Shown: positions 1-38,844 of the stretch, in pieces | How positions within the stretch are numbered: position 1 is the stretch's first letter | Layout: each line of letters begins with the position of its first letter | Source of the DNA: Bacteroidia bacterium | Lineage (GTDB): Bacteria > Bacteroidota > Bacteroidia > J057 | Length of the DNA: 38,844 nucleotides | Direction: 5' to 3' | NCBI GenBank assembly: GCA_019695295.1 | Contig: JAIBAH010000031.1 | Coordinates: 1 to 38,844 of the forward strand | The notes under the pieces: model-generated | The model's input: only the letters and a program-made list of their open reading frames with translations | Database searches by the model: none | Told to the model about the DNA's origin: nothing | Translations under genes and position numbers: made by a program

Positions 1-78
1 CTATCACAAATCCCCAAATACATCCAAAACTGTATTCAATCCCCATAATATTCAGGTCAACCAATGGCTTCGTTCAAC

Positions 79-118
79 AAAGTCTTGACTTCGCCTTTCA
101 GGACGAAGTCAAGACTTT
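79..118. repeat. 15-bp perfect inverted repeat (hairpin)
   Basis: Bases 79-93 (AAAGTCTTGACTTCG) are the exact reverse complement of 104-118, with a 10-base loop between them. No T tract follows on either strand, so it is not a typical intrinsic terminator. It ends two bases before the first ATG of the carotenoid oxygenase reading frame, about where homology to that family stops. It could be the end of an inserted element or a repeat-type hairpin; no transposase is visible. Confidence 0.75.
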
Positions 119-119
119 A

Positions 120-1472
120 ATGTTGTGTGAAGGACTGGTTTATTATATTAACCGTTTTCTCAAAACCCGTAATTTTTTAAACGATCACTCCAAAGAAGCA
201 CTGACTTCGTATTCTACCGTTGCGCCTAAAAATCATGGGCACTCTTTGCTGGAAAGGCTAAAAAGAGTGTTTGTCCCGGCGGTAATGGACAACAATAATA
301 TTAATGTAGTCTCTTTTCAGAACCGCTATTTTGCAAATTCTGATTACGATACACTTACTGAAATTAATCTCACTGATCTGGAAACGATTGGGGATTTTAA
401 GTTTCATGATGACAATACAAGCAGTAAAGTTTTTATGAGTTCGGCTCATCCCTGTATAGATGATGATACAGGAGAAGTCTTTAATTTCATTACCGATTTT
501 GGTCTTAATACTTATTTCCGGATTATCAGGCTGGATGTCAAAACCGGAAAGAAGACAGAACTTGCCAGAATCAAAAGAAAAACGGCAGTTATCATGCATT
601 CTGCTGCTCTAACCCCCAATTATTTTGTATTGATAGAGTGCCCGCTTGAAGCTCCTTTATGGGAGTTAATAAAAGTAAGGCTTCATTATCAGTTGTTTTT
701 TGACGCACTGAAATGGAGACCGGAACTGGACAGCAAGTTTCATCTTGTGAACCGCAAAACCGGAGAGGTAACTACAGTCCCGACAGGGGCTTTCTATTTT
801 TATCATACAATCAATGCATTTGAAGACAAGGGAAAAGTCGTAGTGGATGTATGCAGTCAGAATGATGTGGACTTTAAGAGTAGTATTGATATTGATAATC
901 TTTTAGTTAACGGGGTTAAGCCGGATTGTAACTCATACCCCACAAGGTTTGAGGTGGATTTGAGCAGAAAGGAAGTGAAAAAAAGACGGTATGCAGATAC
1001 AATTCTGGAGATGCCTCAGTTTGCCAATCAGACGCACGCCTGTAAAGATTACCGCTATGTTTACGGTTTGGGACTAAATCCGGCTACCCCTAAAGATATT
1101 TATAATCAGATAATAAAATTAGACAAACTCACAGGCGGTACAAAAACGTGGTATGAAGAGGGTATGTATCCTGAAGAACCGTTTTTTGTAAAAAAACCAG
1201 TCGGAAAAACAGAGGATGACGGGGCATTACTGTCTGTAGTAAGAGATCTGAGCAGGAAAACTTCTTTTCTGCTCGTGCTGGATGCCATTTCTTTTGAAGA
1301 ATTGGGCAGGTCTGAGATACCCCACCTGATACCATCCGGATTCCACGGTAACTTTTTCCCGGCCAATAGTATTGAGGATTTTGAGCAGCACACAGTCGGA
1401 TTATTCAGAAAAGAAGGATTTGAGCTTAAGGAAGTTTCTCCTGACCTGATATATCATCAGAATAAGGTATAA
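120..1472 (+). CDS. Carotenoid oxygenase (RPE65/CCO) family protein, N-terminally truncated
   Basis: The protein matches the seven-bladed non-heme iron carotenoid/apocarotenoid cleavage oxygenases. The four iron-binding histidines are recognisable at about H110 (SAHP), H160 (MHSAA), H229 (FYHTIN) and H409 (FHGNF), and the conserved EDDGALLSVV stretch lies near residue 365. Homology begins only at EGLVYYINRFLKT, which corresponds to roughly residue 75 of animal RPE65. The usual N-terminal part, with the RNGP motif and first strands, is absent from all three plus frames of bases 1-119. The frame has no stop codon back to base 3, so it could continue past the window edge, but those residues do not look like the family. 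A 15-bp inverted repeat sits at the break. The gene may be a disrupted remnant, although the rest of the frame is intact. The substrate cannot be told from sequence. Confidence 0.8.
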   Translation: MLCEGLVYYINRFLKTRNFLNDHSKEALTSYSTVAPKNHGHSLLERLKRVFVPAVMDNNNINVVSFQNRYFANSDYDTLTEINLTDLETIGDFKFHDDNTSSKVFMSSAHPCIDDDTGEVFNFITDFGLNTYFRIIRLDVKTGKKTELARIKRKTAVIMHSAALTPNYFVLIECPLEAPLWELIKVRLHYQLFFDALKWRPELDSKFHLVNRKTGEVTTVPTGAFYFYHTINAFEDKGKVVVDVCSQNDVDFKSSIDIDNLLVNGVKPDCNSYPTRFEVDLSRKEVKKRRYADTILEMPQFANQTHACKDYRYVYGLGLNPATPKDIYNQIIKLDKLTGGTKTWYEEGMYPEEPFFVKKPVGKTEDDGALLSVVRDLSRKTSFLLVLDAISFEELGRSEIPHLIPSGFHGNFFPANSIEDFEQHTVGLFRKEGFELKEVSPDLIYHQNKV

Positions 1473-1600
1473 ACAAAAGGCAGACTTCCTCCTCCTACAA
1501 CGAGCAGAAAACCGATTATCAGCAAAATAAGAATGACGGGTACCAGCCACCATTTTTTGCGCTCCATGAGAAAATGGAAAAAATCTTTTAAAAAATCCAT
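1457..1600 (-). CDS. DUF5989 family small membrane protein (47 aa)
   Basis: Reading the minus strand from an ATG at 1600 gives 47 residues starting MDFLKDFFHFLMERKKWW, then a hydrophobic segment (about residues 19-37), a GGGS turn and the ending PFVYTLF. This layout (charged amphipathic start, ERKKWWL, one membrane helix, C-terminal YTLF) is typical of the roughly 50-residue DUF5989 proteins, whose function is not established. Members are often near carbamoyltransferase or SGNH-hydrolase genes; none is here. Its last 16 bases overlap the convergent carotenoid oxygenase gene. It starts 57 bp after the stop of the DUF4249 gene on the same strand and could be co-transcribed with it. Confidence 0.75.
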   Translation of the reverse strand: MDFLKDFFHFLMERKKWWLVPVILILLIIGFLLVVGGGSLPFVYTLF

Positions 1601-1657
1601 GCTTTTATTGTAATAAATAAGCAAAAACCAGAAAAGACTCCCGGCTTTTGAAGGTGG

Positions 1658-2554
1658 TTATTCTTTTATAATAATTCTTTTATGGGAAACCCCGAAACCT
1701 GAAAAATATCCGGTAACGCCATCTCCCTGCATATTTGAAACGATGGGTGCCCCGCTCGTAAAGGGATTGGGCATTCCCGTATTATTGATTTGGCTTTGCC
1801 AGAAGTTAAAAGTGCTTCGGCTTATGCTGTTCACATAATAATTTACGGTATCTCCCACTGGAAAGCGGGTAAACCGGATTTCGTTACGGTAAACACCATT
1901 GATTGTATGGTCATCAGACACTCTCTTATCCACCACTGCGCCCCAGCCGGCGAGCAGTTCATACCCCGTAGAATCATAAGCCGAAAAATAATTGTTTCCG
2001 GCCTCAGCAGGGTCGAAATAATGAATCGTGATTTGCCCGAATCGTTTACCGCTGATTGCATTTTCCTTGATTTCATAAGAGATACTGTCAATCGGAACGA
2101 CAGCAGGAATTTCCGTAATACCCGTATAGCTTTTGCCGGCACTTTGAATCTCTATTTTGTAAAAGTGATTTTCTTTTCCAAGCATTGAAGAAGCCGGATT
2201 TATGGCAAGGAGGCTGTCTGCGTAAATTCCTTTAGCAGCGGACGGAATCCAGGAAACCCCTGATAATTCAACCCATTTTCTGGTTGAGGTACTATCCCAA
2301 AGAATCGTACCATCTGTTTGTTTTATCCCCTCCGTTACCCGCACTTCAGCGTCCCGGACATAGACAGGAGCGGTAGTAGTATCAAATGCATTATGGGATT
2401 CAGACAGTACAACGTAATTTAAATGTGGATAAGTTTGATTGATATACCCTTCCACGACGAGTAAAGGCTTGGTTTCGGCAGGGTTTTTTATCGTAATTTC
2501 CCTGATACAGCCCGAAAAGAGAATGACAGTAAAAAACAAAATTAGATATCTCAT
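1658..2554 (-). CDS. DUF4249 family lipoprotein
   Basis: This is a predicted 298-residue outer-membrane-associated lipoprotein. The start at 2554 was chosen because it puts a Sec signal directly at the N-terminus, with a lipobox FSGC and Cys at residue 16; an upstream in-frame ATG would add 18 residues before the signal. After the Cys come KPLLVVEGYI and a Thr/Ser-rich beta-sandwich region with DAEVRVTEG, the pattern of DUF4249. DUF4249 genes usually sit next to a TonB-dependent receptor, and the family is assumed to work in surface uptake. No such receptor is visible here, so the role is open. The DUF5989 gene follows downstream. Confidence 0.8.
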   Translation of the reverse strand: MRYLILFFTVILFSGCIREITIKNPAETKPLLVVEGYINQTYPHLNYVVLSESHNAFDTTTAPVYVRDAEVRVTEGIKQTDGTILWDSTSTRKWVELSGVSWIPSAAKGIYADSLLAINPASSMLGKENHFYKIEIQSAGKSYTGITEIPAVVPIDSISYEIKENAISGKRFGQITIHYFDPAEAGNNYFSAYDSTGYELLAGWGAVVDKRVSDDHTINGVYRNEIRFTRFPVGDTVNYYVNSISRSTFNFWQSQINNTGMPNPFTSGAPIVSNMQGDGVTGYFSGFGVSHKRIIIKE

Positions 2555-2653
2555 TTCTACGTGAATTAAAGGACAAAGTCTGTTTTGTCTTTCTATCCCC
2601 ACAAACAAAAAGGAATTAAGAATAGTTTGAAAAAACTAACCGGAGCAATAAAA

Positions 2654-2685
2654 AACGCATTCCGGCTATCTGACCAGAATGCGTT
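2654..2685 (-). terminator. Intrinsic terminator downstream of the 2721-3413 lipoprotein gene
   Basis: Bases 2654-2662 (AACGCATTC) and 2677-2685 (GAATGCGTT) form a perfect 9-bp stem with a 14-base loop. Read on the minus strand, the stem is followed by a T-rich run (TTTTTTATTG), as expected for termination of the minus-strand gene just upstream. Confidence 0.75.
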
Positions 2686-2694
2686 CAGGATAAA

Positions 2695-2720
2695 ATCTCC
2701 CTGATTTTATATACAGGAGA
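2695..2720 (-). terminator. Second hairpin abutting the stop codon of the 2721-3413 gene
   Basis: ATCTCCCTG and CAGGAGAT pair with one bulged base around an AT-rich loop, and on the minus strand are followed by TTTTA. It lies between the stop codon and the stronger 2654-2685 hairpin, so this gene seems to end in tandem terminators. The stem is weaker and the call less certain. Confidence 0.45.
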
Positions 2721-3413
2721 TTATTTATTACAAATTACAGCAGTACTCATTCCGCTTTCTCCCTTTTCCGTCATTTCCTTCAGGTTTGTAGTGATTTTCA
2801 GTACTTTACCTTCAGATGACACACTTTCATCCCCATTCAGTCCGGAATAAATCGCATTGACTTCCGAGGGGAAATTCATGGTTACATTATACTTGAAAGA
2901 CTCAAGGGAAGACATTGCGTACTCTGAATCCATCTCTCCCCCAAACATTCCGCTGATATCCTGCATTGCGCCGGAAGACTGAGAATTCTGATAGTAATAC
3001 CGGTTTCCTTCCTTTTTTACAAAAGTAAAATATTCAGGGTCTCCTTTGGCTTTATTCATCATAATCAGGTTCATTGCCTCATTGAGTGCATCAAGGGATT
3101 TAAACTTGAAAGAGACTCCATAGATATATTTTTTACTATCGTCTGTAACCTTAACGCCAGAGATTCCACTGATTCCTTTCAGTTTATCCTGTACTTCCGT
3201 AAAAGACGCTGATTTTCCGAGCGGGTTTCCGCCTTCCATCTGAGACATATCCATCATTTGCCCCATTTGTTCCATCATTTTACTCATGTCCATTTTATAC
3301 TCCATCGTGCCTGATCCGTTTTTCTTGAAGGTATAATTCTCTTCAATAGTAATACAGCTATTGAGAATCCATAAGTAGGCAATTGACAAAGAGATTAACA
3401 AAAATTTTTTCAT
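2721..3413 (-). CDS. Lipoprotein of unknown function, Met-rich N-terminal region
   Basis: This is a 230-residue predicted lipoprotein: hydrophobic segment, then LNSC with Cys at residue 20, followed by ITIEEN. The start at 3413 puts the Sec signal at the N-terminus; an upstream ATG at 3437 would prepend eight polar residues. After the Cys comes a beta-like segment (YTFKKNGSG) and a methionine-rich helix with repeated MxxM spacing around residues 40-60. The rest is mixed alpha/beta without a motif I can assign. The gene has a well-formed Bacteroidota promoter at 3473-3504 and two hairpins after its stop, so it is probably monocistronic. I do not recognise the family. Metal binding by the Met cluster is only a guess. 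Confidence 0.75.
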   Translation of the reverse strand: MKKFLLISLSIAYLWILNSCITIEENYTFKKNGSGTMEYKMDMSKMMEQMGQMMDMSQMEGGNPLGKSASFTEVQDKLKGISGISGVKVTDDSKKYIYGVSFKFKSLDALNEAMNLIMMNKAKGDPEYFTFVKKEGNRYYYQNSQSSGAMQDISGMFGGEMDSEYAMSSLESFKYNVTMNFPSEVNAIYSGLNGDESVSSEGKVLKITTNLKEMTEKGESGMSTAVICNK

Positions 3414-3472
3414 ATCAGATTTTTTAGATGATTTCAAATATTGTTACTACGAAATGTTTATGTTTTCGTTTT

Positions 3473-3504
3473 CAAAAGTAAGGGTTATTTTTTCCCCAAC
3501 CAAA
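3473..3504 (-). promoter_or_regulatory. Bacteroidota-type promoter for the 2721-3413 lipoprotein
   Basis: On the minus strand TTTG (3504-3501) is followed after 20 bp by TACTTTTG (3480-3473), which fits the Bacteroidota sigma-70 consensus TTTG-N19/20-TAnnTTTG. The gene start lies about 60 bp downstream. Confidence 0.7.
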
Positions 3505-3554
3505 TCAAGCCTTATAAAAAACGGATTTCTCCCGGATTTTTGTCATTCCGGAAG

Positions 3555-4094
3555 TTAAAACATCGAGCAGGACTGATTCGTTTTTTCCAGCTTACTGGTG
3601 TTAAATCCGGCTCTTTGGGCTTTTACGACCATGCTGTCATACACTTCGGCAGGCATTGTAGCCTCTTTGGATAAAATCCATAAATAATTTCGCTGAGGCG
3701 AACCTACCATTGCATACTGATAGGCGGTATCCAGATCCATGATATAATAAGGCGCTTTGATTAACGGAAAAAACTGCACTTTCAGAATAGAGTTATTGCT
3801 CCCTTTCTGTACAAACGCTTTGCCTTTTATCTTCCGGATATTTCCGCTGCTTCCGTCCTGACACCGGTTCATCACCCAAACATAGTTTTTTCCCGGCTCT
3901 TCTTTATAGGTTGCCGTTACACAATTACAGTCATTTTCGGAAGCAATCGGCAGCCTCGCAATTTCAAACCACCGGCCGGCATACCGTGAGAGATTTACGC
4001 TGGAAACGGTGCTCAGCGGCTGAGGCGTTTTGCAACTCCAGAGTATTCCAAGCAATACGAGAAGCAGGAAATGGGATGTATTCAGGTGTTTCAT
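3555..4094 (-). CDS. Lipocalin (Blc-type) lipoprotein
   Basis: This is a 179-residue bacterial lipocalin predicted to sit in the outer membrane. The signal ends in LWSC (Cys at residue 21). The first conserved lipocalin region is YAGRWFEIARLP (GxW at 40-42); a DCNCVTATY stretch and later YAMVGSPQRNYLWILSK match the second and third conserved regions of the Blc/apolipoprotein D group. Such proteins bind fatty acids or lysophospholipids and are linked to envelope stress or lipid handling. I chose the ATG at 4094. A longer frame would need a TTG at 4109 that falls inside a promoter-like TACTTTTG element. Confidence 0.9.
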   Translation of the reverse strand: MKHLNTSHFLLLVLLGILWSCKTPQPLSTVSSVNLSRYAGRWFEIARLPIASENDCNCVTATYKEEPGKNYVWVMNRCQDGSSGNIRKIKGKAFVQKGSNNSILKVQFFPLIKAPYYIMDLDTAYQYAMVGSPQRNYLWILSKEATMPAEVYDSMVVKAQRAGFNTSKLEKTNQSCSMF

Positions 4095-4106
4095 GTCTTT
4101 TTTTTG

Positions 4107-4114
4107 CAAAAGTA
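4107..4114 (-). promoter_or_regulatory. Possible -7 element for the lipocalin gene
   Basis: The minus strand reads TACTTTTG, matching TAnnTTTG. No TTTG lies at the right distance upstream, and the leader would be very short, so this is tentative. Confidence 0.35.
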
Positions 4115-4155
4115 AGAAATTGCAGTTAATTTAAATAATATCGTTAAGAGATAAA

Positions 4156-4187
4156 TTTGGAAGATATCGACTTAGTGTTTAACTTTG
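4156..4187 (+). promoter_or_regulatory. Bacteroidota-type promoter for the coiled-coil gene
   Basis: TTTG (4156-4159), 20 bp, then TAACTTTG (4180-4187), a full match to the consensus. The predicted transcript start lies about 45 bp before the ATG at 4240. Confidence 0.75.
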
Positions 4188-4239
4188 TACCGTTAAAACC
4201 AAAATACAGAACAAAAGAACCCCCAATAGTTTTTTTAAT

Positions 4240-4683
4240 ATGTCCAAAGAAACAAACAACAAAGTCGAGTCCCAGTCAGGAGCACTGGATACCCTGAAAA
4301 ATATTCTTACGGGAGAAGTCGCGGATAACTTTAGTCAGCAAATTCAGGACGTAAGAAATGAAATAGAAAAGAATCGTAAAAAATTCGATGAGAAAATCGA
4401 AGAAAGCAATCGTGCCCACAAGCAGGAAGAAGAAGATATCCGTAATCTGATAGACAGAACAAGAACGGAAATGGAAGCCCGCTTATCTTCTTATAACAAA
4501 CAGCTGTTCGCTACGATTGAAGCGGTAAACAATGATCTTTCCAATGAACTGAACAAAACAAGAGTATATCTTCAGGAACAACTCGACCGGATTGACCATG
4601 AAAAAACACAAAGAGCCGAATTAGGTAAAATGTTGATTATGATGGGTCAGCAATTGATTGAGGACGGTAAAGCGAAAGAATAA
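4240..4683 (+). CDS. Small cytoplasmic coiled-coil protein, unknown function
   Basis: This 147-residue protein is very rich in E, K, Q, R and N, with no signal peptide or membrane segment. From about residue 30 to 130 it reads as a nearly unbroken amphipathic helix with long charged heptads (for example DEKIEESNRAHKQEEEDIRN and later LYLQEQLD-type spacing). A short hydrophobic stretch near the end (GKMLIMMGQQL) could be an oligomerisation or membrane-touching segment. I do not recognise the family; apolipoprotein-like or scaffold proteins look similar in composition. It has its own strong promoter and is the only plus-strand gene among minus-strand lipoprotein genes. Its stop lies 5 bp from the convergent 4689 gene. 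Confidence 0.8.
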   Translation: MSKETNNKVESQSGALDTLKNILTGEVADNFSQQIQDVRNEIEKNRKKFDEKIEESNRAHKQEEEDIRNLIDRTRTEMEARLSSYNKQLFATIEAVNNDLSNELNKTRVYLQEQLDRIDHEKTQRAELGKMLIMMGQQLIEDGKAKE

Positions 4684-4688
4684 TCCGG

Positions 4689-5204
4689 CTAAAAATCCGA
4701 ATCGTCAAACCAGTAATGTGCTTTCCAAACATCGCCTGAGCGGGCACGCCGAAGTCTGAATTTAGCCCGTCCCGTTCCGGTATAGGAATTTCCGTCCCTT
4801 TCTGAAATACTAAGATTAAAATTACGTGTTATAAACGCAGTGGTATCCGTGGTATCCTGTTCTGTGAAAAAATTCCAGTCCAGATTAATCTGATCGGATG
4901 CCTGAAATAATTTGTAGGAAATATTCATCTCTGTCGCTCTGTCCCAGGTGAACTCCTGCCCCTGATCGAAATCATAGTAAACGAATACAAAATCACTGTC
5001 AAAAAGCCGCCCGTATAAACTCGTATCCCTTAACTCATAACTGTTTTTGAACAGTTGAAAATACCCCTGAATCGAAACAGGATTGCCCAGTGACTGCATA
5101 TTTTGCAGTCCGTCAGGGTCGTATTCCGGCGCAAATGGGTTACAGCCCATGTAATAAAAACACAGAGAAAGTAAAAAAAGGAGAGAAAATAATTTATTTT
5201 TCAT
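4689..5204 (-). CDS. Small lipoprotein, possibly NTF2-like (tandem copy 1)
   Basis: This is a 171-residue predicted lipoprotein with a hydrophobic signal ending YYMGC (Cys 21). The mature part starts with a Pro/Asp-rich linker (NPFAPEYDPDG), then IQGYFQLFKNSYELRDTSLYGRLF, a helix-loop pattern like the start of NTF2/SnoaL-type folds. Curved-sheet-like strands follow, ending KAHYWFDD. It lies 39 bp after the gene at 5244-5816, which has similar length and layout (linker, helices, Tyr/Phe repeats, strand-rich C-terminus ending in a Trp motif). The two are probably co-transcribed and may be distant paralogues. The fold is an inference from pattern, and no enzymatic residues are evident. Confidence 0.75.
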   Translation of the reverse strand: MKNKLFSLLFLLSLCFYYMGCNPFAPEYDPDGLQNMQSLGNPVSIQGYFQLFKNSYELRDTSLYGRLFDSDFVFVYYDFDQGQEFTWDRATEMNISYKLFQASDQINLDWNFFTEQDTTDTTAFITRNFNLSISERDGNSYTGTGRAKFRLRRARSGDVWKAHYWFDDSDF

Positions 5205-5243
5205 TGTTTGATTAAAGAAAAAACGCAGAATCTCTGTGAAAAG

Positions 5244-5816
5244 CTATTGAATATAGGTAAGTTTTAATTTACTCCAGGCCGAGTCCGGATATACCTCCAA
5301 ATCCGCCCACTCCGTTATCTCCCAAATATTACCTGCCGGGTTTAGTTTCATTTTCAGGGTTATTTTGCCATGAAAAGCGTCCGAAAGCGTAGTGTCTTTA
5401 TGCGCTACGGCCATCCGGTAGTTGGCGGTATAGTTTACGGAATCAGCACTCAGATTCTGAAAAAGGGCTTCCTCCCAGAAAAGTTGCACAACTGCTCCGG
5501 TTTTCAGATTGGACTTTACATTATTGAGATAAGTTCTTTCGTCATTGATACTCCAGTTTTGCCAGATGCTTTCATGTCCGTTATACCAGGTAGGAGTAGG
5601 AGAAAACCGATAGGATTGCTCCGAAAAACAACGGGAATAGTTCTGCACATTCATGCTTTGAAAAGCCATCATAAAATTGGAGAGGAGCAAATCCGGAGAA
5701 GTAGGAGGATTCCAGGATGTTCCCTGATTATCCGGAGGCTCGGGCGTACGTACCCTGAAACATCCGCTCATCAGAATGCTTATAATTATAATTATAACAG
5801 AATACGTTGTCTTCAT
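5244..5816 (-). CDS. Small lipoprotein, possibly NTF2-like (tandem copy 2)
   Basis: This is a 190-residue predicted lipoprotein: signal with LMSGC (Cys 19), then a Pro-rich tether (RTPEPPDNQG). The segment LLLSNFMMAFQSMNVQNYSRCF resembles the first helices of NTF2-like domains, and the C-terminal half is strand-rich and ends NIWEITEWADLE, as in many SnoaL/DUF4440-like proteins that close with a Trp-containing strand. It is the upstream member of a pair with the 4689-5204 gene. Function is unknown; a ligand-binding role at the cell envelope is plausible but not shown. Confidence 0.75.
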   Translation of the reverse strand: MKTTYSVIIIIISILMSGCFRVRTPEPPDNQGTSWNPPTSPDLLLSNFMMAFQSMNVQNYSRCFSEQSYRFSPTPTWYNGHESIWQNWSINDERTYLNNVKSNLKTGAVVQLFWEEALFQNLSADSVNYTANYRMAVAHKDTTLSDAFHGKITLKMKLNPAGNIWEITEWADLEVYPDSAWSKLKLTYIQ

Positions 5817-6030
5817 TTTTCTTTAGTCTTTATGAAGCGATAAATACAGAATCTATGATTCACAGAACCTGCATAAAAAACGGGTTTACTTAAAATATCC
5901 CGCGCCTCCTTCCTCCCGTCATGGAACAAATCCAAAGCATCCCGAAACCAGTCTGTCACGCAAGTCTTTATTAAAACGAATGATTCAGTAAAAAAGACAA
6001 AAAAAGCAATAAAAATCGGAGTTTTTTATA

Positions 6031-6663
6031 TTACTGCCCCCAAACCGACGGTTTTTTTTGCCATTCCTGAATCGTCTCCCATTGAGACTGTCCGATATAC
6101 TCCATTTCGGTTGCTTTTTGTAATAAAGAGGGAAGTGTAGATAATGCAATCACCTTGATACCCGCCTGCTCAAAAGCCTCCGAAGCCTCCGGAAATCCAT
6201 AGCTGAAAATCGCCACCACCCCGGCAATCTTCACTCCGGCTTCTTTAAGTGCCTCCGCTACTTTCAGGCTGCTTCCGCCTGTAGAAATTAAATCTTCTAC
6301 GATAATATAGGATTTTTCGGGGTTTACCCGGCCTTCTATCAGGTTTTTCATCCCGTGAGATTTTGCAGAAGTACGTACATAAATATAGGGACAATCCATC
6401 ACATCTGCAATCAGTGCTCCGTGCGCAATTCCGGCGGTAGCTACACCTGCTACTGCACACGCTTCCGGAAAGTGAGTACGAATTGCCGATACAAAAGCAT
6501 TTTTTATAAAAGTACGGATTTCCGGATAAGACAAAACCATTCGGTTATCACAATAAATCGGGGATTTCCATCCGGAGCTCCACGTAAAAGGAGACTGTGT
6601 ATTGATTTTTACAGCCTGTATCTGTAATAAGTACTCAGCGATTTGTAAATCAGTTTGCATCAA
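6031..6663 (-). CDS. pyrE: Orotate phosphoribosyltransferase
   Basis: This 210-residue enzyme joins orotate to PRPP to give OMP in pyrimidine synthesis. It shows the substrate-side FTWSSGWKSPIYCDNR near residue 26, the flexible catalytic loop KSHGMKNLIEGR (101-112) and the PRPP-binding signature VEDLISTGGSS (122-132). Length is normal for bacterial PyrE. Two adjacent ATGs (6663 and 6660) could serve as start. It begins 15 bp after the stop of the GH13 gene on the same strand, so the two are probably co-transcribed, an unusual pairing for pyrE. Confidence 0.96.
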   Translation of the reverse strand: MMQTDLQIAEYLLQIQAVKINTQSPFTWSSGWKSPIYCDNRMVLSYPEIRTFIKNAFVSAIRTHFPEACAVAGVATAGIAHGALIADVMDCPYIYVRTSAKSHGMKNLIEGRVNPEKSYIIVEDLISTGGSSLKVAEALKEAGVKIAGVVAIFSYGFPEASEAFEQAGIKVIALSTLPSLLQKATEMEYIGQSQWETIQEWQKKPSVWGQ

Positions 6664-6678
6664 TCGTTTTTTTAGGGG

Positions 6679-8064
6679 TTATATGCTGCTAAACACCCGG
6701 TATTCCCAGGCATTCAGAGTAAAAACATGTACTTCTTCTGTATTAAAGTCTTCTTTTGTGAAGATTTCTTTCATTACTCCCTTCAGATTTTCTGTTTTAA
6801 GAGAAAAAGTCTGAGGGGTATTACTCATATTACACATCACCACCACACTGTGATTGTCTTTTGTACGGGAAAAAGCAAAAACAGCTTCATCCTTATCTGT
6901 ATGAATTCTTGAAAGCGGTCCTCCGTAGGAGCCATTCCACAGCGCATGATTTTTATGCTTCAGGTCATTCAGGGTCTGATAGTAACCCGAAAGCGGATAA
7001 TGTCCCCAATGTATATAGTCTTTATCAAAAAATTTAAGCCTGCGGCTAAGAGAGTCTTCCTGACCATTATAGATTAACAGCATTCCGGGTACGGTAGCGG
7101 CAACTACTCCCATACAACGAACGGCTTCAGCGGAATGCATGCGCTCGTATTCAGAACCTTTCCATGAATTTTCATCATGATTCGAAGTGAAATTCATACG
7201 GTAAACATCCGGTGGAAAACGATTGGCTTTTTGGGTAAAATATTCATCCAGGTCTTTTACATTTTTCTTACCGTTGGCGATATCATTCAGGGTGTGATGA
7301 AACTCCCAGGTATAGTTCATATCAAACTCAAAAGGATGCAGTTCCGGATTTTCAGCCTCAGCAAGCATAAAAACCGGCTTATCGAGGGTATTCAGTGCTT
7401 TGCGGGCTTCCGTCCAGAAGCTCGTAGGAACCATCTCCGCAACGTCACAGCGGTATCCGTCAATATGAGTTTGCTGCACCCAGAACTTTAACGCATCAAT
7501 CATATATTCTCTCAGGCCGGGCTGATCATAATTTAAATCCGCAACGTCTGTCCAGTCATCTACGGGCGGTTTAGGCTCCCCTTTTTCATTGAGGGTGTAC
7601 CATTCTTTATGTTTCTCTATCAGTGGATTATCCCAGGCGGTGTGATTGGCCACCCAGTCAATAATGACATACATTCCCTGAGCATGAGCCTCTTTCACAA
7701 GGTGTTTGAAATCATCCATAGAGCCATAATCCGGATTTACATTCAAATAATCCTTAATCGAATAATGACTGCCAACCGAACCTTTTCTGTTTTTCAGACC
7801 CAAAGGCTGAACCGGCATCAGCCAAAGGATATCCACCCCCATTTTTTTCAGACGGGGAAGATGAGACTCAAAAGCCCGGAAAGTCCCTTCTTTGGTAAAC
7901 TGACGGATATTCACTTCATAAATAACCGCATTTTTAGACCATTTTTCATGCCCTTTATGATTCATAGCTTCACTTTGAGATTTAGGATTAGTCTTTGTAT
8001 GACAAATTTGCTTACAGGAACTGAATAAAACAGAAGATACAAGCAACCAAAAAACATATTTCAT
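6679..8064 (-). CDS. GH13 alpha-amylase family lipoprotein
   Basis: This is a 461-residue glycoside hydrolase of the alpha-amylase superfamily, probably tethered to the periplasmic or surface side of the envelope. The start at 8064 (MKYVFWLLVSSVLFSSC, Cys 17) gives a clean lipoprotein signal; a frame open to 8235 would place 57 unrelated residues before it. Conserved regions are present: VIIDWVANH (133-141), GYRCDVAE with the nucleophile D207, the acid/base E236 in LAEAEN, and SNHDEN with D297. The TIM barrel is followed by a short C-terminal beta domain. The fine specificity (maltodextrin, trehalose or other alpha-glucan) cannot be read off. A promoter-like TACCTTTG lies at 8091-8098. Confidence 0.93.
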   Translation of the reverse strand: MKYVFWLLVSSVLFSSCKQICHTKTNPKSQSEAMNHKGHEKWSKNAVIYEVNIRQFTKEGTFRAFESHLPRLKKMGVDILWLMPVQPLGLKNRKGSVGSHYSIKDYLNVNPDYGSMDDFKHLVKEAHAQGMYVIIDWVANHTAWDNPLIEKHKEWYTLNEKGEPKPPVDDWTDVADLNYDQPGLREYMIDALKFWVQQTHIDGYRCDVAEMVPTSFWTEARKALNTLDKPVFMLAEAENPELHPFEFDMNYTWEFHHTLNDIANGKKNVKDLDEYFTQKANRFPPDVYRMNFTSNHDENSWKGSEYERMHSAEAVRCMGVVAATVPGMLLIYNGQEDSLSRRLKFFDKDYIHWGHYPLSGYYQTLNDLKHKNHALWNGSYGGPLSRIHTDKDEAVFAFSRTKDNHSVVVMCNMSNTPQTFSLKTENLKGVMKEIFTKEDFNTEEVHVFTLNAWEYRVFSSI

Positions 8065-8090
8065 ATTCTTATGGATAAAGTAAATTTCCA

Positions 8091-8098
8091 CAAAGGTA
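8091..8098 (-). promoter_or_regulatory. -7 element for the GH13-pyrE unit
   Basis: The minus strand reads TACCTTTG (TAnnTTTG). A TTTG at 8119-8116 is 17 bp upstream, slightly closer than the usual 19-20 bp. The ATG at 8064 is 27 bp downstream. Confidence 0.5.
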
Positions 8099-8211
8099 AG
8101 ACCTAAGTCCGGATTCAAAAAAAAATATTCGGAAAGTGAAGCAAAAAACGGAGAACAGGGGTATTTTTTTTTGATAAAATAGTTAAAAAATAAGGGTACA
8201 ATTTTTGCCAT

Positions 8212-8253
8212 TTTGCGTTTGAATAAAAAAAGCATATATTTGCATTATATTTG
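8212..8253 (+). promoter_or_regulatory. Distal sprA promoter with two overlapping -7 elements
   Basis: TTTG (8212-8215), 19 bp, then TATATTTG (8235-8242) fits the Bacteroidota consensus fully. A second TATATTTG follows at 8246-8253. Both point towards sprA, about 270-280 bp upstream of its start, which implies a long leader. Confidence 0.6.
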
Positions 8254-8451
8254 AAGGGAAAAATAAAATAGATTCAGGGAAAGAAATAAGAGAGTACCCA
8301 TATTCGTTTAATCTGTTATTGTTTGAAATTCAATTATTTAATCTTAAATAAAGACCAATACTACATTCATTGCTTATGATTTAAATCTTTACATTTCAAA
8401 ATATTATTTTTGAATTTTTCAACGAAAGTAAATTTAATCCGGAGTTTGTAT

Positions 8452-8459
8452 TAATTTTG
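8452..8459 (+). promoter_or_regulatory. Proximal -7 element for sprA
   Basis: TAATTTTG matches TAnnTTTG, about 66 bp before the TTG start. No TTTG is found at the expected -33 distance, so it is weaker than the distal promoter. Confidence 0.4.
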
Positions 8460-8525
8460 CAAACTTCTTTTCGCATATTTTTTTGTTGGAAAACTTTTTG
8501 CAGAGGAAATTAAATTTGTAAAGAT

Positions 8526-11500
8526 TTGTCAAACTTTAGTTTATCTATTTTTTTGTCAGCATTAATTCCGTTATTTTTAATTCCGGAAAATGCCGTTGTC
8601 CGTAAAAAACATACGCAAAACCGTATGGATGAAGCGGCTTGCTCTTTTTATTATGATACTCCCGGCACGTCATTTAAGCGGGACGCAATTTCCAGAAAAG
8701 AAATTCCCGTCTTAACGACCGATGAAATACAGCAAACATCCAAAAATAAAGGGGAAATCATCCCTCTTAAAAGCGAATCCCCGCTCTTAAGGGTGGAAAA
8801 TCATACGCTGCTGGATTCGCCTCAGTACAAACTCGAGGTGAAAAATGACCCGCCGGATTCTATCCTGAACCCCAATGACCGTATCGGAGATGCTACTACT
8901 CAGGAGTATGTGTCGCCCATGTGGCTTCAGAATCCCTCCAATATCGAAACGAAGTATGAACTCGCACCCGACGGAAAGGGATATTATATCTATGAACAAA
9001 TAAACGGAATCAATATTCGTCCGCCTTCCTATATTTCTTTTGAAGATTATCTCGAAATGAGAAGAAAGCAAGGAATTGCAGCCTATTTCAAAGAAACGGG
9101 AATGGCCTCCAATAAAGAACAGCAAAAAAGCCTGATTCCTTCTATCGAGCTGGCGCAGTTGAATGATGTTTTTGGTGGGGGAACGATTAGTCTTACGCCT
9201 ACAGGAAGTGCTTCTCTGCAATTGTCTGTGGACAGAAATAAAATAGAAAATCCTTCCCTTCCCCTTCGTCAGCAAAAAAACACATACCTGAATTTTGATC
9301 AGCAGCTTCAGGCCGGTGTCGTGGGAAATATCGGAGATAAATTTAAAGTAAATATCAGTCAGGATACAAAAGCGACGTTTGACTTTGAGAACATCACCAA
9401 ACTGGACTATACCGGTGATGAAGATCAGATTCTGCAAAGGCTGGAAACCGGGAATGTAAGCATGCCTTTGGGCAACTCGCTCATTCAGGGTGCACAAAAC
9501 CTGTTCGGGATTAAAGCAGGCCTGAAATTCGGGCCGGTGAATGTCATCGGGTTGATGTCTATGGACAGAGGACAGCGTCAGACAATCAGCGCACAGGGAA
9601 GTGGTCAGGGCGGAACGATTGAAACGCAGTTCAAAAAATCCATCGCAGACTACGATCAGAATCGTCACTTCTTCCTTTCTCATTATTTCCGTTCCAAATT
9701 TGATGAAGCACTGGCAAGAGTCCCTCAGATTAATTCCCGTGTCATCATCAATCAGCTGGAAGTTTGGGTAACGAATCCGAATGTAACGCAGACGAGCAAC
9801 CTGCGTTTGGGGGTAGGATTCATAGATATGGGAGAAAACGATAAAAAATATGCCAATGGTCAGGGGGTTTTATTCAATCCCAATGTGATTTCGGATAATG
9901 ACACAATTCTGCCGGATAAAGGCTCAAACAACCTTTATAAATATTTAAAAAACAATCCCGATTTAAGGGATAAGGCTAAAACAGCAAATATCCTCGAATC
10001 CGGGCAGTTCCGGATGGTAAACGGGGTGGATTTTCAGCTGGTGAATCTGCGTAAACTTCAGGAAGGAAGAGACTATACCTATCATCCCCAACTGGGCTAT
10101 GTATCGTTGAGTACTCCGCTTCAGTCTGATGATGTAATGTTTGTTTCCTACAGTTATCAGTATGACGACAAGACGTTTCAGGTAGGGGAGTTTTCCAATG
10201 ACGTACCGGCCAATGCAGAAAACAGCAATCCCATCTTTTTGAAGATGATTCGCCCTTCACAGCTTCGCCCGACCTACAATAATAAAACGTATCCGGTCTG
10301 GGATTTGATGATGAAAAACATATACAGCATTGCTTATGGCCTGAGCTCTCAGGGCTTCCGTATGCAGGTAATGTATGAAACCGGTACCAAAGCCGGAAAA
10401 ATCAATTTCCTTCCCGAAACAAAAGACACCTCTATTCAGAATATCCCGTTATTGCAGCTAAGCGGCCTCGACCGTTTGACCAACAATACCGCTCCTGAGC
10501 CGGACAACCTCTTTGACTTTGTGGATAACCTCACCGTTATTCCCCAGAAAGGCGTGATTATCTTCCCTCATATTGAGCCATTTGGAAGTTACCTGTCCCG
10601 AAAGCTCAATAGCCCCAACGACTCGGTGCGCTATGCGTTTCAGCCGTTGTATGATATGACCTATCAGGACGCAATTCAGTATTATCCCCAACTCAACCGA
10701 TATACACTTGAAGGAGTATATCAGGGCGGCGGCGGTCCTGCTTCCGGTGGTTCCGGTAGTGGCGGTGCAGCGGAAATTCCGCTGAATGCTTTTGGTGTAA
10801 ACCCCCAAAGTGTCATTGTAACTGCCAATGGGGTGCGCCTGAACAGGGGTACAGATTATGATATTGACCCTTCCGGCTCCAAGGTAATCATTAAGAATCC
10901 GGCCTATCTTGCACAAGGGCAGCAGCTGAGCGTTACTTTTGACCAGCAGCAGGCTTTTCAGATGCAAACCAAAACCATGTCGGGTTTAAGAGTGGAATAC
11001 AGCCCGCTGAAAAACACCAAACTGGGATTTTCAGGATTGCAACTCAATGAACGCCCCACTAATTTTAAGACCACTATCGGAGACGAACCGGTAAAAAACA
11101 CACTTTGGGGATTTGACCTTGCCTCTCAGAAGGAATTACCCGGCCTTACCAAAATTCTGGATAAACTTCCTTTATTAAATACAAAAGCCCCTTCATCCTA
11201 TAATTTTTCCGGGGAATGGGCGCAATTACGTCCGGGACAACCCCGTCAGGTAATGCAGGACTCGCTTCAGGGAATTACCTATATAGACGATTTTGAGGCA
11301 GCCAAAATGCCTTACAGCATGATGGGAATTCAGCGTTGGAAACTGGCTTCTTTTCCCCGCTTCCAGCCGGCTAACCGGTTCTACAATCCTGAAACCGATT
11401 TCCCGAATGATTCTCTGGCAATGGGATACTCAAGGGCACAACTAAGCTGGTACCAAATAGACCCTCAGGTGTATAATCCGGATATTGCCAAAATCCCCAC

Positions 11501-14500
11501 AGGTGATAAAGACAGTTCCTATACGCGTCCGGTTACCCCCTACGAGTTGTTTCCGCAAATAACCGCTTTGCCGGGAGCTGCTTTTCAGCCTACTTTTGAC
11601 CTTCATTATTTCCCCGCAAAAAGAGGACCCTATAATTATCAGACTGACCCATCCAAGTTGTCCGTTTCGGGAAGATTCCTGAAACCCAAAGAAAACTGGG
11701 CAGGAATTATGGCTGAGATAAATACCAATATTGACTTCGAAGCCCAGAATGTAGAGTTTATTGAGTTCTGGATGATGGACCCGTTTCTTGATAAATTCAA
11801 AGACAGTACAGGAGGTGAATTATATTTACATCTGGGAAATGTAAGCGAAGATGTCATTCCGGATAACCTTCAGTTTTTTGAAAACGGCCTTCCGGAAGAT
11901 GGCGGAGCCCAGGGAGTAGTGGATACAGATTGGGGAAAAGTGCCGACCACGATTCCGCCCTCCAACGCATTCAGTAATAATGCAGATGCAAGGGGAAGGC
12001 AGGATGTGGGCCTGGACGGGTTAAGCACAGACGAAGAAAGAAATTTCTTTCAGCCATATTTAGATAAGCTTTCAGCCAATTTTGGTACAGGCTCGCCCGC
12101 TTATGATGAGTTCCTGAGAGATCCAAGTTCAGATGATTATAAGCACTTTTTGTCGGAAGAATATAACGACAATACAACCGGAATTTTAGACAGATACGCC
12201 CGTACTTTTGGTACCGAAGGAAATTCGCCGGTAAATCAGACCAATAACGGATTTACCTTGCAGGCAAGTCAGTATCCGGATACAGAAGACCTTAACCGGA
12301 ACGGAACTCCCAATACATGGGAAGAATACTGGGAGTACAGAATCAAGGTTTCAAAGGACTCCCTGATTCCCGGAGCCAATTATATTGTGGATAAAATCAC
12401 TTCCTCTGTGAAACTCAACAATAGCGGCAGCAAACTGGATACCGTCACCTGGTATCAGTTCCGGATTCCGATTCGTATGGGAAAACCCGTGAACAATATC
12501 CCTAATTTTAAAGTAATCAACTTTATGAGGATGTGCGTAACCGGTTTTGAAAGCGAAGCGATTCTGAGATTGACCGAGTTTCAGACAGTAGCTACTCAAT
12601 GGAGAAAATACGATGGAATTTTTACTTCCCGTCCGGATACATTTCAGACAGAGCCGCAGCCTTGCGAGACCTTTGATGTAGGAAGTGTGAGCGTGCAGGA
12701 CAATTCCCGTAAAACGCCTTTTAACTATGTAATTCCTCCCGGAGTATTTCGTCAGGGTTTCAATGGAAATACGCAGCCGGGCTTCCTTCAGGATGAACGC
12801 TCGCTCGTAATCAGGGCCACCTGTTTGCCGGAAGACGAAGGAAGGGGGATTTTTAAATATGTAAATCAGGATTTCCGTAACTTCAAAAAACTCCGGATGT
12901 GGGTTCATGCAGAAGCAGTAGAAACCGGACTTAGCCCCTCCAATTTTAATGATAGAGGAGATGCAGTAGCATTTATCCGTTTAGGATTAGACAACGACCT
13001 GAATTATTATGAGTACGAAATTCCGTTGCTTCCCTCAGACCCTAATTCTTCCATTCCACCTTATGATACCGCCAATATCTGGAGGAATCAGTTTAATTTT
13101 GATCTGGATTTGCTCACAACGGCAAAAAATGACAGGAATAATACAGGCTTTAGTTCGGATGAAAGATATGAGTATAATCTGAATCTCCCTCTGGGACATA
13201 AAATTTATATTAAAGGAACGCCTAAATTAAGCGATATCCGGAATATAATGATTGGGGTAAGAAACCCGAAAACGCCGGATGAAGGCCCGGTCAATGTGGA
13301 ATTGTGGGTAAATGAGCTGAGTCTTACCAAATTTGACAATGCGTCTGCATGGGCGGCTAATGCAAATCTGAATCTTCAGCTTGCCGACTTAGGGACAATT
13401 CAGGCCAGCTTTCAGGAAAGAAAAGCCGGATTCGGAACCCTGGACCAGCGGGTAAGTCAGCGGAAAAGAGAGGATGTAACCCGGTATTCTGTACAGGGCG
13501 ATTTTCAGCTGCATAAATTTATTCCGGAAAAGTGGGGAATTTCTCTGCCGGTACACATCAACTATGATGAGCAATTCAAAAACCCGCAGTTTGACCCCAG
13601 GGAGGCTGACGTACTGACAAGCGACCTGTATCTTCAGGCTTCTCCGGCAGAAAAAAGACTGATAAAATCCCAGATTATGGATTATACCCGGAATAAAGGA
13701 ATTTCTTTTAATAATATCAAGAAAAACAAAACGGGCACCAATACCAAAAATCATATATGGGACATCGAAAACTTTGATATGAGTTTTGCTTACTCTGAGA
13801 TGTTTAACCGGAATTATATGATTGAGAAAAACTTTAATTCCAATTATCGAGGAGCCATTAACTATCGTTATAATATCAAGAGTGAGCCCATTCAGCCATT
13901 TAAAAAGTGGAAAAAGAAAAACCCTATTTCTGAGTTTAATTTTTCTCCTCTTCCGAAATCGGTTACAGTAAGCCTTATCGGTGACAGACAGTTTTCTGAA
14001 AATTTGTACCGTCCTTCTTTATTCGGAGGGAAAACCACCCCCGTTTATACCAAAAACTTCCTGCTTACCCGTAATTATAATCTGGCATGGGACCTGACCA
14101 AAAGTCTTGCAATGACCTTTACTGCAGCCAATAATGCAAGGGTGGACGAAGTAAAAGGGTACTGGGAAAATTCGGCTCAGTGGCAACGGGATTCTATCGG
14201 CTCTCTTCAGGATAATTTCCTGCACTTCGGAAGGGATACCATTACCACAAACGGGTTTAAGCCCAATGGTCAGTCCTATGAATATAACCGGGCTTACAAC
14301 CGTATGATTTCCATGGGAAGAAATATCGGATATAATCATAATGTCAATCTCGCCTATACTTTGCCTTTCAGTAAGTTTAAACCGACAAACTGGATTACGG
14401 GAAATGCTACTTACAGCGGTACTTTTCAGTGGATGAACCCGCCTGAGGTAAATATGGGTCTGGGAGCGACGATTATCAACGGACAGAATATCAACGGATC

Positions 14501-16163
14501 CGCGCGAGCAGACTTTAACAGTTTATATGGTAAATGGAAAGGATTGAAAAAAATGCTTGACCCATTGCCATACAAACCCCCTGTGCAGCCCCCGAAAGGG
14601 ACTACTCCGGACCCGAAAGCGCCTAAAAAGGATGACAAAACCGGACAGCCATCAAAACCCAAAGTGGTCATCAATCCGGAATGGAAAGATAAGCATAAAC
14701 TTAATCCTCCCAAAGAGCTTAAATTCTTAAAAGCGGTACTTCGTTCTGTACTGAGAGTAGTTTTCAGTGTGAAAAATGTGGATGGAACCTATACTCAAAC
14801 TGCAGGAACAACGCTGCCCGGCTATCTTCCTCAGACGGATAATTTCGGGCTGGACTTTGGCTATACCGATACCACATCCGGAAGGAAATCCCCGATTATT
14901 CCTCCTACGCTCGGGTTCCTTGCGGGAATGCAGAAGGATATACGTCCGCAGGCAGAAAGAAATTCCTGGATTACCAAGGATTCTACGCTCTCCAATTATT
15001 TTATGCAGAATATCAATTCTCAGCTAACGCTGAAGTCTTCGCTCGAACCGGTACCCGGCTTCAAAATTGATTTGAATGCAACCCGTAATTCGACCGACAA
15101 TAATTCTGAGATGTTCCGTTGGGACAATGCTTCCGATGATTATATACATACAGCAAAACAATTCAGCGGGATATATTCTGTTTCCTATATTTTCGCTAAT
15201 ACGGCTTTTGCAAAAGACGATTCTCTGCTATTCCTTCAGTTTGCTGAAAACCGGAAAATCGTTTCCCAGCGATTATATGACCTCAACCCTTCCAAATCTG
15301 CGCTTACGTATCAGGGGCAAAGAGACGGTTTCCAGAATGGTTATACCGGATCGTCTCAGGATGTACTGATTCCGGCACTTCTGGGAAGTTACGGCCTTGT
15401 AAAGTCTGAGAAAGTAGGATTATCTCCTTTCCCCAAAATGCCTTTGCCAAACTGGAATATCAACTTTAATCCTACAATTGCTTTCCCGCAGTTAAAGCAA
15501 ACGTTTACCTCAATCAGTGTAAAGCATAGTTATCAGGGAACGTATTCTGTAGGGGGATATAACCGGAATATTTTTGCAATCGACAGAAACGGGGATATGC
15601 AGGGAGATACAGCAGTGATTATTGGTCAGGATCCTTTGGGGAATAATATCGAGAACTTTGCCCCCATCCGGAATATTGCAATGGTTCAGATTACTGAGCG
15701 GTTTGCTCCCCTCATTGGCTTTAATGCAACCCTGAAAAATGGGATGACAACAAACCTCTCTTATGGAAGAGGACGGATGATGAGCTTCAATATGGGTAAC
15801 CTTCAGTTAACTGAGGAGAAAAATCAGGACCTGACTTTCTCTATGGGATACAAAAAAGATAAATTAAATCTGAACCTGAATCTGTTCGGGAAAGATATCA
15901 CTCTGAAAAACAGTGCAAACTTTAATTGTCAGGTTACGATGAGAGATTCAAGGGTAAGAAACCGTACGCTGGACGGAATCACAACGCCCGACCTGCGCGG
16001 AAATCTCATTATCAATATTAATCCTTCCATCGATTATATCATCAATAACCGGGTGAATATCAAAGTATTCTGGCAGGAAAATATCAGCCGGCCCCATACT
16101 TCCCTCTCGTTCCCGAACTCCTTCAGAAGCGTAGGCGTTCAGATGAGGCTATCGCTGAATTAA
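8526..16163 (+). CDS. sprA: SprA, T9SS outer-membrane translocon
   Basis: This 2545-residue protein is the giant beta-barrel of the type IX secretion system (Sov in Porphyromonas). It exports proteins with T9SS C-terminal signals and is needed for gliding in gliding species. Length and composition (long runs of amphipathic strands, Asn/Tyr/Phe-rich, C-terminal beta strand ending in MRLSLN) fit the family, as do SprA stretches such as SGEWAQLRPGQP, YIDDFEAAKMPYS and VNVELWVNELSLT. I chose a TTG start: it gives a signal-like N-terminus (SLSIFLSALIPLFLIP), an in-frame stop lies 15 bases upstream, and the first ATG would begin about 33 residues later, after the hydrophobic segment. GAGGAAA lies about 17 bases upstream. 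A Gly-rich insert (about 734-750) and a Pro/Lys-rich linker (about 2011-2060) interrupt the barrel sequence. Confidence 0.96.
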   Translation: MSNFSLSIFLSALIPLFLIPENAVVRKKHTQNRMDEAACSFYYDTPGTSFKRDAISRKEIPVLTTDEIQQTSKNKGEIIPLKSESPLLRVENHTLLDSPQYKLEVKNDPPDSILNPNDRIGDATTQEYVSPMWLQNPSNIETKYELAPDGKGYYIYEQINGINIRPPSYISFEDYLEMRRKQGIAAYFKETGMASNKEQQKSLIPSIELAQLNDVFGGGTISLTPTGSASLQLSVDRNKIENPSLPLRQQKNTYLNFDQQLQAGVVGNIGDKFKVNISQDTKATFDFENITKLDYTGDEDQILQRLETGNVSMPLGNSLIQGAQNLFGIKAGLKFGPVNVIGLMSMDRGQRQTISAQGSGQGGTIETQFKKSIADYDQNRHFFLSHYFRSKFDEALARVPQINSRVIINQLEVWVTNPNVTQTSNLRLGVGFIDMGENDKKYANGQGVLFNPNVISDNDTILPDKGSNNLYKYLKNNPDLRDKAKTANILESGQFRMVNGVDFQLVNLRKLQEGRDYTYHPQLGYVSLSTPLQSDDVMFVSYSYQYDDKTFQVGEFSNDVPANAENSNPIFLKMIRPSQLRPTYNNKTYPVWDLMMKNIYSIAYGLSSQGFRMQVMYETGTKAGKINFLPETKDTSIQNIPLLQLSGLDRLTNNTAPEPDNLFDFVDNLTVIPQKGVIIFPHIEPFGSYLSRKLNSPNDSVRYAFQPLYDMTYQDAIQYYPQLNRYTLEGVYQGGGGPASGGSGSGGAAEIPLNAFGVNPQSVIVTANGVRLNRGTDYDIDPSGSKVIIKNPAYLAQGQQLSVTFDQQQAFQMQTKTMSGLRVEYSPLKNTKLGFSGLQLNERPTNFKTTIGDEPVKNTLWGFDLASQKELPGLTKILDKLPLLNTKAPSSYNFSGEWAQLRPGQPRQVMQDSLQGITYIDDFEAAKMPYSMMGIQRWKLASFPRFQPANRFYNPETDFPNDSLAMGYSRAQLSWYQIDPQVYNPDIAKIPTGDKDSSYTRPVTPYELFPQITALPGAAFQPTFDLHYFPAKRGPYNYQTDPSKLSVSGRFLKPKENWAGIMAEINTNIDFEAQNVEFIEFWMMDPFLDKFKDSTGGELYLHLGNVSEDVIPDNLQFFENGLPEDGGAQGVVDTDWGKVPTTIPPSNAFSNNADARGRQDVGLDGLSTDEERNFFQPYLDKLSANFGTGSPAYDEFLRDPSSDDYKHFLSEEYNDNTTGILDRYARTFGTEGNSPVNQTNNGFTLQASQYPDTEDLNRNGTPNTWEEYWEYRIKVSKDSLIPGANYIVDKITSSVKLNNSGSKLDTVTWYQFRIPIRMGKPVNNIPNFKVINFMRMCVTGFESEAILRLTEFQTVATQWRKYDGIFTSRPDTFQTEPQPCETFDVGSVSVQDNSRKTPFNYVIPPGVFRQGFNGNTQPGFLQDERSLVIRATCLPEDEGRGIFKYVNQDFRNFKKLRMWVHAEAVETGLSPSNFNDRGDAVAFIRLGLDNDLNYYEYEIPLLPSDPNSSIPPYDTANIWRNQFNFDLDLLTTAKNDRNNTGFSSDERYEYNLNLPLGHKIYIKGTPKLSDIRNIMIGVRNPKTPDEGPVNVELWVNELSLTKFDNASAWAANANLNLQLADLGTIQASFQERKAGFGTLDQRVSQRKREDVTRYSVQGDFQLHKFIPEKWGISLPVHINYDEQFKNPQFDPREADVLTSDLYLQASPAEKRLIKSQIMDYTRNKGISFNNIKKNKTGTNTKNHIWDIENFDMSFAYSEMFNRNYMIEKNFNSNYRGAINYRYNIKSEPIQPFKKWKKKNPISEFNFSPLPKSVTVSLIGDRQFSENLYRPSLFGGKTTPVYTKNFLLTRNYNLAWDLTKSLAMTFTAANNARVDEVKGYWENSAQWQRDSIGSLQDNFLHFGRDTITTNGFKPNGQSYEYNRAYNRMISMGRNIGYNHNVNLAYTLPFSKFKPTNWITGNATYSGTFQWMNPPEVNMGLGATIINGQNINGSARADFNSLYGKWKGLKKMLDPLPYKPPVQPPKGTTPDPKAPKKDDKTGQPSKPKVVINPEWKDKHKLNPPKELKFLKAVLRSVLRVVFSVKNVDGTYTQTAGTTLPGYLPQTDNFGLDFGYTDTTSGRKSPIIPPTLGFLAGMQKDIRPQAERNSWITKDSTLSNYFMQNINSQLTLKSSLEPVPGFKIDLNATRNSTDNNSEMFRWDNASDDYIHTAKQFSGIYSVSYIFANTAFAKDDSLLFLQFAENRKIVSQRLYDLNPSKSALTYQGQRDGFQNGYTGSSQDVLIPALLGSYGLVKSEKVGLSPFPKMPLPNWNINFNPTIAFPQLKQTFTSISVKHSYQGTYSVGGYNRNIFAIDRNGDMQGDTAVIIGQDPLGNNIENFAPIRNIAMVQITERFAPLIGFNATLKNGMTTNLSYGRGRMMSFNMGNLQLTEEKNQDLTFSMGYKKDKLNLNLNLFGKDITLKNSANFNCQVTMRDSRVRNRTLDGITTPDLRGNLIININPSIDYIINNRVNIKVFWQENISRPHTSLSFPNSFRSVGVQMRLSLN

Positions 16164-16168
16164 AATGC

Positions 16169-16205
16169 AAAAGAGGCTGTCCAAAAAGGCGGCCTCTTTT
16201 TTATG
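16169..16205 (+). terminator. Intrinsic terminator after sprA
   Basis: AAAAGAGGC (16169-16177) pairs perfectly with GCCTCTTTT (16192-16200) over a 14-base loop, followed by further T residues. It lies 6 bases after the sprA stop codon, between convergent genes, and may also act on the opposing PorE-like gene. Confidence 0.85.
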
Positions 16206-16278
16206 ATTTAATACTCACGGGTAAATCAAAAAAACAACGGAAGAACCTTTACTCTCCCGAATATCAAAAAAACCACCC

Positions 16279-18264
16279 TTACATTTCCAGAATCTGAAAA
16301 GCGGTTCTCCTGTTGCGTGCTCTTCCTTCCTCGGTATCGTTGGGTGCTAAAGGCTGACTTTCGCCATACCCGGCGGCGGACACCCTCTGAGGGTCAATGC
16401 CTTTGGAGATAAGATAGTTCATTACCGACTCTGCGCGATTCTGGCTCAGGGTAATGTTGCTTTCTTCAGAACCGGTATTGTCAGTATGACCCTGAATTTC
16501 GATTTTCATTTTGGGATTTTGCTGTAAATATCCTAGCAGAACGGCAAGTTCTATATAAGATTCTTTTTTCAGGTCATATTTGCCCAGATCAAAGAAGATA
16601 TTGTTCAGTACTACCACTACGGGAGCCGCCGGCTTCACCGGTTCTGTCGGTTTGGTAGGCGGAGGTAAAGGAAGCAGATTGATTGCAATGTCAAAGTAAA
16701 TATCTTCTTTTAAGTCCTTGAGATAAAAGTGTTTGCTGGTAAAGATATATCCGGGGGCTTCGGCATAGGCTGCATATTCCCGGTTCATGGGTACACTCAT
16801 CAGGAACTTTCCGTCGCCCTTACCGGAAGTCATTGCTCTTACCGTATCTCCGGTCTGAACATCCACTAATTTTATCCGGGCCTGAACGGGTACTCTGGAG
16901 ATACTGTCACGGGTAACCCCTCTGAGGAAAGTAGAAATCTGAGGGCGAAAACGCTCATCCAGCAGGAATTCATACAAATCATCCAATCCATATCCGCCGG
17001 GGCGGTCAGAGTTAATATAGCCCCTTGTTCCCTTGGTATTGATAAATATATTTCCTTCATTGGCACTTGTATTCAGGGGATATCCCATATTTTCCGGTTT
17101 TTTCCATCCATTTTCATCATGATAGCTTACAAATAAATCATCTCCCCCGAATCCGGGATGATAATCAGAGGAGAAATACATCGTTCTTCCATCTGCATGA
17201 ATAAAAGGACATTGCTCATTGCCTGCGGTATTGGTGGGCGTTCCCAGGTTTTGGGCTTTACCCCATTTTCCGTTTTCCCATTTCGTAAACCAAACGTCTT
17301 TTTCTCCCACTCCGCCCCTTCTTCGGGAAGAAAAGTAAAGCGTTTTGCCGTCAGGTGCCAAAAAAGGCTGAGAGTCCCACCCGTCACTGTTTACTTCCGG
17401 CCCCATATTGACCGGAGTCGTCCATTTACCATTGGCACGTACGGAATAATACAAATCATAATTTCCCAGCCCGTTTTTGTAATCTCCTGCAAAAAATACG
17501 ACTTTTCCATCCTGAGTGATACTTGCCGCACCCTCGTAGTCAGGCGTATTGACCGGAGGACCTATGTTTTGGGCTGGCAGCCACTTTCCTTCTTTGTATT
17601 CACTGATATAAATATCTTCAGGATAGTCTTTGTGCTCCAGACTAAACCCACCTGTGGTTTCTTCCCTGTGGGCAGTAAACAAAAGCGTATTGTCGTCGGC
17701 GGTGAGGAAAGGGAGATAATCTCTGCCCACGGAATTAATATTGCTTCCGAGATTAACCGGAGAGAACTTTACGGGGTGATTCATGGCTTCCGCTGCAAAT
17801 TTCGCTTTGGGCAGGTTTTTTTGAGCACTTTCCAGATGTACTTTCAATCCTTTGGGTTCATTCAGAAAAATACTGTAGCATTCCGCCGCATTTTCATACT
17901 GACTTGTGTAATAGTAGCAATCGCCCAGCAGGGAATTCAGCGTGCCGAAAATCGCAGCCCGGGACGAGCTTTTGGTTCTTTCAAAATAAGGAATTGCCTC
18001 CTGATATTTTTTTTTGGCCCAGAGCGCCTCCCCCAAAGCAAAATTGGCATCCCCGAAATCCGGTTCCAGTTCAATGGCTTTTTTAAAAGATTCAGCGGCT
18101 TTAAGATAATCTCTTGCCCGCGTCCACTCTTTACCCTCATAAAAATAATCCAGGGCTTTTTTGGATTTAATCCCATAATCCGAAGGCTTTTCTTTCTGGC
18201 CAAAAGCGTTATTCATACAAAAAAGCAGAAGCCCGAGAAAGAGTGCTACAACCAAATTTTTCAT
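16279..18264 (-). CDS. PorE-like TPR / PD40 propeller / CRD / OmpA protein
   Basis: This 661-residue exported protein has a signal peptide ending near residue 22 (NNAFGQ). Domains in order: TPR-like helices (about 35-160), a PD40/WD40-like beta-propeller (about 165-420, with repeated DGKTLYFSSRR-type blades), a carboxypeptidase-regulatory-like domain (about 430-515), a Pro-rich linker and a C-terminal OmpA peptidoglycan-binding domain (554-661). The OmpA domain has D595 in GHTDNTG and an Arg pair near 652. This is the architecture described for PorE, a T9SS component that anchors the secretion complex to peptidoglycan. Similar multidomain OmpA proteins are common in Bacteroidota, so orthology is not proven. 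Position next to sprA supports a T9SS role. Confidence 0.88.
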   Translation of the reverse strand: MKNLVVALFLGLLLFCMNNAFGQKEKPSDYGIKSKKALDYFYEGKEWTRARDYLKAAESFKKAIELEPDFGDANFALGEALWAKKKYQEAIPYFERTKSSSRAAIFGTLNSLLGDCYYYTSQYENAAECYSIFLNEPKGLKVHLESAQKNLPKAKFAAEAMNHPVKFSPVNLGSNINSVGRDYLPFLTADDNTLLFTAHREETTGGFSLEHKDYPEDIYISEYKEGKWLPAQNIGPPVNTPDYEGAASITQDGKVVFFAGDYKNGLGNYDLYYSVRANGKWTTPVNMGPEVNSDGWDSQPFLAPDGKTLYFSSRRRGGVGEKDVWFTKWENGKWGKAQNLGTPTNTAGNEQCPFIHADGRTMYFSSDYHPGFGGDDLFVSYHDENGWKKPENMGYPLNTSANEGNIFINTKGTRGYINSDRPGGYGLDDLYEFLLDERFRPQISTFLRGVTRDSISRVPVQARIKLVDVQTGDTVRAMTSGKGDGKFLMSVPMNREYAAYAEAPGYIFTSKHFYLKDLKEDIYFDIAINLLPLPPPTKPTEPVKPAAPVVVVLNNIFFDLGKYDLKKESYIELAVLLGYLQQNPKMKIEIQGHTDNTGSEESNITLSQNRAESVMNYLISKGIDPQRVSAAGYGESQPLAPNDTEEGRARNRRTAFQILEM

Positions 18265-18567
18265 TTTATACTCAGATATTATAATTATAACGAACGAACG
18301 AATCCGCTTCTTATTACGGGAAGTAACTGTACAGGGTTATAAAGGATGTCAAAGCCGTGAGGGAAGATTCCTTCAGAAGTTATTAAAGGGCGTACGGGAA
18401 TGATTCACAGAGCGGCAAAAACAGGAGGGGCTACACAAACCAAGAGAGCCTTTCGGGCGAATCATCAGGAAAGAGAGAATATTATATTTTGTGATTCCCG
18501 TTACAATAAAATGTATTATATTTGCAGCCGGATAGTATAATTTTTTCTTGTTAATTCAAACTAAAAT
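18265..18567. other. Divergent intergenic region between the PorE-like gene and adk
   Basis: These 303 bp hold no convincing gene. The middle part (about 18340-18480) is less AT-rich than most leaders here and contains short hairpins on the minus strand (GCCCGAAAGGC, GAAGGAATCTTC). I recognise no riboswitch or known ncRNA. A -7 element for adk lies at 18517-18524; I see none for the PorE-like gene. Confidence 0.5.
18517..18524 (+). promoter_or_regulatory. -7 element for adk
   Basis: TATATTTG matches TAnnTTTG, 44 bp before the adk ATG. The nearest upstream TTTG is 25 bp away, too far for the usual spacing. Confidence 0.5.
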
Positions 18568-19140
18568 ATGTTAAACCTTGTACTTTTTGGACCTCCCGGA
18601 GCGGGCAAAGGCACTCAGTCAGAATACATTATCGGTGACTACAAACTGGTTCACCTGTCAACCGGGAATATTTTAAGGGCAGAAGTAGAGGCCGGTACTG
18701 AGCTCGGCAAATATGCAAAACAAATCATGGACGAGGGAAAACTCGTTCCGGATGAGGTTGTAATTCAGATGATTAGCAATAAAATAGATGCTAATCCTCA
18801 GGCGCAGGGTTTTATCTTTGACGGGTTTCCGAGAACAACTCCTCAGGCTCAGGCACTGGATGAACTGCTCAGTAATAAATCTACTGCGATTACCTGCATG
18901 GTTAGTCTGGATGTACCGGAAGATGAGCTGGTCAGCCGGCTTGTAAAAAGAGGAGAAACCTCTGGCAGAGCAGATGATAATGAAGGAACAGTAAGAAAAA
19001 GATTCAAGGAATATACCGAAAAAACCTTGCCGGTAGCGACTTATTATCAGGCACAGAATAAACTTTTTTCGGTTGACGGAGTGGGAAGCCTTGACGAAAT
19101 TTACGGGAGAATCAAATCCGTATTATCCCGCTACGTTTAA
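18568..19140 (+). CDS. adk: Adenylate kinase
   Basis: This 190-residue cytosolic enzyme interconverts ATP + AMP and 2 ADP. The P-loop GPPGAGKGTQ lies at residues 8-17, the NMP-binding region LSTGNILRAEV near 31 and FDGFPRTTPQA near 80; RGETSGRADDN is the short LID region. It is the short-LID form, lacking the zinc-finger-like LID with four Cys. It is the first of three plus-strand genes (adk, obg, EamA transporter), with an 80-bp gap to obg, so co-transcription is possible. Confidence 0.97.
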   Translation: MLNLVLFGPPGAGKGTQSEYIIGDYKLVHLSTGNILRAEVEAGTELGKYAKQIMDEGKLVPDEVVIQMISNKIDANPQAQGFIFDGFPRTTPQAQALDELLSNKSTAITCMVSLDVPEDELVSRLVKRGETSGRADDNEGTVRKRFKEYTEKTLPVATYYQAQNKLFSVDGVGSLDEIYGRIKSVLSRYV

Positions 19141-19220
19141 TCGGTTTTCAATATAATAATCTCTTTTTTCTGCAGGATAAATGCAGAGAATGGATACATC
19201 AATCATAATTTCTAATAAAA

Positions 19221-20228
19221 ATGGCAGTAACTCCTTTTGTTGATTACGTAAAGATATATTTCAAAAGCGGGGATGGAGGAAACGGAAAGATATCCTGGAG
19301 AAGAGAAAAATTTGTACCCAAAGGAGGTCCTGACGGTGGAGATGGCGGAGATGGCGGAAGTATTTATCTGAGAGGAAATACTCAATACTGGACATTATTA
19401 GATTTAAAATACCGCAAATTTATCAACGCAGAAAACGGAGTTTCAGGTCAGGGTGCAAAGAAAAAAGGAAAAACCGGAGAAGATATTATTCTCGATGTTC
19501 CGTTAGGCACGATGGCGATTGATGGCGAAACGGATGAATTCATCGGAGAAATTACTGAAAACGGGCAAATGCTTCTGTTGTGTAAGGGAGGAAGAGGCGG
19601 CAAAGGCAATACTTTTTTTAAAACAGCGACGCATCAGGCACCGGAATATGCTCAGCCCGGAGAGCCGGGAGTAGAGAGAGTCGTGGTTCTTGAACTTAAA
19701 GTGCTCGCAGATGTAGGATTGGTTGGGTTTCCCAATGCAGGAAAATCCACCCTTTTATCTGTAATGAGTGAAGCTAAACCCAAAATTGCCGATTATCCTT
19801 TTACAACTCTGGTACCAAACCTGGGAATCGTGAGGTATAAGGATTTCAAGTCCTTTGTCATGGCAGATATTCCCGGAATTATTGAAGGGGCTCACGAAGG
19901 AAAAGGGTTGGGAATACAGTTTCTGAGGCATATAGAAAGAAACAGTGTGTTGCTTTTTATGGTGGCTGCGGATGCTGAGGATATTAAGAAAGAATACAAA
20001 ATCCTGCTCAATGAGTTACAGCAGTACAATCCGGAACTCAAGGATAAGCCCCGGATTCTGGCCATAACCAAATGTGACCTTACGGACGAAGAAGCACAAA
20101 AAAAAATCCGTAAATCGTTACAGAGAATAGCAGTGGAAAAAGTTTTTATCTCTGCCGTTGCGCAAATCGGGATTACAGAACTGAAAGAAACCTTATGGCA
20201 GAAAATTAATGCGAAAGAAGAAGCGTAG
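19221..20228 (+). CDS. obg: Obg/CgtA ribosome-assembly GTPase
   Basis: This 335-residue protein is of the Obg family, involved in late large-subunit assembly and stress response. The N-terminal glycine-rich OBG fold (1-160) holds [13 protein letters not shown] and GGRGGKGN. The G domain has GFPNAGKS (169-176), ADIPG (G3) and TKCD (G4). The sequence ends soon after the G domain, so the variable C-terminal OCT domain of some bacteria is absent, as in other Bacteroidota. It starts 80 bp after adk and is followed 24 bp later by an EamA transporter gene. Confidence 0.96.
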
Positions 20229-20252
20229 CAATATCGTCAAACCTATCTGTTC

Positions 20253-21170
20253 ATGCCTTTAATCAGTAAAAATATTTCTGCTCATCTTGCGATGTTTACC
20301 GTAGCCCTGATTTACGGGCTTAATTATTTTATCAGTAAAGTTGTTTTTGAATATATTTCCCCTTTTGGGGTGCTTGCGATGCGGAGCCTTTCCGCTTTGA
20401 TTTTTTTTGGGCTTCTCTCTCTCTTATTTTACCGGGAAAAAATCGAAAGAAAAGATATCTCCCGGATTCTGTTTTGTGCTTTTTCCGGAATCACACTGAA
20501 TCAGCTGTGTTTTTTATGGGGGCTCGCCGAGACTACAGAAATCAATGCAGCGGTGCTGATGATTACCTCCCCGATTTTTGTGTTTTTGCTTGCATACTTT
20601 ACCCGCTCCGAAACGATTACCCTGCGTAAAATTCTGGGAGTAGTGATTGCATTTGCCGGCTCTGCACTACTGATTGTCAGCGACAAAAAACTCACTATCG
20701 GAGGCTCAACGGTGCAGGGCGATATTCTGATTATTATCAATGCACTTGCGTATTCTGCGTATCTGATTGCAGTGAAACCGCTCGTAGCCCGTTACAGCCC
20801 CATTTTTCTGTTTGCAATTCTGTTCGGGACAGGTGGCATTATCAATATCTTGATTGGAATGAATGACCTGATAAATGCAGAATGGAATACTTTTCCTTCT
20901 ACCGTACTGGCAGGTGCTGCATATATTATTGTCTGTACCACGATTCTGGCTTATTTGTTGAATTTATGGGCTATGAAAACCGTACCGGCGGGTCATGTCA
21001 GTATTTATGTTTATCTGCAACCGGTAATCGCGACGATTATGACTGCCCTTCAACCCGACAAGGCGCATTATCTGACCCCTGCCAAACTGGGATGTATTCT
21101 TTTGGTTTTTATTGGCGTTGGTTTGGTTACCCTGCATAAACCGGTTTTACTCAATGCGAAAGAGATTTAA
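20253..21170 (+). CDS. EamA/DMT family transporter
   Basis: This 305-residue integral membrane protein has about ten hydrophobic helices in two repeated EamA halves (about 10-145 and 160-295), the drug/metabolite transporter layout. The first half contains RSLSALIFFGLLSL and ETTEINAAVLMITSPIF, the second VPAGHVSIYVYLQPVIAT, both typical EamA stretches. The substrate cannot be told; relatives export amino acids, metabolites or drugs. It follows obg by 24 bp and may be read through from that unit. Confidence 0.9.
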   Translation: MPLISKNISAHLAMFTVALIYGLNYFISKVVFEYISPFGVLAMRSLSALIFFGLLSLLFYREKIERKDISRILFCAFSGITLNQLCFLWGLAETTEINAAVLMITSPIFVFLLAYFTRSETITLRKILGVVIAFAGSALLIVSDKKLTIGGSTVQGDILIIINALAYSAYLIAVKPLVARYSPIFLFAILFGTGGIINILIGMNDLINAEWNTFPSTVLAGAAYIIVCTTILAYLLNLWAMKTVPAGHVSIYVYLQPVIATIMTALQPDKAHYLTPAKLGCILLVFIGVGLVTLHKPVLLNAKEI

Positions 21171-21221
21171 GGAAGTGGTGCCGGTTTCAGGGAAAAGCAG
21201 AGAGGGTAGTATAGATTTCTT

Positions 21222-21229
21222 TAACTTTG
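21222..21229 (+). promoter_or_regulatory. -7 element for the glycosyltransferase at 21249
   Basis: TAACTTTG matches TAnnTTTG, but no TTTG lies at the expected -33 distance. It is only about 20 bp before the GTG start, so the leader would be short. Confidence 0.4.
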
Positions 21230-21248
21230 TAATTTAATATTTGTACAG

Positions 21249-22373
21249 GTGAAAGTGCTGCAATTATCAGTTTTAGACCCCGTAATACACACACGGTTGT
21301 TTTACAAAATCGCCCTGTCTCTCCGGGATGCCGGTTGCGATGTGGCAATTGTGGGTACCGACAGGATAAAAAATACACCCTCTGAGTGGATGGGGGTGAA
21401 ACTCACCGCCCTGCCTTTATTTGACAGAAAAGGATTTACCCGTTTTTTCAGGCCTTTTCGGCTGCTAAAAATTGCCATCCAAAAAAAACCGGATGTACTC
21501 ATCGTACATTCTCCGGAGCTTCTGATGATTGCCGTTTTGTATAAGTTTTTTTTCAGAAACAAAATCCTCGTTTATGATGTGCTGGAGGATTACCGCAAAA
21601 ATCTGAGGCATCATCCTTTTATGGGTACTTCCCCCAAAAAGCTGCTTTCCTTTGCGGTTTCCGTTTGGGAGAGATTCTGGATTCGTTTTTTTGACCACGT
21701 ATGGTACGCGGAGTTTTGCTATGACGGAATTCACCGTATTCCCGACGACAAAAAGGTCTGTCTTGTAAACCGCTTTACCCCAAAAGCAATGACCTTTATG
21801 CCGGATGTACCATTGCCTTCCATTCCGTTTATGGTTTGTACGGGAACCCTGAACCGTACATGGGGAGTAAAAAAAACCCTTTTACTCTGGCAGGCTTTTA
21901 ATGAGTTTTCTCCCCTTCATCTCATTCTCTCCGGATTTACCTTTGATGAAGAAGTACTGCCCATGATTGATAATTTTGTGAGAAAAAGCGGGCTTCATGA
22001 TAGGGTAACAAAAGTCGGGCTGAATGAGTATGTCCCCTATCCGGTTATTTTACACTATATACAGCACTGCACTTTTGGTACGGGACTATACGATTTGCCG
22101 CCTAATATTCAGGGGAAAATCCCAACAAAGTTTTATGAGTTTCTGGCAATGCGAAAGCCCCTGCTTTTTACCGAAGACCCGTTCTGGAATGGGTTAAATC
22201 AGCAATGGAATCTGGGAGTGCCAGTAAATCCGGATGAGACTGCAAAATCAATTTACAGGAAACTAAAGGCTCTTCCCGAAACCCATACCGCTTCATCCGT
22301 TTACAGCTGGGAGGAAAATGAAGAGAAAAAACTCTTTGCAATTGTAGAAAAATGGAAGCAGAAAATGAAATAA
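21249..22373 (+). CDS. GT-B fold (group 1-like) glycosyltransferase
   Basis: This 374-residue cytosolic protein begins with a Rossmann-like MKVLQLSVLDPVIHTRLFYKIA and has the C-terminal donor-binding pattern KIPTKFYEFLAMRKPLLFTE near residue 295, typical of GT4/group-1 enzymes that build cell-surface glycans. The start is GTG at 21249, since no in-frame ATG gives the conserved N-terminal strand. It follows the EamA gene on the same strand but seems to have its own promoter. Sugar donor and acceptor are unknown. Confidence 0.82.
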   Translation: MKVLQLSVLDPVIHTRLFYKIALSLRDAGCDVAIVGTDRIKNTPSEWMGVKLTALPLFDRKGFTRFFRPFRLLKIAIQKKPDVLIVHSPELLMIAVLYKFFFRNKILVYDVLEDYRKNLRHHPFMGTSPKKLLSFAVSVWERFWIRFFDHVWYAEFCYDGIHRIPDDKKVCLVNRFTPKAMTFMPDVPLPSIPFMVCTGTLNRTWGVKKTLLLWQAFNEFSPLHLILSGFTFDEEVLPMIDNFVRKSGLHDRVTKVGLNEYVPYPVILHYIQHCTFGTGLYDLPPNIQGKIPTKFYEFLAMRKPLLFTEDPFWNGLNQQWNLGVPVNPDETAKSIYRKLKALPETHTASSVYSWEENEEKKLFAIVEKWKQKMK

Positions 22374-22472
22374 ATCCCTGACTCACTGGTTTTTTCAGAT
22401 AAAAAACTACCGGGAATCAGAAAATACCGGAATAAAACCGAAAATAAATATAGCAAATGTCAAAAAAAAGAG

Positions 22473-22480
22473 TAACTTTG
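22473..22480 (+). promoter_or_regulatory. -7 element for the SPFH gene
   Basis: TAACTTTG matches TAnnTTTG, 43 bp before the ATG. No clear TTTG lies at -33. Confidence 0.45.
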
Positions 22481-22523
22481 TCACTCAAACCTTAAGTTTT
22501 ACATTTTAATCTTTGATATTCCT

Positions 22524-23450
22524 ATGGAAATATTTTCAATTGTAATCATCGCAATCATATTTTTTACCTTTATGGGCGGATGGTACACCGTAAAACAACA
22601 GCAAGCGGTAATCATTCAGCGGTTAGGTAAGTTCGAAAAAATAGCGAAAGCAGGCCTGCATTTTAAAATTCCTTTTATTGATGCTATTGCAGGTAGAATC
22701 AGCCTGAAGGTGCAGCAATTAGATGTACAGGTGGAAACCAAAACGCAGGACAATGTATTTGTTCATCTGAAGGTTTCGGTTCAGTTCTTTGTATTACCCG
22801 AGAACGTATATGATGCATTTTATAAATTAGAAAACTCGCATCAGCAAATTACCTCTTACGTATTTGATACCGTAAGGGCAGAAGTGCCGAAGATGAAGTT
22901 AGATCAGGTATTTGAACGCAAAGACGATATTGCGATTGCCGTAAAACACGAACTGGAAGAAGCCATGAAAAGCTACGGATACGGTATCGTAAAAACCCTC
23001 GTAACCGACATTAATCCGGATGATCAGGTAAAAAAAGCCATGAATCAGATTAATGCTTCCGAACGTGAAAAAGTAGCCGCACAATATCAGGGAGATGCCG
23101 ACAGAATCCGTATTGTAGCGAAAGCACAAGCCGAAGCGGAAAGCAAAAAACTTCAGGGAGAAGGGATTGCCAATCAGAGAAGAGAGATTGCAAGAGGGCT
23201 TGAAGAATCCGTTGCACTGTTGAACAAAGTAGGGATAAGTTCACTGGAAGCGTCTTCTTTGATTCTCATTACACAGCATTATGATACGCTTCATGCAATG
23301 GGCGTAAATGGAAACTCAAACGTCATTCTGCTTCCCAGTTCTCCTTCTACCGCAAGTGACCTGATGACACAAATGATTGCATCTTTTACCGTTGCTCAGA
23401 ATGCAATTGCGTCCAAAACTAAATCCGAGAACGACAATATTCCCGAATAA
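22524..23450 (+). CDS. SPFH/stomatin-like (band 7) membrane protein
   Basis: This 308-residue protein has one N-terminal membrane segment (about 3-20), then the SPFH/band-7 domain: VKQQQAVIIQRLGKFEKIAKAGLHFKIP-type start, LDVQVETKTQDNVFVHL, and an Ala/Glu/Lys-rich helical region near 195-225 (KAQAEAESKKLQGEG) that usually drives oligomerisation. Such proteins form membrane rings or rafts and often regulate FtsH-type proteases or membrane order. It resembles the plant HIR / bacterial slipin branch more than HflK/HflC. No NfeD partner gene is adjacent; instead a small secreted protein follows 13 bp later. Confidence 0.92.
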   Translation: MEIFSIVIIAIIFFTFMGGWYTVKQQQAVIIQRLGKFEKIAKAGLHFKIPFIDAIAGRISLKVQQLDVQVETKTQDNVFVHLKVSVQFFVLPENVYDAFYKLENSHQQITSYVFDTVRAEVPKMKLDQVFERKDDIAIAVKHELEEAMKSYGYGIVKTLVTDINPDDQVKKAMNQINASEREKVAAQYQGDADRIRIVAKAQAEAESKKLQGEGIANQRREIARGLEESVALLNKVGISSLEASSLILITQHYDTLHAMGVNGNSNVILLPSSPSTASDLMTQMIASFTVAQNAIASKTKSENDNIPE

Positions 23451-23463
23451 ATAGTAATTTATA

Positions 23464-23865
23464 ATGATTCCTACTCTGAAATTTACGGTAAATAAAGCAG
23501 GATTAACCCTGTTTTTTATAATGTTTTTGGGGATTTCCTATGGACAGAATTTCATTTTGCCAGACTCGCTCTGTGGTACCTGGCAGTTAGACTCCATCAA
23601 AATGGAAAAACGCCCTGCCGTATCCGCCTCTCAACTTGGCGGAGAAGTGACGATGCGTTTTCTCTCCAATGGAATGCTCATCGTTCAGCGCTACGATGCC
23701 AAAGACGCTTATCATACGATTACTTTTAACGGTAAAATAATCGCATTAAAAGAAGATCGAAAAGAAATGGAAGTGATTGCTTTTGACCGAAAATTTCTCT
23801 CCCTCAAAGGAAAAGAAAACGGTCAGGTTATCGTTGCCGTTTACCGGAAAAAAAACGGAGGCTAA
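23464..23865 (+). CDS. Small secreted lipocalin-like protein
   Basis: This 133-residue protein has a signal peptide (about 1-28, ending ISYGQ). The mature part contains LCGTWQLDSIKME, resembling the start of lipocalin-like domains (GTW motif), then alternating beta strands (VTMRFLSNGMLIVQRYD, HTITFNGKIIAL, EVIAFDRKFLSLKG). It follows the SPFH gene by 13 bp and is closed by a strong terminator, so the two form a unit. Function is unknown, and the lipocalin-like assignment rests on pattern only. Confidence 0.75.
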   Translation: MIPTLKFTVNKAGLTLFFIMFLGISYGQNFILPDSLCGTWQLDSIKMEKRPAVSASQLGGEVTMRFLSNGMLIVQRYDAKDAYHTITFNGKIIALKEDRKEMEVIAFDRKFLSLKGKENGQVIVAVYRKKNGG

Positions 23866-23891
23866 TTCGTCTCAAAGAATAATTGCATAGC

Positions 23892-23927
23892 ACAACGGTA
23901 GGATTTTATTCTACCGTTGTTTTTTTT
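23892..23927 (+). terminator. Intrinsic terminator of the SPFH unit
   Basis: ACAACGGTAG (23892-23901) pairs perfectly with CTACCGTTGT (23911-23920) over a 9-base loop, followed directly by a run of eight T. The pattern is strong. Confidence 0.92.
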
Positions 23928-24073
23928 CATAGACTAAAACCATTTTAAAAAAAACAGCGTGATTTATTATGAAGATAAAAATAATTGTATTTAATTTGTT
24001 TCCTCAAGCGATGTTCTATTATCCTTATTGTTAAACGTTTAGTTATATTTTTTACCTTTTAATTGTTTTTACC

Positions 24074-25057
24074 ATGAAAAAAGTATTTAAAATTCTTGGA
24101 TTGTTGTTGTTAGTTGTAGTCGTTGGCGTAGCCGGATTGCTTACCTATGTCAAAACGGCATTGCCGGATATTCCTGTAAAAGACCTGAAAGTAGAAGCTA
24201 CTCCGGAACGAATTGAAAGAGGCAAATATCTTGCCTACAACGTTTGCCTTTGTATGGACTGTCACAGTACACGGATATGGACGGAGTTTTCGGGTCCTTA
24301 TCAGCCAGGTACTGACGGAAAAGGAGGAGAAGTCTTCAATCATGACTTAGGTTTTCCGGGTGTTTATACCTCGAAAAACATAACTCCTGCCGGTATCGGT
24401 AATTGGACTGACGGAGAAATATACCGGGCAATAACGAGTGGAGTAAGTAAATCGGGAGCACCCCTTTTTCCGGTAATGCCTTATCTGTACTACAACAAAA
24501 TGGATACAGAAGACATTTATTCTGTCATCGCGTTTATCCGAACCCTAAAGCCCATTGAAAATAAACCGGCTGAGTCTGTACCGGATTTCCCGCTGAACTT
24601 TATCATGCACACAATCCCACAACCCGCTTCTCCTCAGAAGAGGCCCGACCCGACGGACAAACTGGCGTACGGTGCTTATATTTGCAACGCTTCAGCATGC
24701 TTGGAATGTCACACCAAAACAGACGGAAAAGGGAATAAATTACCCGGAATGGATTTTGCCGGAGGATTTGAATTTAAATTTCCAAACGGTAATATCATCC
24801 GCTCTGCCAACCTTACCCCGGATGCCGAAACCGGGATGACTTCCTACACCCGGGAAACCTTCATCGAAAAATTTAAAGCCTATGCTGACAGTACTCAGAT
24901 ACATCAGAAAGTAGCCCCCGATGCGTTTAATTCACCTATGCCCTGGACTATGTACGCAGGGATGAAAGAAGAAGACCTCGGCGCAATTTATGATTACCTC
25001 AAAACGCTGAAGCCGGTAAAACATTCAGTGGAGAAGTTTACGCCGGGGAAGGGGTAG
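24074..25057 (+). CDS. Membrane-anchored diheme cytochrome c
   Basis: This 327-residue protein has an N-terminal hydrophobic anchor or signal (about 7-25) and two class I cytochrome c domains. The heme sites are CMDCH (60-64) and CLECH (209-213). Likely axial Met ligands are M135 (FPVMPY) and M289 (SPMPW), each in the usual position before the last helix. The layout resembles the cytochrome subunits of periplasmic dehydrogenases (alcohol, aldehyde or nicotinate type), but no dehydrogenase gene is beside it. It may pass electrons from a periplasmic donor to a terminal oxidase. A near-consensus -7 box (TATATTTT, 24044-24051) lies upstream. Confidence 0.9.
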   Translation: MKKVFKILGLLLLVVVVGVAGLLTYVKTALPDIPVKDLKVEATPERIERGKYLAYNVCLCMDCHSTRIWTEFSGPYQPGTDGKGGEVFNHDLGFPGVYTSKNITPAGIGNWTDGEIYRAITSGVSKSGAPLFPVMPYLYYNKMDTEDIYSVIAFIRTLKPIENKPAESVPDFPLNFIMHTIPQPASPQKRPDPTDKLAYGAYICNASACLECHTKTDGKGNKLPGMDFAGGFEFKFPNGNIIRSANLTPDAETGMTSYTRETFIEKFKAYADSTQIHQKVAPDAFNSPMPWTMYAGMKEEDLGAIYDYLKTLKPVKHSVEKFTPGKG

Positions 25058-25131
25058 TGTCTGATGGGAGTTAAAAAATGAATAGTCCTCAACTTTTTTC
25101 TCTATGGAAAATAAAAAAATGAAAAAGAAGG

Positions 25132-26319
25132 CTATATTTCCTCCCCTTCCTCCCACTGATACAATTCCCATTCCGGCTGAATTGTGGGATATTTGGTTTT
25201 GAAGGTAGCTCTTACATTTTCGAGGAGGATATTTCTCAGTTCATCGATATTCCATCGCTGGGTTGCGGAGATAAAAACGGTAGTTCCGTGTTCGTGGGCA
25301 AACCAGGTTTTTTCCAGCACATCCCGCTGATCCTGAGGCAATAAATCCGATTTATTGAAAACCATAATGATTTTTTTGTTTTCGATGCCTACTGACCGCA
25401 GGGTTTCGCTCACAACCCGGATATGGTCTTCAAACTGAGGATGAGACACGTCCACGACATGCAGCAAAATATCCGAGTCTTTGGCTTCGGACAAAGTACT
25501 TTTGAAGCACTCCACCAAATGATGCGGCAGTTTTCGGATAAACCCAACTGTATCAGAGAGTAAAAAAGGAGTATGTTCCAGTACCACTTTTCTTACCGTA
25601 GTATCGAGGGTAGCAAATAATTTATTTTCAACCAGGACATCCGATTTAGTGAGCTGATTCATGATAGTGGATTTACCTACATTGGTATATCCCACAAGCG
25701 CCACCCGAACCTGTGCGCCCCGGTTTTTATTTCGTTCGTCGTTTTGTTTCCCGATTTTTTCCAGCTCCTTTTTCAGCAGGGAAATACGGTCTCTCAGAAT
25801 CCGTCGGTCAGTTTCGATTTCCTTCTCTCCGGCTCCCCCCCGCGTTCCGGTACCTCCTCTTTGCCTTTCAAGGTGAGTCCACAATCGGGTAAGACGGGGC
25901 AGCATATACTGATTCTGAGCCAGTTCTACCTGTAATTTGGCCTGAGCCGACTGCGCATGAAGCGAAAAAATATATAAAATCAGAGAACTTCTGTCGAGTA
26001 CTTTCAGCCCGGTTTCCTTCTCAATATTCTTCAGCTGCATAGGAGAAAGCTCATCATCAAAAATCAGAAACTCAATTTCGTTTTCTTTGGCTTTATCAGA
26101 GATTTCCTGCAATTTTCCGGTACCCACGTAAGTAGCCCTGTGAGGTCTGTCCAGATTCTGAATAAAGTTCCCCACTGATTTTACATTTGCTGTTTCTGCC
26201 AGAAAAGCAAGCTCATCCAGGTACTCCTTAGCCTTGACGTATGTTGTTTTCTGGTTTGCAATTCCGATGAGATACGCTTTGACCTCTTTATTCTGAACTA
26301 ATATATTTTTTTCAATCAT
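25132..26319 (-). CDS. hflX: HflX ribosome-associated GTPase
   Basis: This 395-residue GTPase can split stalled or stressed ribosomes. The N-terminal HflX domain (1-200) includes YVGTGKLQE and the hallmark RGGTGTRGGAGE (154-165) followed by a coiled coil (172-200). The G domain has GYTNVGKS (210-217), DTVG (256-259) and NKSD (322-325). Length is typical. The start at 26319 matches the family. A full promoter lies at 26537-26567, giving a leader of about 210 bases. Confidence 0.97.
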   Translation of the reverse strand: MIEKNILVQNKEVKAYLIGIANQKTTYVKAKEYLDELAFLAETANVKSVGNFIQNLDRPHRATYVGTGKLQEISDKAKENEIEFLIFDDELSPMQLKNIEKETGLKVLDRSSLILYIFSLHAQSAQAKLQVELAQNQYMLPRLTRLWTHLERQRGGTGTRGGAGEKEIETDRRILRDRISLLKKELEKIGKQNDERNKNRGAQVRVALVGYTNVGKSTIMNQLTKSDVLVENKLFATLDTTVRKVVLEHTPFLLSDTVGFIRKLPHHLVECFKSTLSEAKDSDILLHVVDVSHPQFEDHIRVVSETLRSVGIENKKIIMVFNKSDLLPQDQRDVLEKTWFAHEHGTTVFISATQRWNIDELRNILLENVRATFKTKYPTIQPEWELYQWEEGEEI

Positions 26320-26536
26320 GAATGATAAATGAAGTTGTGTTTTCTTTTTTACAAAACGGTTTCGATTCCGGATACCTTTTTTCAGGAATTTAATTTTTCC
26401 GGATTATTTCAGAGAGTATAATCAGAGGGCGTATATACTAAAAGCGAAAGTTGCGAAGCAATCGTTAGTACATCTGTTTTCACCAAAGCGAAACCCCTCA
26501 TCCGAAAATTCAGGCTACAAAACTGTTTTCATTCTG

Positions 26537-26567
26537 CAAAGATAACGAATTGCCCTGAAATCACAAA
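26537..26567 (-). promoter_or_regulatory. Bacteroidota-type promoter for hflX
   Basis: On the minus strand TTTG (26567-26564), 19 bp, TATCTTTG (26544-26537). This is a full consensus match about 215 bp before the ATG. Confidence 0.65.
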
Positions 26568-26698
26568 ACGCAGTACCGGATAAAAGCAAGGGAGGAAAAA
26601 CTATCGTTGGGTTCCGTTCTTAATCCGGAAAAGAAACAGGGAAAAAAAGTGAACAAATCGCATGATTTTTATAAATTTAATTATAAAATCCGGAAAAA

Positions 26699-26730
26699 TT
26701 TGCTTCGATTCAGATTTCTCTATACATTTG
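26699..26730 (+). promoter_or_regulatory. Bacteroidota-type promoter for nuoA
   Basis: TTTG (26699-26702), 20 bp, TACATTTG (26723-26730). This is a full consensus match 83 bp before the nuoA ATG. Confidence 0.75.
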
Positions 26731-26813
26731 CCAAACTTTCAGAAAATGAGAAAAAATGAAAGGAAAAAACAACGTTAAATTTATTCAAACAATAATTATC
26801 CAAAAATAGCATT

Positions 26814-27176
26814 ATGGTAGCCTATTTCGGAATGTTTTTAATTATAGGGATTGCGGTAATTCTGGGTGTGATGCTAACCGGACTATCCGGCATTATCGGC
26901 CCCAAGCGCCCGCAGGAAGAAAAATACATGGCTTACGAAAGCGGGATGGACCCTGTGGGTACTGCTCAGGAGCGTTTTTCTGTAAAATTCTATATGATAG
27001 CGATGCTTTTTATCCTTTTTGATATTGAGGTCGTATTCATGTATCCCTGGGCTGTACAATACAAGGAATTACTGAAATTCGGATGGTTTCCTTTTCTGGA
27101 GATGCTAACCTTCATCGTTATTCTTTTTGTAGGATACATCTACGTATATAAAAAAGGAGGCTTAGACTGGGACTAA
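26814..27176 (+). CDS. nuoA: NADH-quinone oxidoreductase subunit A
   Basis: This 120-residue membrane subunit of respiratory complex I has three transmembrane helices (about 4-25, 58-80, 88-112). The conserved loop YESGMDPVGTAQERF and the following FYMIAMLFILFDIEVVFMYPWA are diagnostic of NuoA/ND3. Instead of nuoB, a DinB-family gene follows after only 3 bp; nuoB comes next. Confidence 0.96.
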   Translation: MVAYFGMFLIIGIAVILGVMLTGLSGIIGPKRPQEEKYMAYESGMDPVGTAQERFSVKFYMIAMLFILFDIEVVFMYPWAVQYKELLKFGWFPFLEMLTFIVILFVGYIYVYKKGGLDWD

Positions 27177-27179
27177 ACT

Positions 27180-27665
27180 ATGCATATCACCCTAAAGGAT
27201 CACTGGCAATTTCATCAATGGCGTGTATCGGAGATTACGGCGTGGATTCCTGCGTTTAATCCGGAAATACTCACCGAAAAAAATGAAGGAACCTTTGGAA
27301 GTTTAGACTTACTGGTGAGGCATTTATATTTTGCAGAGTGGGTTTGGTACAGAAGGCTAAAAGGAGACAGCGGCCCTTTTCAGGTAGATGAACTGATTCC
27401 AATGCAGGAAATATGTGTAAAGTGGAGGGAGATTTCAGCATTATGGGCCGAAGAAGTAGATACAGCTCACGAAAGAACGATGACATACAGAAACCTGAGC
27501 GGCGATTTCTTCTCCAGCCATATTTCAGAAGTAATGATGCATCTTGTGGATCATGCGTCCTATCATACCGGGCAGCTGATGACAACTGCAAGAATGAGGG
27601 GAATCACTCCGATTCATACAGGATACATTCATTACCGGAGAATTTTCAACGAACAACAAACATAA
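27180..27665 (+). CDS. DinB family protein encoded between nuoA and nuoB
   Basis: This 161-residue four-helix-bundle protein of the DinB/YfiT type has the metal-binding triad as H48 (RHLYFAEWVWY), H125 and H129 (HLVDHASYHTGQL). Many members are thiol-dependent S-transferases or have unknown roles, and no substrate can be assigned. It starts 3 bp after the nuoA stop and ends 64 bp before nuoB, so it is probably translated from the nuo transcript. A link to complex I is not implied by the family. Confidence 0.88.
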   Translation: MHITLKDHWQFHQWRVSEITAWIPAFNPEILTEKNEGTFGSLDLLVRHLYFAEWVWYRRLKGDSGPFQVDELIPMQEICVKWREISALWAEEVDTAHERTMTYRNLSGDFFSSHISEVMMHLVDHASYHTGQLMTTARMRGITPIHTGYIHYRRIFNEQQT

Positions 27666-27729
27666 AAAATAAACAATCCGGATACATTCCGTGTTTTAAA
27701 TTTCAAGGAACTTATTAATTTGATACAAT

Positions 27730-28215
27730 ATGGGAATCGAAAAGGCGCTTGCTAAACAAGGATTTGCGTTGACTACCTTAGACGCACTCACCAATTGGGC
27801 ACGTACAAATGCAGCCTGGCCAATGCCAATGGGACTTGCCTGCTGTGCAATTGAAATGATGGCATTTGCAGGACCCCGTTACGACGTATCTCGTTTCGGC
27901 AGTGAAGTGTTCCGTTTTTCACCCCGTCAGGCCGATGTAATGATTGTGGCAGGATGGGTAACTTATAAAATGTCTCACGCAATCAAAAGAATCTGGGACC
28001 AGATGCCTGACCCGAAATGGTGTATGGCAATGGGAGCCTGTGCTTCTTCCGGAGGAATGCATCGCGTTTACGGAGTTGTTCAGGGGGTAGATACCTTCCT
28101 GCCCGTAGATGTATATATTCCCGGCTGCCCGCCACGTCCGGAAGTAGTAATTCATGCACTGATGACGCTTCAGCAAAAAATCAGGGATGAACATTCTATC
28201 TTAAAAGACCAATAA
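27730..28215 (+). CDS. nuoB: NADH-quinone oxidoreductase subunit B
   Basis: This 161-residue complex I subunit carries the N2 [4Fe-4S] cluster next to the quinone site. Ligands are visible as the tandem C38-C39 (ACCAIEMM), C104 (GACASSGG) and C133 (PGCPPRPE). Length is normal. A strong terminator starts 14 bp after the stop and no nuoC or nuoD follows, so this locus carries only the A and B subunits. A weak -7-like TTAATTTG lies just upstream. Confidence 0.97.
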
Positions 28216-28229
28216 AAATGCATTTTCAG

Positions 28230-28268
28230 AAAACACCTTTAAAGAAATTTTTCCTTAGAGGTGTTTTT
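28230..28268 (+). terminator. Intrinsic terminator after nuoB
   Basis: AAAACACCT (28230-28238) pairs with AGGTGTTTT (28259-28267). The stem can extend four more pairs including a G-U wobble (to 28242/28255), and T residues continue on the 3' side. It closes the nuoA-dinB-nuoB transcript. Confidence 0.88.
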
Positions 28269-28300
28269 GCTTTTATACAACCCGTTTATACCATCAGTAT

Positions 28301-28969
28301 ATGTCTCAGTACCCTTTTATAATTTATCCTCATAAGCCAATCAGCCCGGCTGAAATGCTATGGAAAAGTGCAAGTGTATATGAATCAGTCCGCAAACGCA
28401 GGTCTGTAAGGGATATCAGTGATAAGCCTTTCCCCAAAGCGGTAGTCGAAAACCTGATTCGGGTTGCAGGAACGGCTCCTTCAGGTGCAAACCGTCAGCC
28501 GTGGACATTTTGTGTTGTCAGCAATCCTGAGCTCAAAAAACAAATCCGGGAAATGGCAGAAAGAGAAGAATATATCAGCTATACGGAAAGAATGCCTGAA
28601 GAGTGGAAAAATGACCTCGCCCCACTTGGTACAGACTGGCAAAAACCTTTTTTAGAAAAAGCCCCTTATCTGATTGTTGTATTTAAACGGAATTACGAAA
28701 CTGAAGCCGATGGCCACAAGCACAATAATTACTATGTAACAGAATCTGTTGGGCTTGCCTGCGGGTTTCTCCTGATGGCCATTCATGAGGCGGGACTTGT
28801 GGCCCTTACGCATACTCCCAGTCCGATGGATTTTCTTACAAAAGTACTCAACCGGCCTAAAAATGAACGGCCTTTTCTGCTGATTCCGGTAGGTTTACCC
28901 GAAGAAAACGCCAAAGTGCCGGATATTCACAGAAAACCAATAGCGGAAATCAGTGAGTGGTATGAATAA
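28301..28969 (+). CDS. Iodotyrosine-deiodinase-like nitroreductase-family flavoprotein
   Basis: This 222-residue FMN protein of the nitroreductase fold has FMN-phosphate contacts RRSVR (33-37) and PSGANRQPW (60-68). It follows iodotyrosine deiodinase (IYD) rather than general nitroreductases. In animal IYD the substrate zwitterion is held by a Glu, a Tyr four residues later and a downstream Lys; here these correspond to E90, Y94 (EEYISY) and K115 (DWQKPF). The flanking DLAPLGTDW, ESVGLACGFLL, THTPSP and the C-terminal VPDIHRKP also match. The family reductively dehalogenates halotyrosines. The bacterial role and native substrate are unknown. It stands alone after the nuo terminator and ends 3 bp from the convergent SUI1 gene. 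Confidence 0.87.
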   Translation: MSQYPFIIYPHKPISPAEMLWKSASVYESVRKRRSVRDISDKPFPKAVVENLIRVAGTAPSGANRQPWTFCVVSNPELKKQIREMAEREEYISYTERMPEEWKNDLAPLGTDWQKPFLEKAPYLIVVFKRNYETEADGHKHNNYYVTESVGLACGFLLMAIHEAGLVALTHTPSPMDFLTKVLNRPKNERPFLLIPVGLPEENAKVPDIHRKPIAEISEWYE

Positions 28970-28972
28970 AAA

Positions 28973-29329
28973 TCATACGCCTGAGACTTTGTATTTATAA
29001 CCTAAAGCGGAAAGTTCTGCTTTTACTTTTTCGAGAAAAGAGCCCTGAATGATAATTTCGCCTTCTTTTGCGCTTCCGCCACAGGCACATTTATTTTTCA
29101 GGTGTTTTGCCAGTTTTTCCAGATTATCCTGACTTCCCTGAAATCCGGAAATTACAGTAGCTATTTTTCCTCCCTTTAATCTTTTATTCAGGGTTATTTT
29201 CAGATTTTGCTTTTCAGGAGCAGGGGTTTCTACTTCCGGAAGCTCAGTTTGGGGTGAAAAATCCGGGTCGGTAGAATATACAAGCCCGCCCAAATCCGAC
29301 AAAGAAATATTTTTTTTGTTTTTAGACAT
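28973..29329 (-). CDS. SUI1/eIF1-domain translation factor (YciH-like)
   Basis: This 118-residue protein has a disordered, Pro/Glu-rich N-terminal third, then an SUI1 domain: LKITLNKRLKGGKIATVISGFQG, LAKHLKNKCACGGSAKEGEIIIQG and a final KVKAELSALGYKYKVSG. The KCACGG and GGK segments are characteristic. Bacterial members resemble eIF1 and may influence initiation fidelity; the role is poorly defined. It lies 32 bp downstream of the GT2 gene on the same strand. Confidence 0.92.
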   Translation of the reverse strand: MSKNKKNISLSDLGGLVYSTDPDFSPQTELPEVETPAPEKQNLKITLNKRLKGGKIATVISGFQGSQDNLEKLAKHLKNKCACGGSAKEGEIIIQGSFLEKVKAELSALGYKYKVSGV

Positions 29330-29361
29330 AATGGATTTTTTTTGGGATTATACCTTATTTA

Positions 29362-30399
29362 TTAATGCTTTACGATTTCATGGAATACTTTTTTTCCTCT
29401 TACAAAATGCTCAAATACGATACTTCCTCCGAATGTGCCCGTAGTGGGAAAAGAAGAAGGGGGGACAAGCAAGGATTTCCGGGATTTCAGCAGATAGCCA
29501 AGCATACCGTAAAAGGCAAAATGTGCCTGCAAAATAGCCCTGATATTCGGGAAATCCCCTCTCAGCAGCAGCGTTACAGCAAATACCCCGTCCAGACAAA
29601 GCCGAAGAAACACCTTGGGTAAAATCTGATATGCCGGCAAATTCCTGACAAGAACGGAGAGACTGTTTCGGATATTCAGGAAGGTTTTCCGGGGATTGGT
29701 TTTGTTCAGCGTACCTCCGCCTACATGCCAAACCACGCTTTGAGGCTGATATATGATTTTAAAACCATAATTTTTTACTCTCCAGCAAAAATCAATTTCC
29801 TCCATATGAGCAAAAAAAGAAGGCTCAAACAAACCGGTTTTATCTGTTACTGATTTTCGAATCATACAGCAAGCACCCGAAGCCCAGAAGATTTCTGATG
29901 TTTTATCATACTGCTTTTCATCTTTTTCGATAAATTCAAAAACCCGGCCTTTACAAAAAGGATATCCCAGAGAATCTATCCAGCCGCCCGCAGCTCCGGC
30001 ATATTCAAAAGTATCTTTTGCGTGATGTGCCAGAATTTTGGGCTGAATCACTCCTGTATCCGGGTGTTGTTCCATATATTCGGCCATAGGCTCTACCCAG
30101 CCTGGACTTACCTCCACATCGCTGTTGAGCAGGATATAGTAGGGAGTGTCAATATGAGGCAAAGCCAGATTATTGCCCTGAGTAAACCCGTAGTTTTTGT
30201 CTAATACCAGTGTTTTTACCTGCGGAAACTCCGACTGTACGTAAGCTACACTTTCATCCGTAGAGGCATTGTCCACAACCCATATTTCCAAAGCAGGATA
30301 AGTGCTTCGGGTTACAAACGGCAGAAAACGCTCAAGCCAGTGCTTTCCGTTCCAGTTTAATAAAATAACGGCAACTTTGGGGTATTGTAATTCACTCAT
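29362..30399 (-). CDS. GT2 family glycosyltransferase
   Basis: This 345-residue enzyme opens with the GT-A nucleotide-binding VAVILLNWNG and VVDNASTDES (D43, N44), followed by the metal/donor motif NSDVEV (92-97) and a catalytic-type HMEEIDFCWR near 210. The C-terminal part has a hydrophobic segment (about 260-300), suggesting membrane association. It resembles WbbL-type rhamnosyltransferases of cell-surface polysaccharide synthesis, but the sugar is not certain. It is 6 bp downstream of the YbaB/EbfC gene and probably shares its transcript. Confidence 0.92.
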   Translation of the reverse strand: MSELQYPKVAVILLNWNGKHWLERFLPFVTRSTYPALEIWVVDNASTDESVAYVQSEFPQVKTLVLDKNYGFTQGNNLALPHIDTPYYILLNSDVEVSPGWVEPMAEYMEQHPDTGVIQPKILAHHAKDTFEYAGAAGGWIDSLGYPFCKGRVFEFIEKDEKQYDKTSEIFWASGACCMIRKSVTDKTGLFEPSFFAHMEEIDFCWRVKNYGFKIIYQPQSVVWHVGGGTLNKTNPRKTFLNIRNSLSVLVRNLPAYQILPKVFLRLCLDGVFAVTLLLRGDFPNIRAILQAHFAFYGMLGYLLKSRKSLLVPPSSFPTTGTFGGSIVFEHFVRGKKVFHEIVKH

Positions 30400-30405
30400 A
30401 AAGGG

Positions 30406-30744
30406 TTATTTAAATCCGATTTTTCCAAGGTCTAACCCGGGAATATCCGGCAAAATATCTTTAGAGGCTTTTTGCATTTCTTCTTTGCCCATGAGCTCTG
30501 CTTTTTCAATCGCTTTATTCACAGCAGCGGTAACCAAGTCCTGAAGAATTTCCATATCATTTTTATCAATCATGTCAGGGTCAATGGTAATGGACAGTAC
30601 TTTATGATTGGCATTGGCTTTGGCACGCACCATTCCTCCTCCGGCCTCTGCTTCTGCAATTACCGTATCCAATCTGGATTTGGCATCCTGAAAGCGTTGC
30701 TGCATTTCCTGCATTTTCCCCATAATGTCATTGATATTGAACAT
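30406..30744 (-). CDS. ybaB: YbaB/EbfC family nucleoid-associated protein
   Basis: This 112-residue small DNA-binding protein has the family pattern: an N-terminal Met/Gln-rich helix (MGKMQEMQQRFQDAKSRL), a central beta region (GGGMVRAKANANHKVLSITIDP) and a C-terminal helix (LQDLVTAAVNKAIEKAE). Members form tweezer-like dimers that bind DNA broadly. In many bacteria this gene sits with dnaX and recR; here it instead leads into a glycosyltransferase gene 6 bp downstream. Confidence 0.92.
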   Translation of the reverse strand: MFNINDIMGKMQEMQQRFQDAKSRLDTVIAEAEAGGGMVRAKANANHKVLSITIDPDMIDKNDMEILQDLVTAAVNKAIEKAELMGKEEMQKASKDILPDIPGLDLGKIGFK

Positions 30745-30892
30745 AAGATTATACGTTTTATTAAAAGTTTACTTTCACTCCGAAAGGTTTGGTACGAAAT
30801 TTATACTATATTTGTTTTGCCGGAAGGTATTTTAGTGGTGATAAAGACGCTTTAATACACATGAAAAATACCTTTCAAATTAACGAATAAAT

Positions 30893-30924
30893 TTTGATAA
30901 ATAAGCAGATAATGCGTAATTTTG
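30893..30924 (+). promoter_or_regulatory. Bacteroidota-type promoter for the amine oxidase
   Basis: TTTG (30893-30896), 20 bp, TAATTTTG (30917-30924). This is a full consensus match 54 bp before the ATG at 30979 and supports that start. Confidence 0.75.
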
Positions 30925-30978
30925 TTTTTTAATTTTCGAAAAATTATATCAGTATAATAAAAAATAGTGTTTTAAATT

Positions 30979-32556
30979 ATGAAGACACCATTATTAAGTT
31001 TTATCCAAAAAGCCATAAAACTTGCTCAGATTGCGAATCAACCCAACCAGCCTCAGGTAAGTGAACTGATAGAAATGAAAGAGCAGGAGGAGAAGAATTA
31101 CACCCGGAGAAAATTTCTTCAGGATACAGCGAAAGCAGGAGCATTGGTAAGTTTGTCTTCTATTTTCCCGAAAAAATTGCTTTCGGCGCCCCCGATAAAC
31201 GCCAGGATAGCCATAATCGGAGGAGGGATAGCGGGATTATCGGCAGCGCATTATCTCAAAAAAGCAGGTATCGATACATTTACCATTTATGAAGGAGATT
31301 CCAGAACCGGAGGGCGGATTTATACCAAAAAAGACATTATCGGCAATAACTTGTTGACAGAAGTAGGGGGAGAATACATTGACACCTACCACAAAGATAT
31401 GTTTAAGCTGGCAAAAGAGTACGGTCTTGAGATGATAGATACTTTTAAAGACCCGCTGAATCTTAAAAAAGACGCATATTATTTTGAAGGAAGGCATTAT
31501 TCTCTGGAAGAAGTAGTCAGGGAATTTCAGGCGGTATTACCCAAAATTCAGGCTTCTCAAAACGCTCTCGATGAAAACTATACCAACGAAGCCACCCAAA
31601 GTCTGGATTATACCCCTTTGGCAGAGTATCTTGAAAAACTGGGTGCTTCTTCTTGGTTTACCAAAATGCTGGATATCGCCTATACGTCTGAATACGGGCT
31701 TCCTACGGGTGAGCAGTCCAGCCTGAATTTTATTGACATGATTGATACCAGTACCTCCACGGAGTTTAAGATTTTTGGAATCAGTGATGAGCGTTACAAG
31801 ATAAAGGGAGGAAATGGCCTGCTTACTACTCTAATGACTTCTGCACTGCAAAACCATATTCAGACGGATATGAGACTTACAGGGGTATATTCGGTAGGCA
31901 AGCGCTATCAGCTGGTATTCAATGACCGGTCAAGTATAGAAACGGATATTGTCATTATGTGTATTCCTTTCAGTGTATTGAGAAATGTTTCGATGCAGAT
32001 AGAGGGCATGACCAAAGTAAAAAGAATCTGTATAGATGAACTGGGTTATGGAACGAATGCAAAAGTAATGATGGGTTTTTCCAAAAGAGTATGGAGAAAT
32101 GCCGGCTATTTCGGATATTTATTCAATGAATCGGTACATAACGGATGGGACAACGGGCTGTTTCAGAATCACCCGCTGAATGAAGCTGTTGAGGGAGGAT
32201 ATACGGTTTATCTGGGTGGAGAGGACGGATTAAAGGTGCAAAGAGGAGCAGAGCAGGAACTTGCCCGTAAATATGTGGGTATCCTGAATGAGGTGTTTCC
32301 GGGGATTATGGAACATTATAATGGAAAGGCAGCCGTTGCCGACTGGCCTCAGAATCCTTTTGTCAATGCCAGTTATGCCTGCTACAAAGTGGGGCAGTGG
32401 ACTTCTATCTCCGGACTCGAAATGGAACCTGTCGGTAATCTCTACTTTGCCGGGGAGCATTGCTCAGACGAATCGCAGGGCTATATGAACGGAGGCGCAG
32501 AAACCGGTCGAATGGTGGCCAAAACCATCATCCGTAAAATAAAAGGAAAAGAATAG
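30979..32556 (+). CDS. Tat-exported flavin monoamine oxidase family protein
   Basis: This 525-residue FAD amine oxidase has the dinucleotide motif GGGIAGL at 81-87, RTGGRI near 109-114 and the C-terminal FAD signature NLYFAGEHCSDESQGYMNGG. Before it lies a twin-arginine export signal: RRKFLQ (43-48) followed by a hydrophobic stretch and an SAPP-type cleavage region near 69-72. The 42-residue segment before the twin arginines is longer than usual. A second ATG at residue 33 would shorten it, but the promoter position fits the first ATG. The enzyme probably oxidises amines or amino acids in the periplasm; the substrate is unknown. The Cys for covalent FAD seen in animal MAO is not evident. Confidence 0.9.
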   Translation: MKTPLLSFIQKAIKLAQIANQPNQPQVSELIEMKEQEEKNYTRRKFLQDTAKAGALVSLSSIFPKKLLSAPPINARIAIIGGGIAGLSAAHYLKKAGIDTFTIYEGDSRTGGRIYTKKDIIGNNLLTEVGGEYIDTYHKDMFKLAKEYGLEMIDTFKDPLNLKKDAYYFEGRHYSLEEVVREFQAVLPKIQASQNALDENYTNEATQSLDYTPLAEYLEKLGASSWFTKMLDIAYTSEYGLPTGEQSSLNFIDMIDTSTSTEFKIFGISDERYKIKGGNGLLTTLMTSALQNHIQTDMRLTGVYSVGKRYQLVFNDRSSIETDIVIMCIPFSVLRNVSMQIEGMTKVKRICIDELGYGTNAKVMMGFSKRVWRNAGYFGYLFNESVHNGWDNGLFQNHPLNEAVEGGYTVYLGGEDGLKVQRGAEQELARKYVGILNEVFPGIMEHYNGKAAVADWPQNPFVNASYACYKVGQWTSISGLEMEPVGNLYFAGEHCSDESQGYMNGGAETGRMVAKTIIRKIKGKE

Positions 32557-32571
32557 ACCGAAAAACAGGGG

Positions 32572-33486
32572 TTAGTCTTCGATTTCACGCTCCTGATTTT
32601 GCCATAAAGAAGAGAGGGACGCCAGTTTGTATTTTTTATGAATGATAAAAAGGTATATAACGACAGCCGCCAGCCACATAAAAAACATCCGGGTAAAATC
32701 CATGTTTTCATCTATCAGTAAAGCATCCGTTTGTAAAGCAGAGCTTTTAAAAGTAACAAAAACCGAAGCAAAAAGATTGTTTGCGGCGTGAAACCCCAGC
32801 GCAAGTTCCAGTGAATTATCCAAAAGGGTAATTGCGCCGAGAATCAGCCCAAACCCGATATAATAGGCCATAGCAAGCCCCGTTCCCATTGCTGTCACCT
32901 CCGGATTGGCGAGATGCATCGCTCCAAAAGCAACCGAAGTAATGAGGAGTGAAACAATGGGTTTTACCGATAGGTTCCCAATCCCCTGAAGCATATATCC
33001 CCTGAAAAAAATTTCTTCCAGAGAGGTCTGAAGCGGAATCAGACAGACACTGATGATTATCAGTAAGAAAAACCGGAGAGGATTAAATTGAAAAACAAGG
33101 TCAGGTTCAATCAGATAATCTGCCCCCTGAAGAAGCAGATTGAGTACAAACCAAACGCCAAATGAAAAGAATATTTTTTGCCAGTCTATCGTTGCCTTAG
33201 GGGTAATCAAAGATTGGAAATCCCGTAAATGGAGTTTTTTCTGTGCCAGAAACAAGCCGGCAAGCATACCTGCAAAAGGAAGAAGCATCATAAATAGAAC
33301 CAGATTCTTGTCTTCTCCTTCAAAATTCATCTGCCCGGCAGAATCCATATTGCCGGAAGATACTCCGTACAAAACCAAAGGTACAGAAGCAATAAGATTC
33401 CCGCCCAGCATTACCAGAAAAGCAATGATATACGTAAATATCCGTTTATCACCCCTGTAATAAGAACCAAATAAAAACTTTTTCAT
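32572..33486 (-). CDS. CPBP family intramembrane (CAAX-type) metalloprotease
   Basis: This 304-residue protein has about eight membrane helices. The CPBP motifs are E157-E158 with R162 (SLEEIFFRGY), H191 (GAMHLANP) and H233 (GFHAANNLF), all intact, which supports an active intramembrane glutamic/metal protease. Substrates are unknown; bacterial relatives act in peptide maturation or immunity to self-made bacteriocins. Its start overlaps the stop of the antiporter gene in an ATGA arrangement (33483-33486), so translation is probably coupled. Confidence 0.9.
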   Translation of the reverse strand: MKKFLFGSYYRGDKRIFTYIIAFLVMLGGNLIASVPLVLYGVSSGNMDSAGQMNFEGEDKNLVLFMMLLPFAGMLAGLFLAQKKLHLRDFQSLITPKATIDWQKIFFSFGVWFVLNLLLQGADYLIEPDLVFQFNPLRFFLLIIISVCLIPLQTSLEEIFFRGYMLQGIGNLSVKPIVSLLITSVAFGAMHLANPEVTAMGTGLAMAYYIGFGLILGAITLLDNSLELALGFHAANNLFASVFVTFKSSALQTDALLIDENMDFTRMFFMWLAAVVIYLFIIHKKYKLASLSSLWQNQEREIED

Positions 33487-35642
33487 ATTTTTTTAAATTT
33501 ATCCATTAACCTGTCAATCCATTGCCTCCAGCTTCTGATTTTTGTGAAGTTCTGAATCTGGGGTAATGTCATATTGTCTATCTGAAAAAGGGAGGACTCT
33601 TCCTGTGCAATGTCGTTTTGCTGAGGATATATCACAATTGTTCCGAGATAGGCATTTTGTTTTATCAGGCTATTGGGAAGGTACTGATAGTCTTCGTTAT
33701 AGGATACTCCAAAATTACGGGAAGAAATAACGACGTATAAATCTCCGGTAAGCCGGGCAGAAACCTCGAGAAATTCGGAACAGTTTTTCATTTCGTGAAA
33801 GTTGGGCACCATTTTCCATTTTCGGGTTTGAATATAATGATTCAGATACCGCAGCGTATTCTGCTGTCCGTAAAAAGTAATGCCAATTTCGGTTTGCCGA
33901 TGCATTCTGTACAATAATTCTATCCACTTTTGAAAGCCAATTTCCAGCTCTGCATACCCCGGAACTGCTACATGAACAGACCGGAAAGTTTGCAAAGGGA
34001 AAAGCACCTTACTGACGATAATCATTTGATGTACTTTATTGAGAACGGCGTCAAATACGGTACCGAAAAGCAACTCGCTTGCGCCTCCGGAACTGCTCCA
34101 GCCCATAAGAACAGTATTAATCCGGTTTTCCTGAATTGCCCGGAAGATTCCATCCGCAACATTCATATCTACTTTGGTGATGGGTTGTATCCTTTGTTTG
34201 GTCTCTGCTACATGACTCACGGATTTTTCCAGCATTTTGTAGGTTTGCTGTATTTTTTCATGGATTTTTCCTTCATCCATGATTACCGAAAGCGGATAAA
34301 TAGGGGAATCGGTTTCGGGGTCTTTGATAAATAACGCCAGGTCTATCAGATTATGAATATGGTCAGGATTGGCAATAGGAACCATGATTCTTTCCTTGAC
34401 CTCCGTTGCGGGAGTATGTTTTTCCAGAGAAAGAACGGCATACTTTCTTCCGGATGCTTCTGTAACGATAGAACTCACGAGGCAGGAAATCATGATTACA
34501 GGAAGCGTGGCATCCAGGGCTTCGGATGGCAATATTTTCAGATTAAAGCCCGCAAGAATGATTGCAATCGTTGCCGCAGCGTGTGCGCTGCTCAGTCCGA
34601 AGATTAGTTTTCTTTCAAGGGGAGAATATCCGAAAATCACCTGCGTAAGCCATGCGGCAAGCCATTTAGTAAGTAAAGCAATGATAATCAGACCCAAAGA
34701 AAACAGGATTACATTTTTTTCTTCAATAAATACCCGCCAGTCCACCACCATTCCTACACTCAGCAGGAAAAAGGGAATAAAAAGCGACTGCCCGACAAAT
34801 TCAATTCTGCTCATAAGCGGAGAGGCCTGTGGAATCAGCCGGTTGAGAGCAAGACCCGCCATAAACGCGCCAATAATCGGCTCTACTCCTGCAATTTCTG
34901 CCAGAAAACCCGACAAAAATACAACCGCAAGGACAAATATATACTGTGAGCCTCTTTCGTCCTCAATATTCCGGAAAAACCACCGGCTTAGTATTGGGAT
35001 ACCTACAAATACAGCAATAGTAAAAAGCGTAAGAGACAGTATCAGCCGTAGAATAAATACGGCATCGAGCGTTCCTGTAACAAGATTGGACAATACCGCA
35101 AATACCAGCAGAACGAGGGTATCGGTAATAATCGTTCCGCCAATCGTGATGGTTACAGGCTCACTTTTGGTGATTCCCAGCCGTACGATAATGGGGTATG
35201 CGACGAGCGTATTGGTCGAAAACATACTCGAAAGCAATATCGCACCGCTCCACTTCAACTGATGTTCCGGTGGCAGGAGAGCATTCAGAAAGTAATATAC
35301 CACAAAAAAACCAATGATAAAGGGTATGCTGAATGTGAGCAATCCAAAGGAGATACTCCGGGATTTTTTTTCCTTGAAACTGAGTAAATCTACCTCAAGC
35401 CCGGCAAGAAACATAATATACATAAGCCCGATTGTAGCAAATAGACTGATACTGCCTTCTCTTGTGATGAGGTTCAGGCCGTGTCCGCCGATACACATTC
35501 CGGCAAGCATAAGCCCGATGATACTCGGAATTTTAAACCGTTTCAGTATAATAGGAGAAAGCAGAATAATAAACAAAACAATACTGAAAGCCAATACATT
35601 GTCTTTTATCGGTAAATGCCAGTCTATTGTTAGAAAAATCAT
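33483..35642 (-). CDS. CPA2-type cation:proton antiporter with C-terminal universal-stress-like region
   Basis: This 719-residue protein has about twelve membrane helices over roughly 1-400, with CPA2 features such as IIGLMLAGMCIGG, MFLAGLEVDLLSF and FLAEIAGVEPIIGAFMAGL. A cytosolic tail (about 415-700) contains ERIMVPIANPDHIHNLIDLAL and TVLMGWSSSGGASELLFGTVFDAVL, patterns of universal stress protein (USP) domains, probably in two copies. It probably exchanges Na+ or K+ for protons, with nucleotide or stress control through the tail. It is the upstream partner of the CPBP protease. Confidence 0.92.
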   Translation of the reverse strand: MIFLTIDWHLPIKDNVLAFSIVLFIILLSPIILKRFKIPSIIGLMLAGMCIGGHGLNLITREGSISLFATIGLMYIMFLAGLEVDLLSFKEKKSRSISFGLLTFSIPFIIGFFVVYYFLNALLPPEHQLKWSGAILLSSMFSTNTLVAYPIIVRLGITKSEPVTITIGGTIITDTLVLLVFAVLSNLVTGTLDAVFILRLILSLTLFTIAVFVGIPILSRWFFRNIEDERGSQYIFVLAVVFLSGFLAEIAGVEPIIGAFMAGLALNRLIPQASPLMSRIEFVGQSLFIPFFLLSVGMVVDWRVFIEEKNVILFSLGLIIIALLTKWLAAWLTQVIFGYSPLERKLIFGLSSAHAAATIAIILAGFNLKILPSEALDATLPVIMISCLVSSIVTEASGRKYAVLSLEKHTPATEVKERIMVPIANPDHIHNLIDLALFIKDPETDSPIYPLSVIMDEGKIHEKIQQTYKMLEKSVSHVAETKQRIQPITKVDMNVADGIFRAIQENRINTVLMGWSSSGGASELLFGTVFDAVLNKVHQMIIVSKVLFPLQTFRSVHVAVPGYAELEIGFQKWIELLYRMHRQTEIGITFYGQQNTLRYLNHYIQTRKWKMVPNFHEMKNCSEFLEVSARLTGDLYVVISSRNFGVSYNEDYQYLPNSLIKQNAYLGTIVIYPQQNDIAQEESSLFQIDNMTLPQIQNFTKIRSWRQWIDRLMDKFKKI

Positions 35643-35833
35643 AATGCAATCGAAACTTAAAAATCAGCGAAAGGTAAGACTTTTTTTGATTAAAACGCGA
35701 ATAAAAAGTTCATTTAGTCACTTTTTTAATGGTAGTTATTGATTTTTAAGCGTTTGAATACAGGAAAAGACAGGCAAAACAGAAGAAGCGATTCTCTTGT
35801 TTTAAAGGGGAGTTATCTTTAATTTATTTTTTG

Positions 35834-35841
35834 TATATTTG
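35834..35841 (+). promoter_or_regulatory. -7 element for the AsmA-family gene
   Basis: TATATTTG matches TAnnTTTG, 38 bp before the ATG. No TTTG lies at the expected -33 distance. Confidence 0.5.
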
Positions 35842-35879
35842 CAAACAAAAGCCAACGTTGTATTCAAAATTAACGACAG

Positions 35880-38844
35880 ATGAAAAAGGTTCTTAAAATT
35901 TCGGTTATTGTGTTTCTGACTCTTTTTGGGGTATTACTTATTTTACCCTTTGCATTCAAAAATCAGATTAAAGCCATAGCACAGGAGCAAATAGATAAAA
36001 AAATAGATGCCAAAGTCCGTTTTTCCGGCGTTCACCTGTCTTTTATCCGGAATTTTCCAAATATCAGTGCCGGTCTCGAACACATAAACGTCATTGGTAA
36101 AGGTGAGTTCAGTAAAGATACACTCATATACGCAGAACGATTTCGGGCGGTAGTGGATATAATGAGTATTTTCAGGGGGGAAACCTATAAGATTAACCAG
36201 ATTATTCTGGACAAGCCGGTAATCCATGCCCTTGTACATACGAATGGCAATCCCAACTGGGACATCTTTTTGAGTGAAGAAACTGTTGCTAAAGAAGAAA
36301 AAACGGAACCTGCCCCTTTCTCTGTAAATCTGGAGTCCTATAAAATTAACAATGCCGATATCTATTATGAAGACCAAACGCAGCCCGTAGTCGTGAGCAT
36401 AAAGAATTTAACCCATAAAGGAGAAGGCGATTTTACCGAAAATATTTATGATTTAATTACCACTTCTTCCGCAGAGGAAGTAACGATTAATTACGACGGG
36501 ATAAAATATTTGAGCAGAAACAAGCTGAATGCAAAGGTGGACCTGAATATTAATAATAAAACCAGTGTTTATAAATTTCTGGAAAATGAAATTCTGCTCA
36601 ATGATTTACCCCTGAAATTTTCCGGAACGGTAGCAGTGCCCGACAGTAATATTCAGCTTGATTTAGTCTTTAATTGTCCCAATGCAGAAGTAAAACAACT
36701 GTTTTCTCTTATTCCTGCCGTTTACAAAAAAGACTATGAAACCTTAAAATCCGAAGGAAAACTGACCTGTTCAGGCCTTGTAAGGGGCGTTTATAACGAT
36801 GTTACTTACCCGGCATTTGACATAAAACTCAATGTAGCCAATGGTAAAATTCAGTATTCCGGGTTGCCTTCGGCGGTTTCGGATATCAATATTGACATGA
36901 ATGTAGCAAATCCCGCAGCTAAAAATTTTAATTCTATCCTTTTTGATATCCGGAAATTTCAGGCTAAGATGGGAAGCAATCCCGTAACTATTCAGGGAAA
37001 ACTAAATGGATTATCACCTGTATCCTTAAGCTCCGTAGCGGTGAATGCAAAACTCAATCTGGGGGAACTGACGCAGATTTTTCCGGTTGAAGGCTCAGAG
37101 CTAAAAGGAAATTTCGGAGTGGATGCTACACTGAACGGAGTATATGACACCCTCAAAAAGACATTCCCGAAGGTAAATGCCAAAATCAATATGGCCAATG
37201 GTTTTGCAAAAAATAAAGACTACCCGGTTGTACTGGAGAATATCAACTTCAACGGAACGCTCATCAATAATAACGGAGATTTGGCTTCTACTTTGCTGGA
37301 TTTAACGAACTTCCATTTTGATCTGGACAAAAAACCTTTTGATGGCAAAGTTAAAATTTCCAACTTCGATACTCCGAATTATGAGGGTGTAGTAAAAGGC
37401 TCTGTGGACCTTGACAAAATCACACAAATATACCCGATAGAAGGCATGAAACTGTCCGGAATGTTTGATATAGACGGTACTGCAAATGGAATTTATGATT
37501 CTAAATCGAATGCATTACCCAAAATGGACGCAAAAATAAACATGAAAAACGGGTATGTAAAAAACGAAGAATACAAGGTAGAGCTAAAAAACCTGAACTT
37601 CAACGGTACTTTGGTCAATCCTGCCGGAACAATGGCCGCCGCAATGCTCAATCTGCCTGCACTCCACTTTGATCTTGACAATGAACCCATTGACGCCAAA
37701 GTGATGATAAATAATTTTGATAATCCGGTGTTTGATATCAGTTGCAATGGCGGGCTGGATTTGGGTAAAATGATGAAAATATACCCTGTCGAAGGAATGA
37801 AACTCGACGGAAAACTCAAAATCAATCAGTTCTTTACCAAAGGTTCAATGGAGGATGTACAAAATGAACGGTACGCCAAAACCAATACCGGCGGAAATGT
37901 GCAGTTGCAGAATATCCACTACGAAAGCAAAGACCTGGGTTATCCTGTGCATATCCCTTCCGGAACCCTCAATTTCAATACCCAAAAACTGGACCTTTCA
38001 GCGATTTATGGAACAATCGGCAAAACCGATTTTATCCTCAATGGCAATCTGACCAATTATCTGGCGTATGCCCTTTTTGAAAATGAGCCTTTGGGCGGAG
38101 ATTTGACGATTCAGTGTAAAAAATTAAATCTGAATGAATGGATGGGAGCAGAAGACCCCGCCGCAGTTTCGGAGCAGTCCGCAGTTGCGCCCTCTTCGGG
38201 AGAGATGTCTGTGGTAGAAGTGCCTTCCGGATACAGAATGAATATCAATACCTCAGCACAGGAAGTGATTTATGATAACCTTATCCTGAAAAATTTCTCC
38301 GGAAAAATTGGGGTGGAAGAAAAAGCCCTGAATCTGAAAAACGTACTCTTTGAGACTTTGGGCGGAAAATTCGCTGTAAATGGTGTTTATGATACCAAAA
38401 ATACTAAAAATCCCGCATTCGGACTTGATCTTGATATCAAAGACCTGGCTTTCAAACAGGCTTTCAGGTACTTTAACTCTTTTCGTAAACTTGCGCCTTT
38501 AGCCGAATTTATCGACGGCAAATTCAATACGCAGCTTCAGTTTATGGGAGTATTAGACCAGAAAATGATGCCCGTGCTGGAAAATGTAGGAGGATTGGGT
38601 ATCTTTGAGCTGCTCAACGGTAAACTGACGGGCTCTCCCATTACCAATAAACTGGCTGAGGTGACCAAAATGGCGGATTTTAAGGAAATTAATTTACAAA
38701 AAGCCGCTTCCAAATTTGTGATAAAAGATGGGTGGCTTGAAGTAGCCCCTTTTGACGTAAAAGCAAAAGATATAAACCTGAATGTGGGCGGAAAACAGGC
38801 TTTGACCGGGGGCATTGAATACCTCGTCAAACTGCATGCACCGC
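35880..38844 (+). CDS. AsmA-family protein, C-terminus beyond the window
   Basis: The frame opens with ATG at 35880 and stays open for 988 codons to the window edge, so the gene is partial. The N-terminus has one membrane helix (about 5-24) followed by IDAKVRFSGVHLSFIRNFPNISAGLE, the typical AsmA start. The rest is a long beta-rich periplasmic region of the AsmA/TamB-like type, a group linked to outer-membrane lipid and protein homeostasis. From about residue 390 to 640 it holds modules with the anchor P-[VI]-E-G at residues 402, 519 and 636, exactly 117 apart. A Ser/Pro/Ala-rich linker lies near 760-775. Confidence 0.93.
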   Translation, partial: MKKVLKISVIVFLTLFGVLLILPFAFKNQIKAIAQEQIDKKIDAKVRFSGVHLSFIRNFPNISAGLEHINVIGKGEFSKDTLIYAERFRAVVDIMSIFRGETYKINQIILDKPVIHALVHTNGNPNWDIFLSEETVAKEEKTEPAPFSVNLESYKINNADIYYEDQTQPVVVSIKNLTHKGEGDFTENIYDLITTSSAEEVTINYDGIKYLSRNKLNAKVDLNINNKTSVYKFLENEILLNDLPLKFSGTVAVPDSNIQLDLVFNCPNAEVKQLFSLIPAVYKKDYETLKSEGKLTCSGLVRGVYNDVTYPAFDIKLNVANGKIQYSGLPSAVSDINIDMNVANPAAKNFNSILFDIRKFQAKMGSNPVTIQGKLNGLSPVSLSSVAVNAKLNLGELTQIFPVEGSELKGNFGVDATLNGVYDTLKKTFPKVNAKINMANGFAKNKDYPVVLENINFNGTLINNNGDLASTLLDLTNFHFDLDKKPFDGKVKISNFDTPNYEGVVKGSVDLDKITQIYPIEGMKLSGMFDIDGTANGIYDSKSNALPKMDAKINMKNGYVKNEEYKVELKNLNFNGTLVNPAGTMAAAMLNLPALHFDLDNEPIDAKVMINNFDNPVFDISCNGGLDLGKMMKIYPVEGMKLDGKLKINQFFTKGSMEDVQNERYAKTNTGGNVQLQNIHYESKDLGYPVHIPSGTLNFNTQKLDLSAIYGTIGKTDFILNGNLTNYLAYALFENEPLGGDLTIQCKKLNLNEWMGAEDPAAVSEQSAVAPSSGEMSVVEVPSGYRMNINTSAQEVIYDNLILKNFSGKIGVEEKALNLKNVLFETLGGKFAVNGVYDTKNTKNPAFGLDLDIKDLAFKQAFRYFNSFRKLAPLAEFIDGKFNTQLQFMGVLDQKMMPVLENVGGLGIFELLNGKLTGSPITNKLAEVTKMADFKEINLQKAASKFVIKDGWLEVAPFDVKAKDINLNVGGKQALTGGIEYLVKLHAP
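37050..37815 (+). repeat. Tandem 117-residue modules in the AsmA-family gene
   Basis: Three copies of a motif (IFPVEGSELKG, IYPIEGMKLSG, IYPVEGMKLDG) have their Pro codon at 37083, 37434 and 37785, exactly 351 bp apart. Between them two full units share AKINMxNG, NFNGTL, FHFDLD/LHFDLD and a closing NFD. The third unit diverges after the anchor. The repeat is protein-level; the bases are well diverged. Confidence 0.85.

Follow-up and report, generated by a model that had tools for sequence, protein, structure and literature searches.

Iodotyrosine deiodinases (IYDs) share a mechanism built on FMN, a (domain-swapped) homodimer, closure of a lid and dehalogenation chemistry, and the roles of their conserved residues comprise a zwitterion clamp, a contact to flavin N5, and FMN binding. 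Namely, a Glu/Tyr/Lys set in the lid binds the zwitterion, the amino-acid part of the substrate, and a Thr (Thr239 in the human enzyme) contacts flavin N5. The animal enzyme (IYD/DEHAL1; human 4ttb and 4ttc, mouse 3gb5, 3gfd, and 3gh8) carries an N-terminal membrane anchor. Bacterial members have also been solved: the Haliscomenobacter hydrossis IYD accounts for three PDB entries (5ko7, 5ko8, and 5krd), of which 5ko8 was crystallised with FMN and mono-iodotyrosine, and 6pz0, presumably from the bacterium Thermotoga neapolitana, makes up four entries together with its relatives and holds bound iodotyrosine. No title on a bacterial IYD came up in the literature searched, which covered papers outside subscription and implies nothing about what is in print.

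We analysed a 38,844-nucleotide window from a Bacteroidia bacterium, which encodes an IYD-type protein of 222 aa. Its gene is a single intact open frame from ATG to TAA, with no overlapping ORF of at least 80 aa on either strand (Table 1). A foreign origin was considered on grounds of composition and rejected, since both the G+C content of the gene (44.7%, against 41.6% for the window) and that of its third positions (40.1%, with eight other window genes spanning 32–48%) are ordinary. The protein matched the Pfam family PF00881 (Nitroreductase) at 79.6 bits and, weakly, PF14512 at 28.4, just above the cut-off of 27. It is the sole PF00881 match at E ≤ 0.001 in its own genome, which is 97.4% complete.

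Table 1. Features of the IYD locus and its surroundings, in window coordinates.
Feature	Position	Strand	Context or basis
nuoA	26814–27176		Upstream of the IYD gene
DinB-family ORF (PF05163)	27180–27665	+	Between nuoA and nuoB
nuoB	27730–28215		Upstream of the IYD gene
Hairpin with T-rich 3' side	28229–28268	+	Between nuoB and the IYD gene; MFE -17 kcal/mol
IYD-type nitroreductase-fold protein, single gene	28301–28969	+	ORF, phmmer, Pfam, alignment, tree, fold match
Codon E90	28568–28570	+	H. hydrossis E91, lid residue; alignment, 36/36
Codon Y94	28580–28582	+	H. hydrossis Y95, same lid set; alignment, 36/36
Codon K115	28643–28645	+	H. hydrossis K116, same lid set; alignment, 36/36
Codon T172	28814–28816	+	H. 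hydrossis T173 and human-chain Thr; alignment, 36/36
SUI1 protein, then glycosyltransferase		opposite	Downstream of the IYD gene
Flavin amine oxidase (PF01593)	30979–32556	+	Further downstream, 2 kb from the IYD gene

Searching the PDB with phmmer gave the H. hydrossis IYD as the best match (287 bits), with human and mouse IYD chains at 185.7–192.1 bits (192.1 for human 4ttb) and 6pz0 next after the animal enzymes at 99.1 bits. Among chains whose names mention neither iodotyrosine deiodinase nor dehalogenase, none exceeded 60.2 bits, where 5ko7 was counted by its entry title, IYD, and not by the label Nitroreductase that it carries in the phmmer listing. Full-length similarity to solved IYDs therefore exceeds that to other nitroreductase subfamilies, and this near-full-length resemblance is far beyond chance. 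The H. hydrossis IYD is 59% identical to our protein (127/214 aligned residues), falls in the same length class (228 versus 222 aa), and has an identical E/Y/K set and Thr. Around FMN, lid, and substrate the two differ at six of 42 positions, with K32, S35, N64, R65, Y91, and P99 here in place of H33, T36, H65, K66, F92, and S100. Human and mouse IYD, each 46% identical (97/211), have the same clamp residues and Thr, whereas our protein begins near the animal catalytic domain, without the membrane anchor, and around the Thr reads THTPSP instead of TTTPLN. The thyroid iodide salvage performed by the animal enzyme does not apply to the bacterial protein. The more distant 6pz0 matches the IYD fold at Z 23.1, with 36% identity across 184 residues, and has a shorter chain of 192 aa, which aligns with residues 24–222 of our model.

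According to the original prediction, residues E90, Y94, and K115 occupy these positions and match the clamp set of animal IYD. The alignment bears this out, as all three align with their counterparts in H. hydrossis (Table 1) and in the chains from human and mouse. T172 aligns with the corresponding H. hydrossis residue and with one Thr of the human chain, which we take to be the Thr239 named in the title of 5yak. In an alignment of 36 rows, consisting of the query and 35 homologues picked from 56 homologue loci, the four residues are invariant, and so are R33, R34, R37, G62, A63, W102, H171, P173, and S174 (36/36 each).

Placement in the IYD clade was checked with a tree of 81 rows (the query, H. 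hydrossis, human, mouse, 73 homologue ORFs including one nitroreductase paralogue, L050 63–740, and four other nitroreductases), and the outcome did not refute the original prediction: the query and the IYDs of H. hydrossis and animals share a clade of 51 rows (support 99/84), apart from the four other nitroreductases. The split between the 76 IYD rows and the rest has a support of 90/87, not starred, in a tree that has long outgroup branches and was built from rows other than BluB and 6pz0. BluB rows were omitted because 0 of 40 relative genomes passed the BluB cut-off. The homologues in the tree carry the phylum labels Bacteroidota, Ignavibacteriota, Chloroflexota, Planctomycetota, and Verrucomicrobiota. 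A residue comparison of 74 homologues included the L050 paralogue and a partial row, L022; the length filter dropped L022 from both trees, and the paralogue was dropped from the second. The simple ORF caller missed the IYD in each of L050 and L058, as well as a fragment in L081. Judged by its sequence, the 222-aa protein is a clear, ordinary member of the already known IYD family, to which it adds a well-supported member.

We then turn to the predicted structure. An AlphaFold2 monomer model built on the 36-row alignment had a mean pLDDT of 93.2 and a pTM of 0.88, and helices 76–97 and 100–109 lie in its lid region. The top match by both Foldseek and VIA-align was 5ko8_B, the chain that holds FMN and mono-iodotyrosine (Z 28.4, 1.2 Å, 218 residues, 59% identity); by this match and the lid helices, the nitroreductase fold with an IYD lid is present in the predicted model. 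Human 4ttc scored Z 28.1, and ranks 1–12 of the VIA list are all IYD entries (Z 23.1–28.4). The best non-IYD folds tie at Z 18.2, namely the Geobacter nitroreductase 4dn2 (30% identity) and BluB (2isj), which has the nitroreductase fold in common with the model but is only 16% identical. The gap in fold match between IYDs and the rest is clear, though a shared fold alone shows no function.

These analyses demonstrate the family, the predicted fold, the residue set, and its conservation. From them we infer, with good support, an IYD-type halotyrosine dehalogenase, and we assign a probability of roughly 0.84 to a soluble bacterial IYD that would use FMN, probably as a homodimer, and carry out reductive dehalogenation under a lid closed over halotyrosine, with a salvage or detoxification role as the weaker part of the reading. 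As an FMN enzyme of nitroreductase fold it would, like its family, most probably be a homodimer. The lid (about residues 76–120) would shut over free halotyrosine, with E90, Y94, and K115 gripping its amino group and its carboxyl group, and T172, placed close to flavin N5, would promote reductive cleavage of the C–halogen bond to give halide and tyrosine. More tentatively, the cell may salvage or detoxify external halotyrosines, whether chlorinated, brominated, or iodinated, and the released tyrosine could enter protein synthesis or the HPPD/homogentisate route.

The same zwitterion clamp could instead hold a ring-modified tyrosine other than halotyrosine, or a halotyrosine-like metabolite, and such a substrate would sit well with homologues that occur in several phyla and have no shared neighbour pointing to halogens. 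The solved structures of its closest relative and of the animal IYDs, however, come from crystals with iodotyrosine or diiodotyrosine, and we consider this substrate assignment quite unlikely. It is also conceivable that the main cellular activity of the protein is that of a generalist, reducing nitro compounds or flavins with NAD(P)H, and that the halotyrosine pocket is incidental. Its nitroreductase fold and PF00881 score would suit such a role, as would its being the sole match to that family in a nearly complete genome, which leaves no other detected member for the job. Yet a generalist would hardly need lid and N5 residues that are invariant in all 36 rows, and the protein groups with IYDs, away from the four other nitroreductases in the tree, so that we give a generalist role very little credence. 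Finally, the best NCBIfam match is BluB (TIGR02476; 5,6-dimethylbenzimidazole synthase), which might suggest this enzyme or a different cofactor enzyme from the superfamily. That match stands at 62.4 bits against a curated cut-off of 150, and in fold BluB lies at Z 18.2 with 16% identity versus Z 28.4 with 59% for the H. hydrossis IYD, making a cofactor enzyme a negligible prospect. FMN-dependent dehalogenation of free halotyrosine remains the reading that we favour.

For a halotyrosine dehalogenase, the gene content of the same genome would fit the salvage of exogenous substrate: it holds two full-length HPPD matches above cut-off, a homogentisate-dioxygenase-like ORF directly beside one of them, and no Trp_halogenase (PF04820) match at E ≤ 0.001. 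Two hmgA matches scored 63.5 and 59.8 bits, far below the cut-off of 510.75. PF21167, tried as a haloperoxidase probe, is DUF6851; it had no match in any control genome and tells nothing about a halogen source. The link between HPPD and IYD is weak because HPPD is similarly frequent with and without IYD, being above cut-off in 19 of the 21 relatives that have a strong match to IYD and in 34 of the 39 that have none (own genome included). PMC9751292 suggests in passing that the chlorination leading to chlorotyrosine might be undone by microbial dehalogenases, by which it means haloacid dehalogenases and not IYD.

The original prediction had further implied that an IYD would be an oddity in a bacterium without thyroid chemistry, and here it does not hold, given the H. 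hydrossis IYD and 6pz0 in the PDB with iodotyrosine and the distribution of homologues. Among 60 related genomes, 21 (own genome counted) have strong matches (E under 1e-30): apart from the genome itself, neither of the two other genus members, 9/10 in the rest of the family (with two at the end of a contig), 0/9 in the rest of the order, and 11/38 in the rest of the class. In a draw over the phylum, 88 of 296 genomes, the own one included, had a homologue at E ≤ 1e-30, with stops in one (G206). The 56 homologue loci, mostly from MAGs, are 50–68% identical to the query and bear names that include Emticicia, Fibrisoma, Spirosoma, Persicitalea, Chitinophaga, Ignavibacteria, Anaerolineae, Planctomycetota, and Opitutales. 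With this wide spread, in the phylum and beyond, bacterial IYDs are common and no curiosity; the prediction as a whole therefore stands in its family and residue assignments and fails in the rarity that it implied. One class-level relative has a complete IYD and also a copy split into two pieces, of which the first contains an internal stop (G051:C337:14178–14826); this copy is probably a decayed duplicate. An apparent IYD fusion in one phylum genome, a 610-aa open frame, was dismissed as an artefact, as the extension runs antisense to a membrane-acyltransferase-like ORF and an ATG stands at the start of the IYD portion itself.

The two animal rows of the first tree sit inside a mostly Bacteroidota clade, which suggested a transfer of IYD from Bacteroidota to animals. 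This was not upheld: a constrained tree in which the animal rows were held with 25 rows outside that clade had a log-likelihood 4.56 higher (p-AU 0.549), in a test where the clade was named after the first tree had been seen and animals were represented by two vertebrates only. A broader scenario, in which bacterial IYDs, with our protein among them, form a widespread accessory system that reclaims or detoxifies halotyrosines from extracellular hypohalous-acid chemistry and the thyroid enzyme is a bacterial enzyme specialised late, possibly acquired from Bacteroidota, is speculative, and we regard it as rather doubtful.

A genome of the same genus, G002 (L105), has the locus without the IYD gene. 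Its flanks align with window positions 26695–28215 (72% nucleotide identity) and 28975–29712 (69%), about 225 bp separate the nuoB and SUI1 flanks, and tblastn found no IYD. The other genus member, G001, keeps the nuoB match with different ORFs beyond it and likewise gave no IYD, so both appear to be without the gene; the two genomes are drafts, 93% and 86% complete, and the G002 site itself is intact. The closely spaced flanks of G002 indicate that the IYD gene is an accessory single-gene locus, for which gain and loss cannot be told apart by this comparison. Together with the wide spread, this natural presence/absence pair offers a way to test, through comparison and through knockouts in relatives that are in culture, what halotyrosine dehalogenation is for in bacteria.

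The IYD gene may have a transcript separate from that of nuo, as suggested by the hairpin that precedes it (z -4.16; 0 of 200 shuffles equally stable), a possible terminator of the nuo transcript; our pattern scan did not report this hairpin, nor did it report a promoter ahead of the IYD gene. A second nuoB-like match, 54% identical, lies elsewhere in the same genome (G000:C214), and the N-terminal segment of the downstream flavin amine oxidase looks twin-arginine-like by eye.

Additionally, we clustered neighbouring ORFs of at least 90 aa (E 1e-8) from the window beyond position 20000 and from 76 relative loci, of which 20 were taken with up to 1.5 kb of flank and 56 with up to 6 kb. Judged by eye from their sequences, the commonest neighbours resemble an MlaF-type ABC protein (17 loci), FabF (13), and RNase III (11), and none of the window neighbours clusters with them. 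Conserved neighbourhood was rejected as a lead to function, as none of these neighbours points to the chemistry of halogens or tyrosine; the genes around the IYD gene in the window likewise look like housekeeping genes and give no pathway link. In eight Bacteroidota loci (L059, L060, L063, L069, L070, L072, L073, and L078) the IYD gene follows an MlaE–MlaF-like permease and ABC ATPase, and six of these loci also have genes resembling FabF and RNase III downstream of it, a context that is conserved yet housekeeping-looking.
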